Part shown: positions 1 to 64,000 of the stretch, in pieces
Position numbering within the stretch: the stretch's first letter is position 1
Layout: the number at the start of each line of letters is the position of its first letter
NCBI GenBank assembly: GCA_017857755.1
Contig: JAFMCM010000004.1
Coordinates: 1-64,000, forward strand
Direction: 5' to 3'
Length of the DNA: 64,000 nucleotides
Source: Methylophilaceae bacterium
Lineage (GTDB): Bacteria > Pseudomonadota > Gammaproteobacteria > Burkholderiales > Methylophilaceae
Made by a program: the position numbers and the translations under genes
The notes under the pieces: generated by a model
The model's database searches: none
Told to the model about the DNA's origin: nothing
The model's input: the letters and a program-made list of their open reading frames with translations, nothing else

Positions 1-1
1 A

Positions 2-148
2 CCTACTTTTGCCGTCTATGACCAGCAGGCAAAAAAACTTAACGCTAGCCCAGCACCAGATGATGCAGCTGCATTGGAAAAGCGCGCACTGGCCCACAGC
101 TTATTGCCTTCATTACTTTATCGTGAACAAGCCTACCATTTACCATAA
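2..148 (+). CDS. C-terminal end of an unrecognised protein (partial)
   Basis: An open frame enters from the left edge and ends with TAA at 146-148. It encodes the last 48 residues of a protein whose start lies outside the window. The tail is alanine- and leucine-rich, ends in AYHLP, and shows no motif I recognise. Its frame explains why a longer thermonuclease reading frame that starts at base 9 cannot be real in its first 60 codons. Function unknown. Confidence 0.5.
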   Translation, partial: PTFAVYDQQAKKLNASPAPDDAAALEKRALAHSLLPSLLYREQAYHLP

Positions 149-191
149 AGACAACCAATCAGCTGCGATACCACTACTCAATAGGTATTTG

Positions 192-707
192 ATGGCGTAT
201 AGGCGCTTTAATCAGACTTTTCATCATGGCCTTAACGCCGTCTTGTTGCTGGCGTTGCTCATGCCTAAACTCGGGTTGGCAGACACGCTCATCGGTGAGG
301 TGGTTGCGGTGACTGATGGCGATTCGATTACGGTGGTTACCGAAGGCGTTCAGTACAAGATTAGGCTGTCTGGTATTGATGCCCCAGAGCGCCATCAAGC
401 CTATGGCCTGCAATCCAAGCAGTCTTTGTTTGATTTAGTTGGTCAGCAAACGGTCAAGATTACTTATCAAAAATATGACAAGTACAACCGCATCCTTGGC
501 AAAGTTTATTTAGATGGTCTAGACATCAATTTAGCACAAATAAAAAGCGGTTCAGCTTGGCACTATCGCTACTATCAAAAAGAGCAAAACGTTGAAGATC
601 GCGCCTTATATGCGCAAGCCGCCGCATTAGCCAAGAAACACCAGCTTGGCTTATGGAAAGACGAGAACCCAATCGCACCATGGGACTTTAGAAAAACATG
701 GCATTAA
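192..707 (+). CDS. Secreted thermonuclease-like (SNase family) protein
   Basis: A 171-residue protein of the staphylococcal nuclease-like family, which cleaves DNA or RNA using calcium. Residues 1-30 form a signal peptide ending LGLA, so it is probably exported to the periplasm. Family residues are visible: Asp44 in DGDSIT, Arg58, Asp63 and Glu66 in the IRLSGIDAPE block, and Arg100 in YDKYNR, matching the metal and phosphate ligands of the family. The start at 192 is chosen because the frame is open further upstream only where the previous gene is being read. An AGG lies about 7 bases before the ATG. Its substrate in the cell is unknown; scavenging of nucleic acid is an inference. Confidence 0.8.
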   Translation: MAYRRFNQTFHHGLNAVLLLALLMPKLGLADTLIGEVVAVTDGDSITVVTEGVQYKIRLSGIDAPERHQAYGLQSKQSLFDLVGQQTVKITYQKYDKYNRILGKVYLDGLDINLAQIKSGSAWHYRYYQKEQNVEDRALYAQAAALAKKHQLGLWKDENPIAPWDFRKTWH

Positions 708-743
708 TCGCACAATGGCGCTGTCCTCGGCTAGAAAGCAACA

Positions 744-835
744 AAAAGGAAGCCTAAGCTCCCTTGATGTATGCTGAATGCGAGATGACTTGTTCATCAT
801 CAGCAATAGCCAACAATAGCTAAGTACAATCATGG
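744..835. pseudogene. Relic of a deleted pqqA cassette
   Basis: This stretch copies both flanks of the intact pqqA locus at 2721-2955 but lacks the gene body. Bases 757-798 match 2734-2775 at 36 of 42 positions. They cover half of the pqqA terminator stem, the spacer, and the complement of the last codons of pqqA, where the stop TAA has become TCA. Directly after this, 791-801 equals 2919-2929 exactly, and 819-833 matches 2939-2953 with one mismatch. About 150 bp, holding nearly all of pqqA and its leader, are therefore missing. The junction lies in the short shared motif TTcaTcaT-like, which suggests a deletion between short repeats. Confidence 0.6.
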
Positions 836-859
836 TCTCAGCTTAGGTTTGATGACTCA

Positions 860-2023
860 CTAATTACATTTTATTCCAAAGTTATTGTTAGCAATGTTCA
901 GCATGCCCGTTAAGTCTTGATAGCGCTTTGTGGCGTTATTGGCGCTGTTATTAAGATCATTTGTAATCGTATTAAAGCTACCGATCTTTGTGCTAAAGCT
1001 TGATAAACTAAATGAAGGCGGCTTTAGTCCTTTTTGCAGTGGTTTAATCGCCTGCTCCATCGGTTTCGTTACTTCATCCATAACTGCCGTAATCGGTTTA
1101 TTGACTGCACTCTCAACGTTTTTAACACCTGGGATTTTTTTGATCGTTTTAATGATACTGTTGACTTCTTTAAAGGCGCTTTTAAGCGTGAAAGATTTGT
1201 TAAATGTTGCAACTTTGATTTTAATTTTCTTGCTCAACAAGTCACCAACTTTACCAACACTGCCTGCAATAGCATCGACTGGTGACTTAAGCGTTGCAAC
1301 CGCCTTTTCCATATCCTGAGAAAAATCGATCGCACTTTGCACATCTTTTAGGTTGCTGTTTACTTTCTTTTCTAGGGCAACAAAATCATTTTGTGCTGAT
1401 GTTAAGTCAGCAACAATCCGTGTAGAAGAAGTATTTAGCTGATTGATTTGGGCTGTGGGCACAGTACAACTTTGGTTGAAATTGGCCAGCGCACTACATG
1501 CGCTCTTAAATTTGGATAACTGTGCAGTTAGTTCCGTAGCATTTTTGCTTGCTTGATCAACAATTTTTTGAATTTGAGGTTTCACTTCTTTATCTAGTTT
1601 AGACTGTAGCGCTTTGATCCCGCTCTTTGTCGCTATTTGGTCGGTGATGTTGTGTGAAGGCTTCACGCCTTTGTTGTTAAGTTCACCGAAGGTATCATTG
1701 GCAAGGGTAAAGACATTTTTCACTGAAGCCACTGGAGAAACAACAGGAATCAATGTGCCGAATGTTTTAGTCGCTGCTGTGAGGTCAGATTCCATTTTTT
1801 TCAGGTCCGCATCCACCTTTAAAATCGCATTAACATTAGATGCAAGATTATCAATATTGTTAATGATATTATTACCTTGCAGTGCAATGTCGTTCCAAGC
1901 ATTGATATTGGATTGTACTGGGGTGGGTAGTTTCGAGCATGCATCAATTTGCATAGCGGCATTGGCATGAATGACAAAAGCGCTGCTTAGAATAAATAGA
2001 CCAAATTGTTTTAACATTTTCAT
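860..2023 (-). CDS. Secreted helical protein of unknown function
   Basis: A 387-residue protein that I do not recognise. A signal peptide spans about residues 1-22 (ending HANA, then AMQID), so it is exported. The mature part is rich in Asn, Lys, Ser, Ala and Thr with long heptad-like runs, suggesting extended helices or coiled coils. It has four cysteines, one near the mature N-terminus, two close together near the middle (SACS and QSCT), and one two residues from the C-terminus (IKCN), which could form disulfides. No enzyme motif is visible. An AAGGAC ribosome site precedes the ATG. It stands alone between the pqqA relic and a PepSY-like gene, in the most variable-looking part of the window. 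Confidence 0.7.
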   Translation of the reverse strand: MKMLKQFGLFILSSAFVIHANAAMQIDACSKLPTPVQSNINAWNDIALQGNNIINNIDNLASNVNAILKVDADLKKMESDLTAATKTFGTLIPVVSPVASVKNVFTLANDTFGELNNKGVKPSHNITDQIATKSGIKALQSKLDKEVKPQIQKIVDQASKNATELTAQLSKFKSACSALANFNQSCTVPTAQINQLNTSSTRIVADLTSAQNDFVALEKKVNSNLKDVQSAIDFSQDMEKAVATLKSPVDAIAGSVGKVGDLLSKKIKIKVATFNKSFTLKSAFKEVNSIIKTIKKIPGVKNVESAVNKPITAVMDEVTKPMEQAIKPLQKGLKPPSFSLSSFSTKIGSFNTITNDLNNSANNATKRYQDLTGMLNIANNNFGIKCN

Positions 2024-2367
2024 ATCTGTCCTTGTTGAAGTATAAAGAAATCGAGTGATTTAAATCAGTGTTTAGTAGACTCATTATAAACATGATATTG
2101 GCTGGACTTTGACGAAATCGCTCACTTTTATGAACGCATTAACTCATTGATTAAATTCAAAAAATAATAACATTATGTTTTTTGTTTGTTTTTTTTACAA
2201 ATCCGATGATGCAGAAAAGTACGCTTGACGGCTACTATTGGCATTTAATGTTTTGGAATCGATCTCGGCTGAGAACCCATAGACGCCAGTCTTAAGGCAT
2301 CTACGCCATCAGACAAAATAAAAGGCTATCATCGCTGATAGCCTTGATCAATGATGCTGTGGAGGCA
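2024..2367. other. Gene-free spacer with a -10 site and a terminator
   Basis: This AT-rich spacer separates two minus-strand genes. A perfect TATAAT on the minus strand at 2083-2088 lies about 60 bases before the secreted-protein start and is a likely -10 element. No good -35 element is visible at the right distance. The terminator at 2322-2345 closes the upstream PepSY-like gene. The rest (about 2110-2320) holds poly-T runs and nothing I can assign. Confidence 0.4.
2322..2345 (-). terminator. Rho-independent terminator of the PepSY-like gene
   Basis: A perfect 10-bp stem (AAGGCTATCA / TGATAGCCTT) with a TCGC loop is followed on the minus strand by TTTATTTTGTC. It lies 22 bases after the stop codon of the gene ending at 2368. 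Confidence 0.85.
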
Positions 2368-2691
2368 TTAATCGCGGTCAATACTGTCATCAACAATTTC
2401 GGATGAATGAATATCACATTCAATATCCCAAGTTTTGCCATCTTCTGCTTGAATATCAATATCAAACACCCAGCGGTCATCTTCTTTTTCAAGCTCAACT
2501 TCCATCAAAGCGCCTTGATGCCGCTCTAAAGCTTTAGCAATGCAAGCACTCATGTGATCGTTATGCTCCTGTGCGTCTAGCACCTCAAATCTTTCTTCGC
2601 GACTTTCATAATCGCTAACGCTATAAAACGCAAAGCCGCCTAAAACAAAAGAAACAATTGCCACCAATATCATCATGATTGATTTTTTCAT
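2368..2691 (-). CDS. Small membrane-anchored PepSY-like protein
   Basis: A 107-residue protein with an N-terminal hydrophobic segment (about residues 4-24), best read as a membrane anchor facing the periplasm or an uncleaved signal. The remainder is very acidic. Residues 48-100 follow the pattern of a PepSY domain: an IAKALERHQGAL helix, then ELEKEDDRWVFDIDI, then EDGKTWDIECDI, although the usual final Asp-Ala-x-x-Gly is replaced by IHSSEIVDD. PepSY domains often bind or inhibit peptidases or sense metals; no specific role can be assigned. A strong AAGGAG site precedes the start, and a clear terminator follows. The next gene upstream on the same strand is pqqA, which has its own terminator, so the two are separate units. 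Confidence 0.7.
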   Translation of the reverse strand: MKKSIMMILVAIVSFVLGGFAFYSVSDYESREERFEVLDAQEHNDHMSACIAKALERHQGALMEVELEKEDDRWVFDIDIQAEDGKTWDIECDIHSSEIVDDSIDRD

Positions 2692-2722
2692 ACTGCTACT
2701 CCTTATAATAATTACAAAATAA

Positions 2723-2743
2723 AAGGGAGCTGAAAGCTCCCTT
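2723..2743 (-). terminator. Rho-independent terminator of pqqA
   Basis: A perfect 9-bp stem (AAGGGAGCT / AGCTCCCTT) with a GAA loop is followed on the minus strand by TTTTATTTTG. It begins 21 bases after the pqqA stop codon. Confidence 0.85.
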
Positions 2744-2763
2744 GATCTAGGCTGAATGCCAAA

Positions 2764-2835
2764 TTACTTATTCATGACGTACATTGTCACTTCAAAGCCA
2801 AAACGCATTTCAGTTGCTGCTGGTGTTGTCCACAT
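2764..2835 (-). CDS. pqqA: PqqA, pyrroloquinoline quinone precursor peptide
   Basis: A 23-residue peptide, too short for most gene finders. It starts MWTTPAATEM and ends FEVTMYVMNK. The Glu-Val-Thr-x-Tyr core (residues 15-19) is the hallmark of PqqA: PqqE crosslinks this Glu and Tyr, and together they become the PQQ cofactor of methanol and other quinoprotein dehydrogenases. An AAAGGAAA ribosome site sits 7 bases before the ATG, and a strong terminator follows, so it is transcribed as its own unit. None of pqqB, C, D or E is in the window, so this is an orphan copy. Three inverted repeats lie just upstream. Methylotrophs of this family are known to carry several pqqA copies. Confidence 0.9.
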   Translation of the reverse strand: MWTTPAATEMRFGFEVTMYVMNK

Positions 2836-2860
2836 GATGATTTCCTTTAAGTTGTTGACG

Positions 2861-2878
2861 GTTAGCCAGATGGCTAAC
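2861..2878 (-). promoter_or_regulatory. Inverted repeat in the pqqA leader
   Basis: A perfect 7-bp hairpin, GTTAGCC-AGAT-GGCTAAC, lies 26 bases upstream of the pqqA start codon, probably within the transcribed leader. It has no T-run and so is not a terminator. It may act on mRNA stability or as a protein site. Confidence 0.4.
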
Positions 2879-2882
2879 TCAT

Positions 2883-2895
2883 GTATGAATCATAC
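2883..2895. promoter_or_regulatory. 13-bp palindrome upstream of pqqA (site 1)
   Basis: GTATGA-A-TCATAC is a perfect palindrome around one central base. It overlaps TATGAT on the minus strand, a possible -10 element for pqqA, so a protein bound here could block transcription. The regulator is unknown. Confidence 0.35.
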
Positions 2896-2920
2896 CCCAG
2901 CACCACAATGCATGACTATT

Positions 2921-2933
2921 GTTCATCATGAAC
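2921..2933. promoter_or_regulatory. 13-bp palindrome upstream of pqqA (site 2)
   Basis: GTTCAT-C-ATGAAC is a perfect palindrome whose centre is 38 bp from that of site 1. Its right half is lost in the relic copy near 793-804. Its position upstream of the likely promoter would fit an activator or a second operator. Confidence 0.35.
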
Positions 2934-2989
2934 CATGGCTAAGTAAAATCATGATGTAGCATCAGCGAATCGAATGCCACAAAAGAAAA

Positions 2990-3013
2990 AAGGCTTTCAT
3001 CTCTGAAAGCCTT
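2990..3013 (-). terminator. Rho-independent terminator of tRNA-Lys
   Basis: A 10-bp perfect stem (AAGGCTTTCA / TGAAAGCCTT) with a TCTC loop is followed on the minus strand by TTTTTCTTTTG. It lies directly after the tRNA gene. Confidence 0.85.
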
Positions 3014-3021
3014 ATGTATCT

Positions 3022-3097
3022 TGGTAGGGAGTGCGGGGATCGAACCCGCGACAAATGGATTAAAAGTCCACTGCTCTACCATCTGAGCTAACTCCCC
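3022..3097 (-). tRNA. tRNA-Lys (anticodon UUU)
   Basis: A 76-nt cloverleaf with an encoded CCA end. The D arm is GCTC...GAGC, the anticodon loop reads CTTTTAA with TTT as anticodon, and the T arm is GCGGG-TTCGATC-CCCGC. The acceptor stem pairs GGGGAGT with ACTCCCT, so position 1-72 is a G-U wobble and the other six pairs are standard. This tRNA decodes AAA and AAG. Confidence 0.95.
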
Positions 3098-3251
3098 ATT
3101 AACTGCTATGCTTTTGAGTGATTGCCCAAAAATGCAAGACCGCGATTATGCTGGAAACCAGACCTTTGGTCAACAAGGTTTAATGAATTAAATACAATAT
3201 TAATGATTATTGTTAGAAAAAAATCGTCAACGATGTATTCGAGTCATTGAA

Positions 3252-4616
3252 TTACCGCATGCCTGGCAGTTTGCCACCCATTAAGCCGCCCATCCCACGC
3301 ATCAGTTTTCCCATGCCGCCTTTGCTAAACATTTTCATCATTTTTTGCGTCTCAGCAAATTGTTTCAATAGTCGATTGACTTCTTGCACTTCCACGCCAC
3401 TGCCGTTTGCGATGCGCTTTTTACGAGTGGCTTTAATCAGTTCTGGCTTGCGACGCTCAAGTGGGGTCATGCTGTTAATAATGCCTTCTATGCGACGTAG
3501 CGATTTCTCAGCATCATCACTGCTGACTTTTGATGCCATATCGGCTACCTGCGCTGGCATTTTATCCATCAGCGCACTCATGCCGCCCATATTACGCATT
3601 TGGACCATTTGCGATTTAAAGTCTTCTAAATCAAACTTACTGCCTGATTTGATTTTATCTGCAACTTTTTTCGCTTCTGCTAAATCAACGTTTTTATGTG
3701 CTTGCTCAATTAAACCGAGCACATCGCCCATGCCTAAAATACGGCCCGCCATGCGGTCAGGGTGAAATGGTTCCAATCCATCTACTTTTTCACTCACCCC
3801 AATAAATTTAATCGGCTGCCCTGTGACATGTCTGACTGAAAGCGCCGCACCGCCACGGGCATCTCCATCTAGCTTGGTGAGTACAACACCAGTCAGCGGC
3901 AATGCTTCACCAAATGCTTTTGCGGTGTTGACTGCATCTTGCCCTTGCATGGCGTCTACGACAAAGAGGGTTTCAGTTGGTTTGAGCAGTTGATGCAAGG
4001 CTTTGATTTCTGCCATCATGGCTTCGTCTATGCCTAAACGACCTGCAGTATCAACAATGACTACGTCATAATAATTTGACTTGGCGTAGGCCAGTGTTTG
4101 CGCCGCGATATCAATCGGCTTCTGATGAATATGACTGTCAAAGCAATCAATTTCTAACTGTTTAGCTAAGGTTTGTAGCTGTGTAATGGCGGCAGGTCGA
4201 TAAACGTCTGTGCTGGTTAACAGTACTTTCTTTTTGTCGGCTTTTAATCGTTTCGCTAGCTTGGCCGAAGTGGTTGTTTTGCCTGAACCTTGCAAACCCG
4301 CCATCAAAATCACCACTGGCGGTACTGCGGCTAGATTAAGAGCAACATTCGCTTTGCCCATTAACTCGGTTAGGGCCTCGTTGACCACTTCGATGACTGC
4401 TTGACCAGGGGTTAAACTGTCTAATACTGCTCGGCCGTTGGCTCGCTCTTTAACTTTTGTAATAAAGTCTTTGACGACGGGCAGTGCGACATCGGCTTCT
4501 AGTAAGGCCATCCGCACTTCACGCATCGCATCGGCAATATTATCTTCGCTTAAACGCGCTTGACCACGCAGGTTTTTAATAACGCCTTGTAAGCGTCCAG
4601 TTAAATTGTCTAACAT
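3252..4616 (-). CDS. ffh: Ffh, signal recognition particle protein
   Basis: SRP54-type GTPase that binds signal sequences of nascent membrane proteins and, with its 4.5S RNA and FtsY, delivers ribosomes to the membrane. The N-terminal helical domain starts MLDNLTGRLQ. The G domain shows GLQGSGKTT, VDTAGRLG and TKLDGDARGG. The C-terminal M domain is Met-rich, ending GGLMGGKLPGMR. I chose the ATG at 4616 rather than the in-frame GTG at 4640 because family members begin at this point and an AAAAGG lies about 10 bases upstream. Length is 454 residues, normal for the family. It is transcribed divergently from the ypjD-like gene. Confidence 0.95.
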   Translation of the reverse strand: MLDNLTGRLQGVIKNLRGQARLSEDNIADAMREVRMALLEADVALPVVKDFITKVKERANGRAVLDSLTPGQAVIEVVNEALTELMGKANVALNLAAVPPVVILMAGLQGSGKTTTSAKLAKRLKADKKKVLLTSTDVYRPAAITQLQTLAKQLEIDCFDSHIHQKPIDIAAQTLAYAKSNYYDVVIVDTAGRLGIDEAMMAEIKALHQLLKPTETLFVVDAMQGQDAVNTAKAFGEALPLTGVVLTKLDGDARGGAALSVRHVTGQPIKFIGVSEKVDGLEPFHPDRMAGRILGMGDVLGLIEQAHKNVDLAEAKKVADKIKSGSKFDLEDFKSQMVQMRNMGGMSALMDKMPAQVADMASKVSSDDAEKSLRRIEGIINSMTPLERRKPELIKATRKKRIANGSGVEVQEVNRLLKQFAETQKMMKMFSKGGMGKLMRGMGGLMGGKLPGMR

Positions 4617-4745
4617 TGATTGATGCCTTTTTGGATTCACCTAATAGGATGCATCTAGGATGATTCAATTAGATTTTCATGAATTAATTTGCCCTAATTT
4701 TACATCATGCTATGCGATTGGCGTGAGTTTTGACATAATTACATC

Positions 4746-5579
4746 ATGCTTTATTTAATTCCTTACTTGGTTGTTGCTTTTATTTACATGGCCGTTGCGG
4801 TCGACTTTTGGCGCACCGCAAAACTAAAACCAAACACCAATGAAGCGACGCAATCTTTAAAACTGCATAGCGCGATGATTGCCTTGGGTTTAATCTTGCA
4901 TGGCGCTTTGCTTTACCGCGATATTTTTGCCTTTGGTGGTTTTAACTTGGGCTTACTCTACGCCCTCTCCGCTATTTTATGGTTGACCGCCTTAATTTAC
5001 TGGCTAGCCAGTCGCAGCCATGCTTTACACAGCTTACAAGCGTTTGTGTTACCTCCAACGGCCATCTTTGTTTTGCTCTCTGCCATGCATATTACGCGTT
5101 ATGTGCCACCAGCAGAAAATACCAGTTTTTTGTTTATTGCTCATGTGGCGATTGCGATGCTGGCTTATAGTTTGTTTACTTTTGCCGCTTTACATGCTGC
5201 GCTCATGGCGATTGTGGAGCGTAGCTTGCACAATAAACCAACGTTGGTTAAGTTGCCCAGTTTTCCGCCTTTAATGGTGATGGAGAATTTATTATTTAAA
5301 GTGATTCGCTTAGGCTTTATCTTGCTAACACTGACCTTATTTAGTGGTATGTTATTTAGTGAGGCGATCTTTGGCGAACCATTGCAATTTACACATAAAG
5401 TGATTTTCTCCATTGCTTCATGGTGTATTTATGCTTGGCTGCTGTATGGCCGCTTTCGCCATGGCTGGCGTGGCAAAATTGCGATTCGTTGGACGCTGTT
5501 TGGTTTTGTGCTACTGCTATTAGCTTATGTTGGTAGTCACTTCGTGCTAGAAATCTTATTAAAAAGATCCCTATCTTAA
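4746..5579 (+). CDS. YpjD-like cytochrome c assembly family membrane protein
   Basis: A 277-residue integral membrane protein with about eight hydrophobic segments. It belongs to the CcsA/HemX/YpjD group of haem-handling or cytochrome c assembly proteins. The C-terminal block, with LYGRFRHGWRGK followed by GFVLLLLAYVGSHFVLE, is typical of YpjD. Position next to ffh, divergently, is common in proteobacteria. Its precise role is unclear: the haem-binding function is by family only. Its stop codon overlaps the end of the convergent HAD gene by nine bases, and no terminator is seen between them. Confidence 0.85.
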   Translation: MLYLIPYLVVAFIYMAVAVDFWRTAKLKPNTNEATQSLKLHSAMIALGLILHGALLYRDIFAFGGFNLGLLYALSAILWLTALIYWLASRSHALHSLQAFVLPPTAIFVLLSAMHITRYVPPAENTSFLFIAHVAIAMLAYSLFTFAALHAALMAIVERSLHNKPTLVKLPSFPPLMVMENLLFKVIRLGFILLTLTLFSGMLFSEAIFGEPLQFTHKVIFSIASWCIYAWLLYGRFRHGWRGKIAIRWTLFGFVLLLLAYVGSHFVLEILLKRSLS

Positions 5580-6239
5580 GCTAATGCTAGGCCATCCATG
5601 CGCGGTTGCATAGGCCAATAGCGTTTCATCCGCATCGACCGCAACAGGATGCGTGACCAGTTTCATTAATGGTAAGTCGTTATGTGAATCACTGTAGAAG
5701 TAACTCTTGCTAAAATCTTCCAATCGCTGATTGCGTTGTGCTAGCCATGCTTTTAGTCTGGATACTTTGCCCGCTTGAAAGCTAGGCTCACCACTGACTT
5801 GGCCAGTAAATTCTCCATTGACCATTTCTGGGTCAGTGCCAATCAAATGTGTGATGCCGTAAGCGGTTGCAATCGGTTTGGTCACAAAGCTATTGGTTGC
5901 AGTAATAATCATGCATAAATCACCATCTGCTTGATGTTGGTTGACCAAAGCCTGTGCCCGTTCTGTCATCATGGGGCGAATGACTTTGTCCATGTATTTA
6001 AGATGTAAAGTATCTAAAAACGCTTTGGGATGTTGCGCTAAAGGTTGTAATTGGAATTTTAAAAAGGCAAAAATATCTAAACAGCCATCTTTATAGTCTT
6101 GATAAAACTGCTCATTTCTTTCGTGATGCGTTTTCTCGTCTAACAGGCCTTCACTAATGAGAAACAAACTCCAATTGTAATCACTGTCGCCAGCAAGTAA
6201 GGTGTTATCTAAATCAAAGAGGGCTAAATTTTGTGTCAT
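5571..6239 (-). CDS. HAD-superfamily hydrolase, subfamily IB
   Basis: A 222-residue phosphatase of the phosphoserine-phosphatase-like group. Motif I is FDLDNTLLAGDSD (nucleophile Asp9, acid Asp11), motif II is the MIITATNSF segment near residue 112-120, and motif III is FYSDSHNDLPLM near 183-194, which binds magnesium. These HAD-IB proteins hydrolyse phosphomonoesters, but the substrate cannot be read from sequence. It is not the main SerB, which is longer and carries an ACT region in many species. It converges on the ypjD-like gene with a short overlap. Confidence 0.8.
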   Translation of the reverse strand: MTQNLALFDLDNTLLAGDSDYNWSLFLISEGLLDEKTHHERNEQFYQDYKDGCLDIFAFLKFQLQPLAQHPKAFLDTLHLKYMDKVIRPMMTERAQALVNQHQADGDLCMIITATNSFVTKPIATAYGITHLIGTDPEMVNGEFTGQVSGEPSFQAGKVSRLKAWLAQRNQRLEDFSKSYFYSDSHNDLPLMKLVTHPVAVDADETLLAYATAHGWPSISLR

Positions 6240-6276
6240 CTGTTTTCTTTACGTTATTGGTAATACTAATTAATTT

Positions 6277-7158
6277 TTACTCAATTTCATCGACATTCTT
6301 GGACGTTAAAATTAAGGCAACGCCTAATAATATCACTGCTAATGCAATCAGCTCATTTTGGGTGACTGCTTCGTTTGCAAACCAAATGCCCACCGCAAAC
6401 GCCACGATAGGATTAACAAAAGTATTACTACTTGCCACCAATGGTCGCACAGTTTTAAGCAAATATTGAAAAGCACTGTAGGCCACGATGGAGCCAAGTA
6501 GGATTAAAAACAGCATTGCACCCCAGGATTTAGCAGATATGGTTGATGGCCACGATTCGCCAAAGTAAGCACTTGCTAACAACAGAAAAACCCCACCTGA
6601 TAACATCTGACAGGCAGCACCCATTAATCCTTGTGGCATGGGTAAATGTTTACCCCAAATAGAGCCAAACGACCAACTGGCAGCGGCAAAAATCAATAGC
6701 CACGCACTGACAGCATCACCATGCAAGCTACCACCTAAATTCAACAAGCCTATCCCTAATATACCAAAAAAAATACCAAACCACTCTTGGCGGGTAATGT
6801 GATGGCCCCAAACACTGGAAAAAATCGCCATCCAAATCGGCGCAGTAGCAATCGCTAGCGCTGCCACACTGGAGCTGACGGTTTGCTGGACATAACAGAC
6901 AGTACCATTGCCCAATGCTGGCAATAATAATCCAACCAGACTAGCGCCCTTCCATTGCGCCAATGTTGGTTGTGGATGCCCCATCCATCGCAACAATCCA
7001 TATAACAAAGCGCCCGCGATAGCAAAGCGTACACCTGCCATTAAAAACGGTGGGAAACTTTCAATGCCAAAACGAATCGCCAAATAGGTTGAACCCCAAA
7101 TAAAATAGGTACAGACGAGTGCGAAGCAGATAATCAGGGTTGATTTACCATTTGCCAT
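6277..7158 (-). CDS. YedA-like EamA-family transporter
   Basis: A ten-helix drug/metabolite transporter with two EamA repeats. The sequence follows the YedA group closely: YFIWGSTYLAIRFGIESFPP near the start, LGNGTVCYVQQ, and SNTFVNPIVAFAVGIWF in the second half. Such proteins export amino acids or other small molecules; the substrate here is unknown. The ATG at 7158 is preferred over an in-frame TTG 15 bases upstream. No strong ribosome site is visible for either. It lies downstream of leuA on the same strand but about 245 bases away, so it is probably a separate unit. Confidence 0.82.
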   Translation of the reverse strand: MANGKSTLIICFALVCTYFIWGSTYLAIRFGIESFPPFLMAGVRFAIAGALLYGLLRWMGHPQPTLAQWKGASLVGLLLPALGNGTVCYVQQTVSSSVAALAIATAPIWMAIFSSVWGHHITRQEWFGIFFGILGIGLLNLGGSLHGDAVSAWLLIFAAASWSFGSIWGKHLPMPQGLMGAACQMLSGGVFLLLASAYFGESWPSTISAKSWGAMLFLILLGSIVAYSAFQYLLKTVRPLVASSNTFVNPIVAFAVGIWFANEAVTQNELIALAVILLGVALILTSKNVDEIE

Positions 7159-7348
7159 TTTGAACCGTTTCAAAAGGTTAGTCCGTCATTATAAATGGCT
7201 GGTAAAAAGAAAGTGGGAATTTGTATGTTCATTTTTTTAAACGCTAACCACACCTTTAACGGCATTGGTAACTGCAATGGACATATTGGCGCACGGTGGT
7301 TGATGCAGAAAGGCGTCAAATAGTGGCGGATTTAAGCCCAATGGGAAT

Positions 7349-7383
7349 GGCTGCCTGTCGGTCGTCATCTAATTCAGGCAGCC
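7349..7383. repeat. Inverted repeat downstream of leuA
   Basis: A perfect 9-bp inverted repeat (GGCTGCCTG / CAGGCAGCC) with a 17-base loop lies 20 bases past the leuA stop. It has no T-run on either strand, so it is not a classical terminator, but it may protect the leuA mRNA 3' end. Confidence 0.4.
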
Positions 7384-7403
7384 CCTATTTTACGCATCAA
7401 TGC

Positions 7404-8957
7404 CTATAGTTGAGGATTGAGTTTTTCAGACTTGCTATACAGCTTATTTAAGCCATTTAGATAGGCTTTAGCTGATGCAATCACAATATCTGTATCGGCG
7501 CCTTGTCCGTTGACAATGCGCCCACCTTTGGACAAGCGAACGGTTACTTCACCTTGTGCATCTGTGCCACTGGTAATGTTGTTAACTGAATACAGTTGCA
7601 ACTCTACGCCGCTGTTTGCAATACTTTCAATCGCTTTAAAAGTGGCGTCAACTGGACCACCGCCATCTGCTTGTGCGCTTTTTTCGATGCCATCGGCAGA
7701 TAAGGTAATTTCAGCATGCGGCACCTCACCAGTCTGCGAGGCGACATGTAAATAAACTAATTTAAAATGCTCACTGGCGACACTGTCAAATTCGTCACTC
7801 AATAAGGCATGTAAGTCTTCGTCAAAGATTTCAGATTTTTTATCAGCTAAGGCTTTAAAGCGCGCGAAAGCCGCATTTAGCGCGTCTTCACTGCTTAATT
7901 CGATACCCAATTCTTTTAAACGCGTTCTGAATGCATTGCGGCCTGACAATTTACCCAAAGTAAGTTTATTGGTGTTCCAGCCAACATCTTCGGCACGCAT
8001 AATTTCATAGGTTTCACGATGTTTTAAAACGCCATCTTGATGAATGCCGCTTTCATGCGCAAACGCATTGGCACCGACAATGGCTTTATTCGGTTGCACT
8101 GGATAGCCAGTGATTGTCGACACAAGTTTAGACGCTGGTACGATTTGGGTCGCATCAATCCTTGTTGTTAAATTGAAGTAATCTTGACGTGTTTTAATCG
8201 CCATCACCACTTCTTCCAAGCTGGCATTACCAGCGCGTTCTCCCAACCCATTGATGGTACATTCGACTTGACGTGCTCCATTAGCGACTGCCGCCAAGGA
8301 GTTGGCAACCGCCATGCCTAAATCATTATGACAATGCGTGCTCCAGACTACTTTGTCTGCATTTTTGACCCGTTTAATCAAAGTTGCCATACGCTCACCC
8401 CATGGCTCTGGAATACTGTATCCCACTGTATCAGGCACGTTGATTGTAGTTGCACCAGCCGCAATGACCGCATCGAACACGCGCACTAGAAAATCCATTT
8501 CAGAACGCACCGCGTCTTCGGCTGAAAATTCCACATCATGGGTATATTCCAGTGCCCATTTAACGGCTTGCACTGCGCGCTCAACAACCTGGTCTTCGCT
8601 CATGCGCAATTTGTTTTCCATATGGATTTTGCTGGTGGCAATAAAGGTATGAATACGCCCGTTCTTTTCAGCGTGCTGCATAGCAGGAGTAATCGCTTCA
8701 CCAGCGCGGCGAACATCATGCTCACTGGCGCGGGCAAGCGAGCAAACGGTTGACTGGGTAATAAAGCCTGCAATCGTATGGATAGAATCAAAGTCGCCTG
8801 GACTGGCGGCAGCAAAACCGGCCTCAATCACGTTCACGCCTAATTTTTCTAATTGTCGCGCAATTCGAATTTTCTCTTCTTTAGTCATGGCTGCGCCTGG
8901 GCTTTGTTCGCCATCACGCAAAGTGGTATCAAAGATAATTACTTGTTCTTGGTTCAT
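7404..8957 (-). CDS. leuA: LeuA, 2-isopropylmalate synthase
   Basis: Condenses acetyl-CoA with 2-oxoisovalerate to 2-isopropylmalate, the first committed step of leucine synthesis. The TIM-barrel domain begins with [14 protein letters not shown], holds the metal-binding HCHNDLG motif near residue 210, and has [13 protein letters not shown]. The C-terminal part (about 390-510) is the LeuA regulatory domain that senses leucine; [13 protein letters not shown] is typical. Length 517 residues is normal. A TAGGAA ribosome site precedes the ATG. The upstream 190 bases carry a promoter and a leucine-rich leader peptide, so both feedback inhibition and leader-based control are expected. Confidence 0.97.
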
Positions 8958-9004
8958 GTTGTATTCCTAATCAATACGCTAGATTATAAATGCTTTTAGC
9001 CATC

Positions 9005-9052
9005 GCATGTAAGAGGCGAGAGCAAGAATGACGGTATTAGAGGGAGGTGGTT
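9005..9052 (-). promoter_or_regulatory. C-rich, G-poor leuA leader segment (possible Rho site)
   Basis: Read on the minus strand, the 48 bases after the leader peptide stop contain 19 C and only 4 G, with no obvious hairpin plus T-run anywhere before leuA. A C-over-G bubble of this kind is typical of Rho loading sites. It would fit an attenuator where ribosome position decides whether Rho terminates. This is inference from composition. Confidence 0.3.
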
Positions 9053-9145
9053 TTAGTGTGCGCTAGCGCGCAGCAGCAGTGTAGGGCTTGATAATAACAA
9101 ACCGATGCGAGTATTGAGGGCTTGAATTGTAAAATCAATCAGCAT
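9053..9145 (-). CDS. Putative leuA leader peptide
   Basis: A 30-codon reading frame directly downstream of the probable leuA promoter. Seven codons are leucine among residues 10-25, including two runs of three (TTG TTA TTA in RIGLLLSS and CTG CTG CTG in PTLLLRA), and the frame ends ASAH-stop. The RxIGLLL pattern resembles the LeuL peptide of enteric bacteria. No ribosome site precedes the ATG: it lies 7 bases after the -10 box, so the transcript would begin at or next to the start codon (leaderless). Leucine starvation would stall ribosomes on the Leu runs. No classical attenuator hairpin follows. Confidence 0.5.
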   Translation of the reverse strand: MLIDFTIQALNTRIGLLLSSPTLLLRASAH

Positions 9146-9152
9146 GCGAACC

Positions 9153-9181
9153 AGTATAGGTGGTTTTTTATTTCTGATCAA
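9153..9181 (-). promoter_or_regulatory. Probable sigma-70 promoter of leuA
   Basis: On the minus strand, TTGATC (9176-9181) and TATACT (9153-9158) are separated by exactly 17 bases. The expected start of transcription falls at about 9145-9147, on the ATG of the leader peptide and about 190 bases upstream of leuA. Confidence 0.6.
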
Positions 9182-9209
9182 GCGCATCGCCATCATTCGC
9201 TTTGCGCCA

Positions 9210-10013
9210 TTACGCCTTAGGCGTTTTACTTTTCAATGTTGATTTAAGCCAAAGGTAATAACCTGACAAAGCGTAAATAAGCACTACCGTAAACAATACT
9301 TCGGGTGGGCTGTAGGAAACCAAAACAAAGGCTAACATAATGGCTAAAATGGCCACAAAAGGCACACTTTTTTTCAAATTAACATCTTTACCACTATAAA
9401 AAGACAAATCACTGACCATGGAGCCAGCAGCGAATACAGTGAAACCCCACGCCAACCACTGCATTTTAATCGCACCAAAGAATATCTCACGTCCAGAAAT
9501 GCCATACTCATAGGAGACCCAAACAAAACCCGCTAACAATGCAGCAGCAGCGGGACTGGGCAACCCTTGAAAATAACGCTTGTCTTGAAATGGGTCTTCT
9601 AACTTGGTGTTGAATCTTGCCAACCTTAAAGCGGCGCAAGCGCAATAAATAAAGGCCGCTATCCAGCCAATTTTACCAAGGGGTTTGAGCGCCCAAACAT
9701 ACATAATGAGGGCTGGTGCTACGCCAAATGAAACCATATCTGACAAGCTATCGTATTCCGCACCAAAGGCACTTTGCGTATTGGTCATCCGGGCAACACG
9801 TCCGTCCAAGCCGTCCAAGACCATGGCAAGAAAAATCGCAATTGCAGCTTGTTCATATTTCATGTTCATGGCACTAACAATTGCAAAAAAACCTGAAAAT
9901 AAGGCGGCAGAAGTGAATAAATTGGGCAATAGATAAATGCCTTTTACCCGCAAGCTTTGGATGTCAGCCTCGTCTGGTTCTTGTCTTTCTAAACGCATTG
10001 GTTGTTTTGCCAT
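9210..10013 (-). CDS. pssA: PssA, CDP-diacylglycerol-serine O-phosphatidyltransferase
   Basis: A 267-residue membrane enzyme that transfers phosphatidyl from CDP-diacylglycerol to serine, giving phosphatidylserine, the precursor of phosphatidylethanolamine. The CDP-alcohol phosphotransferase signature is complete: DGLDGRVAR followed by GAEYDSLSD (residues about 68-90), with all aspartates present. About six to eight hydrophobic segments follow. This is the integral-membrane type II enzyme, common outside enterics. It sits upstream of leuA on the same strand, an order seen in other betaproteobacteria, but leuA has its own promoter 30-60 bases after the pssA stop. Confidence 0.93.
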   Translation of the reverse strand: MAKQPMRLERQEPDEADIQSLRVKGIYLLPNLFTSAALFSGFFAIVSAMNMKYEQAAIAIFLAMVLDGLDGRVARMTNTQSAFGAEYDSLSDMVSFGVAPALIMYVWALKPLGKIGWIAAFIYCACAALRLARFNTKLEDPFQDKRYFQGLPSPAAAALLAGFVWVSYEYGISGREIFFGAIKMQWLAWGFTVFAAGSMVSDLSFYSGKDVNLKKSVPFVAILAIMLAFVLVSYSPPEVLFTVVLIYALSGYYLWLKSTLKSKTPKA

Positions 10014-10208
10014 ATTCGAATATCGTTAGTCTAGTTTAAGATTAGTATAGCAAAACCGATGTAAATAAAGCTAATATTTCACTCATATGACCTCCACTTG
10101 CTTGACCTGCGCATGTACGACTGGCGGAACATGCATGTAATAGACAACATTGACCTGTGTTAATATCACGAAAAAAATCATGTTTTGTTTTTATTCGCTT
10201 TCAATTAA

Positions 10209-11351
<1,143 letters not shown>

Positions 11352-11466
11352 TTTTTATTGTTGTTATCATTAAAATTTCATTTAAAATCAAGCACTAATG
11401 TGAGATTTTAGTTGCCTTTATTGATCAGTTTGCGTAACATGTGGCTACTTGATGTAGGAGAGCACG

Positions 11467-11949
11467 ATGAAGGGTGATAAAAAGATAGTCGATCTATTAA
11501 ATGAACTGCTGACAGGGGAGCTATCCGCTAGCGATCAGTATTTAATCCACGGCGAAATGGTTGCTGATTTGGGCTTACCGCAGCTAGCCGCACATATGTT
11601 GCACGAGTCTGAACACGAGCATTCACATGCTAAGTTGATTATTCAACGTATTTTATTTTTAGAGGGCAAGCCTAACGTTGGCAAACGCGATGCGCTGAAT
11701 GTTGGACATAACGTCAAACAAATGCTCGAAAATGATTTGGCACTGGAATACAAGGTCGTCAAGCATTTGAAAAAAGTGATCGATGCTTGTGAAAAGGCAA
11801 GCGATTATGTCACGCGTGAAATGCTGGTTCAGCAGTTAGACGACACGGAAATGGACCATGCCTACTGGCTAGAAAAACAACTTAAACTGATTGAATTAGT
11901 TGGGTTGGAGAATTATCAACAAAGCCAAATGCAAGATCCAGCGGCATAA
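11467..11949 (+). CDS. Bacterioferritin, ferroxidase-type subunit
   Basis: A 160-residue four-helix iron-storage subunit. All ferroxidase ligands of the family are visible: Glu18, Glu51 and His54 (EHEHSHA block), Glu94, and the ExxH pair Glu128/His131. The haem-ligating Met52 of the family is replaced by His52. So this chain should oxidise iron but may not bind haem in the usual way, while the next gene shows the reverse. The two would then form a mixed 24-mer. A strong GTAGGAG site precedes the ATG. The second gene starts 9 bases after this one ends, so the two are co-transcribed. Confidence 0.9.
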   Translation: MKGDKKIVDLLNELLTGELSASDQYLIHGEMVADLGLPQLAAHMLHESEHEHSHAKLIIQRILFLEGKPNVGKRDALNVGHNVKQMLENDLALEYKVVKHLKKVIDACEKASDYVTREMLVQQLDDTEMDHAYWLEKQLKLIELVGLENYQQSQMQDPAA

Positions 11950-11958
11950 GGGGCTTGA

Positions 11959-12435
11959 ATGAAAACCGATAAAAAAATTCTAGTGGCGCTCAATGGCGTT
12001 TTAAAAAATGAATTAACTGCCATTAATCAATACTTTTTACATGCACGCATGTTTCGCAATTGGGGCTTAGAAAAGCTTAACGACTATCAATATAAACAGT
12101 CCATCCGCACCATGAAAGAAGCGGACAAGGTAATCGAGCGTATTTTGTTCTTAGAAGGATTGCCGAATTTACAAGTATTAGGGAAATTGCTCATCGGCGA
12201 AAACGTGGTTGAATGTTTAGCTGGCGATTTAAAACTTGAGCAAGAGAGTCATCGGCCAGCATTGGTTGAGGCCATTGCCTTATGTGAAGAAATGCAAGAT
12301 TTTGTGACACGCGAGTTATTTGAAGATTTGCTTGAAGCTTGCGAGGCGGCCATCGATTGGTTAGAAACACAACAATCCCTGATTAACGATGTATCTTTAC
12401 CGCATTATTTGCAATCGCAAATACAAGCTGATTAA
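11959..12435 (+). CDS. Bacterioferritin, haem-binding-type subunit
   Basis: A 158-residue bacterioferritin. It keeps the haem ligand Met52 and the usual [10 protein letters not shown]...NWGLEKLND block, but the ferroxidase site is broken: position 51 is Thr, position 54 is Glu instead of His, and the late ExxH pair reads CEAA (residues 128-131). Glu18 and Glu94 remain. It therefore probably supplies haem sites for electron transfer during iron release, while the partner chain upstream oxidises iron. Split pairs of this kind are known in Neisseria, Pseudomonas and magnetotactic bacteria. A terminator follows. Confidence 0.9.
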
Positions 12436-12460
12436 GTAAAAAACCCCATATGATTCAATA

Positions 12461-12485
12461 AAAGCCGCATCTGCGGCTTTTTCTT
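12461..12485 (+). terminator. Rho-independent terminator of the bacterioferritin pair
   Basis: A 9-bp stem (AAAGCCGCA / TGCGGCTTT) with a very short TC loop is followed by TTCTTT. It begins 26 bases after the stop codon of the second bacterioferritin gene and separates it from bfd. Confidence 0.85.
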
Positions 12486-12522
12486 TGCTGTGGCAGCGCC
12501 CGCTTTTTAACAACATCATGAC

Positions 12523-12551
12523 TTGACAAACATATGATAAACGATAATAAT
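12523..12551 (+). promoter_or_regulatory. Probable promoter of bfd
   Basis: TTGACA (12523-12528) is followed after 17 bases by AATAAT (12546-12551). The expected transcription start is near 12558, about 26 bases before the chosen bfd start codon. A Fur-like site covers the -10 element. Confidence 0.6.
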
Positions 12552-12561
12552 TCTCAATATC
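12543..12561. promoter_or_regulatory. Fur box over the bfd promoter
   Basis: GATAATAATTCTCAATATC matches the classical 19-bp Fur consensus at 14 of 19 positions and covers the -10 element and start region of the bfd promoter. Iron-loaded Fur would repress bfd, so that iron is mobilised from bacterioferritin only under shortage. Confidence 0.65.
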
Positions 12562-12583
12562 GTTCCTATTTATGGGGTCTATT

Positions 12584-12814
12584 TTGTACATTTGTATTTG
12601 CAATGCGGTGACTGAACGTGAAGTCTATGCAGCGATCGACGCTGGCGCAACGACCGTTAAAGCATTAAACCGCCAGTTGGGTGTTGGTGCTGAATGCGGC
12701 GCTTGCGTGGGCTGCGCAAAAGCATGTTTATCGAATAAACAGACAGCCACCACGTCCCCAAGCCAGCATATATTTCCAATTGCCCAGCAAGATATTGGGA
12801 TGACATTACGCTAA
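12584..12814 (+). CDS. bfd: Bfd, bacterioferritin-associated ferredoxin
   Basis: A small [2Fe-2S] protein that passes electrons to bacterioferritin haem to release stored iron. The four cysteines are arranged as C-x-C near the start (YICICNAVTER) and C-x2-C near residue 38-41 (ECGACVGCA). I place the start at the TTG at 12584, because the protein then begins as in known Bfd and a GGGG ribosome site lies 6 bases upstream. An ATG four codons earlier has no such site. The C-terminal tail after the cysteines is longer than in the enteric protein and looks unstructured. It has its own Fur-type promoter, apart from the bacterioferritin pair. Confidence 0.92.
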   Translation: MYICICNAVTEREVYAAIDAGATTVKALNRQLGVGAECGACVGCAKACLSNKQTATTSPSQHIFPIAQQDIGMTLR

Positions 12815-12984
12815 AATAACGCTAAGCGCGTACACAATCGTCTTGGCTCATCACCTATAGCACTACCAAACAGGGTTAGATTGCGATAGTTTCTGTTAAA
12901 GCATTACGCTACACACGCACACTGATTAGTCTGTGTTAAAATTCTGCCTTAGTTTTTAGACCCCATTAATACAGGAACAATGAC

Positions 12985-13305
12985 ATGTTTATCTCTAACG
13001 CATACGCAGCCGCATCAACAGTGCCTGGTAGTGATTTATTAAGCCTAGCGCCTATGCTACTTATTTTTGTTTTGTTTTACTTTATGCTTATTCGTCCACA
13101 AATGAAGCAAGCAAAAGAGCAAAAAAACATGATTGCCGCACTTAAAGCAGGTGATGAAGTGGCAACGACAGGTGGTGTGATTGGCAAAATAACCAAAGTA
13201 AATGACCAATTTGTCAGTATTGAAATTGCAGCGAATACGGTTGTCCATGTTCAAAAACATGCGGTGCAAACGTTATTGCCGCCTGGTACATTGAAATCAG
13301 CTTAA
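12985..13305 (+). CDS. yajC: YajC, Sec translocase accessory subunit
   Basis: A 106-residue single-span membrane protein that associates with SecDF and SecYEG. The N-terminal segment with SLAPMLLIFVLFYFMLIRPQ is the membrane span, followed by the conserved cytoplasmic part with LKAGDEVATTGGVIGKI. An AGGA site precedes the ATG. secD follows after 49 bases and secF after that, so this is the usual yajC-secD-secF operon. Confidence 0.95.
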   Translation: MFISNAYAAASTVPGSDLLSLAPMLLIFVLFYFMLIRPQMKQAKEQKNMIAALKAGDEVATTGGVIGKITKVNDQFVSIEIAANTVVHVQKHAVQTLLPPGTLKSA

Positions 13306-13354
13306 CCCTCCCCATTTAACGATTATTTATTCAATGCCTTAAGCGAGCCTCAAC

Positions 13355-15208
13355 ATGAACCGCTACCCTACGTGGAAATATATTCTTATTGCTGCATCCA
13401 TTATGATTGGATTGCTTTATACCATTCCTAACTTATTTGGTGAGTCACCTGCAGTCCAAATCAGTCCAGCGAGAGCATCGCTTAAGGCTGACCAAGCATT
13501 ACTTGGCAAAGTTGAGGCAGCCCTTGACTTGGCTGGCATCGCCTTCGATGGTATTTATCTGGATGCTTCTGGTGTAAAAGTACGTTTTAAAAATCCTGAA
13601 GATCAGCTTAAAGCAAAAGACAGGTTGAATGAAAACCTTGGTAATGACTATACGGTCGCGCTTAATTTACTCTCGCAAACACCAGATTGGTTATTAGCCA
13701 TCGGTGCTAAACCAATGTACCTAGGTTTGGATTTACGGGGTGGTGTCCATTTTTTACTACAAGTTGATATGGATGCGGCATTAACAAAATCGGTTGAAAG
13801 CAGTGTCGGCGATTTCCGTTCAGCAATGCGTAATGAAAAAATTAATTATCGCGGCGTGTCTCGTAACAAACTGGCGATTAATGTTGGATTTGAAAACGAA
13901 ACAGAAACAGAAAAAGCGCGGAGATTCTTGGCGACAACCTATCCTGATTTTACCTACACAGTGGATGGCGGTGGAACAGCCTATACCTTAGTCGCTACAT
14001 TAAGTCCAACTGCACAAAAACAAGTACAAGAGTTTGCGCTTAAACAAAACTTACTCACTTTACATAACCGTATTAATGAGCTTGGTGTAGCTGAGCCTAT
14101 CGTGCAACAGCAAGGCTTGGACCGTATTGTGGTTCAATTACCAGGTGTGCAAGATACGGCAAAGGCAAAAGAAATTTTAGGTCGTACTGCAGCTCTGGAA
14201 GTGCGCATGGTGACAGGACATGGCTCACGCAGTGATGCAAGAGACTTTGATCCCAAGAAAACTGAGGATGCGGTGAAAGGCATTATCCCTGCTGGTAGCG
14301 AATTGCTTTATTCTAGAATTGGTGAGCCGTTATTGGTTTCAAAACGCGTTGTATTTTCTGGCGAAAACTTGGTTTCTGCGAGTCCAAAACCAAGCCAGCA
14401 AGGTTCTGGTGCAGAAATTGCGGTTAGTCTTGACTCAAAGGGTGCCGGCTCAATGAAATTAACAACTCGTGAGGGTATTAATCGCAGAATGGCGGTTATT
14501 TTGGTTGAAAAAGGCAAAAAAGAGGTGCTGACCGCACCAACAGTTCAAGCAGAGCTTTCATCGCAGTTTGTGATTACAGGTATGGCTAACTTAGAAGAGG
14601 CGAACGATCTAGCCTTGCTGATGCGAGCGGGTGCGCTGGCTGCGCCAATGGAAATCGTTGAAGAGCGCACGGTTGGTCCTAGCATGGGTGAAGAAAACAT
14701 CAAGAGTGGTGTCCATTCAACGTTGTGGGGCTTTGCTGCAATTGCGGTTATGATGATGCTGTATTACATGCTGTTTGGCGTGATTTCAGTAACGGCTTTG
14801 GCCATTAATTTATTGTTGTTGGTAGCCCTGCTGTCTATGTTACAAGCAACGCTGACCCTACCAGGCTTAGCAGCGATTGCGTTAGCATTGGGGATGGCGA
14901 TTGATGCTAACGTATTGATTAACGAACGTATTCGAGAGGAACTTCGTGATGGCAATACACCACAAGCGAGTATTCGTATTGGCTACGATAAAGCATTTGG
15001 GACGATTATGGATTCTAACATTACAACCTTGATTGCAGGTGCTGCTTTGTTTATGTTCGGCACTGGTCCAATCAAGGGTTTTGCTGTGGTGCATGTGCTC
15101 GGGATTCTTACCTCAATGTTTAGTGCGGTAACAGTTTCACGCGGCATCGTTAACCTAGTTTACGGCTATCGTCGCAAAATCGATCAACTTTCTATTGGCC
15201 AAATTTAA
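13355..15208 (+). CDS. secD: SecD, protein translocase subunit
   Basis: A 617-residue RND-like protein that uses the proton gradient to complete export of proteins across the inner membrane. It has one N-terminal span, a large periplasmic region (about 30-440) with the LGLDLRGGVHFLL motif near residue 124, and five C-terminal spans. The last part shows GLAAIALALGMAIDANVLINERIREEL and FGTIMDSNITTLIAG, both typical of SecD. It works as a complex with SecF, encoded 39 bases downstream. Confidence 0.97.
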   Translation: MNRYPTWKYILIAASIMIGLLYTIPNLFGESPAVQISPARASLKADQALLGKVEAALDLAGIAFDGIYLDASGVKVRFKNPEDQLKAKDRLNENLGNDYTVALNLLSQTPDWLLAIGAKPMYLGLDLRGGVHFLLQVDMDAALTKSVESSVGDFRSAMRNEKINYRGVSRNKLAINVGFENETETEKARRFLATTYPDFTYTVDGGGTAYTLVATLSPTAQKQVQEFALKQNLLTLHNRINELGVAEPIVQQQGLDRIVVQLPGVQDTAKAKEILGRTAALEVRMVTGHGSRSDARDFDPKKTEDAVKGIIPAGSELLYSRIGEPLLVSKRVVFSGENLVSASPKPSQQGSGAEIAVSLDSKGAGSMKLTTREGINRRMAVILVEKGKKEVLTAPTVQAELSSQFVITGMANLEEANDLALLMRAGALAAPMEIVEERTVGPSMGEENIKSGVHSTLWGFAAIAVMMMLYYMLFGVISVTALAINLLLLVALLSMLQATLTLPGLAAIALALGMAIDANVLINERIREELRDGNTPQASIRIGYDKAFGTIMDSNITTLIAGAALFMFGTGPIKGFAVVHVLGILTSMFSAVTVSRGIVNLVYGYRRKIDQLSIGQI

Positions 15209-15247
15209 TAAGCCGATTAACCATCAGAATTTAATGAGTCAATAATT

Positions 15248-16195
15248 ATGGAATTTTTTAGAATCAAAAAAGACATCCCGTTTATGAGTTATGGCCGTCT
15301 AACGACGACAATTTCTTTGGTAACGTTTATCTTGGCAGTCTTCTTTTTAGGAACACGCGGTTTAAACTATGGAGTTGATTTTACTGGCGGTACAGTGATG
15401 GAGGTAAGTTATCCGCATGCCGCTGATATTGAAAGCATACGCCAAGCTGTCGATCGCATCGGCTTAAAAGATGCTACGGTGCAAAACTTTGGCACCAGCC
15501 AAGATGTATTGATTCGTTTGCCGATTAAAAAAGCGCTTTCTATTGCTCAGTTATCAGAAGAGGTATCCAGTGCATTAAAAGCGGCCGATAGCCAGGTAGA
15601 AATCCGGCGGGTTGAGTCAGTCGGCTCTCAAGTCGGCGATGAATTATTTGAAAACGGTGCCTTAGCTTTACTGATCGTGTTATTCGGTATTGCCGCTTAT
15701 CTGGCGATGCGTTTCGAGTGGCGCTTTGCGATATCGGCCATTATCGCCAATATGCATGATGTGGTGATTATTCTTGGTTTCTTCGCATTCTTTCAATGGG
15801 AATTTAGCTTAACTGTTCTTGCTGCAATTTTGGCTGTTTTAGGCTATTCCGTGAATGAATCGGTTGTGGTGTTTGACCGTGTCCGAGAAAACTTCCGCAA
15901 GATGCGTAAAGCTGGCACTGTTGAAGTAATTGATAATGCGATTACACGCACTTTGTCGCGTACTGTTATTACGCATACATTAACACTGACGATGGTCGGT
16001 TCAATGTTATTTTTTGGTGGTGAGGTCCTACATTACTTTTCTTTAGCACTCACCATTGGGATCTTATTCGGCATCTACTCTTCAGTTCTTGTCGCCTGCC
16101 CTGTTGCCATGTTGCTTGGCGTGAGTCGTGCCAATTTAATTGGTGATGTGGACAAAAAGAAAAAAGAACATGTTGAAGAAGAGTTCATTGCTTAA
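15248..16195 (+). CDS. secF: SecF, protein translocase subunit
   Basis: A 315-residue partner of SecD with six membrane spans. Typical features are the GVDFTGGTVMEV motif of the first periplasmic loop, AILAVLGYSVNESVVVFDRVRENFR in the fourth span region, and TRTLSRTVITHTLTL. The C-terminus is short and charged (KKKKEHVEEE). It ends the operon with yajC and secD. A short inverted repeat follows, but no T-run. Confidence 0.97.
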   Translation: MEFFRIKKDIPFMSYGRLTTTISLVTFILAVFFLGTRGLNYGVDFTGGTVMEVSYPHAADIESIRQAVDRIGLKDATVQNFGTSQDVLIRLPIKKALSIAQLSEEVSSALKAADSQVEIRRVESVGSQVGDELFENGALALLIVLFGIAAYLAMRFEWRFAISAIIANMHDVVIILGFFAFFQWEFSLTVLAAILAVLGYSVNESVVVFDRVRENFRKMRKAGTVEVIDNAITRTLSRTVITHTLTLTMVGSMLFFGGEVLHYFSLALTIGILFGIYSSVLVACPVAMLLGVSRANLIGDVDKKKKEHVEEEFIA

Positions 16196-16200
16196 GTTTG

Positions 16201-16218
16201 AATGTGTTAAAACACATT
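16201..16218. repeat. Inverted repeat after secF
   Basis: AATGTGTT-AA-AACACATT is a perfect palindromic hairpin starting six bases after the secF stop codon. It has no T-run and may only mark the mRNA end. Confidence 0.35.
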
Positions 16219-16276
16219 AACACGCAAGCTGTTTAGGATTAAACTAACCTTATCTTGATTACGCTTTAATAAACGT

Positions 16277-17554
16277 TTGGATAATATTCCTCTTTCATGG
16301 CAGTTTGGTGGATTAACCTTACTCCTATTCTTGTCGGCATTTTTTTCAATGTCAGAAACTGCGTTGATGTCAATCAACCGCTATCGCTTACGCCATCTCG
16401 TCAAAGAAGGGCATCGCGGCGCTAAGTTAACCCATGCCTTACTGTTGCAAACGGACAAATTATTAGGTGTCATTTTGTTGTGTAACAATTTTGTCAATAC
16501 TGCGCTGGCAACTTTAGTCACCATAATTACAGTGAATCTATTTGGCGAGGGTAAGCTGGCGCTGATGTACAGCACAATTGTAGTTACTTTTGCCATTCTT
16601 ATATTTAGTGAAATATCCCCTAAAATTATTGCTGCGGCCTATGCAGAAAAGGTCGGTGTTTTTGTCAGTTACATTTTATACCCACTGCTACGCGTGCTAT
16701 ATCCTGTCGTTTGGTTTGTTAACTTATTCGTTGAAGCTTGGCTGAAGATACTGGGTATTAAAATCAACTTTAATGATGGGGTTAAATCTCTCAGCATGGA
16801 TGAGTTACGTAGTATTGTCACCGATGCTGGTAAATTTTTGCCCAATAAACATCGTACAATTTTACTGAACTTATTTGAACTGGAAAAAATTGAAGTCGAT
16901 GATGTAATGATTGCACACACCCAAGTCGAAGTGATTAATTTCGATGCTTCTTTAGATGAGATTCTTGAACGCATAACCAATAGCCCTCACACTAGATTCC
17001 CAGTGCGAGAGGGTGATAATGACGAAATCTTTGGCATTCTACATATCCGTAAAGTACTGAATGAATTACGTTTAAATCAGAAAAAAGAGGATGAAAACTT
17101 TACAAAAGATTCTCTTAGAGCCATTATTGCTAAACCTTATTTCATCCCGTCGGGTACACCGCTTTATACGCAGATACAGCAATTTCAGGAAAATAAAGAA
17201 CGTATTGCGCTAGTGGTTGATGAGTATGGTGAACTTAAAGGCTTGGTCACTTTAGAAGATATCTTGGAAGAAGTCATCGGCGATTTCACCACCCAATCTC
17301 CCAGCCGTACTGGTAGTTTCCACCAGGAGGATGACGGTGGATGGCTGGTCGATGGTAGCTGCTCCTTGCGAGAATTAAATAAAAAGCTAAAACTGTCTTT
17401 TCCGCTAGATGGGCCACGCACTTTAAATGGTTTGGTGCTTGAGCATTTCCAAGATATTCCAGAATCTAGTACAAGTTTTAAGATTGGTCAGCATATTTTG
17501 GAAATTGTACAAACGCAAGATCGCGTTGTTAAAAGCGTCAAAATATTCCCCTAA
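16277..17554 (+). CDS. CorB-like CNNM-family protein (DUF21 and CBS domains)
   Basis: A 425-residue protein of the CorB/CorC family linked to magnesium and cobalt transport. The order is: DUF21 membrane domain (about residues 5-180, with SETALMSINRYRLRHL), two CBS domains (about 205-330, ending VVDEYGELKGLVTLEDILEEVIGD), and a CorC_HlyC C-terminal domain. The start is a TTG at 16277, chosen because homologues begin with the same DNIPL-type residues; no good ribosome site is visible. The closest named relative by pattern is enteric CorB/YfjD. Whether it transports or senses magnesium cannot be told from sequence. Confidence 0.87.
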   Translation: MDNIPLSWQFGGLTLLLFLSAFFSMSETALMSINRYRLRHLVKEGHRGAKLTHALLLQTDKLLGVILLCNNFVNTALATLVTIITVNLFGEGKLALMYSTIVVTFAILIFSEISPKIIAAAYAEKVGVFVSYILYPLLRVLYPVVWFVNLFVEAWLKILGIKINFNDGVKSLSMDELRSIVTDAGKFLPNKHRTILLNLFELEKIEVDDVMIAHTQVEVINFDASLDEILERITNSPHTRFPVREGDNDEIFGILHIRKVLNELRLNQKKEDENFTKDSLRAIIAKPYFIPSGTPLYTQIQQFQENKERIALVVDEYGELKGLVTLEDILEEVIGDFTTQSPSRTGSFHQEDDGGWLVDGSCSLRELNKKLKLSFPLDGPRTLNGLVLEHFQDIPESSTSFKIGQHILEIVQTQDRVVKSVKIFP

Positions 17555-17643
17555 TATATCTCTTTTAAAACCCTAATCACATTAAGCTTGAATTTTCTGC
17601 TAGTTGGCTCAAAATAGACGCTGGTGTATTCATAAAGAAACAG

Positions 17644-17955
17644 ATGGCGACAAAGCAACCCACAGGCGATATTGCAATTGAACTAAGCAGGCTCAAACCA
17701 AAATTGCCCAGTATGTATAAAGTGTTATTAAAAAATGACGATTACACTCCTATGGAGTTTGTAGTTGAAACAATCCAACGTTTTTTTAATAAAACTCGTG
17801 AACAAGCGACAGAAATTATGCTCCAAGTACATACAAAAGGAGCCGGTGTCTGCGGTGTATATCCAAAAGATATTGCAGAAACAAAGATGAACCAAGTGCT
17901 TAAAAGTGCTCAAGAATCACAACATCCTTTACAGTGTGTGATTGAGCCAGCGTAA
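17644..17955 (+). CDS. clpS: ClpS, adaptor for ClpAP
   Basis: A 103-residue adaptor that binds N-degron substrates (bulky N-terminal residues) and hands them to ClpA. The core motifs are present: [19 protein letters not shown], with the Asn-Asp pair that holds the substrate amino group, and [19 protein letters not shown]. It lies 22 bases ahead of clpA on the same strand, the usual arrangement. Confidence 0.96.
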
Positions 17956-17977
17956 CCGCAGAAATAAGAGGATATTA

Positions 17978-20266
17978 ATGATTGCACAAGAACTAGAAGT
18001 GAGCCTACATATGGCGTTTATGGATGCAAGGCAAAACCGGCATGAGTTAATCACGGTTGAACATTTGTTATTGGCCATGATTGACAACCCAACTGCGGCC
18101 AATGTATTGCGTGCTTGTGGTGCCAAGTTAGATACGCTGCGTAATGATTTGAAACAACATATTGCTGAACATACGCCTATTGTGGATGGTGAAGAAGAAG
18201 TGGATACACAACCAACACTCGGTTTTCAACGCGTGATTCAGCGCGCCATGTTGCATGTACAATCCTCTGGTAAAAAAGAAGTGACTGGTGCTAACGTGCT
18301 GGTTGCTATTTATGGTGAAAAAGATTCGCATGCGGTCTTCTTTCTACATCAGCAAGGGGTCACTAGACTGGATGTTGTCAACTTTATTTCTCACGGTGTT
18401 GCGAAAGTCCCTGAGGAAAATCAAGGCAGTACCGATGGTGTAGAAAATACCAGTGAAAATGACACGCCTGCTAATAGTGCGCTTGAGACTTATGCGCTTA
18501 ATCTCAATCAGGAAGTAGTTGACGGTAAGATTGACCCATTGATTGGTCGCGAATTAGAGCTGGAGCGTGTGGTTCAAACACTATGTCGTCGTCGCAAAAA
18601 TAACCCGTTGTTAGTGGGTGAGGCTGGCGTCGGGAAAACGGCCATTGCAGAGGGTCTTGCCTACCGCATTGTCGAGAAACAGGTACCTGAAGTGCTAGAA
18701 AATGCAACTGTTTACTCATTGGACATGGGGGCTTTATTAGCTGGCACTAAATATCGCGGAGATTTTGAGCAGCGCTTAAAAGCCGTGATGAAGCAACTAG
18801 AAAAGGAAGATGGTGCCATCTTATTTATTGATGAAATCCATACGCTGATTGGTGCTGGAGCAGCAAGCGGAGGCACATTAGATGCGAGCAACCTACTCAA
18901 ACCAGCGCTTTCAAGTGGAAAATTAAAATGTATCGGAGCGACTACTTATCAAGAGTATCGCGGTATTTTTGAGAAAGATCATGCGCTTTCTCGTCGATTC
19001 CAAAAGGTGGATGTCGTAGAGCCAAGTATTGATGAGACAATTGCCATCTTAAAAGGGCTTAAATCAAAATTTGAAGAACATCATCAGGTGAAATACAGCC
19101 TTGGCGCGTTAACTTCTGCTGCAGAGCTTTCTGCCAAATATATGAATGATCGATTCTTACCTGATAAGGCGATAGATGTGATCGACGAAGCAGGTGCGGC
19201 ACAACGTATTTTGCCGAAAATTAAACGTAAAAAAACCATTAGTAATAAAGAAATTGAAGACATCGTAGCAAAAGTAGCGCGTATTCCGCCAAAAAATATT
19301 TCAAACGATGATAGAAGTGCACTAAAAACACTGGAGCGTGATTTAAAAGCAGTTGTGTTTGGTCAAAATAAGGCGATTGAGGCATTAGCTTCAGCTGTCA
19401 AAATGGCGCGTAGTGGGATTGGTCAAGGCCATAAGCCTGTCGGTAGTTTCTTATTTAGCGGTCCTACTGGCGTTGGTAAAACAGAAGTGGCTAAGCAGTT
19501 GGCTTATATTATGGGTATCGAGCTTATACGATTTGATATGAGTGAGTATATGGAACGCCATGCGGTTTCTCGCTTGATCGGGGCACCTCCAGGCTATGTC
19601 GGCTTCGAACAAGGTGGCTTATTAACAGAAGCGATTAGCAAACAACCATACAGCGTGTTAATTTTAGATGAGATAGAAAAAGCGCATCCCGATATTTTCA
19701 ATATCTTGTTACAAGTCATGGACCATGGCACATTGACAGATAATAATGGCCGCAAAGCAGACTTTAGAAATGTCACCATTATCATGACAACCAATGCTGG
19801 TGCTGAAAGTTTATCTAAAGCGAGCATTGGTTTTACGAACGCAAAAGAAGTCGGCGATGAAGAGGCAGATCTGAAACGTTTATTCTCTCCAGAGTTCCGT
19901 AATCGTCTGGATGCGACTGTTTCTTTCGCACCATTGTCGCAAGAGATTATTATCCGGGTTGTTGATAAGTTCTTAATGCAATTGGAAGACCAATTGCATG
20001 AGAAAAAAGTTGAGGCCACTTTCAGTGACGAGCTTAAACAGCATCTTGGCAAGAAAGGTTTCGATCCACTCATGGGCGCGAGACCGATGGCACGTTTGAT
20101 TCAAGATACTATTCGTAAAGCCTTAGCTGATGAATTGTTGTTTGGCCGTTTAGTGAATGGTGGCAATGTGCATGTAGACATTAATGCCAAAGAGGAGATT
20201 ATTCTTTCCTTCCCTTCAAACGGATCCAACAAGAAAAAAGATGTAGCGACTGAATCAGACAGTTAG
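17978..20266 (+). CDS. clpA: ClpA, ATPase subunit of ClpAP protease
   Basis: A 762-residue AAA+ unfoldase that feeds substrates to ClpP. The N-domain begins MIAQELEVSLHMAF, the D1 ring has GEAGVGKT near residue 214, and the D2 ring has GPTGVGKT near residue 494 together with an ILDEIEKAHPD Walker B. I chose the ATG at 17978, preceded by AAGAGGA, over an in-frame ATG 36 bases upstream, because the family starts here. clpP is not in the window. A strong terminator follows, shared with the convergent GST gene. Confidence 0.97.
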   Translation: MIAQELEVSLHMAFMDARQNRHELITVEHLLLAMIDNPTAANVLRACGAKLDTLRNDLKQHIAEHTPIVDGEEEVDTQPTLGFQRVIQRAMLHVQSSGKKEVTGANVLVAIYGEKDSHAVFFLHQQGVTRLDVVNFISHGVAKVPEENQGSTDGVENTSENDTPANSALETYALNLNQEVVDGKIDPLIGRELELERVVQTLCRRRKNNPLLVGEAGVGKTAIAEGLAYRIVEKQVPEVLENATVYSLDMGALLAGTKYRGDFEQRLKAVMKQLEKEDGAILFIDEIHTLIGAGAASGGTLDASNLLKPALSSGKLKCIGATTYQEYRGIFEKDHALSRRFQKVDVVEPSIDETIAILKGLKSKFEEHHQVKYSLGALTSAAELSAKYMNDRFLPDKAIDVIDEAGAAQRILPKIKRKKTISNKEIEDIVAKVARIPPKNISNDDRSALKTLERDLKAVVFGQNKAIEALASAVKMARSGIGQGHKPVGSFLFSGPTGVGKTEVAKQLAYIMGIELIRFDMSEYMERHAVSRLIGAPPGYVGFEQGGLLTEAISKQPYSVLILDEIEKAHPDIFNILLQVMDHGTLTDNNGRKADFRNVTIIMTTNAGAESLSKASIGFTNAKEVGDEEADLKRLFSPEFRNRLDATVSFAPLSQEIIIRVVDKFLMQLEDQLHEKKVEATFSDELKQHLGKKGFDPLMGARPMARLIQDTIRKALADELLFGRLVNGGNVHVDINAKEEIILSFPSNGSNKKKDVATESDS

Positions 20267-20286
20267 TGCTTTTTTAAATCTGACAA

Positions 20287-20319
20287 AACACCCAACTAAT
20301 GCGATTTAAGTTGGGTGTT
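20287..20319. terminator. Bidirectional terminator between clpA and the GST gene
   Basis: An 11-bp perfect stem (AACACCCAACT / AGTTGGGTGTT) with an 11-base loop. It is followed by TTTT on the plus strand and TTTT on the minus strand, so it can end both convergent transcripts. The stop codon of the minus-strand gene (20306-20308) lies inside the loop. Confidence 0.85.
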
Positions 20320-20908
20320 TTTGCATGATCTCGACAAATAAATCAGCCGTCGTGAGGATCGTTAACCATTGCTTGAGTTTTGGATAGGGCGCCGCATCAA
20401 ACCAATCATGATCGACGCCTCTGAACTGTCGAATAAACGGAAAAATAGCAATGTCGACTAAACTTGGCAAACGTCCCAACAACCCTTGTTGCTGTTGCAG
20501 TAATGTTTCTAATGACTGCAAAAATACTTCGCCTACTTTTCGGTGCTCGGTTTGTGTTTTTTCAGGGTGTCGATCAGCATATTTGTAGCGGTCTAATGCT
20601 TGCTTAAACCAACCATCATTATCTTGAATGATTTCTTTTGCTTGCAACAAGTCTATCGCTAACCAACCATCGTTATCTTGCTGTTTAAGCGCCCAAAACA
20701 TAATTGCCAAGCTTTCATCAATAACTTGATTGTCAGGCAAGCACAATACGGGTACTGTTGCTTTTGGTGAGATTGCTAGCATATGCAGTGGTTTTTCGCG
20801 AAGAGAGATTTCGCGAATTTCAACTTGAATACCTGCATAAGCAAGTGCCATTCGAGCTCGCATTGCATAGGGGCAGCGTCGATAAGAATATAAAATTGCT
20901 TGCACCAT
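20306..20908 (-). CDS. Glutathione S-transferase family protein
   Basis: A 200-residue protein with an N-terminal thioredoxin-like GST domain. It starts with YSYRRCPYAMRARMALAYAG, a CPYA form of the active-site loop, and has the ATVPVL cis-proline and IDESLAIM glutathione-binding segments. A helical C-terminal domain follows (about 90-200). The cysteine form suggests a glutaredoxin-like or omega-type activity rather than classical conjugation, but the substrate is unknown. Its stop codon sits in the loop of the terminator shared with clpA. pyrD lies just upstream, eight bases away, so the two are probably co-transcribed. Confidence 0.85.
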   Translation of the reverse strand: MVQAILYSYRRCPYAMRARMALAYAGIQVEIREISLREKPLHMLAISPKATVPVLCLPDNQVIDESLAIMFWALKQQDNDGWLAIDLLQAKEIIQDNDGWFKQALDRYKYADRHPEKTQTEHRKVGEVFLQSLETLLQQQQGLLGRLPSLVDIAIFPFIRQFRGVDHDWFDAAPYPKLKQWLTILTTADLFVEIMQKHPT

Positions 20909-20915
20909 GATTTGA

Positions 20916-21929
20916 TTAACCCAATATTCGACAAATATCTTGTATCAATCTCGGTCCTTTATAAATCAAGCCACTATAGACTTGGACTAAGCTCGCACCT
21001 GCGGCCATTTTCTCGACTGCATCAGCGCCAGAGGAGATGCCACCAACGCCGATAATCGGTAATGCACCTTGCAGTTGCTTGGATAATTGCTGGATCACTA
21101 CGGTGGATTGATTCTTGACTGGTGCGCCTGAAAGTCCACCTTTTTCATCCGCATTTGCCAAACCTTGTACCGCGTCTCTAGCCAGCGTAGTGTTGGTTGC
21201 AATCACGCCATCGATTTGATGTTGCATCAGCAAGTCTGCAATCTCAACCACTTGTGTGTTGGTCAAATCTGGTGCGATTTTCAATGCGATCGGCACATAG
21301 TGACCATACTGCTGCGCCAATTGGGTTTGAGATTGTTTTAGTGCTGCCAGTAAATGGGATAGCGCCTCTTTTTCCTGTAAATCACGTAAATGCTTGGTAT
21401 TTGGTGAAGAGATATTGACGGTGATATAACTGGCATGCGCATATACTTTTCGCATCCCGATCAGGTAGTCATTCACAGCCTCTTCGTTTGGTGTATCGAA
21501 GTTCTTACCAATGTTGATCCCCAAGATCCCTTGATACTTTGCAGCTTTAACGTTGGCGAGCATTTGTTCAACGCCAAGGTTGTTAAAACCAAAACGATTA
21601 ATAATGCCTTCTACCTCCGCTACTCGGAACAAACGTGGCTTTGGGTTCCCTGGCTGTGGTCGTGGCGTTACGGTTCCAATCTCAATAAAACCAAAACCAA
21701 GCGCAGCCATACCGTCTATTACTGCGCCATTTTTATCCAGTCCTGCTGCTAAACCAACTGGGTTAGGAAAGGTCAAACCCATCACCTTTCTGGGCTGACA
21801 AGCTGGTAATTTTGTACGGGCTAATAAACCAAGTTTTTCTGCATACTTTAAGCTTGCAAGCGTTAAATCATGAACGCGCTCAGCCTCCAATTGAAACAAA
21901 AGTGGTTTAGCAATGCTGTATAAATTCAT
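20916..21929 (-). CDS. pyrD: PyrD, dihydroorotate dehydrogenase (quinone)
   Basis: A 337-residue class 2 enzyme that oxidises dihydroorotate to orotate in pyrimidine synthesis and passes electrons to membrane quinones through FMN. The N-terminal helices (about 1-40) form the quinone-binding membrane anchor. Motifs include [28 protein letters not shown], the [10 protein letters not shown] segment with the catalytic Ser, and [15 protein letters not shown]. Length and anchor mark it as class 2. pyrC, the preceding enzyme of the pathway, is also in this window but about 25 kb away. Confidence 0.96.
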
Positions 21930-21962
21930 ATGATAGTTTACTTATGAAATGGGTTTGACTGA

Positions 21963-23204
21963 TTAAAAGGCGTGCTTCATGAGCAGGTTATTGATTTGTA
22001 TTAATCTTGCTTGATAAATCGCTTGCTTGATTTGCTCGGGCTCACTGTGTTGCTGTGCAATATCACCCGTATTGATTTGCAAAGATGCCTTTAATGCTGC
22101 TCGCAGCATATCTGCTTCTGGTAAAGCCATCTTTTCCAAACCTAGTCGCCCTCTTGCGTCCGCTTCACATGCCAACAAAAACTGTTCAAAACGTTTAGGT
22201 TGGCGAATCGCGTCTAAGTCCATTAAAAATTTGAGCAAGGTTTCTGCTTTCATCACCAGTACTTGATGCGCTTTGATATGAAACTTAGCAACAATAAAAG
22301 CGAGGTCCTTGCAGTCGTTGCTTACTCGCAAACGTTGACTGACCTCTGTCGTCAAAACAGCACCTCTTTGATCATGTCCGATATGCCTTGGCAGCACATC
22401 AATCGGCGTCGTTCCTTTTCCTAAATCATGCACTAATACAGCATAACGCACTGGCAGGCTAAATGCATGCTTTGCCGCATAATCGATTGCCATCATGACG
22501 TGTATGCCTGTGTCAATTTCTGGATGATATTGTTCTGTTTGTGGCACACCCCATAGACAAGATAACTCTGGTATTAACTTTTGCAGTGCACCACATTTCC
22601 GTAATACTTCAAACATGCGACTAGGTTTTGCTTCCATTAAGCCTTTGCTTAACTCCTGCCAAACACGCTCTGGCACTAACGCGTCCACCTCTCCATTAGC
22701 AACCATTTCTTGCATGAGTTGCATGGTTTCAGGCGCAATCTGAAAGTCGACAAACCTTGCCATAAATCGAGCAGCACGCAAAATGCGAACTGGGTCCTCC
22801 ACAAAGGCCTCGCCAACATGACGAATGACTTTTTTTGCTAGATCAGCTTGACCATTATAAGGGTCGATTAAGAGGCCATCTATCGTTTTTGCAATCGCAT
22901 TCATCGTGAAGTCTCGCCTAGCTAAATCGGCTTCTAAGGTCACATCCGAATCTGCATGGACTACAAATCCTTTATAGCCTTTTCCAATTTTTCGTTCCGT
23001 TCGAGCTAGCGCATATTCTTCATGCGTTTTAGGGTGGAGAAAAACAGGAAAGTCTTTACCTACAGCTTGGTAGCCCAACTTGAGCATTTTATCAACCGTG
23101 CTACCGACCACGACATAATCACGGTCTTTAACCTGGATATTTAACAATTCATCACGTACCGCACCACCGACACAATAAACGGTTAATGCTTTATCTTCTG
23201 GCAT
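21963..23204 (-). CDS. cca: Cca, tRNA CCA-adding enzyme with HD domain
   Basis: A 413-residue nucleotidyltransferase that adds or repairs the CCA end of tRNAs without a template. The head domain has YCVGGAVRDELL near the start and KDRDYVVVG with the catalytic aspartates, then RRDFTMNAIA and RILRAARF. The C-terminal HD domain (HDLGKG, near residue 255) makes it the multifunctional form with phosphatase and phosphodiesterase activity. Its start overlaps the end of the upstream reductase gene by 14 bases, so the two are co-transcribed. Confidence 0.95.
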   Translation of the reverse strand: MPEDKALTVYCVGGAVRDELLNIQVKDRDYVVVGSTVDKMLKLGYQAVGKDFPVFLHPKTHEEYALARTERKIGKGYKGFVVHADSDVTLEADLARRDFTMNAIAKTIDGLLIDPYNGQADLAKKVIRHVGEAFVEDPVRILRAARFMARFVDFQIAPETMQLMQEMVANGEVDALVPERVWQELSKGLMEAKPSRMFEVLRKCGALQKLIPELSCLWGVPQTEQYHPEIDTGIHVMMAIDYAAKHAFSLPVRYAVLVHDLGKGTTPIDVLPRHIGHDQRGAVLTTEVSQRLRVSNDCKDLAFIVAKFHIKAHQVLVMKAETLLKFLMDLDAIRQPKRFEQFLLACEADARGRLGLEKMALPEADMLRAALKASLQINTGDIAQQHSEPEQIKQAIYQARLIQINNLLMKHAF

Positions 23205-24156
23205 TAATCACTCGACCAGCTGCCGCTCTAAATTGATGATAAGCACCGCGGGGCGTCTCGTTCTGAATATAACTAGGCAACACAGCATCTAGTGAAGTTA
23301 ACGTCATTTGAATCTCTTGTGCCATTTCGCCATCAAGCACGCTATCCACTTCCATAGAGCGCACATTATCTCTACTCATCAATTGAACAGGCAACAACTC
23401 CATTAACCCAGCCTGCAGATAAGATAGTCTGTCGCCTAAACCTAAAATCGGGCGCTTTTTGTGCAATGCTTGCATGATTTTTTCAATCAGATTTTGCAGG
23501 GTATATACTTCCGGTCCACCAAGTGGATAGCTATTGCCATAGGTATCGTCATTTTGTAAGCTATTGACGACAATACTTGCAACATCATCAACCCAAATTG
23601 GTTGGAACTTTGCAGCTGGTTTGGCCAAAATAATCATAGGTAAATAGCGTACCAGGCTCGCAAATAAATTCAAAAATTGATCATCACGTCCAAAAATCAC
23701 AGAGGGTTGAAAAATGGTGATATTCATTACTTCTTGAAATGTCTTTATTGCCGCTTCACCTTGAGCTTTGCTTCTTAAATATTGGCTTGGTGCAGTTAGG
23801 TCCGCGCCTAACGCACTCATGTGAATTAAGCGTTTAATACCTAATTGATGACAGGTATTGGCGATTCTTTTTGGTAGTTGATGATGAGCCGATTCAAATG
23901 TACTGTTTTTACGCTCATGCAAAATGCCAACCAAGTTAATCACTGCATCGCAGCCGCTTAAACTAGCGCTTAATGCGGCATCATCACTCAAATTGCAATT
24001 TTGTACTTTTACATGCGGCAACAGTATTAAATGTTTTCCACGCTCTCTATGACGTGTCAACACTTTGACTTGAAAGCCAGCGGCGTCCAATTTACTCACA
24101 ATGCTACTACCAACAAAACCAGCACCACCAATTACCGCTACTTGTTTGATTGTCAT
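23191..24156 (-). CDS. NDUFA9-like NAD(P)-binding reductase
   Basis: A 321-residue atypical short-chain dehydrogenase. The nucleotide-binding motif VAVIGGAGFVGSSIVSKL is at residues 6-23, and VINLVGILHER and FQPSVIFGRDDQFLN follow, as in the group related to the NDUFA9 subunit of complex I. In bacteria these proteins are not proven complex I subunits; some are linked to quinone or lipid metabolism. The usual Tyr-x3-Lys catalytic pair is present only loosely (YLRSKAQGE). It lies between slt and cca on the minus strand. Confidence 0.8.
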   Translation of the reverse strand: MTIKQVAVIGGAGFVGSSIVSKLDAAGFQVKVLTRHRERGKHLILLPHVKVQNCNLSDDAALSASLSGCDAVINLVGILHERKNSTFESAHHQLPKRIANTCHQLGIKRLIHMSALGADLTAPSQYLRSKAQGEAAIKTFQEVMNITIFQPSVIFGRDDQFLNLFASLVRYLPMIILAKPAAKFQPIWVDDVASIVVNSLQNDDTYGNSYPLGGPEVYTLQNLIEKIMQALHKKRPILGLGDRLSYLQAGLMELLPVQLMSRDNVRSMEVDSVLDGEMAQEIQMTLTSLDAVLPSYIQNETPRGAYHQFRAAAGRVINARR

Positions 24157-24192
24157 TATCTCGACCTATTGAATGAATTAATCCAGCCTATT

Positions 24193-26142
24193 TTACTCAC
24201 TATTGGGTTTTGCTGGTACGGTCCCCATCAATTTTTTCAATTTAACTGCTTTATTACCCAGTTGTTTTTGATACATCATCATATTCGCCATTACCCGTTG
24301 CACATAAACTCTTGTTTCATCAAAAGGAATGGTTTCGGCGTAAATCGCCCCTTCTAAAATACGGTCTGCACGCCATTTCTTACCTCTACTAGGTCCTGCA
24401 TTATAGCCTGCTGTCGCCATTACTTTATTGCCATCCATCAACTCCAAGGTATGACTCAGGTAATACGTTCCTATCTTCACATTAACATCTAACTCATTAA
24501 TCATACTGGTTTTATAACGATTCACGCCTGCACGTTTAGCAGCCCATCGAGCTGTTGTTGGCATAAGCTGCATCAAGCCAGCAGCACCTGCATGCGATTT
24601 AGCATAGTGCATAAAACGACTCTCTTGTCTTGTAATGCCATGCACCCATGTTTCATCAACACGATGTTGTTGTGCAGCTTTTCTCATCAAGTTTTTATAG
24701 GGCATTGGATATCGAGTTGCGAAATCATGTAGCTCCCTTGTCTGGTCTGCCGTGTTAATCGCCAAGTCATACCATTGCTGTTGATTGGCATAATAGGCGG
24801 CTGCTAGTAATTGTTTGTCGTCAAAGTCTGCAATCACATTCTTCCACTCAAGCTTACCTTCTCTACGCAAATCTAAATCCAGTAGTGCTTTTATGCGTAT
24901 CACGGCAGCGAGCGCCCCAAATTCTGCAATTTCCTTTTTGGTTGGGTGATAAGCCAATAAAGTTGGCGGCGTGTACTGCTTTATTTCATCCTGCGCCAGC
25001 CATCCATAGTAATGTCTTTCACTTGCTAATTGACTCAATAACTGAACAGCTTGTACATGATCTTGGTTTAAGGCCACTAATGCGCGCGCCTTCCAATAGC
25101 GCCATCGCGCTTGTTCAGCAGTTTCTGCGGGCATTTGGTTAATAACGAATAATAAGTGAGCCCAATCTGAAACTCTTAAAGCAGCACGTGCATACCAGGC
25201 AATCTGCTCTTTATTCATGGCGTGAATATCGGCCTTTTTAAATAGTGATAGCGCCTCAGCCTCATGCCGCTTAGCTGATTGCAAAGCCAGGGTCGCATAA
25301 AAATAATAACGCTCATCTGCGTGCAATCTCTTTTCAATTTTGTTAAACGCATTGACTGCTTGCCTTGTGTCTTTCTTTGCCAACTGGCTTAAGGCAAATA
25401 AATTTACTTCACGGTCAAAACGGGTATTCATCGTGGCGCGCGATTTTCTAACAAAACGAGCTGGTGATCGAGCAGCGCTTTTGAGTAAGGCAATCTGTTT
25501 GAATTGATAATCTTTACTACGTTTAATAATCGCCTTTGCCAAACCTAGTCTATTTTTACCAATAGCCAGTCTAAATCGCTGCCACACTGCCTCTTCATCA
25601 ATCACACCTGATTTTTGCATTTCATCAAATAATAAATCGCAATCTTTCGGCTGGTCTTCATCCGTTAACCATAGGTATTTAGCTGGCGTTAAATCTGTGA
25701 TTTTGTTTTGATAAAATCGTTGCTCAAATGAAAGGCACTCCACTGCTGAATCATTGGTTGGCTGCACGCGCGCGTACTCTATCGCAAAAAGCGCCCAGTT
25801 TTGTTGCGCGCCTAGTTTTTTTAAATAGTCTGCACGTAGTCTCTGTGCGAATGCATAATCTTCATACTGATGAATAAAAGCTGAAATACTGGCATTGTCT
25901 GTTTCATGTATTCTTGACGTGATTAACCAATATTCTGCATAAGGCGCAAGCAGATGTTTTGCTACTTGCAATTGCTTGGTGTATTTGGTTAGTGCCTTGG
26001 TATTTTCCTGGTCGAAGGCTTTGCGCGCTTTCAGCACGTTGAGATCATTAGCCGCATGAACCGTTTCGGTCACTAAAGAAGAACCGAAAACTAGGCAGAA
26101 TATCGCGATACATCTAAGGGTTGATTGTATCAATTTCGCCAT
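24193..26142 (-). CDS. slt: Slt-type lytic murein transglycosylase
   Basis: A 649-residue periplasmic enzyme that cleaves peptidoglycan glycan strands, leaving 1,6-anhydro-MurNAc ends. A signal peptide covers about residues 1-31 (ending VHAA). A long superhelical region with many short helices follows to about 440, and then the catalytic domain with ITRQESRFMHYAKSHAGAAG, where Glu507 is the catalytic acid, and the GLMQLMPTTA and ATAGYNAGP blocks. I start at the ATG at 26142, two bases after the stop of the upstream small gene, because it gives a proper signal peptide. Translation is probably coupled. Confidence 0.93.
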   Translation of the reverse strand: MAKLIQSTLRCIAIFCLVFGSSLVTETVHAANDLNVLKARKAFDQENTKALTKYTKQLQVAKHLLAPYAEYWLITSRIHETDNASISAFIHQYEDYAFAQRLRADYLKKLGAQQNWALFAIEYARVQPTNDSAVECLSFEQRFYQNKITDLTPAKYLWLTDEDQPKDCDLLFDEMQKSGVIDEEAVWQRFRLAIGKNRLGLAKAIIKRSKDYQFKQIALLKSAARSPARFVRKSRATMNTRFDREVNLFALSQLAKKDTRQAVNAFNKIEKRLHADERYYFYATLALQSAKRHEAEALSLFKKADIHAMNKEQIAWYARAALRVSDWAHLLFVINQMPAETAEQARWRYWKARALVALNQDHVQAVQLLSQLASERHYYGWLAQDEIKQYTPPTLLAYHPTKKEIAEFGALAAVIRIKALLDLDLRREGKLEWKNVIADFDDKQLLAAAYYANQQQWYDLAINTADQTRELHDFATRYPMPYKNLMRKAAQQHRVDETWVHGITRQESRFMHYAKSHAGAAGLMQLMPTTARWAAKRAGVNRYKTSMINELDVNVKIGTYYLSHTLELMDGNKVMATAGYNAGPSRGKKWRADRILEGAIYAETIPFDETRVYVQRVMANMMMYQKQLGNKAVKLKKLMGTVPAKPNSE

Positions 26143-26144
26143 CT

Positions 26145-26339
26145 TTAAAATCGAATCAATCGTGCAATCACGTTTAACACCATTATTATCAACGCAGCCC
26201 ACAGAGCATATTTAAACAAATATTTGACTGCAACTAAGTATCGTTGATTTCGAGTAGCAACATAACCCGCCATCAATACAAAAACAGTAATTAATGCAAA
26301 AATGACTGTTATGCGTATGATGAACAATCTGGCTGCCAC
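26145..26339 (-). CDS. Small two-span membrane protein
   Basis: A 64-residue protein with two hydrophobic segments (about residues 7-27 and 41-61) separated by a basic loop, NQRYLVAVKYLFK. I do not recognise it. It is real by context: it starts 3 bases after the lpxC stop and ends 2 bases before the slt start, so it is embedded in an envelope operon. A role in the cell envelope is a guess from position only. Confidence 0.65.
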   Translation of the reverse strand: MAARLFIIRITVIFALITVFVLMAGYVATRNQRYLVAVKYLFKYALWAALIIMVLNVIARLIRF

Positions 26340-26342
26340 CTA

Positions 26343-27281
26343 TTAATGAAAATGCGGCATGAGGTCGGGCGTAAAATGCGCGGTTTGTTCTTTGAATCCA
26401 GTTGGGGCTAGATTGACATCTTCAAAAGTCACATAATCCCATGCCTCAGCATCAGCCACTAATGCGCGTATCAGTTTATTGTTCAAGCCATGTCCAGATT
26501 TAAAGGCTGAAAATGCACCCAGTAAAGGATGTCCTAACATGTATAAATCCCCGATTGCATCTAACACTTTATGCTTGGCAAACTCATCTTCATAGCGCAA
26601 GCCTTCTGTGTTTAAAACACGAAACTCATCCAACACGATAGCATTATCTAAACTGCCACCGCGTGCTAAGCCATTGGCTCGCAAATACTCCACTTCGTGC
26701 ATGAAGCCAAAAGTGCGTGCTCGACTGATTTCACTAATATAGGAGTTATCAGCGAAATCAATCTTCACATTCTTACCTGAACTCTCAAAGACTGGGTGAG
26801 CAAAGTCAATGGTAAAGTCCATTTTAAAACCGTGATAGGGTTCAAACTTAGCCCATTTATCGCCATCAATGACTTCTATGTCTTTTTTAATGGCGATAAA
26901 CCGCTTCGCTGATGTTTGCTCCACAATACCCGCAGACTGTAATAAAAAGATAAAAGGGCCAGAACTGCCATCCATAATCGGCACTTCCGCATCATCCAGC
27001 TCAACCACAATATTATCAACACCTAAGCCTGCTAATGCCGACATTAAATGTTCCACAGTCGCCACACGCGCACCGTTTTTCTCTAGGGCAGAGCTCATAC
27101 GCGTGTCACTTACTGCATCAGGTGTTGCTTGTATTTCAGGCTTGCCAGGCAAATCGGTACGTCTGAATACGATACCAGTATCAATGGCTGCTGGCAAAAG
27201 AGTTAACTTCACTTTTTTGCCGTTATGCAATCCTACACCAGTAGCACTTACCTTTTTCTTGAGGGTTCTCTGTTTTAACAC
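26343..27281 (-). CDS. lpxC: LpxC, UDP-3-O-acyl-GlcNAc deacetylase
   Basis: Zinc enzyme for the first committed step of lipid A synthesis. The protein begins [19 protein letters not shown] with a GTG start, supported by TTTAGGAAG upstream. Zinc ligands are visible: His near residue 78 ([10 protein letters not shown]), and the H-x3-D pair in [10 protein letters not shown]. The late His is in GHGLNN. Length 312 is normal. It follows ftsZ on the minus strand, the standard order at the end of the division cluster, with 109 bases between them. Confidence 0.97.
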
Positions 27282-27390
27282 TAATCTTCCTAAACCTATT
27301 TTTCCTATTATTGATTGACGCCATCAACAGATGCGCGCTCGATGAATCAATATAGTAGCATAAACGGCTATGCTTCTAGCCACTCAAGGC

Positions 27391-28551
27391 TTAATCCGCT
27401 TGCTTACGTAAAAATGCTGGAATGTCATACTCTTCAACACCATTCGACTTCATAGCATCCACTTGCGCACGACGGCTGTTAGAGCTGAATACCGCAGGCT
27501 CATCATTTAAGTCTTCCGCATAAATCGGCATGTTATTTGTCCCATCACGCAAGGTCGTCATGACACGTAATTCAGGCTTCTGTTCACGTTTTGCAACTGG
27601 GCCGTTTAAACCAGTGGCTACCATTGTTACGCGTAACTTATCACCAATGGTTTCATCCATTACCGTACCAACAATCACTGTCGCATCTTCTGCAGTAAAC
27701 GCTTTGATTGTGTTCATCACGTTGTAATATTCTTTCATTTTAAAGCTACTATTTGACGTAATATTGACTAATACACCGCGTGCATTAGCTAAATTCACGT
27801 CTTCTAACAATGGACTTGCAACAGCTTGCTCTGCTGCAATAATCGCACGATTTTCACCACTAGCTTCTGCTGACCCCATCATCGCCATACCCATTTCACT
27901 CATGACAGTCCGTACATCCGCAAAATCCACGTTGACTAAACCTGGGGAATTAATGATTTCTGCAATTCCTGAAACTGCATTGTGTAAGACGTCGTTCGCG
28001 GCACGGAATGCTTCTAAAAACGGCACGTCTTCACCCAATACTTCCATTAATTTCTCGTTTGGAATCACAATTAACGAATCAACATATTGTGATAATTCTG
28101 CCAAACCTTCTTCCGCTATTTTTGTACGTTTCCCTTCAAATGCAAATGGCTTGGTAACAACTGCAACTGTTAAGATGCCCATTTCTTTTGCAACTTCAGC
28201 AATAATCGGTGCAGCGCCTGTTCCAGTACCGCCGCCCATACCAGCAGCAATGAATAGCATATCTGCACCTTCAATCATTTCTGCAATTTGATCTCGGTCT
28301 TCCAGCGCCGCTTCGCGCCCAATTTGAGGTTTTGCCCCTGCACCTAAACCCTTGGTAATATCCGACCCGATTTGTAAAACCTGTGCTGCGCCACTTTTGC
28401 GCAATGCTTGCGCATCGGTGTTAGCACAAATAAATTCAACACCATTGACCACTTTGCCTATCATGTGGTCAACTGCGTTACCACCGCAACCCCCGACACC
28501 GATTACTTTAATCACAGCTTCTTGTGAATCTTTTTCCATAATTTCAAACAT
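27391..28551 (-). CDS. ftsZ: FtsZ, cell division GTPase
   Basis: Tubulin-like protein that forms the Z ring and directs septal wall synthesis. The GTP-binding motif GGGTGTGAAP lies near residue 106, the N-terminal GVGGCGGNAV is present, and the T7 loop NVDFADVRT is near 205. The C-terminal peptide EEYDIPAFLRKQ, which binds FtsA and other partners, is intact. Length 386 residues. A strong GGAG site precedes the ATG. It is the last division gene of the cluster, with ftsA 86 bases upstream, so an internal promoter is possible there. Confidence 0.98.
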   Translation of the reverse strand: MFEIMEKDSQEAVIKVIGVGGCGGNAVDHMIGKVVNGVEFICANTDAQALRKSGAAQVLQIGSDITKGLGAGAKPQIGREAALEDRDQIAEMIEGADMLFIAAGMGGGTGTGAAPIIAEVAKEMGILTVAVVTKPFAFEGKRTKIAEEGLAELSQYVDSLIVIPNEKLMEVLGEDVPFLEAFRAANDVLHNAVSGIAEIINSPGLVNVDFADVRTVMSEMGMAMMGSAEASGENRAIIAAEQAVASPLLEDVNLANARGVLVNITSNSSFKMKEYYNVMNTIKAFTAEDATVIVGTVMDETIGDKLRVTMVATGLNGPVAKREQKPELRVMTTLRDGTNNMPIYAEDLNDEPAVFSSNSRRAQVDAMKSNGVEEYDIPAFLRKQAD

Positions 28552-28637
28552 GTTATTTCTCCTATTTTGCCTTAATGTTTGAGCCTATTCTCATAAGCTC
28601 TGCCCTTTGTTACTACTCTTTAATATTGTCTAATGAC

Positions 28638-29876
28638 TTAAAAATTGCCTTGAAACCATTCTTTCATTCGCTCAAGAATCCTCACGACTGAATTACTGTC
28701 CATTTGGCCTGTTAACTCGCGTTCAACTTGCTGTTTACCCATTAATACCAAACCAACACCAGTTGCATATCTTGGATTATTAATCACTTCGGAAAGCCCA
28801 TCGATGTAGCGCGGCATTCCTAATCGAACTGGCATATGGAAAATCTCCTCACCCAATTCAATCATGCCGCGCATCATGGATGAACCTCCCGTAATCACGA
28901 TGCCAGAAGCAATCATTTCTTCCATGCCACTGCGACGTAGTTCTTGTAAAACCAGCTCGTATAATTCAACTACTCTAGGCTCAATGACTTCTGCTAATGT
29001 CTGTAAGGAAAGTTGTCTTGCTTCTCTGCCATCCACCCCTGGGACTTCGACCGTCTCACGCGGGTCAGCTAGTTGACGCAAGGCACAGCCATGTTTCACT
29101 TTAATATCTTCAGCCGATTGCGTTGGCGTGCGGAAAGCGACAGCAATATCGTTTGTCACCTGATCTCCAGCAATGGAAATGACTGCTGTATGCCGAATAG
29201 ACCCACTCTTAAATACGGCAATGTCTGTCGTACCTCCTCCAATATCAACTAAGCAAACACCCAACTCTTTTTCATCTTCAGTCAACACAGCTGTACTAGA
29301 AGCCAAGGGTTGCAAAATCAAATCACTGACTTCTAAACCACAGCGTTTAATACATTTCACAATGTTTTGTGCGGCTGCCACAGCACCTGTAACGATATGC
29401 ACCTTCACCTCGAGCTTTAATCCACTCATCCCCATCGGCTCACGCACATCATCTTGCCCATCAATAATGAATTCTTGAGTCAATATATGTAATATTTGCT
29501 GATCGGCTGGCAAGGCAATGGCACGCGCAGTTTCTACCACTCTATCCACATCCATCTGCGTCACTTCAGCATCTTTAATTTTCACCATGCCATGTGAGTT
29601 AAGACTTTTGACGTGACTGCCTGCAATCCCAGTAAACACATTTGTAATCTTGCAATCTGCCATCAACTCAGCTTCTTCTATCGACCGTTGAATTGCTTGC
29701 ATCGTGGAATCAATATTCACCACCACGCCTTTTTTTAATCCTCTCGAAGGGTGCTGTCCTATACCAATGACTTTAGTGGTGCCATCAGGCAGCAGTTCTG
29801 CCACTATCGTCACAATTTTAGATGTGCCGATATCCAACCCAATAATCAGGTTTTTACCGTCGCGCACTTTGTTCAT
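28638..29876 (-). CDS. ftsA: FtsA, cell division actin-like protein
   Basis: Actin-fold ATPase that tethers FtsZ filaments to the membrane and recruits later division proteins. The phosphate-binding motif LIIGLDIGTSKI begins near residue 10, and VDIGGGTTDIAVF and ITGGSSMM are further nucleotide-binding elements. The C-terminal amphipathic membrane helix ends RILERMKEWFQGNF. I use the ATG at 29876 (MNKVRDGK), because the AGGGAG site is then five bases away; an in-frame GTG two codons earlier overlaps that site. Confidence 0.97.
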   Translation of the reverse strand: MNKVRDGKNLIIGLDIGTSKIVTIVAELLPDGTTKVIGIGQHPSRGLKKGVVVNIDSTMQAIQRSIEEAELMADCKITNVFTGIAGSHVKSLNSHGMVKIKDAEVTQMDVDRVVETARAIALPADQQILHILTQEFIIDGQDDVREPMGMSGLKLEVKVHIVTGAVAAAQNIVKCIKRCGLEVSDLILQPLASSTAVLTEDEKELGVCLVDIGGGTTDIAVFKSGSIRHTAVISIAGDQVTNDIAVAFRTPTQSAEDIKVKHGCALRQLADPRETVEVPGVDGREARQLSLQTLAEVIEPRVVELYELVLQELRRSGMEEMIASGIVITGGSSMMRGMIELGEEIFHMPVRLGMPRYIDGLSEVINNPRYATGVGLVLMGKQQVERELTGQMDSNSVVRILERMKEWFQGNF

Positions 29877-29889
29877 TTCCACTCCCTTT

Positions 29890-30645
29890 TCATGCCAAGC
29901 TAACCCTGTTGTTTAAGATTAGTGGCGATACTTGCGTTGATAATTTTTTAGTTTGACGAACCGCGAACCCATTGGGATAGCGTAAATCCGCATATTGTAT
30001 TGTGCTGTTTAAATGCCTTAATACTGTTTCGTAAGCATTCGCAAATTGCTCCAATTTCACATCTAAGTTTTCTCGTCCAAGTGAAATGCGTAATTGCTGA
30101 TTAGTTTTAATCTCCCATGCACGTCGAGGTGACAATGTCACTTGCGCTATTTTCATCTCAGCTCTATTTAATATTTTTCCGAACAATGCATAATGTTCAG
30201 CGACCTCTTTAACAGCATCTCCCGCTCCATAAAAAACAGGCAAATCAGCATCTGAAGCGCCATGAAACAACTCGCCGTAAGTATTCACCAGCGCAATATC
30301 ACCCCATCTTGCCAATACTTGATGCTCTTCTATTTCCACTTGCAAAACACTTGGCCAGTGACGTCGTATACTCACATTTCTTGTCCATGGCAGCTTCTCA
30401 AACGCATCTCTTGTTTTTTTTATGTCTAAGGTAAAAAAATTACCTGTTAAGTGCGCTTCCACAATTAATTCGACTTGCTTGTGGCTAATATGCTTTAGTT
30501 CACCCGTCACTTTCACTGTATTAAGCGGAAAAATCGGTAAGCGAATAATCGCTACTGCCATGCCATACAAGAACATGCCTAATGCCAACACATATAAGAA
30601 ATTAGCAAGCCAATGTAATTGATTAGGCTTATGCCACATCATCAT
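29890..30645 (-). CDS. ftsQ: FtsQ, cell division protein
   Basis: A 251-residue bitopic membrane protein. A short cytoplasmic tail and one span (about 12-32) are followed by a POTRA domain starting [13 protein letters not shown] (about 42-110) and a beta domain. It links early division proteins to FtsB/FtsL and FtsI. The reading frame overlaps the end of ddlB by 17 bases; the first three codons are all ATG, so the exact start is uncertain by up to two codons. Confidence 0.92.
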
Positions 30646-31567
30646 GCTCCAACGTCATTTGTAGAATCCGCACCACCAAACTATCAAAATCAATGCCAGC
30701 TGCTTTTGCCGCCATTGGCACTAAACTATGGTCAGTCATGCCTGGACTGGTATTGACTTCTAAGAAATAATGATTACCAGCCTCATCCATCAAGAAATCA
30801 ACACGTCCCCAACCCTGACAGCCAAGCACATTAAATGCATCTAAGGCCTCTTGCTGAATCTTGGCTTCAAGTTCCGCACTTAAACCGCAGGGACATAAGT
30901 ATTCAGTATCATTTCGCAAGTATTTCGCCTCAAAGTCATAAAACTCAGTTTTAGGCACTATGCGTACAATGGGCAATGTTTGCTGTCCAATAATGCCAAC
31001 CGTATATTCACCACCACTAATACAAGCTTCTGCAATGACTAAAGGGTCTGCCTTGGCGGCCACCTCATAAGCAGCGACCAGTTCGCCTGGCTTTTTCACT
31101 TTGGTAATACCAATACTCGAGCCCTCATTCGCTGGTTTAACAAAAATCGGAAAACCTAATTTTTGCTCTATCGTTGCAAAATCACTCTGCGGATGCACCA
31201 ATTCATATGCAGGTGTCGCCACACCTGATTCACTCCACTTCAACTTCGTTTGCCATTTATCCATGCCAATGGCTGATGCTGTTACGCCGCTACCCGTATA
31301 CGGCACTTCCATTGCGTCTAATATGCGTTGAATAGTGCCATCCTCTCCATGCTTGCCATGAAGCGCAATAAAAACCCGGTCATACTTTTCCAACCCAGCA
31401 ACATCTTGCACCATTGGGTCAAACGCAACCGCGTCAATGCCTTTTCTCAGCAAGGCATCCAGCACAGCACGCCCACTTTTTAGAGAAACTTCGCGTTCGC
31501 CAGACTCACCACCCAGCAACACAGCGACTCGTCCAAATGCTTTTGTATTTTGCCTAAGCATACTCAC
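30629..31567 (-). CDS. ddlB: DdlB, D-alanine-D-alanine ligase
   Basis: ATP-grasp enzyme that makes D-Ala-D-Ala for the peptidoglycan stem. The N-terminal motif [19 protein letters not shown], the [11 protein letters not shown] block, the [16 protein letters not shown]-binding loop, and the C-terminal [17 protein letters not shown] are all present. Length 312 is normal. It overlaps murB upstream by 14 bases and ftsQ downstream by 17, so all three are co-translated. Confidence 0.97.
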
Positions 31568-32441
31568 CTATCACCTTGACTTCTTGTTGCAACATCACAT
31601 TTTGTTGTTCAAACACAACTTTTTTCATGTATTCAATTAGCGATTCAATATCTTGAGCGGTACACCCGCCAACATTGACAATAAAATTCGCATGCTTTGG
31701 TGATACTTGTGCCCCACCAATCTGAAACCCTTTTAATCCGCTCGCTTCAATTAATCTTGCTGCGTAATCACCTTCTGGATTACGGAAAGTCGAACCGCCA
31801 CTTGGATAGTTCAATGGTTGGCTCTCCAATCTTTTGGCTAACAATGTCTTAATTTTGTCAGTTGACTCTTGCGAGCTGCCTTCAACAAGCTTGAACCATG
31901 CGCCGACAAACCACTCATCAATCACTGGCAACGTTACATGACGATAAGCAATCTCAAACGCATCAGCCTTTCTCATTTGTAAATTTCCATAACGATTAAT
32001 CATTAAAACTTGATGCACGATATCCCAAGTCACGCCGCCATAACATCCCGCGTTCATTGCTAATGCACCACCTATGGTGCCTGGAATACCTGCCATAAAC
32101 TCAGCACCTGTTTGGCTATTGCTAGCACTAAATTTAGCCAGTTTCCCGCATGTCACACCAGCTTCCGCATAAATATAATCAGCCTCGACTTTAATGGTTC
32201 TGAGTGCTTGATGCATCACCACTACCGTTCCTCTAACGCCACCATCTCTGACCAATAAGTTACTACCCAATCCGATAAAAGTGATTGGCTCATCCACACT
32301 CACATCACTTAAAAATGTAGTCAATTCATCCAAGCCATTTGGAATATACAAACGGTCAACCAACCCACCAACGCGCCAACTGGTATAGCGTGCCAATGGC
32401 ACATTTTCCAGCAGTTGACCTATTGATTGCGATTGCATCAT
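31554..32441 (-). CDS. murB: MurB, UDP-N-acetylenolpyruvoylglucosamine reductase
   Basis: FAD enzyme that reduces UDP-GlcNAc-enolpyruvate to UDP-MurNAc with NADPH. The FAD domain shows [12 protein letters not shown] and [19 protein letters not shown]. The catalytic Ser is in [13 protein letters not shown], and [10 protein letters not shown] lies in the C-terminal part. At 295 residues it resembles the shorter type II MurB rather than the enteric type. Its start overlaps the murC stop by four bases. Confidence 0.96.
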
Positions 32442-33832
32442 GCCATCATCACTTTCGTTTGCTGGGCAACCTGGCCAATACTGCCTGCGCCCATTACAAT
32501 GACTACGTCATCGGCTTGCACTGTCTCAATAATTGCAGCTGGCAATGCCTCAGTGGTTTCAACAAAAATGGGCTCAATGCCACTTTCCACTTTTATTGCA
32601 CGAATCAGCGTCTCGGTGTCAGCCGCTACTATGCGTGATTCACCCGCCGAATAGACCTCAGTCAATAAAGCAATATCTGCGCTCGCAATCACTTGCACAA
32701 AATCGGCAAAACAGTCTCGTGTGCGCGTATATCGATGTGGTTGAAAAGCTAACACCAGCCTCCTAGCTGGAAAGGCATCACGAGCAGCAGCAATCACAGC
32801 GCGCATTTCAACTGGATGATGACCATAATCATCAATTAAGGTAAACGTGCCACCTTTACCTGTTGCCACTTCACCATAACGTTCAAACCTTCTGCCCACA
32901 CCTTTAAATTCTGCTAATGCTTTTATAATCGCTTCATCGGCTACGTTTAACTCACTAGCAATCGCAATCGCCGCTAAGGCATTCAGTACATAATGTTTAC
33001 CAGGCAAATTTAAAGTGACTTTCAATTGGGTGGTTTCACCATTTGTCCGCGTCACCGTAAAATGCATTTTTCCGTTATCCGCCTGAATATCACTGGCGCG
33101 GATATTGGCATCATCACTGATCCCATATGTGGTCACTGGCTTAGTGATGCGAGGCAATATTTCACGCACGTTATGATCGTCAATACATACGACAGCCATT
33201 CCCCAAAAAGGTAATTGCTGTAAAAATTCAACAAATGCATTTTTTAATTTATCGAAACTTTGCTCATAGGTTTCCATATGATCATGGTCAATATTAGTGA
33301 CTACCGCTAAAATCGGACTAAGATGCAAAAATGAGGCATCAGACTCATCTGCCTCAACGACAATATGCTCCCCTGCGCCTAATCTAGCATTGGTACTAGC
33401 AGATTCGAGCTTACCGCCAATGACAAATGTTGGATCTAGGCCTGCTTCAGCTAATATGCTAGCAATCAAGCTAGTGGTCGTGGTTTTTCCATGGGTACCA
33501 GCAACTGCAATACCTTGTTTAAATCGCATTAATTCAGCTAACATTAATGCGCGCGGGACGACTGGAATATGATGTGCTCTCGCGGCAACCACTTCAGGAT
33601 TTTGTTCACTAACCGCAGTTGAGACCACAACCACATCCGCATCACCTAAATTTTCTTTTGCATGGGTTTGATAGAGCTTGGCTCCAAAGCTAACTAATCT
33701 TTTCGTTATCGCATTACTTGCCAAATCTGACCCACTCACGTTAAAGCCCAAGTTGATCAACACCTCGGCGATACCGCTCATTCCAATTCCACCAATGCCA
33801 ACAAAATGAATGTTTTTTACTTTATGTTTCAT
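32438..33832 (-). CDS. murC: MurC, UDP-N-acetylmuramate-L-alanine ligase
   Basis: Adds L-alanine to UDP-MurNAc using ATP. The N-terminal Rossmann motif is [18 protein letters not shown], the ATP loop is [14 protein letters not shown] near residue 115, and the [10 protein letters not shown] motif is near 340. The start is placed at the ATG at 33832, which overlaps the murG stop as ATGA and matches family N-termini. A longer in-frame frame upstream lies inside murG. Length 464 residues. Confidence 0.97.
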
Positions 33833-34917
33833 GCTGCTATTCCTGCCAATGTCATGCATATTTTTGCAACCGAAGCTGTTGCTTCTGGCCGCCCTAATTG
33901 ACGTGCTTTTTTTGCCATGGCTAAACACTCTGCTCGTGTTAATTGACCTAGTATTTCACTTGCTTTTTCAACATTAAACTCATTTTGTTGCACTAAAATC
34001 GCCGCGCCGTTTTCGCTTAAGTATTTCGCGTTGATTGTTTGATGATTGTCTACCGCATAGGGAAATGGCACCAAAACACTCGCAACCCCAATACAAGCCA
34101 ACTCAGCGACTGTTAACGCTCCTGAGCGACAAATCACTACATCTGCCCAAGCATATTGGCTTGCCATATCTTGGATATACGCTTTTGTCTGCGCATCAAT
34201 ACCTGCGTCTTGATAGTTGCTCTCAAGCACTGCAATATGCTTTTCACCCGATTGATGCACCACAATCGGTCTTTGTGCTGCTGGCAATCGAGCAATCGCT
34301 TTTGGCAACACCTCATTTAAGGCTGTCGCACCTAAACTACCGCCCACTACTAACACGCGCAAACGACCATCTCTTTCCTGATAACGGGATTCAGGCAAAG
34401 CAATTGTTGTCATTTCTTCGCGAACAGGGTTGCCCACTAAGCTGGTTTTTTTACTAAAGACCGCAGGAAAAGCAGCTAATACTTGATTAGCGAAATAACT
34501 TAATGTTTTATTGGTTAACCCCGCTACGGCATTTTGCTCATGAATCACTAAGGGCTTACCTAATAATTTAGCCATTAATCCACCAGGAAAGGCTGCAAAA
34601 CCACCCATACCCAACACGACGTTAGGCTGATATTGCAATATTGCACTGGCACTTTGTTTGAAAGCCAAGGTCAATTTCAATGGCAATAACACCCATCCCA
34701 TCCATCCTTTTCCACGCACACCACGCATCGTAATCATCGCTTTATCGTATTTTTTATCTGTAATTAAGCGGTTTTCCATACCGCCTTCTGTTGCTAACCA
34801 GACCACTTCCCAGCCAAGGGCTTGCAGATAATCAGCTACAGCCATTGCTGGATAAACATGTCCGCCTGTGCCGCCAGCCATTACCATTAAACGCATCGTT
34901 GATTGTGCATTTGTCAT
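33829..34917 (-). CDS. murG: MurG, lipid II GlcNAc transferase
   Basis: Peripheral membrane glycosyltransferase (GT28) that adds GlcNAc to lipid I, forming lipid II. The N-terminal glycine loop [17 protein letters not shown] and the [11 protein letters not shown] loop are typical; [12 protein letters not shown] and the C-terminal [15 protein letters not shown] bind donor and acceptor. Length 362. It overlaps both ftsW and murC by four bases. Confidence 0.97.
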
Positions 34918-36080
34918 AATGGCAAACCCTTTTGTATCATGCGATTTTCGTAATCAATCCGTAGCAGCACTGCGATTGCAACACAATTGGCCAAAATGCC
35001 ACTTCCACCAAAAGACAGTAGTGGCAAAGTTAACCCTTTAGTGGGTAACATGCCCATGTTTACACCAATATTGATAATGGCCTGCGCACCAACCCAAACA
35101 CCAAGTCCTTGCGCCAACAAAGCAGAGAAGTACTGTTCGTTTTGAGCGGCTTCTTTGCCGATACCAAAAGCACGAATCACCAACCATGCAAACATGCAAA
35201 GCACAATAACAACGCCTACAAATCCTAGTTCTTCCGCGATGACCGCAAATAAAAAGTCGGTATGGGCCTCAGGTAGGTACAGTAATTTTTCTACACTACC
35301 TCCTAACCCAACACCAAACCATTCACCTCGACCAAATGCAATCAACGCATGTGACAGTTGATAACCTTTTCCGAACGGGTCTGCCCAAGGGTCCATAAAC
35401 CCGATAACACGCTGTAGTCGATAAGGTGAACTAATAATTAGGAAGTAAATAGCGACTGGCAAGACAGCAATTAAACCGACAAATATCCAGCCATTAATGC
35501 CTGCTAACCATAAAATAGAAATGGCAATTGTGGCGACGACTGCCAGCGCCCCAAAATCTGGCTCTCTTAATAATAAAAATCCAACGATAACCATCACGCC
35601 TACCATCGGCAAAAAGCCTTTGACGATACTATCCATTTGCGCTGATTTTCTAACGGCATAATCAGCCACATACATTGCCGCAAATAACTTCATCAATTCT
35701 GATGGTTGTAGATTAATCACAAACAAAGATAACCAACGCTGACTGCCATTAATGTTTCTACCAACCCCAGGAATTAACACCAAAATCAATAACGCAATGG
35801 CAAATATAAATAGATAAGGCGCCATTTTTTGCCACCATTCCATTGGCACTTGAAAAGCCATATAAGCAGCAACAAGGCTAACGCCAATAAAAATAGCCTG
35901 CCTCACTAAATAGTAAGTACTCTGGTGTCCAATTGCAGCGTTTGCTTCAGCAATGGCAATCGAAGCGGAATAAACCATCACCAAACCTAAGCCTAAAAGC
36001 GCAAGCGTCATCCATAACAATAAATAGTCAAATCGATTGCTTACCATGCGTGGATTTACCCTCGTTGTTGCACTCATCAT
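34914..36080 (-). CDS. ftsW: FtsW, septal peptidoglycan glycosyltransferase
   Basis: A 388-residue SEDS-family membrane protein with about ten spans that polymerises lipid II at the septum together with FtsI. Visible family blocks are [36 protein letters not shown], and the C-terminal [19 protein letters not shown]. It overlaps murD upstream and murG downstream by four bases each. Confidence 0.97.
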
Positions 36081-37429
36081 ATCGGCAATTCCTGCTGTTT
36101 CACTGCGGCAACAAACGCCTCCGCACGTGCGATATAATTTTTATACTGATCGAAGCTAGCACATGCGGGCGACAACAATACAGCATCACCTGCCCGTGCT
36201 AATCGTCGCGCAATTACCACCGCCTCTTGCATATCTTGGGCATGATACATCGGCACTTCTGTTCCAATTAAAGCCTGTTCAATCAATGGTGCGTCACGGC
36301 CAATTAACACGACTGCACGCGCATTCTGGCTAACTGGTTTTTGCATTGGGTTAAAATCTTGACCTTTACCATCTCCACCAGCGATGAGTACGACTTTTTG
36401 CGGCAATCCTGACAAGGCGGCACAAGTTGCACCGACATTAGTGCCTTTTGAATCGTCGTAATAATCGACTTCGTCAATTTCCGCAATCCATTGCACACGA
36501 TGGGGTAACCCTTTGAAGTTATATAACGCATTTAACAAAGGTGCATATTCCAAGCCGATAGCGCGACATAGTGCAATAGCCGCCAATGCGTTTGCTGCAT
36601 TATGTGCACCTTTTATTGGCAAATCCGCTACATTTAATAGACGACGTTCGCCATCACAAAGCCATATCTCCTGCGCGTCCACTGCAATACCGAACGCTTG
36701 CGGATTGAAGTCCAAGCCAAACGAACTCATTTTTAAACTGGGGCGCTCCATAATCATGCTCCAAGCATCATCCCGATTGAGCACTTGATGCATCGCTTGA
36801 TAAAAGATATGTGCTTTTGCGGCAGCATACTTGGTTATATCTTCATACCGATCCATATGATCTTCTGTAAGGTTCAACATGGTCGCCGCATCAACTACAA
36901 GGCTGTTTGTCGTTTCCAACTGAAAGCTTGAGAGCTCTAAGACGTACACATCTGGTGTTTGCATACTTAACGTATCCAATACTGGCAACCCAATATTGCC
37001 AGCAACAATGGTTTTCAGTCCTGCCGCTTTGCACATTTCACCGACTAATGTGGTCACTGTTGTCTTGCCGTTTGATCCAGTGATTGCAATCACTTTTGCA
37101 TTTTTAGAACGGTGTTGAGCAAATAACTCAACATCACCAACGACTCGCACACCGGCCGCCAATGCAGCTTGAATTGCTGGCGCTTCTAGCGCAACACCAG
37201 GGCTGACAACCAATAGCTCCATTGCGCCTAAAAACACTGCATCAAGCGCACCCAAGCGAATATCGATTTGCGCAAATTCCGCTTTCACCGTCTCAATATT
37301 CGGTGGATTCTCGCGCGTATCAGCGGCGGACACGACAGCACCTTGCGCCACTAGCCAGCGCAAAGCTGATAGACCTGTATCACCAAGTCCTATCACTAAT
37401 ACCCTTTTATTGTTAATGGAGGTCGTCAT
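36077..37429 (-). CDS. murD: MurD, UDP-MurNAc-L-alanine D-glutamate ligase
   Basis: Adds D-glutamate to UDP-MurNAc-L-Ala. The N-terminal domain begins [17 protein letters not shown], the ATP loop is [17 protein letters not shown] near residue 116, and [12 protein letters not shown] and [13 protein letters not shown] lie further on. Length 450. It starts 10 bases after mraY ends and overlaps ftsW by four bases. Confidence 0.97.
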
Positions 37430-37439
37430 TGAATGTATT

Positions 37440-38543
37440 TCATCTAATTTTTAAAGCTGAAAGCCCCACTAAAACCAACATCATAGTAATAATCCAAAAA
37501 CGCACTACGACTTGCGTCTCTTTCCATCCTTTTTGTTCGTAATGATGGTGCAACGGCGCCATTAAAAAAATGCGTTGCCCAATACCTGTTTTGTATTTGG
37601 TATATTTAAAATAAAGTACCTGCATCGCAACCGAAAACGTTTCTACAACAAATACACCACCCATAATAAACAAGACAATTTCTTGTCTGACAATCACGGC
37701 AACCACACCCAATGCACCACCCAAAGCCAAAGCGCCGACATCACCCATAAAGACTTCGGCTGGATAGGCGTTAAACCATAAAAATCCAAGCCCTGCACCT
37801 GCCATTGCGGCACAAAACACCATCAATTCTCCAGCACCCGCTACGTAAGGCACGCCTAAGTATTTTGAGAAATAGAGATGGCCTGCAACATAGGCAAATA
37901 CACCTAAAGCGCCGCCGACCATGACTGTTGGCAAGATCGCTAAACCATCTAGCCCGTCGGTTAAGTTAACCGCATTACTGCTGCCAACCACCACCATATA
38001 TGTCAAGACTAAAAACCCCACAAAACCGAGTGGTAGGACTGCATTTTTGAAGAAAGGAAATATTAAGGTGGTTTCAATCGGTGATGCAGCCGTTTGATAT
38101 AAAAAGATACCCACGCCCAACCCGATCAAACTCTGCCAAAATATTTTGGCTTTTGCCGATAATCCTTTGGGATTTCGATGCACGACTTTTCGGTAATCAT
38201 CTACCCAACCAATTGCACCGAAGCCTAAAGTGGTGATTAACACCACCCAAACAAAACGATTATGTAAATCCGCCCAAAGCAAAGTCGACAAGGCAATCGC
38301 CACAAGAATCAGAGCCCCTCCCATGGTCGGTGTCCCTGCTTTAATTAAATGTGATTGCGGTCCATCATCTCTAACAGCTTGGCCGACTTTATATTGAGTC
38401 AGCTTTCGAATCATGGTTGGTCCAACAACAAATGAGATCATCAAAGCAGTTAACGTAGCCAAAACTGCGCGTAGGGTTATGTAATTAAATACATTAAATC
38501 CTTTAATATCAGTCGCAAAATAGCGTGCCAATTCTAATAACAT
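37440..38543 (-). CDS. mraY: MraY, phospho-MurNAc-pentapeptide transferase
   Basis: Integral membrane enzyme with about ten spans that transfers phospho-MurNAc-pentapeptide to undecaprenyl phosphate, giving lipid I. Conserved blocks are [21 protein letters not shown] with catalytic aspartates, [14 protein letters not shown], and [13 protein letters not shown] with the His triplet. Length 367 is slightly above the usual 360. The first ten bases overlap the end of murF. Confidence 0.97.
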
Positions 38544-39913
38544 TCATGTACTCCTCTTATATTTTGATGATTCACAATGGCATCGACAACACGCTCCATT
38601 TTCATTGAACGCGAACCTTTAACTAGCACGCAGGTTTCAGCTTGCATTTGAGCTTTAAGGTGATCGACCAACGCTTGCAAAACATCAAAATGATCGCCTC
38701 TGTCTCCAAATGCACTTGTCGCCAACCGACTCAACGGACCAAAGCTCAACATTGCTGAAACCCCTTTTTGTCTGGCATAAGCGCCTATTTCTTGATGCAT
38801 AGCGCCTTCATCAGCGCCCAATTCAGCCATGTCACCCATCACGAAGATCCCATTCTTGAAGCCTTTGTTTTGATAGGCTACTAGCACATCAATTGCCGCT
38901 TTCATGGAATCTGGGTTAGCGTTGTAAGTGTCATCAATCACAACAGCTTGCTGATAGCCTGTATGCGTTTGCAAACGCCCTTTCATCCCATCAAACAGAC
39001 TGAGTCCTTCAGCGATTTGTTGATTCGATAAACCTAGTGCAATCGCAACCGTACTGGCTGCCAACACGTTTCTGACATTATGCTCACCCAACACCCTGAT
39101 TTCGAAAGAAACATGGCCTTCTGGTGTCTTTAAATCGATTTGAGTTGTCCTATCCAAAACTACATATTCGGCTGTCACATCTGCTGGATGATTTAAACCG
39201 AATGTCAGGATTTTTTTGCCTTGATTTAAGCAACACCAATAAGTAGCGAAGCTATCATCAGCATTAATCACTGCAATACCATCAGCTACCAGGCCTTCAA
39301 AAATCTCGCCTTTTGCCTCTGCAATCGCTTCGCGAGATCCGACCTCGCCTATATGGGCTGTACCCGCATTGTTAACCAAAGCGATTTGTGGGGATGCTAA
39401 CTTAGTTAAGTAACGAATCTCACCTAAATGATTCATGCCCATCTCAATGACGGCGCCGCTGTGATTTGCGCGCAGATTGAGCAATGTGAGTGGCATACCA
39501 ATTTCGTTATTAAGATTGCCTTTCGTCGCCAGCACGTCGCCTTTTGCAACCTTTAGAATCGACGCAATCATTTCTTTCACCGTCGTTTTGCCATTACTTC
39601 CAGTCACAGCCACTACTGGTAAACTAAATTTTTGGCGCCAGTACTGTGCCAATACTCCTAGTGCAATCTTAGTATCCTCAACTAATACAGCTGGACGAGC
39701 AGCTATATTCGCATCGGAGATTAACACAGCAACCGCCCCTTGCTGAATTGCCGCAGCGGCATAGCTGTTTCCATCAAAACGCTCACCTTTAATTGCAACA
39801 AATAGTTGGCCGTTTACAATACTACGGCTATCGGTCCCCACGCTTGACACACGGACATCTTCACCTAGGATTGGCGCATGTAAAGCCTTGGCAATTTCTG
39901 ACAGCATCATCAT
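38534..39913 (-). CDS. murF: MurF, UDP-MurNAc-tripeptide D-Ala-D-Ala ligase
   Basis: Adds the D-Ala-D-Ala dipeptide, made by DdlB, to UDP-MurNAc-tripeptide. Shown by [18 protein letters not shown] at the N-terminus, [14 protein letters not shown] (ATP loop near residue 110), [14 protein letters not shown], and [14 protein letters not shown]. Length 459 residues. It overlaps murE by four bases and mraY by ten. Confidence 0.97.
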
Positions 39914-41358
39914 CCGTTTACCGCTACTTTTCGTTTGAGTGCAGCTTCAACATGCTCTACATCGCTAAAATGATGTTTTTTACCTGATATCTCTTGATAA
40001 GTCTCATGCCCTTTACCCGCCACCAGTACAATATCGCCTGCTTGCGCACTAGCGATAGCGATGTCAATCGCTTTTGCTCTATCTTCTACAGCGATGCTAT
40101 CGCCGCTTACACCTTCTAAAATGGCTGAAATAATATCGCTTGCACACTCATTACGTGGATTATCTGTTGTAACAATGACGCGATCCGCCAATTGACTTGC
40201 CGCCTGCCCCATGAGTGCGCGCTTTCCTTGGTCACGGTTACCACCGCAACCAAACACACAAATCAATTGCTGAGCGGTTGCTTGCCTTAGGGCTGATAAC
40301 ACATTGCTAAGTGAGTCGGGTGTATGGGCAAAATCAACAATCACAAGCGGCAAGTTACCTCCGCCAAACGGTTGCATACGCCCATCTAATGGTTGCACCT
40401 GATGTAAAGCCCTCACCGCATCGTCAAAAGCAATATCAGATAGCAACAAGGTCGCCAGCACAGCTAACAGGTTGTAAACATTAAACCGCCCAACCAGATT
40501 GACATCGACCAAAGATGCTCCATAAGGTGTTGATGCTAAAAATTGTACAGCCCCATTACTGTACTTAATATTGGATGCTCTGATATCGCCACGTTCAATA
40601 CCATAGGTGAGTATATTAACCTCACCCGCTTGCGTTAATTCTTTTTCCAGGGCTTGCCCAAAAACATCATCGCCATTCAATACCGCATGTTTCAAACCAG
40701 CGTGTAAGAACAATCGTTTTTTGGCATCCGCATAATTTTTATAAGTGCCGTGATAATCAAGATGATCTCGTGACAAATTGGTTAATACCGCTATATCAAT
40801 TTGCGCTCCATTTACACGGCCTTGACTTAAGCCATGCGAAGACACTTCCATCGCCACAACACGCACTTGTCGCGCTACATAGTCTGCTAACAAATTTTGC
40901 AACAACACTGCATCGGGCGTCGTATTAATTGTTGGTGCCAACTGTCCCATTAAGCCATTTCCCAACGTGCCAACCACAGCCGCTTTCTGATCTAAATAAT
41001 CAAAGCATTGTCCTAACCACTGCGTAATCGACGTCTTACCATTGGTTCCCGTTACGCCAATCAGCCTAAGTTTTGCTGATGGAGTTCCATAAAATTGACT
41101 GGCAATCTCTCCTGCCTGCTGTTTAAGATTGGCAATCGCTATATTGTCGACCTGCCACTCGTCATTCCAAACAAAACCTTCGGGTTCCCAACAAACAGAA
41201 CTAGCGCCTCGATCAATTGCATCTAAAATATAGTCCCTACCATCGCCATTTTCACCAGGATAAGCCATAAATAAACTACCATTCACCACTTGGCGACTAT
41301 CGGTCACAATCGTACTTGGGAGTACATTCAATTTCATCTCTAATGGAATCGCCATCAC
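39910..41358 (-). CDS. murE: MurE, UDP-MurNAc-dipeptide meso-DAP ligase
   Basis: Adds the third stem residue. The ATP loop is GVTGTNGKTSITQWL near residue 112, and the motif TTDNPRNE near 405 carries the DNPR signature that marks the meso-diaminopimelate-specific enzyme, as expected of a Gram-negative wall. Length 482. It overlaps ftsI and murF by four bases each. Confidence 0.97.
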   Translation of the reverse strand: MMAIPLEMKLNVLPSTIVTDSRQVVNGSLFMAYPGENGDGRDYILDAIDRGASSVCWEPEGFVWNDEWQVDNIAIANLKQQAGEIASQFYGTPSAKLRLIGVTGTNGKTSITQWLGQCFDYLDQKAAVVGTLGNGLMGQLAPTINTTPDAVLLQNLLADYVARQVRVVAMEVSSHGLSQGRVNGAQIDIAVLTNLSRDHLDYHGTYKNYADAKKRLFLHAGLKHAVLNGDDVFGQALEKELTQAGEVNILTYGIERGDIRASNIKYSNGAVQFLASTPYGASLVDVNLVGRFNVYNLLAVLATLLLSDIAFDDAVRALHQVQPLDGRMQPFGGGNLPLVIVDFAHTPDSLSNVLSALRQATAQQLICVFGCGGNRDQGKRALMGQAASQLADRVIVTTDNPRNECASDIISAILEGVSGDSIAVEDRAKAIDIAIASAQAGDIVLVAGKGHETYQEISGKKHHFSDVEHVEAALKRKVAVNG

Positions 41359-43079
41359 ACCACCTCCTGACCATCACCATCGAGCGTAGGCACAACAATA
41401 TTGGCGTTTGGCGCATCCTGTGGTACAGCCAGCAATCGCAATACTTCAGACATTACGCGACTAAAAACAGGAGCTGCTACTGTGCCTCCATAATATTGGC
41501 CAGTGGTCGGCTCATCTACCATTACCGCCATAATCAAACGTGGCTTTGAAATTGGCGCCAAGCCTACAAAAGAACCAACGTATTTATCTTTTTCATAACC
41601 ACGATCACCCAATTTATGAGCCGTGCCTGTTTTTCCGCCGATACGATAACCCGCTACTTGCGCATTTGTTCCAGTCCCGCCTTCTTGCACAACCATCTCT
41701 AGCATTTCCTTAACGCTATTTGCAACTGATGCAGAGAACACTGGCTTACCTTTTGGTACACTGTCTAATTTCACCAATGACACTGGCTTTAACTCTCCAT
41801 CATTGGCAAAAACGGTGTAAGCTCTTGCTAACTGCAACAAGGTAACGCTGATTCCATGCCCATACGACATGGTCGCCTGCTCAATTGGACGCCAAGTTTT
41901 ATAATCTCTGACTTTCCCACGCACTTCACCAGGAAACCCAATATTGGTTTTTTGTCCAAAACCTAATTGATTAAATACGTTCCACAACTTCTGCTTATCT
42001 AAACTTAAAGCTATTTTTGCTGAGCCAACGTTAGAGGACTTCTTAACTACTTCAGAAACCGTTAATACATCATTCGAGTGCGTATCATGGATGGTCGCAC
42101 CACCCACAGTCATATATCCAGGTGCCGTGTCAATTTTAGTTGTTGACTCATAACCGCCAAAAGCTAATGCCGCTGCAGCCGTCACTGGCTTCATCGTCGA
42201 ACCTGGCTCAAAAACATCTGTTAAAGTACGATTGCGGGTTTTACCTCGGATATTAGTCGGGTTATTTGGGTTGTAAGTTGGCAAGTTGACCATCGCCAAT
42301 ACTTCTCCAGTTTTAGCGTCTAGCACAAGTGCAGAAGCGGCCTTCGCTTTGTATTGCTCGACCGCTCTTGATAATTCCCTGTATACCAAGTATTGGATTC
42401 TACGGTCAATACTTAACACCAACTCATGCCCATCACTGGGCTCACGTACAATTTCTAACTCTTCAACAATCTGTCCAGACCTATCTTTAATGACTCGTCG
42501 CTGTCCCGCCTTACCAGCCAATTCATCATTACGCACCAACTCCAAGCCTTCTTGCCCATTTCCATCAGCACCAGTGAATCCAACAATGTGCGAAGCCACA
42601 TCTCCTGCTGGATAGAAGCGTTTATATTCACGCTCAAAATACACGCCTTTAATCTTGAGAGCCTTCACTTTTTCAGCTAAATCAGGTGAAACACGTCTCT
42701 TAATATAAATAAACTCTTTTTGTTTATTTCCTATTTTTTTGTCCAACTCTGCTGTTTTGATTTTCAATAAAGCTGATAAACTCTGTTTGTTTTTCTCATT
42801 AACTTTTACGACGGATGGATTCATCCAAACAGATGCAACAGGACTGCTGCCAGCGAGAATCTCACCATTTCTATCTTTGATTTTTCCACGATCGGCTTGC
42901 AATTCCAATGTTCTAATATAACGATCGCCACCTTTTTTCTGTAAAAAATCTCTATTTGCACTTTGTAGATAGAGACTTTGTACAACCAATGCCACAAACC
43001 CCAGCAACACACACAGAAGCAACAGCCTTCTGCGCCATGCTGGCAGACTCGCTACTTTTTGTTGTGGCTTAAATTTCAT
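41355..43079 (-). CDS. ftsI: FtsI (PBP3), septal transpeptidase
   Basis: A 574-residue class B penicillin-binding protein that crosslinks septal peptidoglycan and works with FtsW. One N-terminal span (about 18-40) is followed by the non-catalytic dimerisation domain and the transpeptidase domain. Catalytic motifs: Ser294 in EPGSTMKP, the SSN triad in KKSSNVG, and KTGT at about 483. It begins one base after the ftsL stop and overlaps murE by four bases. Confidence 0.97.
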   Translation of the reverse strand: MKFKPQQKVASLPAWRRRLLLLCVLLGFVALVVQSLYLQSANRDFLQKKGGDRYIRTLELQADRGKIKDRNGEILAGSSPVASVWMNPSVVKVNEKNKQSLSALLKIKTAELDKKIGNKQKEFIYIKRRVSPDLAEKVKALKIKGVYFEREYKRFYPAGDVASHIVGFTGADGNGQEGLELVRNDELAGKAGQRRVIKDRSGQIVEELEIVREPSDGHELVLSIDRRIQYLVYRELSRAVEQYKAKAASALVLDAKTGEVLAMVNLPTYNPNNPTNIRGKTRNRTLTDVFEPGSTMKPVTAAAALAFGGYESTTKIDTAPGYMTVGGATIHDTHSNDVLTVSEVVKKSSNVGSAKIALSLDKQKLWNVFNQLGFGQKTNIGFPGEVRGKVRDYKTWRPIEQATMSYGHGISVTLLQLARAYTVFANDGELKPVSLVKLDSVPKGKPVFSASVANSVKEMLEMVVQEGGTGTNAQVAGYRIGGKTGTAHKLGDRGYEKDKYVGSFVGLAPISKPRLIMAVMVDEPTTGQYYGGTVAAPVFSRVMSEVLRLLAVPQDAPNANIVVPTLDGDGQEVV

Positions 43080-43080
43080 G

Positions 43081-43356
43081 CTATTGATTCACCTTATCCA
43101 AGACGATCACTTGGACATCTTTCTGACTAGGCACTTGCATACCCAATTCTCGCGTGGCCATTTCCTCAACGCGTGAGTGCATCGCCCATGTGCTTTGCTC
43201 AATCTGCAATTGCTCATACTCTGTTTTATATTGCTCTGCTAAAGCAACCAATCGCTCATGCTTGGCATATAACTTTCTCGCCTCATGCTGCGAAGTCACC
43301 ACACCAAGCGCAACCATAATTAATGAAATAAATAGAATTAAATGTAATCGCATCAT
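43081..43356 (-). CDS. ftsL: FtsL, cell division protein
   Basis: A 91-residue bitopic protein with an N-terminal span (about 3-20) and a coiled coil (about 25-65, QHEARKLYAKHERLVALAEQ region). It forms a complex with FtsQ and FtsB that activates FtsWI. Identification rests on size, topology and its place between rsmH and ftsI, since FtsL sequences are poorly conserved. It overlaps rsmH by four bases. Confidence 0.9.
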   Translation of the reverse strand: MMRLHLILFISLIMVALGVVTSQHEARKLYAKHERLVALAEQYKTEYEQLQIEQSTWAMHSRVEEMATRELGMQVPSQKDVQVIVLDKVNQ

Positions 43357-44336
43357 GGGGTCGCCATCCTCACCGCCACACGCATCACCGCACTACGTGC
43401 CCGCGGATTACTCTTAACTTCTTGCTCACTTGGCTTAATCGCCTTTCCAACAGACTCTAAACGTGGCTGCGGTAAATCTTTTGCCTTCACTGGAAAATTT
43501 GAAGGTAAATGATCTCTATCCGCCTCACTTTTAATAAAACGCTTAACCACTCTATCTTCTAAAGAGTGAAAACTAATCACCACCAAACGCCCACCTTCGG
43601 CCAACAAATCCAAACACTTAGGCAGAATTATCGATAACTCCTCAAGCTCCTGATTTGCGTAAATCCGTAAAGCCTGAAAGGTGCGCGTTGCAGGATTCTT
43701 CCCCGGCTCGATCTTTGGGATTGCGTCTGCCACGATCTTGGCAAGTTGCCCTGTAGTGGAGATGGCGCCCCCGTCATTGCGCTCCTTAATAATCGCCCTT
43801 GCAACCTGCTTAGCAAACCGTTCTTCACCATAATTTTTAATTACCTCTCCGAGTTTTTTTTCTGAAATCGTTGCCAATAATTCTGCTACTGTTTCCCCGC
43901 GCGTTTGGTCCATCCGCATATCTAATGGGCCATCAAACCGAAAACTAAAACCCCGATCACCCTCATCAACTTGTGGTGATGAAATACCTAAATCCATCAA
44001 AATGCCATCTACGCGAGATAGCTGGTATTTCGCTGCCAATTGATTAATTTCTGAAAAGTGTAGATGCGCTATCTGAAAGCGAACATCCTCAATCGCCTCG
44101 CCGGTCGCAATTGCCGCCAAATCACGATCAATTGCGAACAAACGGCCATTAGGACCAAGCTGACTGAGAATCTTTTTACTATGTCCTCCACGACCAAATG
44201 TACAATCAATATAAGTACCATCAGGTCTGACATCCAATGCGGCTACTGCCTCATCCAACAGTACAGTGACATGCGTCTGTTCAGAATTTGGCGGCACCAA
44301 TACTGAAGAGGGCGCTTCAATGGCGCCCCGTATCAT
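43353..44336 (-). CDS. rsmH: RsmH, 16S rRNA m4C1402 methyltransferase
   Basis: Methylates N4 of C1402 in the ribosomal P site using SAM. The N-terminal VTVLLDEAVAALD and YIDCTFGRGGHSKKIL bind SAM; GILMDLGISSPQVDEGDRGF and RTFQALRIYANQELEEL are typical. Length 327 residues, with about 20 extra residues at the N-terminus compared with the core. It overlaps mraZ by four bases. Confidence 0.96.
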   Translation of the reverse strand: MIRGAIEAPSSVLVPPNSEQTHVTVLLDEAVAALDVRPDGTYIDCTFGRGGHSKKILSQLGPNGRLFAIDRDLAAIATGEAIEDVRFQIAHLHFSEINQLAAKYQLSRVDGILMDLGISSPQVDEGDRGFSFRFDGPLDMRMDQTRGETVAELLATISEKKLGEVIKNYGEERFAKQVARAIIKERNDGGAISTTGQLAKIVADAIPKIEPGKNPATRTFQALRIYANQELEELSIILPKCLDLLAEGGRLVVISFHSLEDRVVKRFIKSEADRDHLPSNFPVKAKDLPQPRLESVGKAIKPSEQEVKSNPRARSAVMRVAVRMATP

Positions 44337-44782
44337 AATGAAAAGCCCTCTAATTCCGACGGCATATCAAACTCTCCGTCTTCATTGATCGCTTCCTGAT
44401 TTTGTTTTAACCAGGCCTGCTTACTCCACAATTCAAAATGCGAACCCTGACCCACTAACATGACTTCTTTCTCCAAGCCTGCCAACTCACGCAACACGGG
44501 AGAGATCAACATACGACCAGCGCCATCTAAATTAATATCTTCCGCATAACCGACCAATCGACGTTGCAATGCAGCAGATTTTTTATCAAAGCTGGATAGG
44601 CTCATGATTTTTGATTGAATAGGCTCCCAAGCTGATGCTGGATATAACAATAAACAAGGATGCGAATGCGCAGTCAAAACCAGCTCACCACCAGACTGTG
44701 CAAACAATGCCTCACGATGTTTAGCTGGAACAGCCAAACGCCCCTTTGCATCCATATTTAGATTTGCAGCACCCTTAAACAC
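44333..44782 (-). CDS. mraZ: MraZ, transcriptional repressor of the division cluster
   Basis: A 149-residue SpoVT-AbrB-fold DNA-binding protein that represses its own operon by binding repeats upstream. Two swapped-hairpin repeats are visible, each with a D-x-K/A-GR-L core: NMDAKGRLAVPAKHRE (about 9-24) and NLDGAGRMLISPVLRE (about 83-98). It is the first gene of the division and cell wall cluster. The matching operator, three GTGGG-type boxes ten bases apart, lies 91-115 bases upstream of the start codon. Confidence 0.96.
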   Translation of the reverse strand: MFKGAANLNMDAKGRLAVPAKHREALFAQSGGELVLTAHSHPCLLLYPASAWEPIQSKIMSLSSFDKKSAALQRRLVGYAEDINLDGAGRMLISPVLRELAGLEKEVMLVGQGSHFELWSKQAWLKQNQEAINEDGEFDMPSELEGFSL

Positions 44783-44840
44783 TTTTTAAACCTCAGCCTT
44801 TTTATCAATCTTGCAGGTAAAAATACTGATGAGGTATGGA

Positions 44841-44872
44841 GAATGGTTAAACCCTTAGTAACTTAACCATTC
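44841..44872 (-). promoter_or_regulatory. Perfect hairpin in the mraZ leader
   Basis: A 10-bp perfect inverted repeat, GAATGGTTAA / TTAACCATTC, encloses a 12-base loop. It directly abuts the promoter-distal MraZ box and lies about 60 bases upstream of the mraZ start, inside the transcribed leader. No T-run follows, so it is not a simple terminator. Confidence 0.5.
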
Positions 44873-44897
44873 CCCACAAAATACCACTTCTCCCCAC
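44873..44897 (-). promoter_or_regulatory. MraZ operator (three direct repeats)
   Basis: On the minus strand the sequence reads GTGGG-N5-GTGGT-N5-GTGGG, three five-base boxes with exact ten-base periodicity. This is the known MraZ binding pattern (GTGGG boxes separated by five bases). It starts 8 bases downstream of the -10 element, so MraZ bound here would block early transcription. Confidence 0.85.
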
Positions 44898-44905
44898 CTT
44901 TATTC

Positions 44906-44934
44906 ACTATAGTTAAAAAAATAGCTTTATGCAA
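44906..44934 (-). promoter_or_regulatory. Promoter of the division cluster (Pmra)
   Basis: TTGCAT (44929-44934) and TATAGT (44906-44911) on the minus strand are 17 bases apart, a good sigma-70 match. The expected start is near 44899, giving a leader of about 117 bases before mraZ that contains the MraZ boxes and a hairpin. Confidence 0.6.
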
Positions 44935-45212
44935 GCTTTTTTTCTTTCAAGTCAATGACTTAGCGTATTTTTTGCATAAAAACAAAAATCATAATAATCA
45001 GATAGTTATAAGATTAACTGAATGTTAAATATTAGTAGTAACTGATAGGTGGTTGAATTTCTTGCGATGAAAAAATTCACTTTAAAACAATCGACTTTCA
45101 AACAAAAAATCCACAATAAAATATCAGCGTGCTCATTAAAATAGTGTTAGCTGACACCCCTATCAACCTAAATATCAAAACAAAGCTAGCAGTGAAGTGT
45201 TAAAATGATGCG
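44935..45212. other. AT-rich spacer between mraZ promoter and rnpB
   Basis: Divergent spacer. The right end holds TAAAAT at 45201-45206, exactly seven bases before the first paired base of RNase P RNA, and so a likely -10 element for rnpB; no convincing -35 is seen. The middle is A/T-rich with many poly-A runs and shows no reading frame or RNA I can support. Confidence 0.4.
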
Positions 45213-45518
45213 GTGAAGTTAGCTAGGCAGTCGCCGTCACTTTAAATAATGAGGGAGGAAAGTCCGGGCTGCACAGAGCAGGATGACGGCTAACGGCCGT
45301 ACGCCGTGAGGCGAGGAATAGGGCCACAGAGACGAGCGTATTTAGTTACGGTGAAACGCGGCAACCTCCATTCGCAGCAAGACCAAATAGACTGGTAATA
45401 GGCGTTGCTCGCGCTGCCAGTGGGTAGGTTGCTCGAGCGTGTGAGTAATTGCACGCCTAGATGAATGACTGTCCTTGTAGCAATACATGACAAAACCCGG
45501 CTTATCGGCTAACTTCAC
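45213..45518 (+). ncRNA. rnpB: RNase P RNA (class A)
   Basis: Catalytic RNA that trims the 5' leader of pre-tRNAs. The outer P1 helix pairs GTGAAGTTAGC with GCTAACTTCAC at the two ends. Universally conserved blocks are present in order: GAGGAAAGTCCGGGC near 45252-45270, GCAAGACCAAATAG near 45378, and AGATGAATGACTGTCC near 45459 before the ACCCGGCTTATCGG end. At about 306 nt it is shorter than the enteric RNA, mainly because the P3 and P12 regions are small. Confidence 0.95.
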
Positions 45519-45656
45519 TTTCTGCATAGTCCAATGGCTTGAGTAAGAGAGCCTAATCGAGCGTAAAAAATTTAGATATTCATAATCAAGTCGCCAGATG
45601 ATATCAAGGTGAATTAAAAAATGCCATTGACCTCTTGTTCTTGCTAAAAATACTAC

Positions 45657-45684
45657 TTTGATTCAACTTCTTTGATTCAACTTC
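45657..45684. repeat. 14-bp perfect tandem duplication
   Basis: TTTGATTCAACTTC occurs twice in direct succession. It is a short slippage-type duplication in the spacer downstream of rnpB. Confidence 0.8.
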
Positions 45685-45727
45685 ACAACAACGCCACCCT
45701 CTAGCTGGATTTTTAATTCATGTCTAT

Positions 45728-45763
45728 TCTTAGCAGTTTGCTGAATCTTAGCAGTTTGCTGAA
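45728..45763. repeat. 18-bp perfect tandem duplication
   Basis: TCTTAGCAGTTTGCTGAA occurs twice head to tail. Each unit contains the small palindrome AGCA-GTT-TGCT, so the pair could form two mini-hairpins. Confidence 0.8.
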
Positions 45764-45989
45764 AACTCCAATTTTTCTACCTTTTATTTAAAGCATCTTA
45801 TGCTCAACATCCAGCGCTCACTCAATACTTCTAGCAATAGCACGCTTGTTTGCCTCGTCCAAAATGGTGTCCGTCTTATTATTCCAGTAAGCACTCCATT
45901 TTCTGCTTTCAGTATTAGTCGATTGCGCTTCCCTAAAACATCATTTAGTGCAGCAAACGCCAGCAAGACCAATCAAGCAAACAGACCAG

Positions 45990-47030
45990 TCATGCTGAAG
46001 CTATTTTCCAAGCAATTGCTTGCCCTGCGCGTAGAGGTACTAGTACATCACCGTCGTATGGATAGCTCTCTGGAACTTGCCATGCTTCTTTCACCAAGGT
46101 TGTTTGTGCAGCATTTCTTGGCAAGCCATAAAAATCTGCGCCATAAAAACTTGCAAATCCTTCTAACTTATCTAAAGCATTAGCCGCTTCAAACGCTTCA
46201 GCATATAATTCAATTGCAGCATGCGCGGTATACATACCAGCACAACCACAACTCGCTTCTTTAGCATTTTTGGCATGTGGTGCACTATCAGTGCCCAAAA
46301 AGAATTTAGGGCTACCAGAGATTGCTGCCCCAACTAAAGCGAGCCGATGCTCTTCTCGTTTTAGAATCGGAAGACAATAGTGATGGGGACGAATACCGCC
46401 TCTAAACATATCATTTCGGTTCATCAGTAAATGGTGCGCAGTGATAGTAGCGGCCACATTAGCTCCAGCAGCAGCAACAAATTCTGCCGCATCTTTGGTC
46501 GTGATATGTTCAAACACTACTTTTAGATTAGGATATTTTGCCACTAATGATTGCATATGGCGCTCAATAAATACTTTTTCGCGATCAAAAACATCTACAT
46601 CAGCATCCGTTACTTCTGCATGTGTCAGTAGCGGCATACCGACTTCCTGCATCGCCGCCAGCGCATCCGCACACCGCTCAAGGCTGGTAACACCAGAGTC
46701 TGAATTGGTGGTGGCACCAGCAGGATAAAGCTTGACGCCATGGATCAAGCCACTAGCTTTTGCTCGATGAATTTCTTCTGCACTGGTGTTATCTGTCAAA
46801 TACAAAGTCATTAACGGCTCAAAACACATATCGGCTGGCAACGCTCGCAGAATACGTTCTCGGTAATCAACCGCTAATGCTGTGGTTGTCACTGGTGGGC
46901 GCAGATTTGGCATGACAATGGCTCGACCGAACTGCTTGGCGGTGTCCGCTAAAACTGCCTCAAGCGCATGACCATCTCTTAAATGTAAATGCCAGTCATC
47001 TGGACGCGTTATCGTTATCTTCTTCGTCAT
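45990..47030 (-). CDS. pyrC: PyrC, dihydroorotase
   Basis: Zinc enzyme that closes carbamoyl aspartate to dihydroorotate, the third step of pyrimidine synthesis. The metal ligands HLHLRDG lie near residue 11-17, the carboxylated Lys is in [12 protein letters not shown], and [24 protein letters not shown] and [14 protein letters not shown] supply the others. The enteric-like type I enzyme fits. I use the ATG at 47030 (MTKKITIT), as in homologues. An in-frame ATG at 47054 overlaps the rsmI stop as ATGA and would add eight residues, so either start is possible. Confidence 0.95.
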
Positions 47031-47050
47031 GCTCTTATCCACCCACCTTT

Positions 47051-47929
47051 TCATTCAATTTTATTAAGCGACCCATTCAAACTATCTGTATTTTTCAACG
47101 CCAATGCTCGCTCATATAAATCATTTTTCTTAGCCCCTGTAATCTCTACAGCAAGCTTTACCGCCTGTTTGAGTGGCAATTCAGCCAATAAGGTTTTTAA
47201 ATGCCGCTCAGCCTCTTCACCAATACCAACCATTTCTTTAATAGGCGCAGCCTCAACCAACAACACAAACTCACCGCGCTGTTGATTCACATCATGGGTT
47301 AACCATGCACTAGCTTCACTTAATAAACAACGATGAAAAGTTTCAAACGTTTTAGTTAATTCGCGTGCAATGGTGATGCGCCGCTCACCCCCTAACACAT
47401 TGGCTATATCAACGATACTTTCCACAATCCGGTGTGGCGCTTCGTAAAAAACCAGCGTATGTTGTAAGAATTGCAAAGCACTTAAAGCCTTGCGGCGCTG
47501 CGAGCCACTAGCGGGCAAAAATCCAATAAAGCTAAACCCATTCCCCTTAATACCCGATGCCGACAATGCTGCAATCACAGCACTGGCACCAGGTATAGGT
47601 ACGACGTTAATCCCCGCACTACGTAGCATATCGACCACAATCGCACCTGGATCGCTAATGCCAGGCGTCCCCGCGTCGGTTACCAAGGCAATACTATCCC
47701 CCGCTTGAATACGTTCTAATAAGACTTGAGCGGATTGATGCTCATTATGCTCATGCACGGCAATGAGCTTTTTGGATAATCCAAAATGATTTAGTAATCC
47801 AGAGGTATGCCGCGTATCCTCTGCAGCGATCGCATCGACTTGCTTTAAGACTTCTAAAGCACGCAAAGTAATATCGCCTAAATTACCAATTGGTGTGGCG
47901 ACCACATATAATGTTGGTTGTGTCATCAT
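47051..47929 (-). CDS. rsmI: RsmI, 16S rRNA 2'-O-methyltransferase
   Basis: Methylates the ribose of C1402, the same base modified by RsmH. The tetrapyrrole-methylase fold shows [20 protein letters not shown] at the start, [28 protein letters not shown] and [11 protein letters not shown]. Length 292. It is divergent from yraN, as in many proteobacteria, and pyrC follows it with an ATGA overlap. Confidence 0.95.
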
Positions 47930-48004
47930 ACAAATTCTAACGCGAAGCGCATATAACAGCTATTAAAAATAAATAATTAAAAAACGAGATCCCATCTTCT
48001 AGCC

Positions 48005-48358
48005 ATGAAAATCAATCAAAACAATGCAGGTTTAAAAGCGGAAAAAATTGCCGCAACTTTTTTAACGAAACAAGGACTTATCCTAATAGAGCAAAATTAC
48101 CATTGCCGATTTGGAGAAATTGATTTAATTATGCGTGATGGTGAAACCTTGGTATTTGTTGAGGTAAGACTGCGAACCAACGATCAATTTGGCGGCCCTG
48201 CGACCAGCATCACGCGCCAAAAGCAATTAAAACTAATCGCCACTGCCCAACACTTTTTACAAGGCAAACCAAGCAGTCCATGTCGCTTTGATGCTTTTTT
48301 AATGGACAAAATCGATTCCAATGATTTTGAGTGGTTACGTAATGCATTTGACGCATAA
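48005..48358 (+). CDS. YraN family (UPF0102) protein
   Basis: A 117-residue protein with a predicted restriction-endonuclease-like fold. The motif GLKAEKIAATFL at the start, then NYHCRFGEIDLIMRDGETLVFVEVR, where the Glu-Ile-Asp and Glu-Val-Lys-like residues form the nuclease-type centre, is typical. Its cellular role is unknown. It sits divergently from rsmI and ahead of the BON lipoprotein gene, echoing the enteric rsmI-yraN-diaA-dolP neighbourhood but without diaA. Confidence 0.85.
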   Translation: MKINQNNAGLKAEKIAATFLTKQGLILIEQNYHCRFGEIDLIMRDGETLVFVEVRLRTNDQFGGPATSITRQKQLKLIATAQHFLQGKPSSPCRFDAFLMDKIDSNDFEWLRNAFDA

Positions 48359-48414
48359 TCGGCGTATTATTAGTATAGTTCAGCGTTTATCTATCTTTTA
48401 ACAGGAATATCAAC

Positions 48415-48996
48415 ATGTCAGCTTTTTCAAAAATTGGATTCAACACTTTTTTTATTATCATTTTAAGTTCACTCCTCTCTGGCTGCTTTACTGCTGTTGT
48501 TGGTGGCGCTGCGGCTGGTACGGTAATGGCAACTGATAGAAGGACCTCTGGGATTTATATTGAAGATGAAAATATTGAAATTAAGGCATCCCAACAAATA
48601 CGCAAATCGTTAGGTGAACAGGCGCACATCAATGTCACTAGTTACAATTTAAATGTCTTACTGACTGGTGAAGCGCCTACTGCAGAGGCGAAAACAGAAG
48701 CGGAGAAAATAGTTAGAAGTATTGACAATGTCAAGAATATCACCAATGAAGTGACGATTGGTGTCAAAAGCAGTTTAGGCAACCGCGCTAAAGACACCTA
48801 TATCACCTCAAAAATTAAAGCAAAATTTCTAACTGAGAAAAATTTTGCTGGCAACAACGTTAAGATAGTGACTGAAGCAAAAACTGTTTATTTGATGGGT
48901 ATTGTCACCCAACAAGAAGCCAATTTAGCTACTGAAATAGCACGATTAACAGATGGCGTTGAAAAAGTAATCAAAGTGTTTGAATATCAAAACTAA
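48415..48996 (+). CDS. BON-domain lipoprotein (DolP-like)
   Basis: A 193-residue outer-membrane-type lipoprotein. The signal peptide ends at a lipobox LLSGC with Cys24 as the lipidation site. Two BON domains follow (about 52-118 and 126-193, the second beginning DTYITSKIKAKFL). This matches DolP/YraP, which binds anionic phospholipids at division sites and supports outer-membrane integrity. Neighbouring yraN supports this. The role here is inferred from family and position. Confidence 0.87.
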   Translation: MSAFSKIGFNTFFIIILSSLLSGCFTAVVGGAAAGTVMATDRRTSGIYIEDENIEIKASQQIRKSLGEQAHINVTSYNLNVLLTGEAPTAEAKTEAEKIVRSIDNVKNITNEVTIGVKSSLGNRAKDTYITSKIKAKFLTEKNFAGNNVKIVTEAKTVYLMGIVTQQEANLATEIARLTDGVEKVIKVFEYQN

Positions 48997-49025
48997 AACA
49001 ATCAAAAAGAGGTCAATAATTAATT

Positions 49026-49334
49026 ATGGCAATCAACCAAGAAGAAATCATTATTCAAAGCTTAACACGAACTGGCAAACCCTTCCGTCCCAGCGATTGG
49101 GTTGATCGCATCTGCAGTAGCTACGCTACTTTTGGTGAAGATCGCAAACTACGTTATTCACCCTATCTTAAACCTGAAATGATCGATGGCATTCGCTGCT
49201 TAGCCGTTGATCTGCAGTTAAAAGCAACCAACCCAGATGGTTTTGAAGAACTAATGCAGTTTGCAGAAGAAAATCAATTAAATATCCTCAATAGTGAAGG
49301 CGAATCAATTGCAACACCCGAGAGCAACCTCTAA
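49026..49334 (+). CDS. DUF3579 family protein
   Basis: A 102-residue cytosolic protein with the DUF3579 pattern: EIIIQSLTRTGKPFRPSDWVDRICS at the start, then KLRYSPYLKPEMIDGIRCLAVD and DGFEELMQFAEEN. This family is largely restricted to betaproteobacteria and has no assigned function. It lies 29 bases after the BON lipoprotein gene on the same strand and may share its transcript. Confidence 0.85.
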   Translation: MAINQEEIIIQSLTRTGKPFRPSDWVDRICSSYATFGEDRKLRYSPYLKPEMIDGIRCLAVDLQLKATNPDGFEELMQFAEENQLNILNSEGESIATPESNL

Positions 49335-49339
49335 TAACA

Positions 49340-49846
49340 TTAGCGCATCATTGTCTCTAGGTAGCGTCTAGAGACAATACCGCGCTTAATCTTAAGCAGC
49401 TTACCCTGAGGACTATATAGATAAGTGGTTGGCAACACATCAGCAGACCCAATCTGTTGAATCACAGATGCATTACCTAACACAATAGGGTAAGACATCA
49501 ACATATCATCGACATAGCGCTTTACCGCTTCAACTGACGGATAATCAAACACAACACCAAGCACCACCACATCTTGGCCTTTACGGTCGTCATAAAGTGC
49601 GACTAACTCAGGCACCTCTTCCAAACATGGCGAACACCATGTTGCCCAATAGTTAACAATCACCCATTTACCCCTATATTTACTAAGCTGGTGTGGCGTG
49701 CCAGACAAATCTTCCAATAAAAAATCCGTTTCTGCTATGTGATCTGCTGCAAAAGCAGATAACGTTAATACTAAAGAAATAACACTGAAGCGTAGGCACT
49801 TAACTAAGTAGATATTCAATTCTCCTGCTGAATAATGAGCGTACAT
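49340..49846 (-). CDS. TlpA/ResA-like periplasmic thioredoxin
   Basis: A 168-residue thiol-disulfide protein. The hydrophobic N-terminal stretch (about residues 14-34) is a signal peptide or anchor. The redox motif WATWCSPCLEEVPELV is at about residues 70-85, with a cis-proline in VLPTTYLY. Such proteins reduce periplasmic disulfides, often for cytochrome c or copper-site assembly. The N-terminus is uncertain: the only ATG gives a rather polar 13-residue extension before the signal-like segment, and an AGGAG lies inside it. It converges on the DUF3579 gene five bases apart. Confidence 0.82.
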   Translation of the reverse strand: MYAHYSAGELNIYLVKCLRFSVISLVLTLSAFAADHIAETDFLLEDLSGTPHQLSKYRGKWVIVNYWATWCSPCLEEVPELVALYDDRKGQDVVVLGVVFDYPSVEAVKRYVDDMLMSYPIVLGNASVIQQIGSADVLPTTYLYSPQGKLLKIKRGIVSRRYLETMMR

Positions 49847-49920
49847 CCCTTATCGATACTGCATTTAAACAATTAAAACCAAAATCAATGGTAATAGGGC
49901 TTGATATTACTACTGGGGTA

Positions 49921-49947
49921 TTGTTATACTTCTCAACAAGTTATAAT
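49921..49947 (+). promoter_or_regulatory. Possible promoter of trxA
   Basis: A perfect TATAAT at 49942-49947 has TTGTTA at 49921-49926, though the spacing is only 15 bases. It lies about 115 bases before trxA, so the mRNA would have a long leader. Confidence 0.3.
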
Positions 49948-50063
49948 ATAGCAGTGACGAACAAATACAATCTTTCAAGTTCTTTATATTATTGTCTAGA
50001 AATCCAGCATCTAAATACTTTGTGTATGTCTGGGTTTAACCATATTCATCCGTTGAGGTCCTC

Positions 50064-50390
50064 ATGAGCGAAAAAATCATTCATCTTAGCGATACTAGTT
50101 TTGAAGAACAAGTACTGCAATCACAATTACCCGTTTTAGTCGATTATTGGGCTGAATGGTGCGGTCCATGCAAAATGATTGCGCCCATCTTAGAAGAAGT
50201 GGCTAAAGAATATGGAGGCCGTTTGACAATCGCAAAATTAAATATTGATGACAACTCTCAAACGCCTCCAAAATATGGCATTCGTGGCATCCCTACTTTA
50301 ATGTTGTTTAAGAATGGCAATGTAGAGGCAACCAAAGTTGGCGCTTTATCCAAGTCTCAATTAACAGCATTTATTGATAGTAATATTTAA
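50064..50390 (+). CDS. trxA: TrxA, thioredoxin 1
   Basis: A 108-residue cytosolic disulfide reductase. The active site [13 protein letters not shown] is at residues 28-40, with the cis-proline in RGIPTLMLF. It reduces ribonucleotide reductase and other partners. The order trxA-rho is common in proteobacteria. A GAGG ribosome site precedes the ATG, and a weak terminator separates it from rho. Confidence 0.97.
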
Positions 50391-50399
50391 GCAAAATCG

Positions 50400-50427
50400 C
50401 CTAGCTTCAACTGAGATGCTAGGTTTT
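50400..50427 (+). terminator. Weak terminator after trxA
   Basis: A 6-bp stem (CCTAGC / GCTAGG) with a 12-base loop is followed by TTTTCTC. It lies ten bases past the trxA stop and 44 bases before rho. It may also be part of the rho leader. Confidence 0.5.
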
Positions 50428-50470
50428 CTCAATTTCAGTTTGATTAAAACCCCTTCCAGCGAGCTCCCCC

Positions 50471-51733
50471 ATGCACCTTTCCGACCTTAAACATTTACCT
50501 GTTACCGAGCTAGTCGATATGGCTATTGCAGACGGCGTTGATAACGCCAGTCGCATGCGCAAACAAGATGTGATTTTTGCTATTCTAAAAAATAAGGCAA
50601 AAAAAGGTGACAACATCTTTGGTGATGGAACGCTTGAAGTGCTACAGGATGGGTTTGGTTTTTTACGTTCTCCTGACACGTCTTACCTCGCGGGCCCAGG
50701 TGATATTTATGTTTCGCCTTCGCAAATTCGTCGCTTCAATCTGCACACTGGCGACAGTATTCAAGGCGAGATTCGTACACCTAAAGATGGTGAGCGCTAC
50801 ACTGCACTGGTCAAAGTAGACACAGTGAATGGTGAAGCGCCAGAGAACACCAAACATAAAATATTATTTGAAAACTTAACACCCTTATTCCCAACTGAGC
50901 CTTTAACGCTTGAGCGTGACATTAAAGCCGAAGAAAATATTACCAGCCGTGTTATTGATATGATTGCGCCAATTGGTAAAGGTCAACGGGCGCTACTTGT
51001 TGCTAGCCCAAAGAGTGGCAAAACTGTGATGATGCAAAATATCGCACATGCGATTACAGCTAACCACCCTGATGTGACACTCATCGTATTATTAATTGAC
51101 GAACGTCCCGAAGAGGTGACAGAAATGACGCGCTCTGTTAAAGGTGAAGTTGTTGCATCAACCTTTGATGAGCCCGCAGCACGTCATCTGCAAGTGGCAG
51201 AAATGGTCCTAGAAAAAGCGAAGCGATTAGTTGAACATAAAAAAGATGTTGTAATTTTATTAGACTCAATTACCCGTTTAGCACGCGCTTACAACACAGT
51301 TATTCCATCATCAGGAAAAGTGCTTACTGGCGGCGTTGATGCAAATGCATTACACAAACCCAAACGCTTCTTTGGAGCTGCTCGAAATATAGAGGAAGGC
51401 GGCTCGCTCACTATTATCGCAACAGCGCTAGTTGATACTGGGTCGCGTATGGACGATGTGATTTACGAAGAGTTTAAAGGCACAGGCAATATGGAGATTC
51501 ACTTAGATCGCCGTATGGCAGAAAAACGAATTTACCCTGCAATTAACGTAAACAAATCAAGCACTCGTCGCGAAGAGCTATTAATTGAAAAAGATGTTTT
51601 ACAAAAAATATGGGTGCTTCGTAAACTATTGTACCCAATGGATGATTTAGAAGCGATGGAGTTCTTACTTGATAAAATTAAGCAAACGAAAAACAATGCA
51701 GACTTCTTTGATAGCATGCGTCGCGGCGGTTAA
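50471..51733 (+). CDS. rho: Rho, transcription termination factor
   Basis: Hexameric RNA helicase that ends transcription at C-rich sites. The N-terminal domain has [15 protein letters not shown], the RNA-binding cold-shock domain has [20 protein letters not shown], the P-loop reads SPKSGKT near residue 178 (where enterics have PPKAGKT), and the R-loop and Q-loop blocks [22 protein letters not shown] are intact. Length 420. No clear ribosome site precedes the ATG, consistent with low, self-limited expression known for rho. The possible Rho site in the leuA leader would be one of its targets. Confidence 0.97.
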
Positions 51734-51866
51734 GCACGCATCACTGCAAAAAACAAACTATTTTTGCTTGCTTAGCCATTTAAAAACCAATACAATGCTG
51801 TGCTCTAGAAAAAGAATTTTATTTAGTCGTTTAATTGTGACTAACAAACAAAGATAAGGTTATATT

Positions 51867-52109
51867 ATGAAAGATGGTATCCACCCTGAATATAGAGAAG
51901 TCGTGTTCCAAGATATTGGTGCAGATTTCAGCTTTATAACTCGCTCTACCATTGCTGCTAAAGACACCATCAAATGGGAAGACGGTAATGAATATCCATT
52001 AGTTAAGATTGAGGTTTCATCAAAATCTCACCCTTTCTACACAGGTAAGCAAGTGATTTTAGATACTGCTGGTCGTGTTGATAAATTCCGTAAAAAATAT
52101 GGCATGTAA
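51867..52109 (+). CDS. rpmE2: Ribosomal protein L31, type B
   Basis: An 80-residue large-subunit protein. It starts [17 protein letters not shown] and ends KFRKKYGM. It lacks the two CxxC-type zinc-binding cysteine pairs of the standard L31, which marks the zinc-free type B. Type B proteins are often induced in zinc shortage, but in many betaproteobacteria type B is the only L31; this window does not tell. A strong terminator follows. Confidence 0.95.
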
Positions 52110-52130
52110 ACTAAACTTTATGTTTAGTCA

Positions 52131-52155
52131 AAAGGCAGCTTGGCTGCCTTTTTTT
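52131..52155 (+). terminator. Rho-independent terminator of rpmE2
   Basis: A 9-bp stem (AAAGGCAGC / GCTGCCTTT) with a TTG loop is followed by a run of T interrupted only at its end. It begins 22 bases after the L31 stop codon. Confidence 0.9.
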
Positions 52156-52273
52156 ATTGATAGAACACATGGCATGACACAGTGTTAAAATAGGCTAGAT
52201 GTAACAAATTTCTAGCCATTTATTTAACAACATCATTAATACCAAATCATCCAGGTTACTTAATAGACAATAT

Positions 52274-53923
52274 ATGCGCTTCAATCTTGAACATGACTGG
52301 CAAGGTAATATATCAACCCCGCGCGCCAAGGTGGGTGAGCGAGCTAAAATACGCCTACTGATTGCCTTGTGTGCCGTTTGGTTATTAATAGGCCTGACTG
52401 GTCATGACCCTTGGAAGCCATTAGAATCTACTGCGATTAGCACCATCAAAGACATTTTAGACCATAGTAATTTTGTTGCGCCAACAGCTGCGAGTAACAA
52501 TCAACTAGAGAATCCACCACTTTATTACTTAAGTGCCGCTTTATCAGCAAAAGCATTAAGTGGATTATTACCACTACATGACGGGGCTCGTATTGCATCT
52601 GGTATCTGGATGCTATTGACCCTCGTCATCATGGGCATGACAGGCCGTGAACTTTGGGGGAAAGGCTTAGGACGGCAAACCAGTTTTATTTTTATTGGCT
52701 CAATTGGATTAGTCATCAGTGCTCACACTATTTCGCCTGAGGTTTCTGCTTTAACTGGTGTTGCAACTTGTTTTTATGCGCTAGCATTAGCCAAGAGACG
52801 GCCCTATAGAGCGAGCGTTCTGTTAGGTTTAGGTATGTCTGTTGGCTTTTTATCAACTGGCCTATTACCCACAAGCATCGTCCTGCTATGTGGCCTTGCG
52901 TTACCAATATGCTTTAGCAATTGGCGTAGCGTTAGTTTTGCTAAGGTAGCGGGGATTGCTGTGTTAATTGCTGGCTTTATCATTTTGAGCTGGATATTAC
53001 TCTGCTATAAACAAGCGCCATCTGCATTTAATACATGGTGGACTAATGCAACGTCGAATTTTCAACAATTCCATTTTTATTTTTTAAATCTACTCCTTTG
53101 GTATGCGTGGCCGTCCTTACCACTTGCGCTGTGGGGCTTGTGGCGTCACAAATCCAATCTGTTACATCAAGCAAGATATCAGTTGTGCATCACTTTCTTT
53201 GTCGCCGCCTTCGTCTGCATTAGCTTACTTGGCCAAAGCAAAGACATCTACGCAATGCCGCTGCTGATTCCATTAACAGCATTAGCAGGCGTTAGCATAG
53301 AAACTTTAAAACGTGGTGCTGCTAGCGCCCTGAACTGGTTTGGCTTAATTCTTTTTGGTTTTATGGCATTCTTAATCTGGTTAGGTTGGGGTGCGATGAT
53401 GTCTGGTAACCCAGCCAAACTGAAAGAACGTTTAATCTTTTTATCTGGATTAACGAAACTCAACTTCAATATACTCGCTTTTGTACTTGCTTCTGCCATA
53501 ACGCTTATTTGGTTATTTGCGTTCTTACGTTCACAACGCTCTAATCGTGCAGCTGCAACCAATTGGGCAATAGGGATTACTTGCGTATGGACACTATTGA
53601 TGACATTGTGGCTACCCATGATTAACTCAGCGCGCAGTTACGGTGATGTATTTAACAGCCTTAAAAGTGTGTTACCGAGTGACTACTCTTGCCTTGCAAC
53701 TGATGGTGTTGGTGGCGCTCAACTAGAATTACTGCACTATTACACCAATATCAAACCGTATCCTCACTTTACTGAAGCCAGTAAAAACTGTGATTTATAC
53801 CTAGTCCAAGATGAGAAAAACCAGAGGGCAATCGTACTTGGTAGTGATTGGCGTGAAATCTGGCGTGGAAAGCGCATCAGTGAGCGTAAAGAACGCTTTA
53901 GATTATTTCATCAATCGCACTAA
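52274..53923 (+). CDS. GT-C family glycosyltransferase (ArnT-like)
   Basis: A 549-residue integral membrane protein with about 12 hydrophobic segments. The first periplasmic loop has LTGHDPWKPLEST, with the Asp and Glu that form the acceptor site in ArnT and protein mannosyltransferases, and later NQLENPPLYYLSAA. The C-terminal part (about 460-549) is soluble, as in ArnT. Such enzymes move a sugar from a polyprenyl phosphate carrier to lipid A or protein. The substrate is unknown. Its stop codon overlaps the convergent TauE/SafE gene by four bases. Confidence 0.75.
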   Translation: MRFNLEHDWQGNISTPRAKVGERAKIRLLIALCAVWLLIGLTGHDPWKPLESTAISTIKDILDHSNFVAPTAASNNQLENPPLYYLSAALSAKALSGLLPLHDGARIASGIWMLLTLVIMGMTGRELWGKGLGRQTSFIFIGSIGLVISAHTISPEVSALTGVATCFYALALAKRRPYRASVLLGLGMSVGFLSTGLLPTSIVLLCGLALPICFSNWRSVSFAKVAGIAVLIAGFIILSWILLCYKQAPSAFNTWWTNATSNFQQFHFYFLNLLLWYAWPSLPLALWGLWRHKSNLLHQARYQLCITFFVAAFVCISLLGQSKDIYAMPLLIPLTALAGVSIETLKRGAASALNWFGLILFGFMAFLIWLGWGAMMSGNPAKLKERLIFLSGLTKLNFNILAFVLASAITLIWLFAFLRSQRSNRAAATNWAIGITCVWTLLMTLWLPMINSARSYGDVFNSLKSVLPSDYSCLATDGVGGAQLELLHYYTNIKPYPHFTEASKNCDLYLVQDEKNQRAIVLGSDWREIWRGKRISERKERFRLFHQSH

Positions 53924-54672
53924 GCCGTTGCGACCATTTTAATACCAGCCACAACTAACACGAGCGCAAGCAATTGCCTTATTGTCGGGTTGGCTAAACG
54001 ACGACTACCAAATTCTGCACCAATTAATCCACCAGCAACAGCAGACAGCGCCCAATAAAGCAGGCCTGTTGGTAAGACGTAATCTTTTGTTAGCACACCA
54101 GCCAAACCCGATATAGAATTAACCAAAATAAAGGCAGCAGCAATTCCAGAAATCGTTTTGGTTTCGGCCCAGTTCATCAGTATCAAGATTGGACTCAGAA
54201 AAATTCCACCACCAACGCCAGTCAACCCAGACAACAAACCTAAAACCGCACCCATAATCATTAACGATTGTTTTTTTGGGCCTTCTTGCCTCATCTTTGG
54301 CACAAGCTTTGCGCGTGTAAAGATTTGCCAAGCAGCAATAATCAAAACCAAACCAACAACGTGTTTGTAAATATACGTAGGGAGCAAAACTAATCCACCG
54401 ATAAAGGCAAAAGGAATTGAGCCTGCGATAATAGGCAATAAAAGTTGCCAAGAGAATGCTTTGACACGATAGAACTTATACAAAGCGATACTGCTGACCA
54501 GCACATTCATCATCAGTGCTGCAGGACGCATACTTTCAGGTGCTACACTTAGCAAGGCCATCACAGCCAAATAACCAGATGCTCCTCCATGTCCAACTGA
54601 AGCATAAAGCAAAGCGGCAAAAAAGATCAGTGGTACAATCAGCATGCTTGTTGGAAAAAAATCCATCAACAA
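53920..54672 (-). CDS. TauE/SafE (TSUP) family permease
   Basis: A 250-residue membrane protein with about eight spans in two repeats. The first has LLYASVGHGGASGYLAVMALL and the second GLLSGLTGVGGGIFLSPILIL, both family marks. TSUP permeases move sulfite, sulfoacetate or other anions. It starts two bases after fdsD, at the end of the formate dehydrogenase operon, so a role tied to formate or to sulfur supply for FdhD is possible but unproven. Confidence 0.85.
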   Translation of the reverse strand: MLMDFFPTSMLIVPLIFFAALLYASVGHGGASGYLAVMALLSVAPESMRPAALMMNVLVSSIALYKFYRVKAFSWQLLLPIIAGSIPFAFIGGLVLLPTYIYKHVVGLVLIIAAWQIFTRAKLVPKMRQEGPKKQSLMIMGAVLGLLSGLTGVGGGIFLSPILILMNWAETKTISGIAAAFILVNSISGLAGVLTKDYVLPTGLLYWALSAVAGGLIGAEFGSRRLANPTIRQLLALVLVVAGIKMVATA

Positions 54673-54674
54673 AC

Positions 54675-54890
54675 TTAAGCTAGGTGCTGTTTGATGGCAT
54701 CCGCAACTCTAGGATGCAACCCTGCCCCTTGATGCTGAGCTACATGTGCCACGATAGAATGAATCATCACAGAATTCCAAAAACTGTGTAGGTGATTCGC
54801 AATCCCTTGTATTGCTTCTGCATCACTCGGATAAGCTTCAAAAAAGTCACCGATTTGATTTGCCATTGCTATTAATTTTTCTGTTTCCAT
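54675..54890 (-). CDS. fdsD: FdsD, formate dehydrogenase delta subunit
   Basis: A 71-residue protein with the FdsD pattern: KLIAMANQIGDFFEAYPSD, GIANHLHSFWNSVM, and a C-terminal LHPRVADAIKQHL. It is a small subunit of NAD-dependent molybdenum formate dehydrogenases, needed for activity in relatives. It lies two bases after fdhD and two before the permease gene, so all three are co-translated. Confidence 0.93.
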   Translation of the reverse strand: METEKLIAMANQIGDFFEAYPSDAEAIQGIANHLHSFWNSVMIHSIVAHVAQHQGAGLHPRVADAIKQHLA

Positions 54891-54892
54891 TC

Positions 54893-55717
54893 CTATTCCA
54901 TCATTCTATTGGCGTGACTGTAGACCACACATTGCTGACCTCTTACAAAACCTAATACCGTAATGCCATACTCTTCAGCAATACGTACTGCCAAACCTGT
55001 AGGCGCAGATATAGCAGCTAATACATCAAAGCCAACCATTGCTACTTTTTGCACCATTTCATAGCTGGCCCGACTTGAAGTTAATATAAACCCGCCTGTA
55101 ATAGCTTGTTTAGATAGTACACCAATCAATTTATCTAACGCATTGTGCCTGCCTACATCTTCCCGCACATAAGCAATATCACCTGCAGCATCAGCCCACG
55201 CACAAGCATGTGTCGCACCAGTTTTAAAACGTAAGCTTTGTTTTGTTCGTATACCATCATATGCTTTAAAAATACTGCGCATACTCAGTTGACCCGTTAA
55301 CTGTTGATTCGCATCACGGTCAGGTAAACGAAAAACTTGCGTCAAACTTTCAGCACCACAGAGGCCACAACCAGTTCGACCTGCTAAGTTACGTCTATGC
55401 TCTTTAAGCAAAGCAAAACGTTGACTCGAAACTGCTAAATGCAACTCAATCCCGTGGCTTTGTTGCTGCACTTCTATGCCATATAACTCACTTTTATCTT
55501 GCAAAATGCCTTCTGTTAACGAAAATCCCAATGCAAAATCTTCCAAATCGTGCGGCGTTGCCAACATAACTGCATGTGACACCCCGTTGTAAACTAATGC
55601 AATTGGCACTTCTTCAGCTAAAGTGTCGCTGACGGAAGAAAACACTCCATCATGCCAACGCTTGACGTCATATTGATTTGAGGGCGCACTAATATCTGGA
55701 GCGAACCTTATTTTCAT
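54893..55717 (-). CDS. fdhD: FdhD (FdsC), formate dehydrogenase sulfurtransferase
   Basis: A 274-residue accessory protein that transfers sulfur from IscS to the molybdenum cofactor before it is placed in FdsA. The loop RTGCGLCGAESLTQ (near residue 110-125) holds the two redox-active cysteines, and FILTSSRASYEMVQK and YVREDVGRHNALDKL bind bis-MGD. Length is normal. In Cupriavidus-type operons the same gene is called fdsC. Its position between fdsA and fdsD is standard. Confidence 0.95.
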   Translation of the reverse strand: MKIRFAPDISAPSNQYDVKRWHDGVFSSVSDTLAEEVPIALVYNGVSHAVMLATPHDLEDFALGFSLTEGILQDKSELYGIEVQQQSHGIELHLAVSSQRFALLKEHRRNLAGRTGCGLCGAESLTQVFRLPDRDANQQLTGQLSMRSIFKAYDGIRTKQSLRFKTGATHACAWADAAGDIAYVREDVGRHNALDKLIGVLSKQAITGGFILTSSRASYEMVQKVAMVGFDVLAAISAPTGLAVRIAEEYGITVLGFVRGQQCVVYSHANRMME

Positions 55718-55724
55718 TTACGCC

Positions 55725-58622
55725 TTATTCAACAACAGCTGGCTTGGCTGGCAATATACCAGTCAGTTCAATTTGCGACTCACTAAATTTTTTATATTCT
55801 TTCTGCCATTCGGAAACTTGCGTTACTTTTTTCACCTGCACCGCTGTTACTTTGTATTCAGGGCAGTTGGTTGCCCAATCTGTGTTGTCCGTCGTAATCA
55901 CATTTGCTCCTGATTCCGGGTGATGGAAAGTAGTGTAAACCACACCTGGCTGTACACGCTCAGTGACGACTGCTCGCAGCACCGTTTCCCCAGAACGACT
56001 ACTAATGCCAACCCAATCACCTGCTTGAATGGCACGCTCTTCTGCATCATGAGGGTGCATCTCAATCACATCTTCATGATGCCAAGCTACGTTTTTCGTG
56101 CGTCTAGATTGCGCACCAACATTGTATTGACTCAGAATACGCCCCGTCGTCAGAATTAATGGATATTTTCCATTTACCTTCTCAGTCGTTGGAATATATT
56201 GCGTAACAAAGAACTTACCTTTGCCTCGCACAAACTCATCCACATGCATTGTTGGTGTACCAGAAGGAGCCTCATCATTACATGGCCATTGTATGCTACC
56301 TAACTCATCAAGCTTTTTAAAACTCACCCCTTTAAAAGTTGGCGTTAGCGCTGCAATTTCATCCATAATCTCACTTGCATGGTTATATTGCATTGGATAA
56401 CCCAAAGCGGCAGATAATTTAGCCGTAATTTCCCAATCTTCCATGCCATTTTTAGGCGTCATTACTTTTCTAACAGGAGAAATACGGCGCTCTGCATTAG
56501 TAAACGTGCCATTTTTCTCTAAAAATGACGCTCCTGGGAAGAACACATGAGCAAACATCGCTGTTTCATTCAAAAACAAGTCTTGTACAATGACACACTC
56601 CATGCTTTCTAAAGCATGCGTAACATGTTGTGTATCGGGGTCAGACTGCGCAATATCCTCACCTACACAATAAAGCGCTTTAAAGCTACCTTCAGCAGCC
56701 AAATCTAACATATTAGGAATACGTAAACCTGGATCTGCGCTCAATTTTACACCCCAAGCAGATTCAAACTCTGCACGAGCCTCATCATTTTGCACATGAC
56801 GATAACCTGGAAACTCATGTGGCATAGAACCCATATCGCATGAACCCTGCACATTGTTCTGACCACGCATGGGATTAACGCCCACACCCTCACGACCAAC
56901 GTTTCCAGTTGCCATGGCTAGGTTAGCAATACCCATAACGGCTGTTGAACCTTGACTGTGCTCCGTGACACCCAAACCGTAGTAGATGGAAGCATTGCCG
57001 CCTGTTGCAAACAGACGTGCCGCCTCACGCACTTTTACAGCATCAACACCGAGCTCTTTTTCCAACGCTTCTGGTGAGTTCTCAGGCTTAGCTACAAAAT
57101 CTCGCCAAACAAGGAACGAATCCCACTCACATCGCTCTTTGACGAAGTCTTCTTTCACCAGTCCTTCAGTCACCACAACATGTGCCATCGCTGAAATCAA
57201 AGCAACATTGGTACCAGGTCGTAAATTTAGATGATAATCAGCGCGGATATGCGGCGAGCTCTCCACTAAGTCAATTGCACGCGGGTCAGCAATAATCAGC
57301 TTGGCACCCTCCCGTAGACGACGCTTCATTTGTGAACCAAATACAGGATGTGCATCCGTTGGATTTGACCCCATCACAAAAATCACATCGGACTTCATCA
57401 CGGAATCAAACGTTTGCGTACCTGCAGACTCACCCAGTGTTTGTTTTAAACCATACCCTGTTGGACTGTGACAAACACGTGCACAAGTATCTACATTATT
57501 ACTGCCAAAAACAGCACGGACTAACTTCTGGGTGACATACACTTCTTCATTCGTACAACGTGACGAAGTGATACCTCCAACAGCATCTTTACCATATTTA
57601 GCTTGAATCCGTTTAATTTCATTTGCGGCATAAGCAATGGCTTCATCCCAACCCACTTGTTGCCACTCATCATGAATACTTTTACGAATCATAGGTGTCG
57701 TAATACGGTCTTGATGGGTTGCATAACCCCATGCGAAGCGGCCTTTAACGCAAGAATGTCCATGATTAGCACCACCGTCTTTATTCGGCGTCATGCGCAC
57801 AACTTCTTCACCTTTCATTTCTGCATCAAAACTACAACCAACGCCACAATACGCACAAGTCGTATTCACTTTATGCTCTGGCGTACCCGCCTCAATGACA
57901 GTTTTTTCCATCAAAGTAGCTGTAGGACACGCCTGAACACAAGCGCCACAAGAGACACATTCTGAATCCATAAAGTCTAAATTGCCCGCCGACACTTTAC
58001 TCTCAAAACCACGAGCTTGAATGGTTAATGCAAAAGTCCCTTGTGTTTCCTCACAAGCGCGCACACACCGTGAGCACACAATACATTTGGATGGGTCAAA
58101 AGTGAAGTAAGGATTACTCTCGTCTTTCTCTGCTTTTAGATGATTCTCACCTTCGTAGCCGTAACGGACTTCACGCAAGCCGACTGCACCTGCCATATCT
58201 TGCAATTCACAATCACCATTTGCTGAGCAAGTAAGGCAATCTAAAGGATGGTCGGAAATGTAAAGTTCCATGACGCCACGACGTGTATCAGCTAGAGCTT
58301 TAGTCTGAGTTTTAACCTTAATACCTTCCGCAACTGGCGTCGTACAGGAGGCTGGCATCCCGCGACGACCTTCAATCTCAACCAAGCATAATCGACAAGA
58401 ACCAAATGGTTCAAGAGAATCGGTTGCACATAATTTTGGCACTGTCACCCCACCTAACTGTGCGGCGTGCATAATCGATGTCCCCTCTGGCACAGTGACT
58501 TCTATACCGTCAATATTAAGCGTCACCAGAGTGTCACTCTGTTTTTTAGGTGTGCCATAATCTTTTGCAGGATCGTATTTCAAGGCATTAGGTTTTACCG
58601 CAGTATATTTAATATCATCCAT
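55725..58622 (-). CDS. fdsA: FdsA, NAD-dependent formate dehydrogenase alpha subunit
   Basis: A 965-residue catalytic subunit that oxidises formate to CO2 at a bis-MGD molybdenum (or tungsten) centre. The N-terminus has a [2Fe-2S] domain (LCATDSLEPFGSCRLCLVEI), a His/Cys cluster (HPLDCLTCSANGDCELQ), then two [4Fe-4S] ferredoxin clusters (CIVCSRCVRACEE and CVSCGACVQACPT) and a further one (CAYCGVGCSF). Cys384 in CARVCHSPT is the Mo ligand, followed by His385. Length matches soluble Fds enzymes. It ends the methanol oxidation chain in methylotrophs, producing NADH. Confidence 0.97.
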   Translation of the reverse strand: MDDIKYTAVKPNALKYDPAKDYGTPKKQSDTLVTLNIDGIEVTVPEGTSIMHAAQLGGVTVPKLCATDSLEPFGSCRLCLVEIEGRRGMPASCTTPVAEGIKVKTQTKALADTRRGVMELYISDHPLDCLTCSANGDCELQDMAGAVGLREVRYGYEGENHLKAEKDESNPYFTFDPSKCIVCSRCVRACEETQGTFALTIQARGFESKVSAGNLDFMDSECVSCGACVQACPTATLMEKTVIEAGTPEHKVNTTCAYCGVGCSFDAEMKGEEVVRMTPNKDGGANHGHSCVKGRFAWGYATHQDRITTPMIRKSIHDEWQQVGWDEAIAYAANEIKRIQAKYGKDAVGGITSSRCTNEEVYVTQKLVRAVFGSNNVDTCARVCHSPTGYGLKQTLGESAGTQTFDSVMKSDVIFVMGSNPTDAHPVFGSQMKRRLREGAKLIIADPRAIDLVESSPHIRADYHLNLRPGTNVALISAMAHVVVTEGLVKEDFVKERCEWDSFLVWRDFVAKPENSPEALEKELGVDAVKVREAARLFATGGNASIYYGLGVTEHSQGSTAVMGIANLAMATGNVGREGVGVNPMRGQNNVQGSCDMGSMPHEFPGYRHVQNDEARAEFESAWGVKLSADPGLRIPNMLDLAAEGSFKALYCVGEDIAQSDPDTQHVTHALESMECVIVQDLFLNETAMFAHVFFPGASFLEKNGTFTNAERRISPVRKVMTPKNGMEDWEITAKLSAALGYPMQYNHASEIMDEIAALTPTFKGVSFKKLDELGSIQWPCNDEAPSGTPTMHVDEFVRGKGKFFVTQYIPTTEKVNGKYPLILTTGRILSQYNVGAQSRRTKNVAWHHEDVIEMHPHDAEERAIQAGDWVGISSRSGETVLRAVVTERVQPGVVYTTFHHPESGANVITTDNTDWATNCPEYKVTAVQVKKVTQVSEWQKEYKKFSESQIELTGILPAKPAVVE

Positions 58623-58642
58623 GATGCTATCCTTAGTCGCCG

Positions 58643-60205
58643 TTAAACGACGCTCTCTTTCTCGTTAAGTCCCTTGTCTAAACCAAAATCTTCACCAAAG
58701 TGATTGAGTGCACTGATGACTGGGTAAGGTGTCATTCCACCTAAAGCACATAAAGACCCATTCAGCATAGTATCGGACAAATCACGCAAAACTTGAATAT
58801 TTTTTGCATGATCTTTACCAGTTGCAATCTTATCCATGACTTCAACACCCCTTACAGCCCCAATACGACATGGCGTACACTTACCACAACTCTCAACCGA
58901 ACAAAATTCAAAAGCATAGCGTGCCATTTTTGCCATATTCACCGTGTCATCAAAGGCAACAATACCACCATGACCAAGCACCGCCCAAAGGTTTTGAAAA
59001 GCTTCGTAGTCCATTGGCGTATCAAATTGACTTTCAGGTAAATAAGCACCTAGGGGACCACCAACTTGCACCGCACGAATAGGTCTTCCACTTGCTGAAC
59101 CACCGCCATAGTCATATAACAGCTCTCTCAAGGTTACACCAAAAGCCAGTTCAACTAATCCACCCTGCTTGATATTACCTGCCAACTGAATCGGCAACGT
59201 TCCTCGCGAGCGTCCCATGCCATAATCAGCATAATACTGGGCACCTTTATCTAAGATAATCGGGATGGTCGCCAAACTAATGACATTATTGACAACCGTT
59301 GGCTTTCCAAACAAGCCTTCTATTGCTGGTAATGGCGGTTTAAACCTAACCAAACCACGTTTACCTTCCAAGCTTTCTAACAAAGAGGTCTCTTCACCAC
59401 AGACATAAGCACCCGCTGCACGGCGCACTTCTAAATAGAAGCGCTGACCAGAGCCACAGACATCATCGCCTAGGTAACCTGCTAGCGTTGCTTTAGCAAT
59501 TGCCTCGTTCAACACATGCAAGGCATGCGGATACTCGCTACGTAAATAAATATAGCCTTGCGTTGCACCAACCGCGATACCCGCAATAGTCATACCTTCA
59601 ATTAACACAAAAGGATCGTCTTCCATCACCATGCGGTCGGAGTAAGTCCCTGAATCACCTTCATCCGCATTACAGACGATATACTTTTGCTCGCCTGATG
59701 CGCCTAACACTGTATTCCATTTAATGCCTGTTGGGAAAGCAGCACCACCACGCCCACGCAAACCTGATTCTGTTACTGTTTTGATGATATCTTCCTGCGT
59801 CATGGTCAAGGCATTTTTTAGCCCTTTATAACCGTCATGCGCCACATAATCTTCCAATGAAACAGGGTCAGTAACCCCTGCTCGCGCAAAAGTTAACCTT
59901 TGTTGATTTTTTAAGTAGGGTATCTCATTCGTTAAACCAAGATACAAGGCGTGATTAGCACCATTCAAAAAGTCTGCGTCAAACAAACTGGCAACATCCT
60001 TAGGCTTAACGGGGGCATAAGCTACACGCCCTTGTGCTGTTTCAACTTCCACCATTGGCTCTACCCAGAACAAACCACGAGAACCGTTTCTAATTAATTG
60101 AATGGCAATCCCACGCTTTTCAGCTTCGAGCTGAATGGCTTTTGCGGTTTTGTCTGCACCAAGAGAAAGGGCAGTAGAATCACGAGGAACAAATACCTTA
60201 ACCAT
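58643..60205 (-). CDS. fdsB: FdsB, formate dehydrogenase beta subunit (NADH-binding)
   Basis: A 520-residue homologue of the complex I NuoF subunit. A thioredoxin-like N-terminal region (about 1-80) is followed by the FMN/NAD domain with [15 protein letters not shown] and [17 protein letters not shown], the [15 protein letters not shown] block, and the [4Fe-4S] site [12 protein letters not shown]. It passes electrons from FdsA to NAD. Its start overlaps fdsG by eight bases. Confidence 0.97.
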
Positions 60206-60677
60206 TACTGACCTCGCTAACTAATTCTGTAATTTGTGCCATATCCATACGTCCATAAACATCATCATCCATCATGACTGCTGGTGAGCAAGCACAGTTC
60301 CCTAAACAATAAACAGGTAATAGAGTGACTTTGCCATCAGCTGTGGTTTGATGATAATCAATACCTAATTTAGCCTTAATGTCTGCTTCTAATTGCTCCG
60401 AACCCATGGCTTGACACGATTCTGCGCGACATACCTGCAAGATATGTTCTCCAACGGGATGGGTTCTAAAATGGTGATAGAAAGTAACAAATCCATGCAC
60501 TTCTGCTACCGACAGCGCCATCGCCTGCGCAATTTGTGGATAAACATCTTCAGGAATATAACCAATATCGTCTTGAATAGCATGCAACAAAGGCATTAAA
60601 CCTCCTGGCAAGCCTTTGTGCGCAATTATGTGGGATTCGATTTTTTCCAAATCATTATTCGAAAGTGTATTAACCAA
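60198..60677 (-). CDS. fdsG: FdsG, formate dehydrogenase gamma subunit
   Basis: A 159-residue homologue of NuoE that carries a [2Fe-2S] cluster. Cysteines are in [11 protein letters not shown] and [11 protein letters not shown], and the region [18 protein letters not shown] is typical. The start is a TTG at 60677 with GGGG-rich bases upstream; the next Met is too far inside the domain. It is the first gene of the fds operon, and the promoter must lie in the 128-base gap to moaA, which is read the other way. Confidence 0.94.
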
Positions 60678-60805
60678 GCCTATGCCCCAAAATGTTACTG
60701 AAATGTAAATAACTTGCTATCATATACCTAAAACTCTACTTGTTAAACCCCAAAAATGGCATAGAATAAGGAGTTATTTCTAAATCCAATTTCCCTTCTT
60801 TACTT
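60678..60805. promoter_or_regulatory. Divergent promoter region of fds and moaA
   Basis: A 128-base AT-rich gap between two divergent operons. An AAGGAG at 60768-60773 would be a good ribosome site, but the nearest moaA ATG is 32 bases further. I see no clear operator or paired promoter boxes. Confidence 0.35.
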
Positions 60806-61807
60806 ATGGTGAACTCAACACAATCTCTTGTTGATCAATTTGGTAGGCAAGTGGACTACATCCGCTTGTCAATTACCGATCGCTGCGACTTCCGCTGCCA
60901 ATATTGCATGGCAGAAGATATGACGTTTTTGCCTCGACATGAGGTTTTGAGTTTAGAGGAATGTGCACGGATCATTAAAGTGTTTGTCCATTTAGGCGTC
61001 AGAAAAGTTCGCATTACAGGAGGAGAGCCATTGGTGCGTAAAAATGCATTGTGGCTATTTGAAGAAGTGGGCCAACTGACTGGCCTAAAAGAGTTAGTAC
61101 TCACTACTAATGGCAGCCAGCTTGAATTTAAAGCTGATGCACTAAGAAAATCGGGTGTCAAACGGATTAACATTTCAGTCGACAGCCTACAGCCTGCACG
61201 ATTCAAATCTATTACACGCACAGGCGATTTAGCCAAAGTGTTGGCAGGTATTGATAGCGCCATTGCAACGGGCTTTGAAGGCATCAAACTCAACACGGTG
61301 TTAATGCGCGGTATAAATGATGATGAAGCTGTTGATTTGGTTCAGTTTGCTATTGATAAGCAGATTGATATTAGTTTTATTGAAGAGATGCCACTAGGCG
61401 AGGTGAATCACTCTCGCGAAAATACTTTTGTGAGCAATATTACCACCTTAAAGCAATTACAAAGCCAGTATTCACTATTAGAAACCAAACATTCATCAGG
61501 TGGTCCAGCTGCATACTGGCAGGTAGCTAAGACAAAGACAAAAATTGGTTTTATTTCCCCACACAGCCATAATTTTTGCGAAAGCTGCAATCGTGTTCGC
61601 ATCACATGCCAAGGTGAGCTATATTTGTGTTTAGGCCAAGATGATAAAGTTGATCTGATGCCATTATTAAGGGCTTTTCCAAACGATGACACACCAATCA
61701 TTGAAGCGATTATGAATAGTATGAAAATCAAACCCAAAGGGCATGATTTTGATTTACAGCGTCCAAGGCCTGCCGTAATTAGATTTATGTCTCACACTGG
61801 TGGTTAG
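60806..61807 (+). CDS. moaA: MoaA, GTP 3',8-cyclase
   Basis: Radical-SAM enzyme that begins molybdenum cofactor synthesis by converting GTP to the cyclic 8-nucleotide. The SAM cluster is CDFRCQYC (residues about 28-35), the C-terminal cluster cysteines are in CESCNRVRITC and later LYLC, and the essential C-terminal Gly-Gly is present. Length 333. It leads the moaA-mobA-mobB-moeA set. No ribosome site is close to the ATG; an AAGGAG lies 32 bases upstream, so the true start or a control element is uncertain. Confidence 0.95.
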   Translation: MVNSTQSLVDQFGRQVDYIRLSITDRCDFRCQYCMAEDMTFLPRHEVLSLEECARIIKVFVHLGVRKVRITGGEPLVRKNALWLFEEVGQLTGLKELVLTTNGSQLEFKADALRKSGVKRINISVDSLQPARFKSITRTGDLAKVLAGIDSAIATGFEGIKLNTVLMRGINDDEAVDLVQFAIDKQIDISFIEEMPLGEVNHSRENTFVSNITTLKQLQSQYSLLETKHSSGGPAAYWQVAKTKTKIGFISPHSHNFCESCNRVRITCQGELYLCLGQDDKVDLMPLLRAFPNDDTPIIEAIMNSMKIKPKGHDFDLQRPRPAVIRFMSHTGG

Positions 61808-61810
61808 ATA

Positions 61811-62404
61811 TTGATGTTACCAGTTTCAGCTATCATTCTTGCTGGGGGTAAAGCCACTAGAATGGGTGGCGTTGATAAAGGATTGGTTACATTACAGAAC
61901 AAACCGTTCGTCCAACATGTGATTAATCGATTATCACCTCAAGTTGACGAAATATTGGTGAATGCCAATCGTGAAATTGCACAATACAGATTATTTGGCT
62001 TTCCAGTTTTTGAAGATGAATACGCAGACTTTATTGGTCCTTTAGCTGGATTTAGCCTTGGCTTGCAACTATGTAAACACGAATATTTACTGACAACCCC
62101 ATGTGACTCTCCTTTAATTCCTCATCATTTAGCCAGCAGACTGATGCAATCACTGATTGCCAACGACGCCGATATCGCAATCGCCAAAAGTGGCGGTTTT
62201 ACACATCCAGTTTTTTGCTTAATGAAAAAATCGCTGTTAAGTTCATTAAAAAACTTTATTGCGCATGGCGGTCGTAAAGTGAGCATTTGGCAAAAAAGTC
62301 ATATTTATACTGAAGTGTTGTTTGATGATTGTGACAATGCATTTGTGAATGTGAATACATTTGAGGAGTTGCATACTTTGGCTTTACAATTAAGCCATGA
62401 CTAA
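61811..62404 (+). CDS. mobA: MobA, molybdenum cofactor guanylyltransferase
   Basis: A 197-residue enzyme that attaches GMP to molybdopterin, building the bis-MGD form used by FdsA. The nucleotide-binding motif IILAGGKATRMGGVDKGL is near the start, and TPCDSPLIPHHL near residue 96 supplies the catalytic Asp. It follows moaA after three bases and overlaps mobB by eight bases. Confidence 0.95.
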   Translation: MMLPVSAIILAGGKATRMGGVDKGLVTLQNKPFVQHVINRLSPQVDEILVNANREIAQYRLFGFPVFEDEYADFIGPLAGFSLGLQLCKHEYLLTTPCDSPLIPHHLASRLMQSLIANDADIAIAKSGGFTHPVFCLMKKSLLSSLKNFIAHGGRKVSIWQKSHIYTEVLFDDCDNAFVNVNTFEELHTLALQLSHD

Positions 62405-62927
62405 AACACCCATCCTTGGCATTATAGCTGCGGGCAGCAATGCTGGCAAAACCACCATCATCACCCAGTTAATCCCTGCTTTAGCGGCGCAAGACATCCG
62501 CGTATCGGTCATCAAGCATGCACATCACAAATTTGACATTGACCATCCTGGAAAAGACAGCCATACCATTCGTGAAGCAGGTGCAGTACAAACTTTAATT
62601 GCTTCGGAAAAACGCTGGGCTTTGATGACGGAAATGGCGCGTACCCCAGATGATTGCAGCGGGGCAAATTTAACATCCTTGTTATCACAACTCGATGACC
62701 GCTACGCCGATTTGATTCTAGTTGAAGGGTTCAAACAAGCGACCATTCCAAAGATTGAAATTTATCGTCCAAGCCTTGGTCTACCTTTACTAGCAGAGCA
62801 AGATGCTAATATTATTGCGGTGGCCTCTGATGAAATAATCAAATGCACTAAGCCACAATTGGCACTGAACGACACCGCAGCAGTCTGTACTTTTATAATG
62901 CAATGGATAAAACAATATCATGACTAA
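62397..62927 (+). CDS. mobB: MobB, molybdopterin-guanine dinucleotide accessory GTPase
   Basis: A 176-residue P-loop protein that supports MobA. The Walker A motif is GSNAGKTTI at residues 13-21, followed by VIKHAHHKFDIDHPGKDSH and LVEGFKQATIPKIEIYR. Length is normal. Overlaps with mobA and moeA show that the genes are one operon. Confidence 0.93.
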   Translation: MTKTPILGIIAAGSNAGKTTIITQLIPALAAQDIRVSVIKHAHHKFDIDHPGKDSHTIREAGAVQTLIASEKRWALMTEMARTPDDCSGANLTSLLSQLDDRYADLILVEGFKQATIPKIEIYRPSLGLPLLAEQDANIIAVASDEIIKCTKPQLALNDTAAVCTFIMQWIKQYHD

Positions 62928-64000
62928 AATAACCCTATCGCAACTCGCTAATCATCCAAGTTGTATGGACGATTATGACCCAAATGCCATGTCTGTCACA
63001 CAAGCTCGCACCTTCATTCAACAATTCTTAACCCCTGTTGCTCAAACAGAACGCAGCCCAATCCGAGAGAGTTTACATCGCATCCTTGCTGAAAATATTG
63101 TATCGCCTCAGCACGTCCCTAACCATAACAATAGCGCAATGGATGGGTATGCGTTTAAGTACAATGAAGGTATTAAAATGATTAAAATCATTGGCACTGC
63201 TTTTGCGGGGAGACCATTTGATGGAGAAGTAAAGCCGAGTGAATGCGTCAAAATCATGACTGGGGCTGTGATACCCAAAGGGGCTGACACCGTCATCATG
63301 CAAGAAAAAACCGTCAACAAAGGTGATTACATTAATGTATTAGAGGATGCGCCAACTAAGGGGTCGAACGTGCGTTTAGCAGGTGAAGACTTAAAACGTG
63401 GCGAAACTGTTCTTTGCAAGGGTCATCAGATTCAAGCAGCAGATTTAGGCTTATTAGCCTCCTTAGGGATTGCCGATGTTATGGTTAATCGACAACTAAA
63501 AGTGGCTTTCTTTAGCACAGGTGATGAGTTGGTTAGTCTAGGAAAATCACTTGAAGAGGGTCAAATTTATGACAGCAATCGTTACACCATTTACGGCATG
63601 TTAAGCGAGTTAAAGGTTTTGATTACCGATTTAGGTGTCGTTCCAGACCAACCAGCATTGCTCGAAGCAACCCTTCTGAAAGCAGCTGGTGCGCATGATG
63701 TCGTATTGACCAGCGGCGGGGTTTCGGTTGGTGAGGCTGACTACATGAAGTCACTTCTCAGGAAACATGGGGAAGTATTATTCTGGAAAATTAATATGAA
63801 GCCAGGTCGACCGCTTGCTTACGGCAAAGTACGAAATGCCCATTATTTTGGTTTGCCTGGCAACCCCGTTTCAACCATGGTGACCTTTTATCAGTTCGTC
63901 CGTCAGGCACTACTTACACTAATGGGAAACAATGTTCTACCCAGCCCAGTCTTCCAGGTGGAATGTACTGAGTCGATTAAAAAAGCAAAAGGACGTACAG
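62920..64000 (+). CDS. moeA: MoeA, molybdopterin molybdotransferase (partial)
   Basis: Inserts molybdate into adenylylated molybdopterin. The frame begins with ATG at 62920, overlaps mobB by eight bases, and runs off the right edge after 360 codons, so the C-terminal end (about 40-50 residues) is missing. Conserved blocks: NHNNSAMDGYAF near residue 66-77, CVKIMTGAVIPKGADTVIM, TGDELV near 203, and FGLPGNPVSTMVTFYQFV near 311. The Gly-Gly-Val-Ser-Val-Gly loop after VVLTSG marks the catalytic domain. Confidence 0.95.
   Translation, partial: MTKITLSQLANHPSCMDDYDPNAMSVTQARTFIQQFLTPVAQTERSPIRESLHRILAENIVSPQHVPNHNNSAMDGYAFKYNEGIKMIKIIGTAFAGRPFDGEVKPSECVKIMTGAVIPKGADTVIMQEKTVNKGDYINVLEDAPTKGSNVRLAGEDLKRGETVLCKGHQIQAADLGLLASLGIADVMVNRQLKVAFFSTGDELVSLGKSLEEGQIYDSNRYTIYGMLSELKVLITDLGVVPDQPALLEATLLKAAGAHDVVLTSGGVSVGEADYMKSLLRKHGEVLFWKINMKPGRPLAYGKVRNAHYFGLPGNPVSTMVTFYQFVRQALLTLMGNNVLPSPVFQVECTESIKKAKGRT

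Follow-up and report, generated by a model that had tools for sequence, protein, structure and literature searches.

Upstream of leuA in a Methylophilaceae bacterium, and of leuA genes across its order (Betaproteobacteria), there lies a short ORF that is strongly supported, by comparison of sequences, as encoding a leucine-rich leader peptide translated from a leaderless transcript. The arrangement is, on balance, best explained as attenuation of leuA in response to leucine and mediated by the ribosome, which would read a leaderless leader, with Rho acting as the terminator.

The window referred to below is the whole stretch of DNA analysed, 64,000 nucleotides from one end of a contig. The promoter and the 30-codon frame with two Leu-Leu-Leu runs that a sequence-only reading of this DNA had placed ahead of leuA are both where that reading put them (Table 1). 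Taken alone, the promoter (TTGATC-17-TATACT, scoring 9/12 in a consensus scan) is weak and unremarkable evidence, and 1.7 such sites are expected by chance in the stretch scanned. A perfect TATAAT, however, stands 6 nt upstream of the same leader ATG in three species of the window's genus. In the window the corresponding gap is 7 nt, so transcription should start at the ATG or within about 1–3 nt of it.

Table 1. Features of the leuA leader region in the window (coordinates are positions in the window)
Feature	Position	Strand	Basis or remark
leuA, 2-isopropylmalate synthase, putatively regulated gene	7404..8957	-	
pssA	10013..9210	-	upstream neighbour of leuA
-35 hexamer TTGATC	9176..9181	-	promoter consensus scan
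-10 hexamer TATACT	9153..9158	-	7 nt between -10 end and leader ATG
Putative leaderless leader ORF, 30 codons + stop, MLIDFTIQALNTRIGLLLSSPTLLLRASAH	9053..9145	-	conservation and coding selection
First Leu-Leu-Leu run, codons 16–18	9092..9100	-	
Second Leu-Leu-Leu run, codons 23–25, conserved control codons, Arg CGC directly after	9071..9079	-	
Hairpin 1, UGCGC-GCUA-GCGCA; 5' arm starts inside the last Leu codon	9059..9072	-	
C-rich, G-poor, mostly unpaired tract, candidate rut site	9005..9052	-	20 C, 4 G in 48 nt
Hairpin 2, weak, GCUCUCGC..GCGAUGGC, without U-tract	8999..9023	-	
AGGA, Shine–Dalgarno site of leuA	8965..8968	-	

How widely is the leader distributed? The sequence ahead of leuA was taken both from relatives and from genomes sampled evenly over the order, giving 148 loci, and a leader was defined as an ATG-initiated ORF of 15–65 codons, with at least three Leu among its last 16 residues and a -10 box (TAnnnT, 4/6 matches) ending 4–12 nt upstream of the ATG. 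By this definition 96 of the 148 loci possess a leader; reverse-complementing the same loci left one, and dinucleotide shuffling gave 3.95 per set. For a strict form (LL.R, with a -10 box matching at 5/6), the corresponding figures are 75 of 148, none and 0.05. Such conservation across leuA loci excludes a chance origin of the ORF. The sequence-only reading had named conservation of the peptide in relatives as a check on its proposal, and the Leu codons are indeed retained in these leaders. A full leuA is present in five species of the window's genus, and in four of these the leader precedes it. Beyond the window's family, Methylophilaceae (relatives here include Methylotenera, Methylovorus, Methylobacillus and Novimethylophilus), the element is present in Rhodocyclales, Nitrosomonas, Nitrotoga, Gallionellaceae, Tepidiphilus and other Betaproteobacteria, and exact matches to its motif in Betaproteobacteria lie no more than 400 nt from leuA in 86 of 92 cases. 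About one-third of the 148 sampled leuA loci have no recognised leader, among them L005, L012, L029, L032 and L042; several of these five relatives have small genomes. The betaproteobacterial leader motif was also seen on one MAG contig (L188) labelled Chitinophaga pinensis, so the label or the binning is probably wrong.

When the 60 nt upstream of the leader ATG were searched for a -10 box, the best candidate lay at a distance of 6–10 nt in 85 of the 96 loci, a distribution that is partly conditioned, because the definition of a leader itself demanded a -10 box within 4–12 nt. In the set of exact motif matches, which was selected without any promoter condition, a -10 box falls within 4–12 nt in 86 of 92, every one of them at 6–9 nt. 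A Shine–Dalgarno-like 4-mer at -18 to -4 precedes none of the 96 leaders, as against 89 of the 96 leuA genes, and the two marks of a leaderless mRNA (here a predicted start at the ATG, and no Shine–Dalgarno sequence) are thus both apparent from sequence alone. Selection on the ORF is that of a coding sequence: when related leaders were compared in 39 pairs, the leader frame (with the last five codons excluded) had a pN/pS of 0.42 and the two alternative frames had values of 1.46 and 1.17, and the Leu codons vary synonymously from leader to leader (CTG, CTA, TTA, TTG, CTT, CTC) while still specifying Leu. The usual predicted product has 27–28 residues and a C-terminus resembling GLLLAGLLLRxAR. 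The abundance of codons for the regulated amino acid, which is characteristic of the leader ORFs of attenuators, is seen both in the sequences and in the selection acting on them. On -10 spacing, lack of a Shine–Dalgarno sequence, coding selection and synonymous Leu codons, and from its occurrence before two leuA families (below), the leaderless leucine leader proposed in the sequence-only reading is strongly supported; what that reading overlooked is a hairpin, conserved among the leaders, that begins within the last Leu codon.

This hairpin (hairpin 1), of the form UGCGC-N3/4-GCGCR with loops of up to 6, is present in all 98 aligned loci, and in 97 of them its first two bases are part of a Leu codon in the leader frame, usually the final codon of a Leu-Leu-Leu run that is followed by Arg. 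The leader stop codon lies anywhere from 6 to 21 nt past the start of that Leu codon, and in some species is inside the loop. The conserved unit is therefore the Leu codon plus the hairpin, which speaks for a ribosome stall on the Leu codons as the signal, and against a stop-codon arrest like that of TnaC. In leaders ending R-x-A/G-R, the Arg, Ala or Gly, and Arg residues are encoded by CGC (50/50), GCG (41/41) or GGG (9/9), and CGC (50/50), respectively; for comparison, in leuA GCG provides 29% of Ala codons and CGC 50% of Arg codons. In the window's genus the end of the peptide is altered to R-A/V-S-A-H, with the stem unchanged. Compensated forms of the hairpin are found in L058 and L088 (UGCCC..GGGCR) and in L030 (UGCGU..ACGCG), and, since the arms are nearly invariant, formal base-pair covariation is slight, with a single double change among 40 sequences. 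In GC-rich relatives, hairpin 1 has a mean predicted probability of only 0.37 in the context of the whole leader, and the whole leader of the window folds no better than shuffled sequences (z -0.19).

Past the stop codon, the sequence-only reading had described the next 48 nt of the window as rich in C and poor in G, and this stands, with 20 C where 19 had been counted. The same skew is seen across the leader loci: C and G contents average 49% and 6% over the first ten nt past the stop, and 40% and 11% over the next ten, with background reached by about 40 nt, whereas leuA loci that have no leader show no such C skew on average. For 86 of the 96 loci the predicted unpaired fraction is higher in the tract than elsewhere in the spacer (0.66 versus 0.42), and about 35 nt of the tract are predicted to be unpaired in the window. 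A C-rich, G-poor, unstructured stretch in or past the ORF, such as characterises Rho-dependent attenuators, is thus in place; in most relatives the tract extends for some 20–25 nt, which is short for a full Rho site. The spacer has a length of about 75–150 nt, and many relatives have a hairpin of differing sequence at the position of hairpin 2. In L063, L141, L145, L137 and L150, a block like CAATTCGnnGTACCC, common to many loci, is situated between the C tract and hairpin 2, and in L009 a strong hairpin and then TTTTT (GCACCTGAT...ATCAGGTGC), possibly an intrinsic terminator, occur between leader and leuA. The window also contains a rho gene (Rho RNA-binding domain PF07497 at 50624–50845, plus strand).

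Some exact motif matches precede a different, distantly related 2-isopropylmalate synthase (about 550–570 residues, of the DLRDGNQA type). Among 30 loci of this second leuA family, about eight have clear leaders (L243, L250, L251, L253, L254, L256, L258 and L266), and in L244, L245, L248 and L262 the hairpin and C tract are kept, with a leader that falls below the promoter threshold. Of 120 genomes of the order, 61 gave matches to a covariance model of the motif at E<=0.1; the 54 matches at E<=0.0135 comprise 40 before type 1 leuA and 14 before type 2, and in some genomes (G014, G033) the motif precedes both types. At equal settings, the model detected the motif in 95 of 276 genomes of the order versus none of 276 of the wider class. 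Placement before a gene for synthesis of the amino acid concerned in many genomes, another feature of attenuators, hence extends to two leuA families. The window's own divergent copy scores weakly in the model (14.6 bits, E 0.089), so distant variants elsewhere could be missed. A second match in the window, at 27818, was weak (10.4 bits) and was taken as chance.

If transcription is attenuated here, by what means might it be terminated? In classical attenuation, hairpin 1 would pause transcription, a downstream hairpin would be an intrinsic terminator, and an antiterminator would form when the ribosome stalled. The downstream hairpin of many loci, the T-rich tails in L009, L139, L090 and L064, and the slightly better folding of the region past +20 than of shuffled sequences (mean z -1.1) are in keeping with such a scheme, but a strict scan of the leader loci revealed intrinsic terminators in only 3 of 96 spacers, and the 3' arm of hairpin 1, once released, shows less pairing with the sequence beyond it (0.60) than with shuffled spacers (0.68). 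In the window itself the downstream hairpin has no U-tract, and neither a consensus scan nor a stricter one found an intrinsic terminator on the leuA strand between leader and leuA, so that the earlier statement that no intrinsic attenuator follows the leader proves true of the window and general among its relatives; the classical scheme is accordingly rather unlikely. Attenuation at the level of translation, on the pattern of the LEU element of Actinobacteria or the mycobacterial polycysteine ORFs, with the leader trapping the leuA ribosome-binding site until a stalled ribosome frees it, seems unlikely too. Masking the leader raises the predicted accessibility of the leuA Shine–Dalgarno site slightly (0.38 to 0.46), with increases of more than 0.3 in 12 of 90 loci and decreases of that size in none, yet pairing of this site with the leader is equal to that with codon-shuffled leaders (0.368 versus 0.365), and it seldom pairs with the C tract (0.04). 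From these negative results on terminators, freed arm and Shine–Dalgarno pairing, neither a classical nor a Shine–Dalgarno-sequestering design is conserved.

Two other explanations were considered. The C tract and hairpin might bind some other factor, or form a stable, trans-acting attenuated RNA, with leader translation tuning RNA stability and not termination. The unpaired, C-rich nature of the tract, the anti-Shine–Dalgarno-like CCUCC within it in several species, and the precedent of the trans-acting attenuator RNA rnTrpL of Sinorhizobium (PMC7298713) would suit this idea, which is nevertheless distinctly improbable, as the tract varies in the detail of its sequence and the strict association with leuA implies a role in cis. 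Alternatively, the near-invariant GCGC-N-GCGC inverted repeat might be seen as a DNA operator, with the ORF incidental. This was rejected as highly improbable: the spacing of the arms ranges from 3 to 6 nt whereas the register of the Leu codons with the hairpin is kept, and the ORF is under coding selection. From the anatomy of the leuA leader, leucine-responsive attenuation is very likely, and control by leucine supply through the translating ribosome can be put forward with high confidence.

Rho as the terminating factor is the best remaining reading, reached by elimination and from composition, and is probably, though far from certainly, correct. It is favoured because of the unpaired C-rich tract past the control codons, the length of the spacer, the presence of a rho gene, and the precedents of tnaC and CruR. 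In the scheme that we envisage, the promoter sets the predicted start of the transcript at the leader ATG. When charged Leu-tRNA was short, the ribosome would stall on the Leu run and hold hairpin 1 open; stalled against the C tract, it would stop Rho from loading, or from catching up with RNA polymerase, and transcription would continue into leuA. When leucine was plentiful, the ribosome would finish and depart, hairpin 1 would close, and the C tract would be exposed as a rut site, at which Rho could end transcription before or early in leuA, with the variable hairpin 2 as a possible pause site. Judged by the general size of ribosome footprints, a ribosome whose A site held the last Leu codon would extend about as far as the stop, leaving some 10 nt between it and the C tract. 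Masking alone would therefore be incomplete, and Rho may instead be excluded by the bulk of the ribosome, by ribosome–RNA polymerase coupling, or by hairpin 1.

The textbook system of amino-acid attenuation comes from enteric bacteria and has a Shine–Dalgarno-led leader and competing hairpins. An example is leuL-leuABCD, in which a Leu-rich leader with ribosome-read control codons lies ahead of leuA and attenuation uses a classical terminator. The element described here has in common with leuL the Leu-rich leader before leuA and the control codons, and differs in being without a Shine–Dalgarno sequence, a 5' UTR, an intrinsic terminator or a conserved antiterminator; the resemblance to LeuL that was pointed out in the sequence-only reading is one of function, and does not extend to membership of a leader family, since six leader peptides matched none in Pfam or NCBIfam. 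Rfam scans of the window region and 16 related loci likewise gave no relevant family. The combination of features and its spread over Betaproteobacteria were not found in these databases or in the searchable literature, which was that in open access; subscription papers lie outside it, and a prior description there is possible.

Individual features do have parallels. In the actinobacterial LEU element, a Leu-run leader ORF upstream of leuA, with no terminator, has Leu codons that pair with the leuA Shine–Dalgarno sequence at the base of a conserved pseudoknot (PMC1262725); the ORF and the lack of a terminator are shared, but Leu codon–Shine–Dalgarno pairing is at the level of codon shuffles in our loci. 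The mycobacterial polycysteine leaderless short ORFs are described as acting on translation of the downstream genes (PMC9031893; cited PMC13236596); they share with the leuA leader the leaderless ORF and consecutive codons for the regulated amino acid before a biosynthetic operon, and differ in their translational action, in concerning cysteine, and in belonging to another phylum. The trpL (peTrpL) transcript of Sinorhizobium starts at the leader ATG, as is predicted here, but responds to tryptophan and has an intrinsic terminator and antiterminator (PMC7298713). As for Rho, a ribosome stalled in the short ORF tnaC of Escherichia coli keeps it from a rut site located within or immediately past the ORF (PMC8429421), and in a betaproteobacterium, Bordetella, a ribosome stalled at CruR gates its access to an unstructured rut region with more C than G (PMC9426467). 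Both of these are arrest peptides, sensing free Trp or copper, whereas stalling at hungry Leu codons is expected here, because it is the Leu codons and not the stop that keep register with the hairpin.

It is an evenly balanced proposition that we are dealing with an attenuator extending throughout the betaproteobacteria, in which a leaderless peptide, the register of codon and hairpin, and a C-rich Rho site replace terminator and antiterminator before two leuA families. A large bacterial group would then appear to control its leucine synthesis by means of a leaderless leader that is followed by no terminator. If this is so, translation of a leaderless message can act as a timed sensor among Proteobacteria, and hungry-codon stalling joins the signals that gate Rho. 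The leuA leader is a small, conserved and easily built test case for such ideas and, for annotation, a real small gene overlooked by current family libraries.

Finally, we draw attention to a perfect TATAAT at 8983–8988 (minus strand), 26 nt upstream of the leuA ATG and downstream of the putative attenuator. It is kept in the four leader-bearing species of the genus, with a poor -35 region, and might act as an additional promoter whose transcripts escape attenuation.
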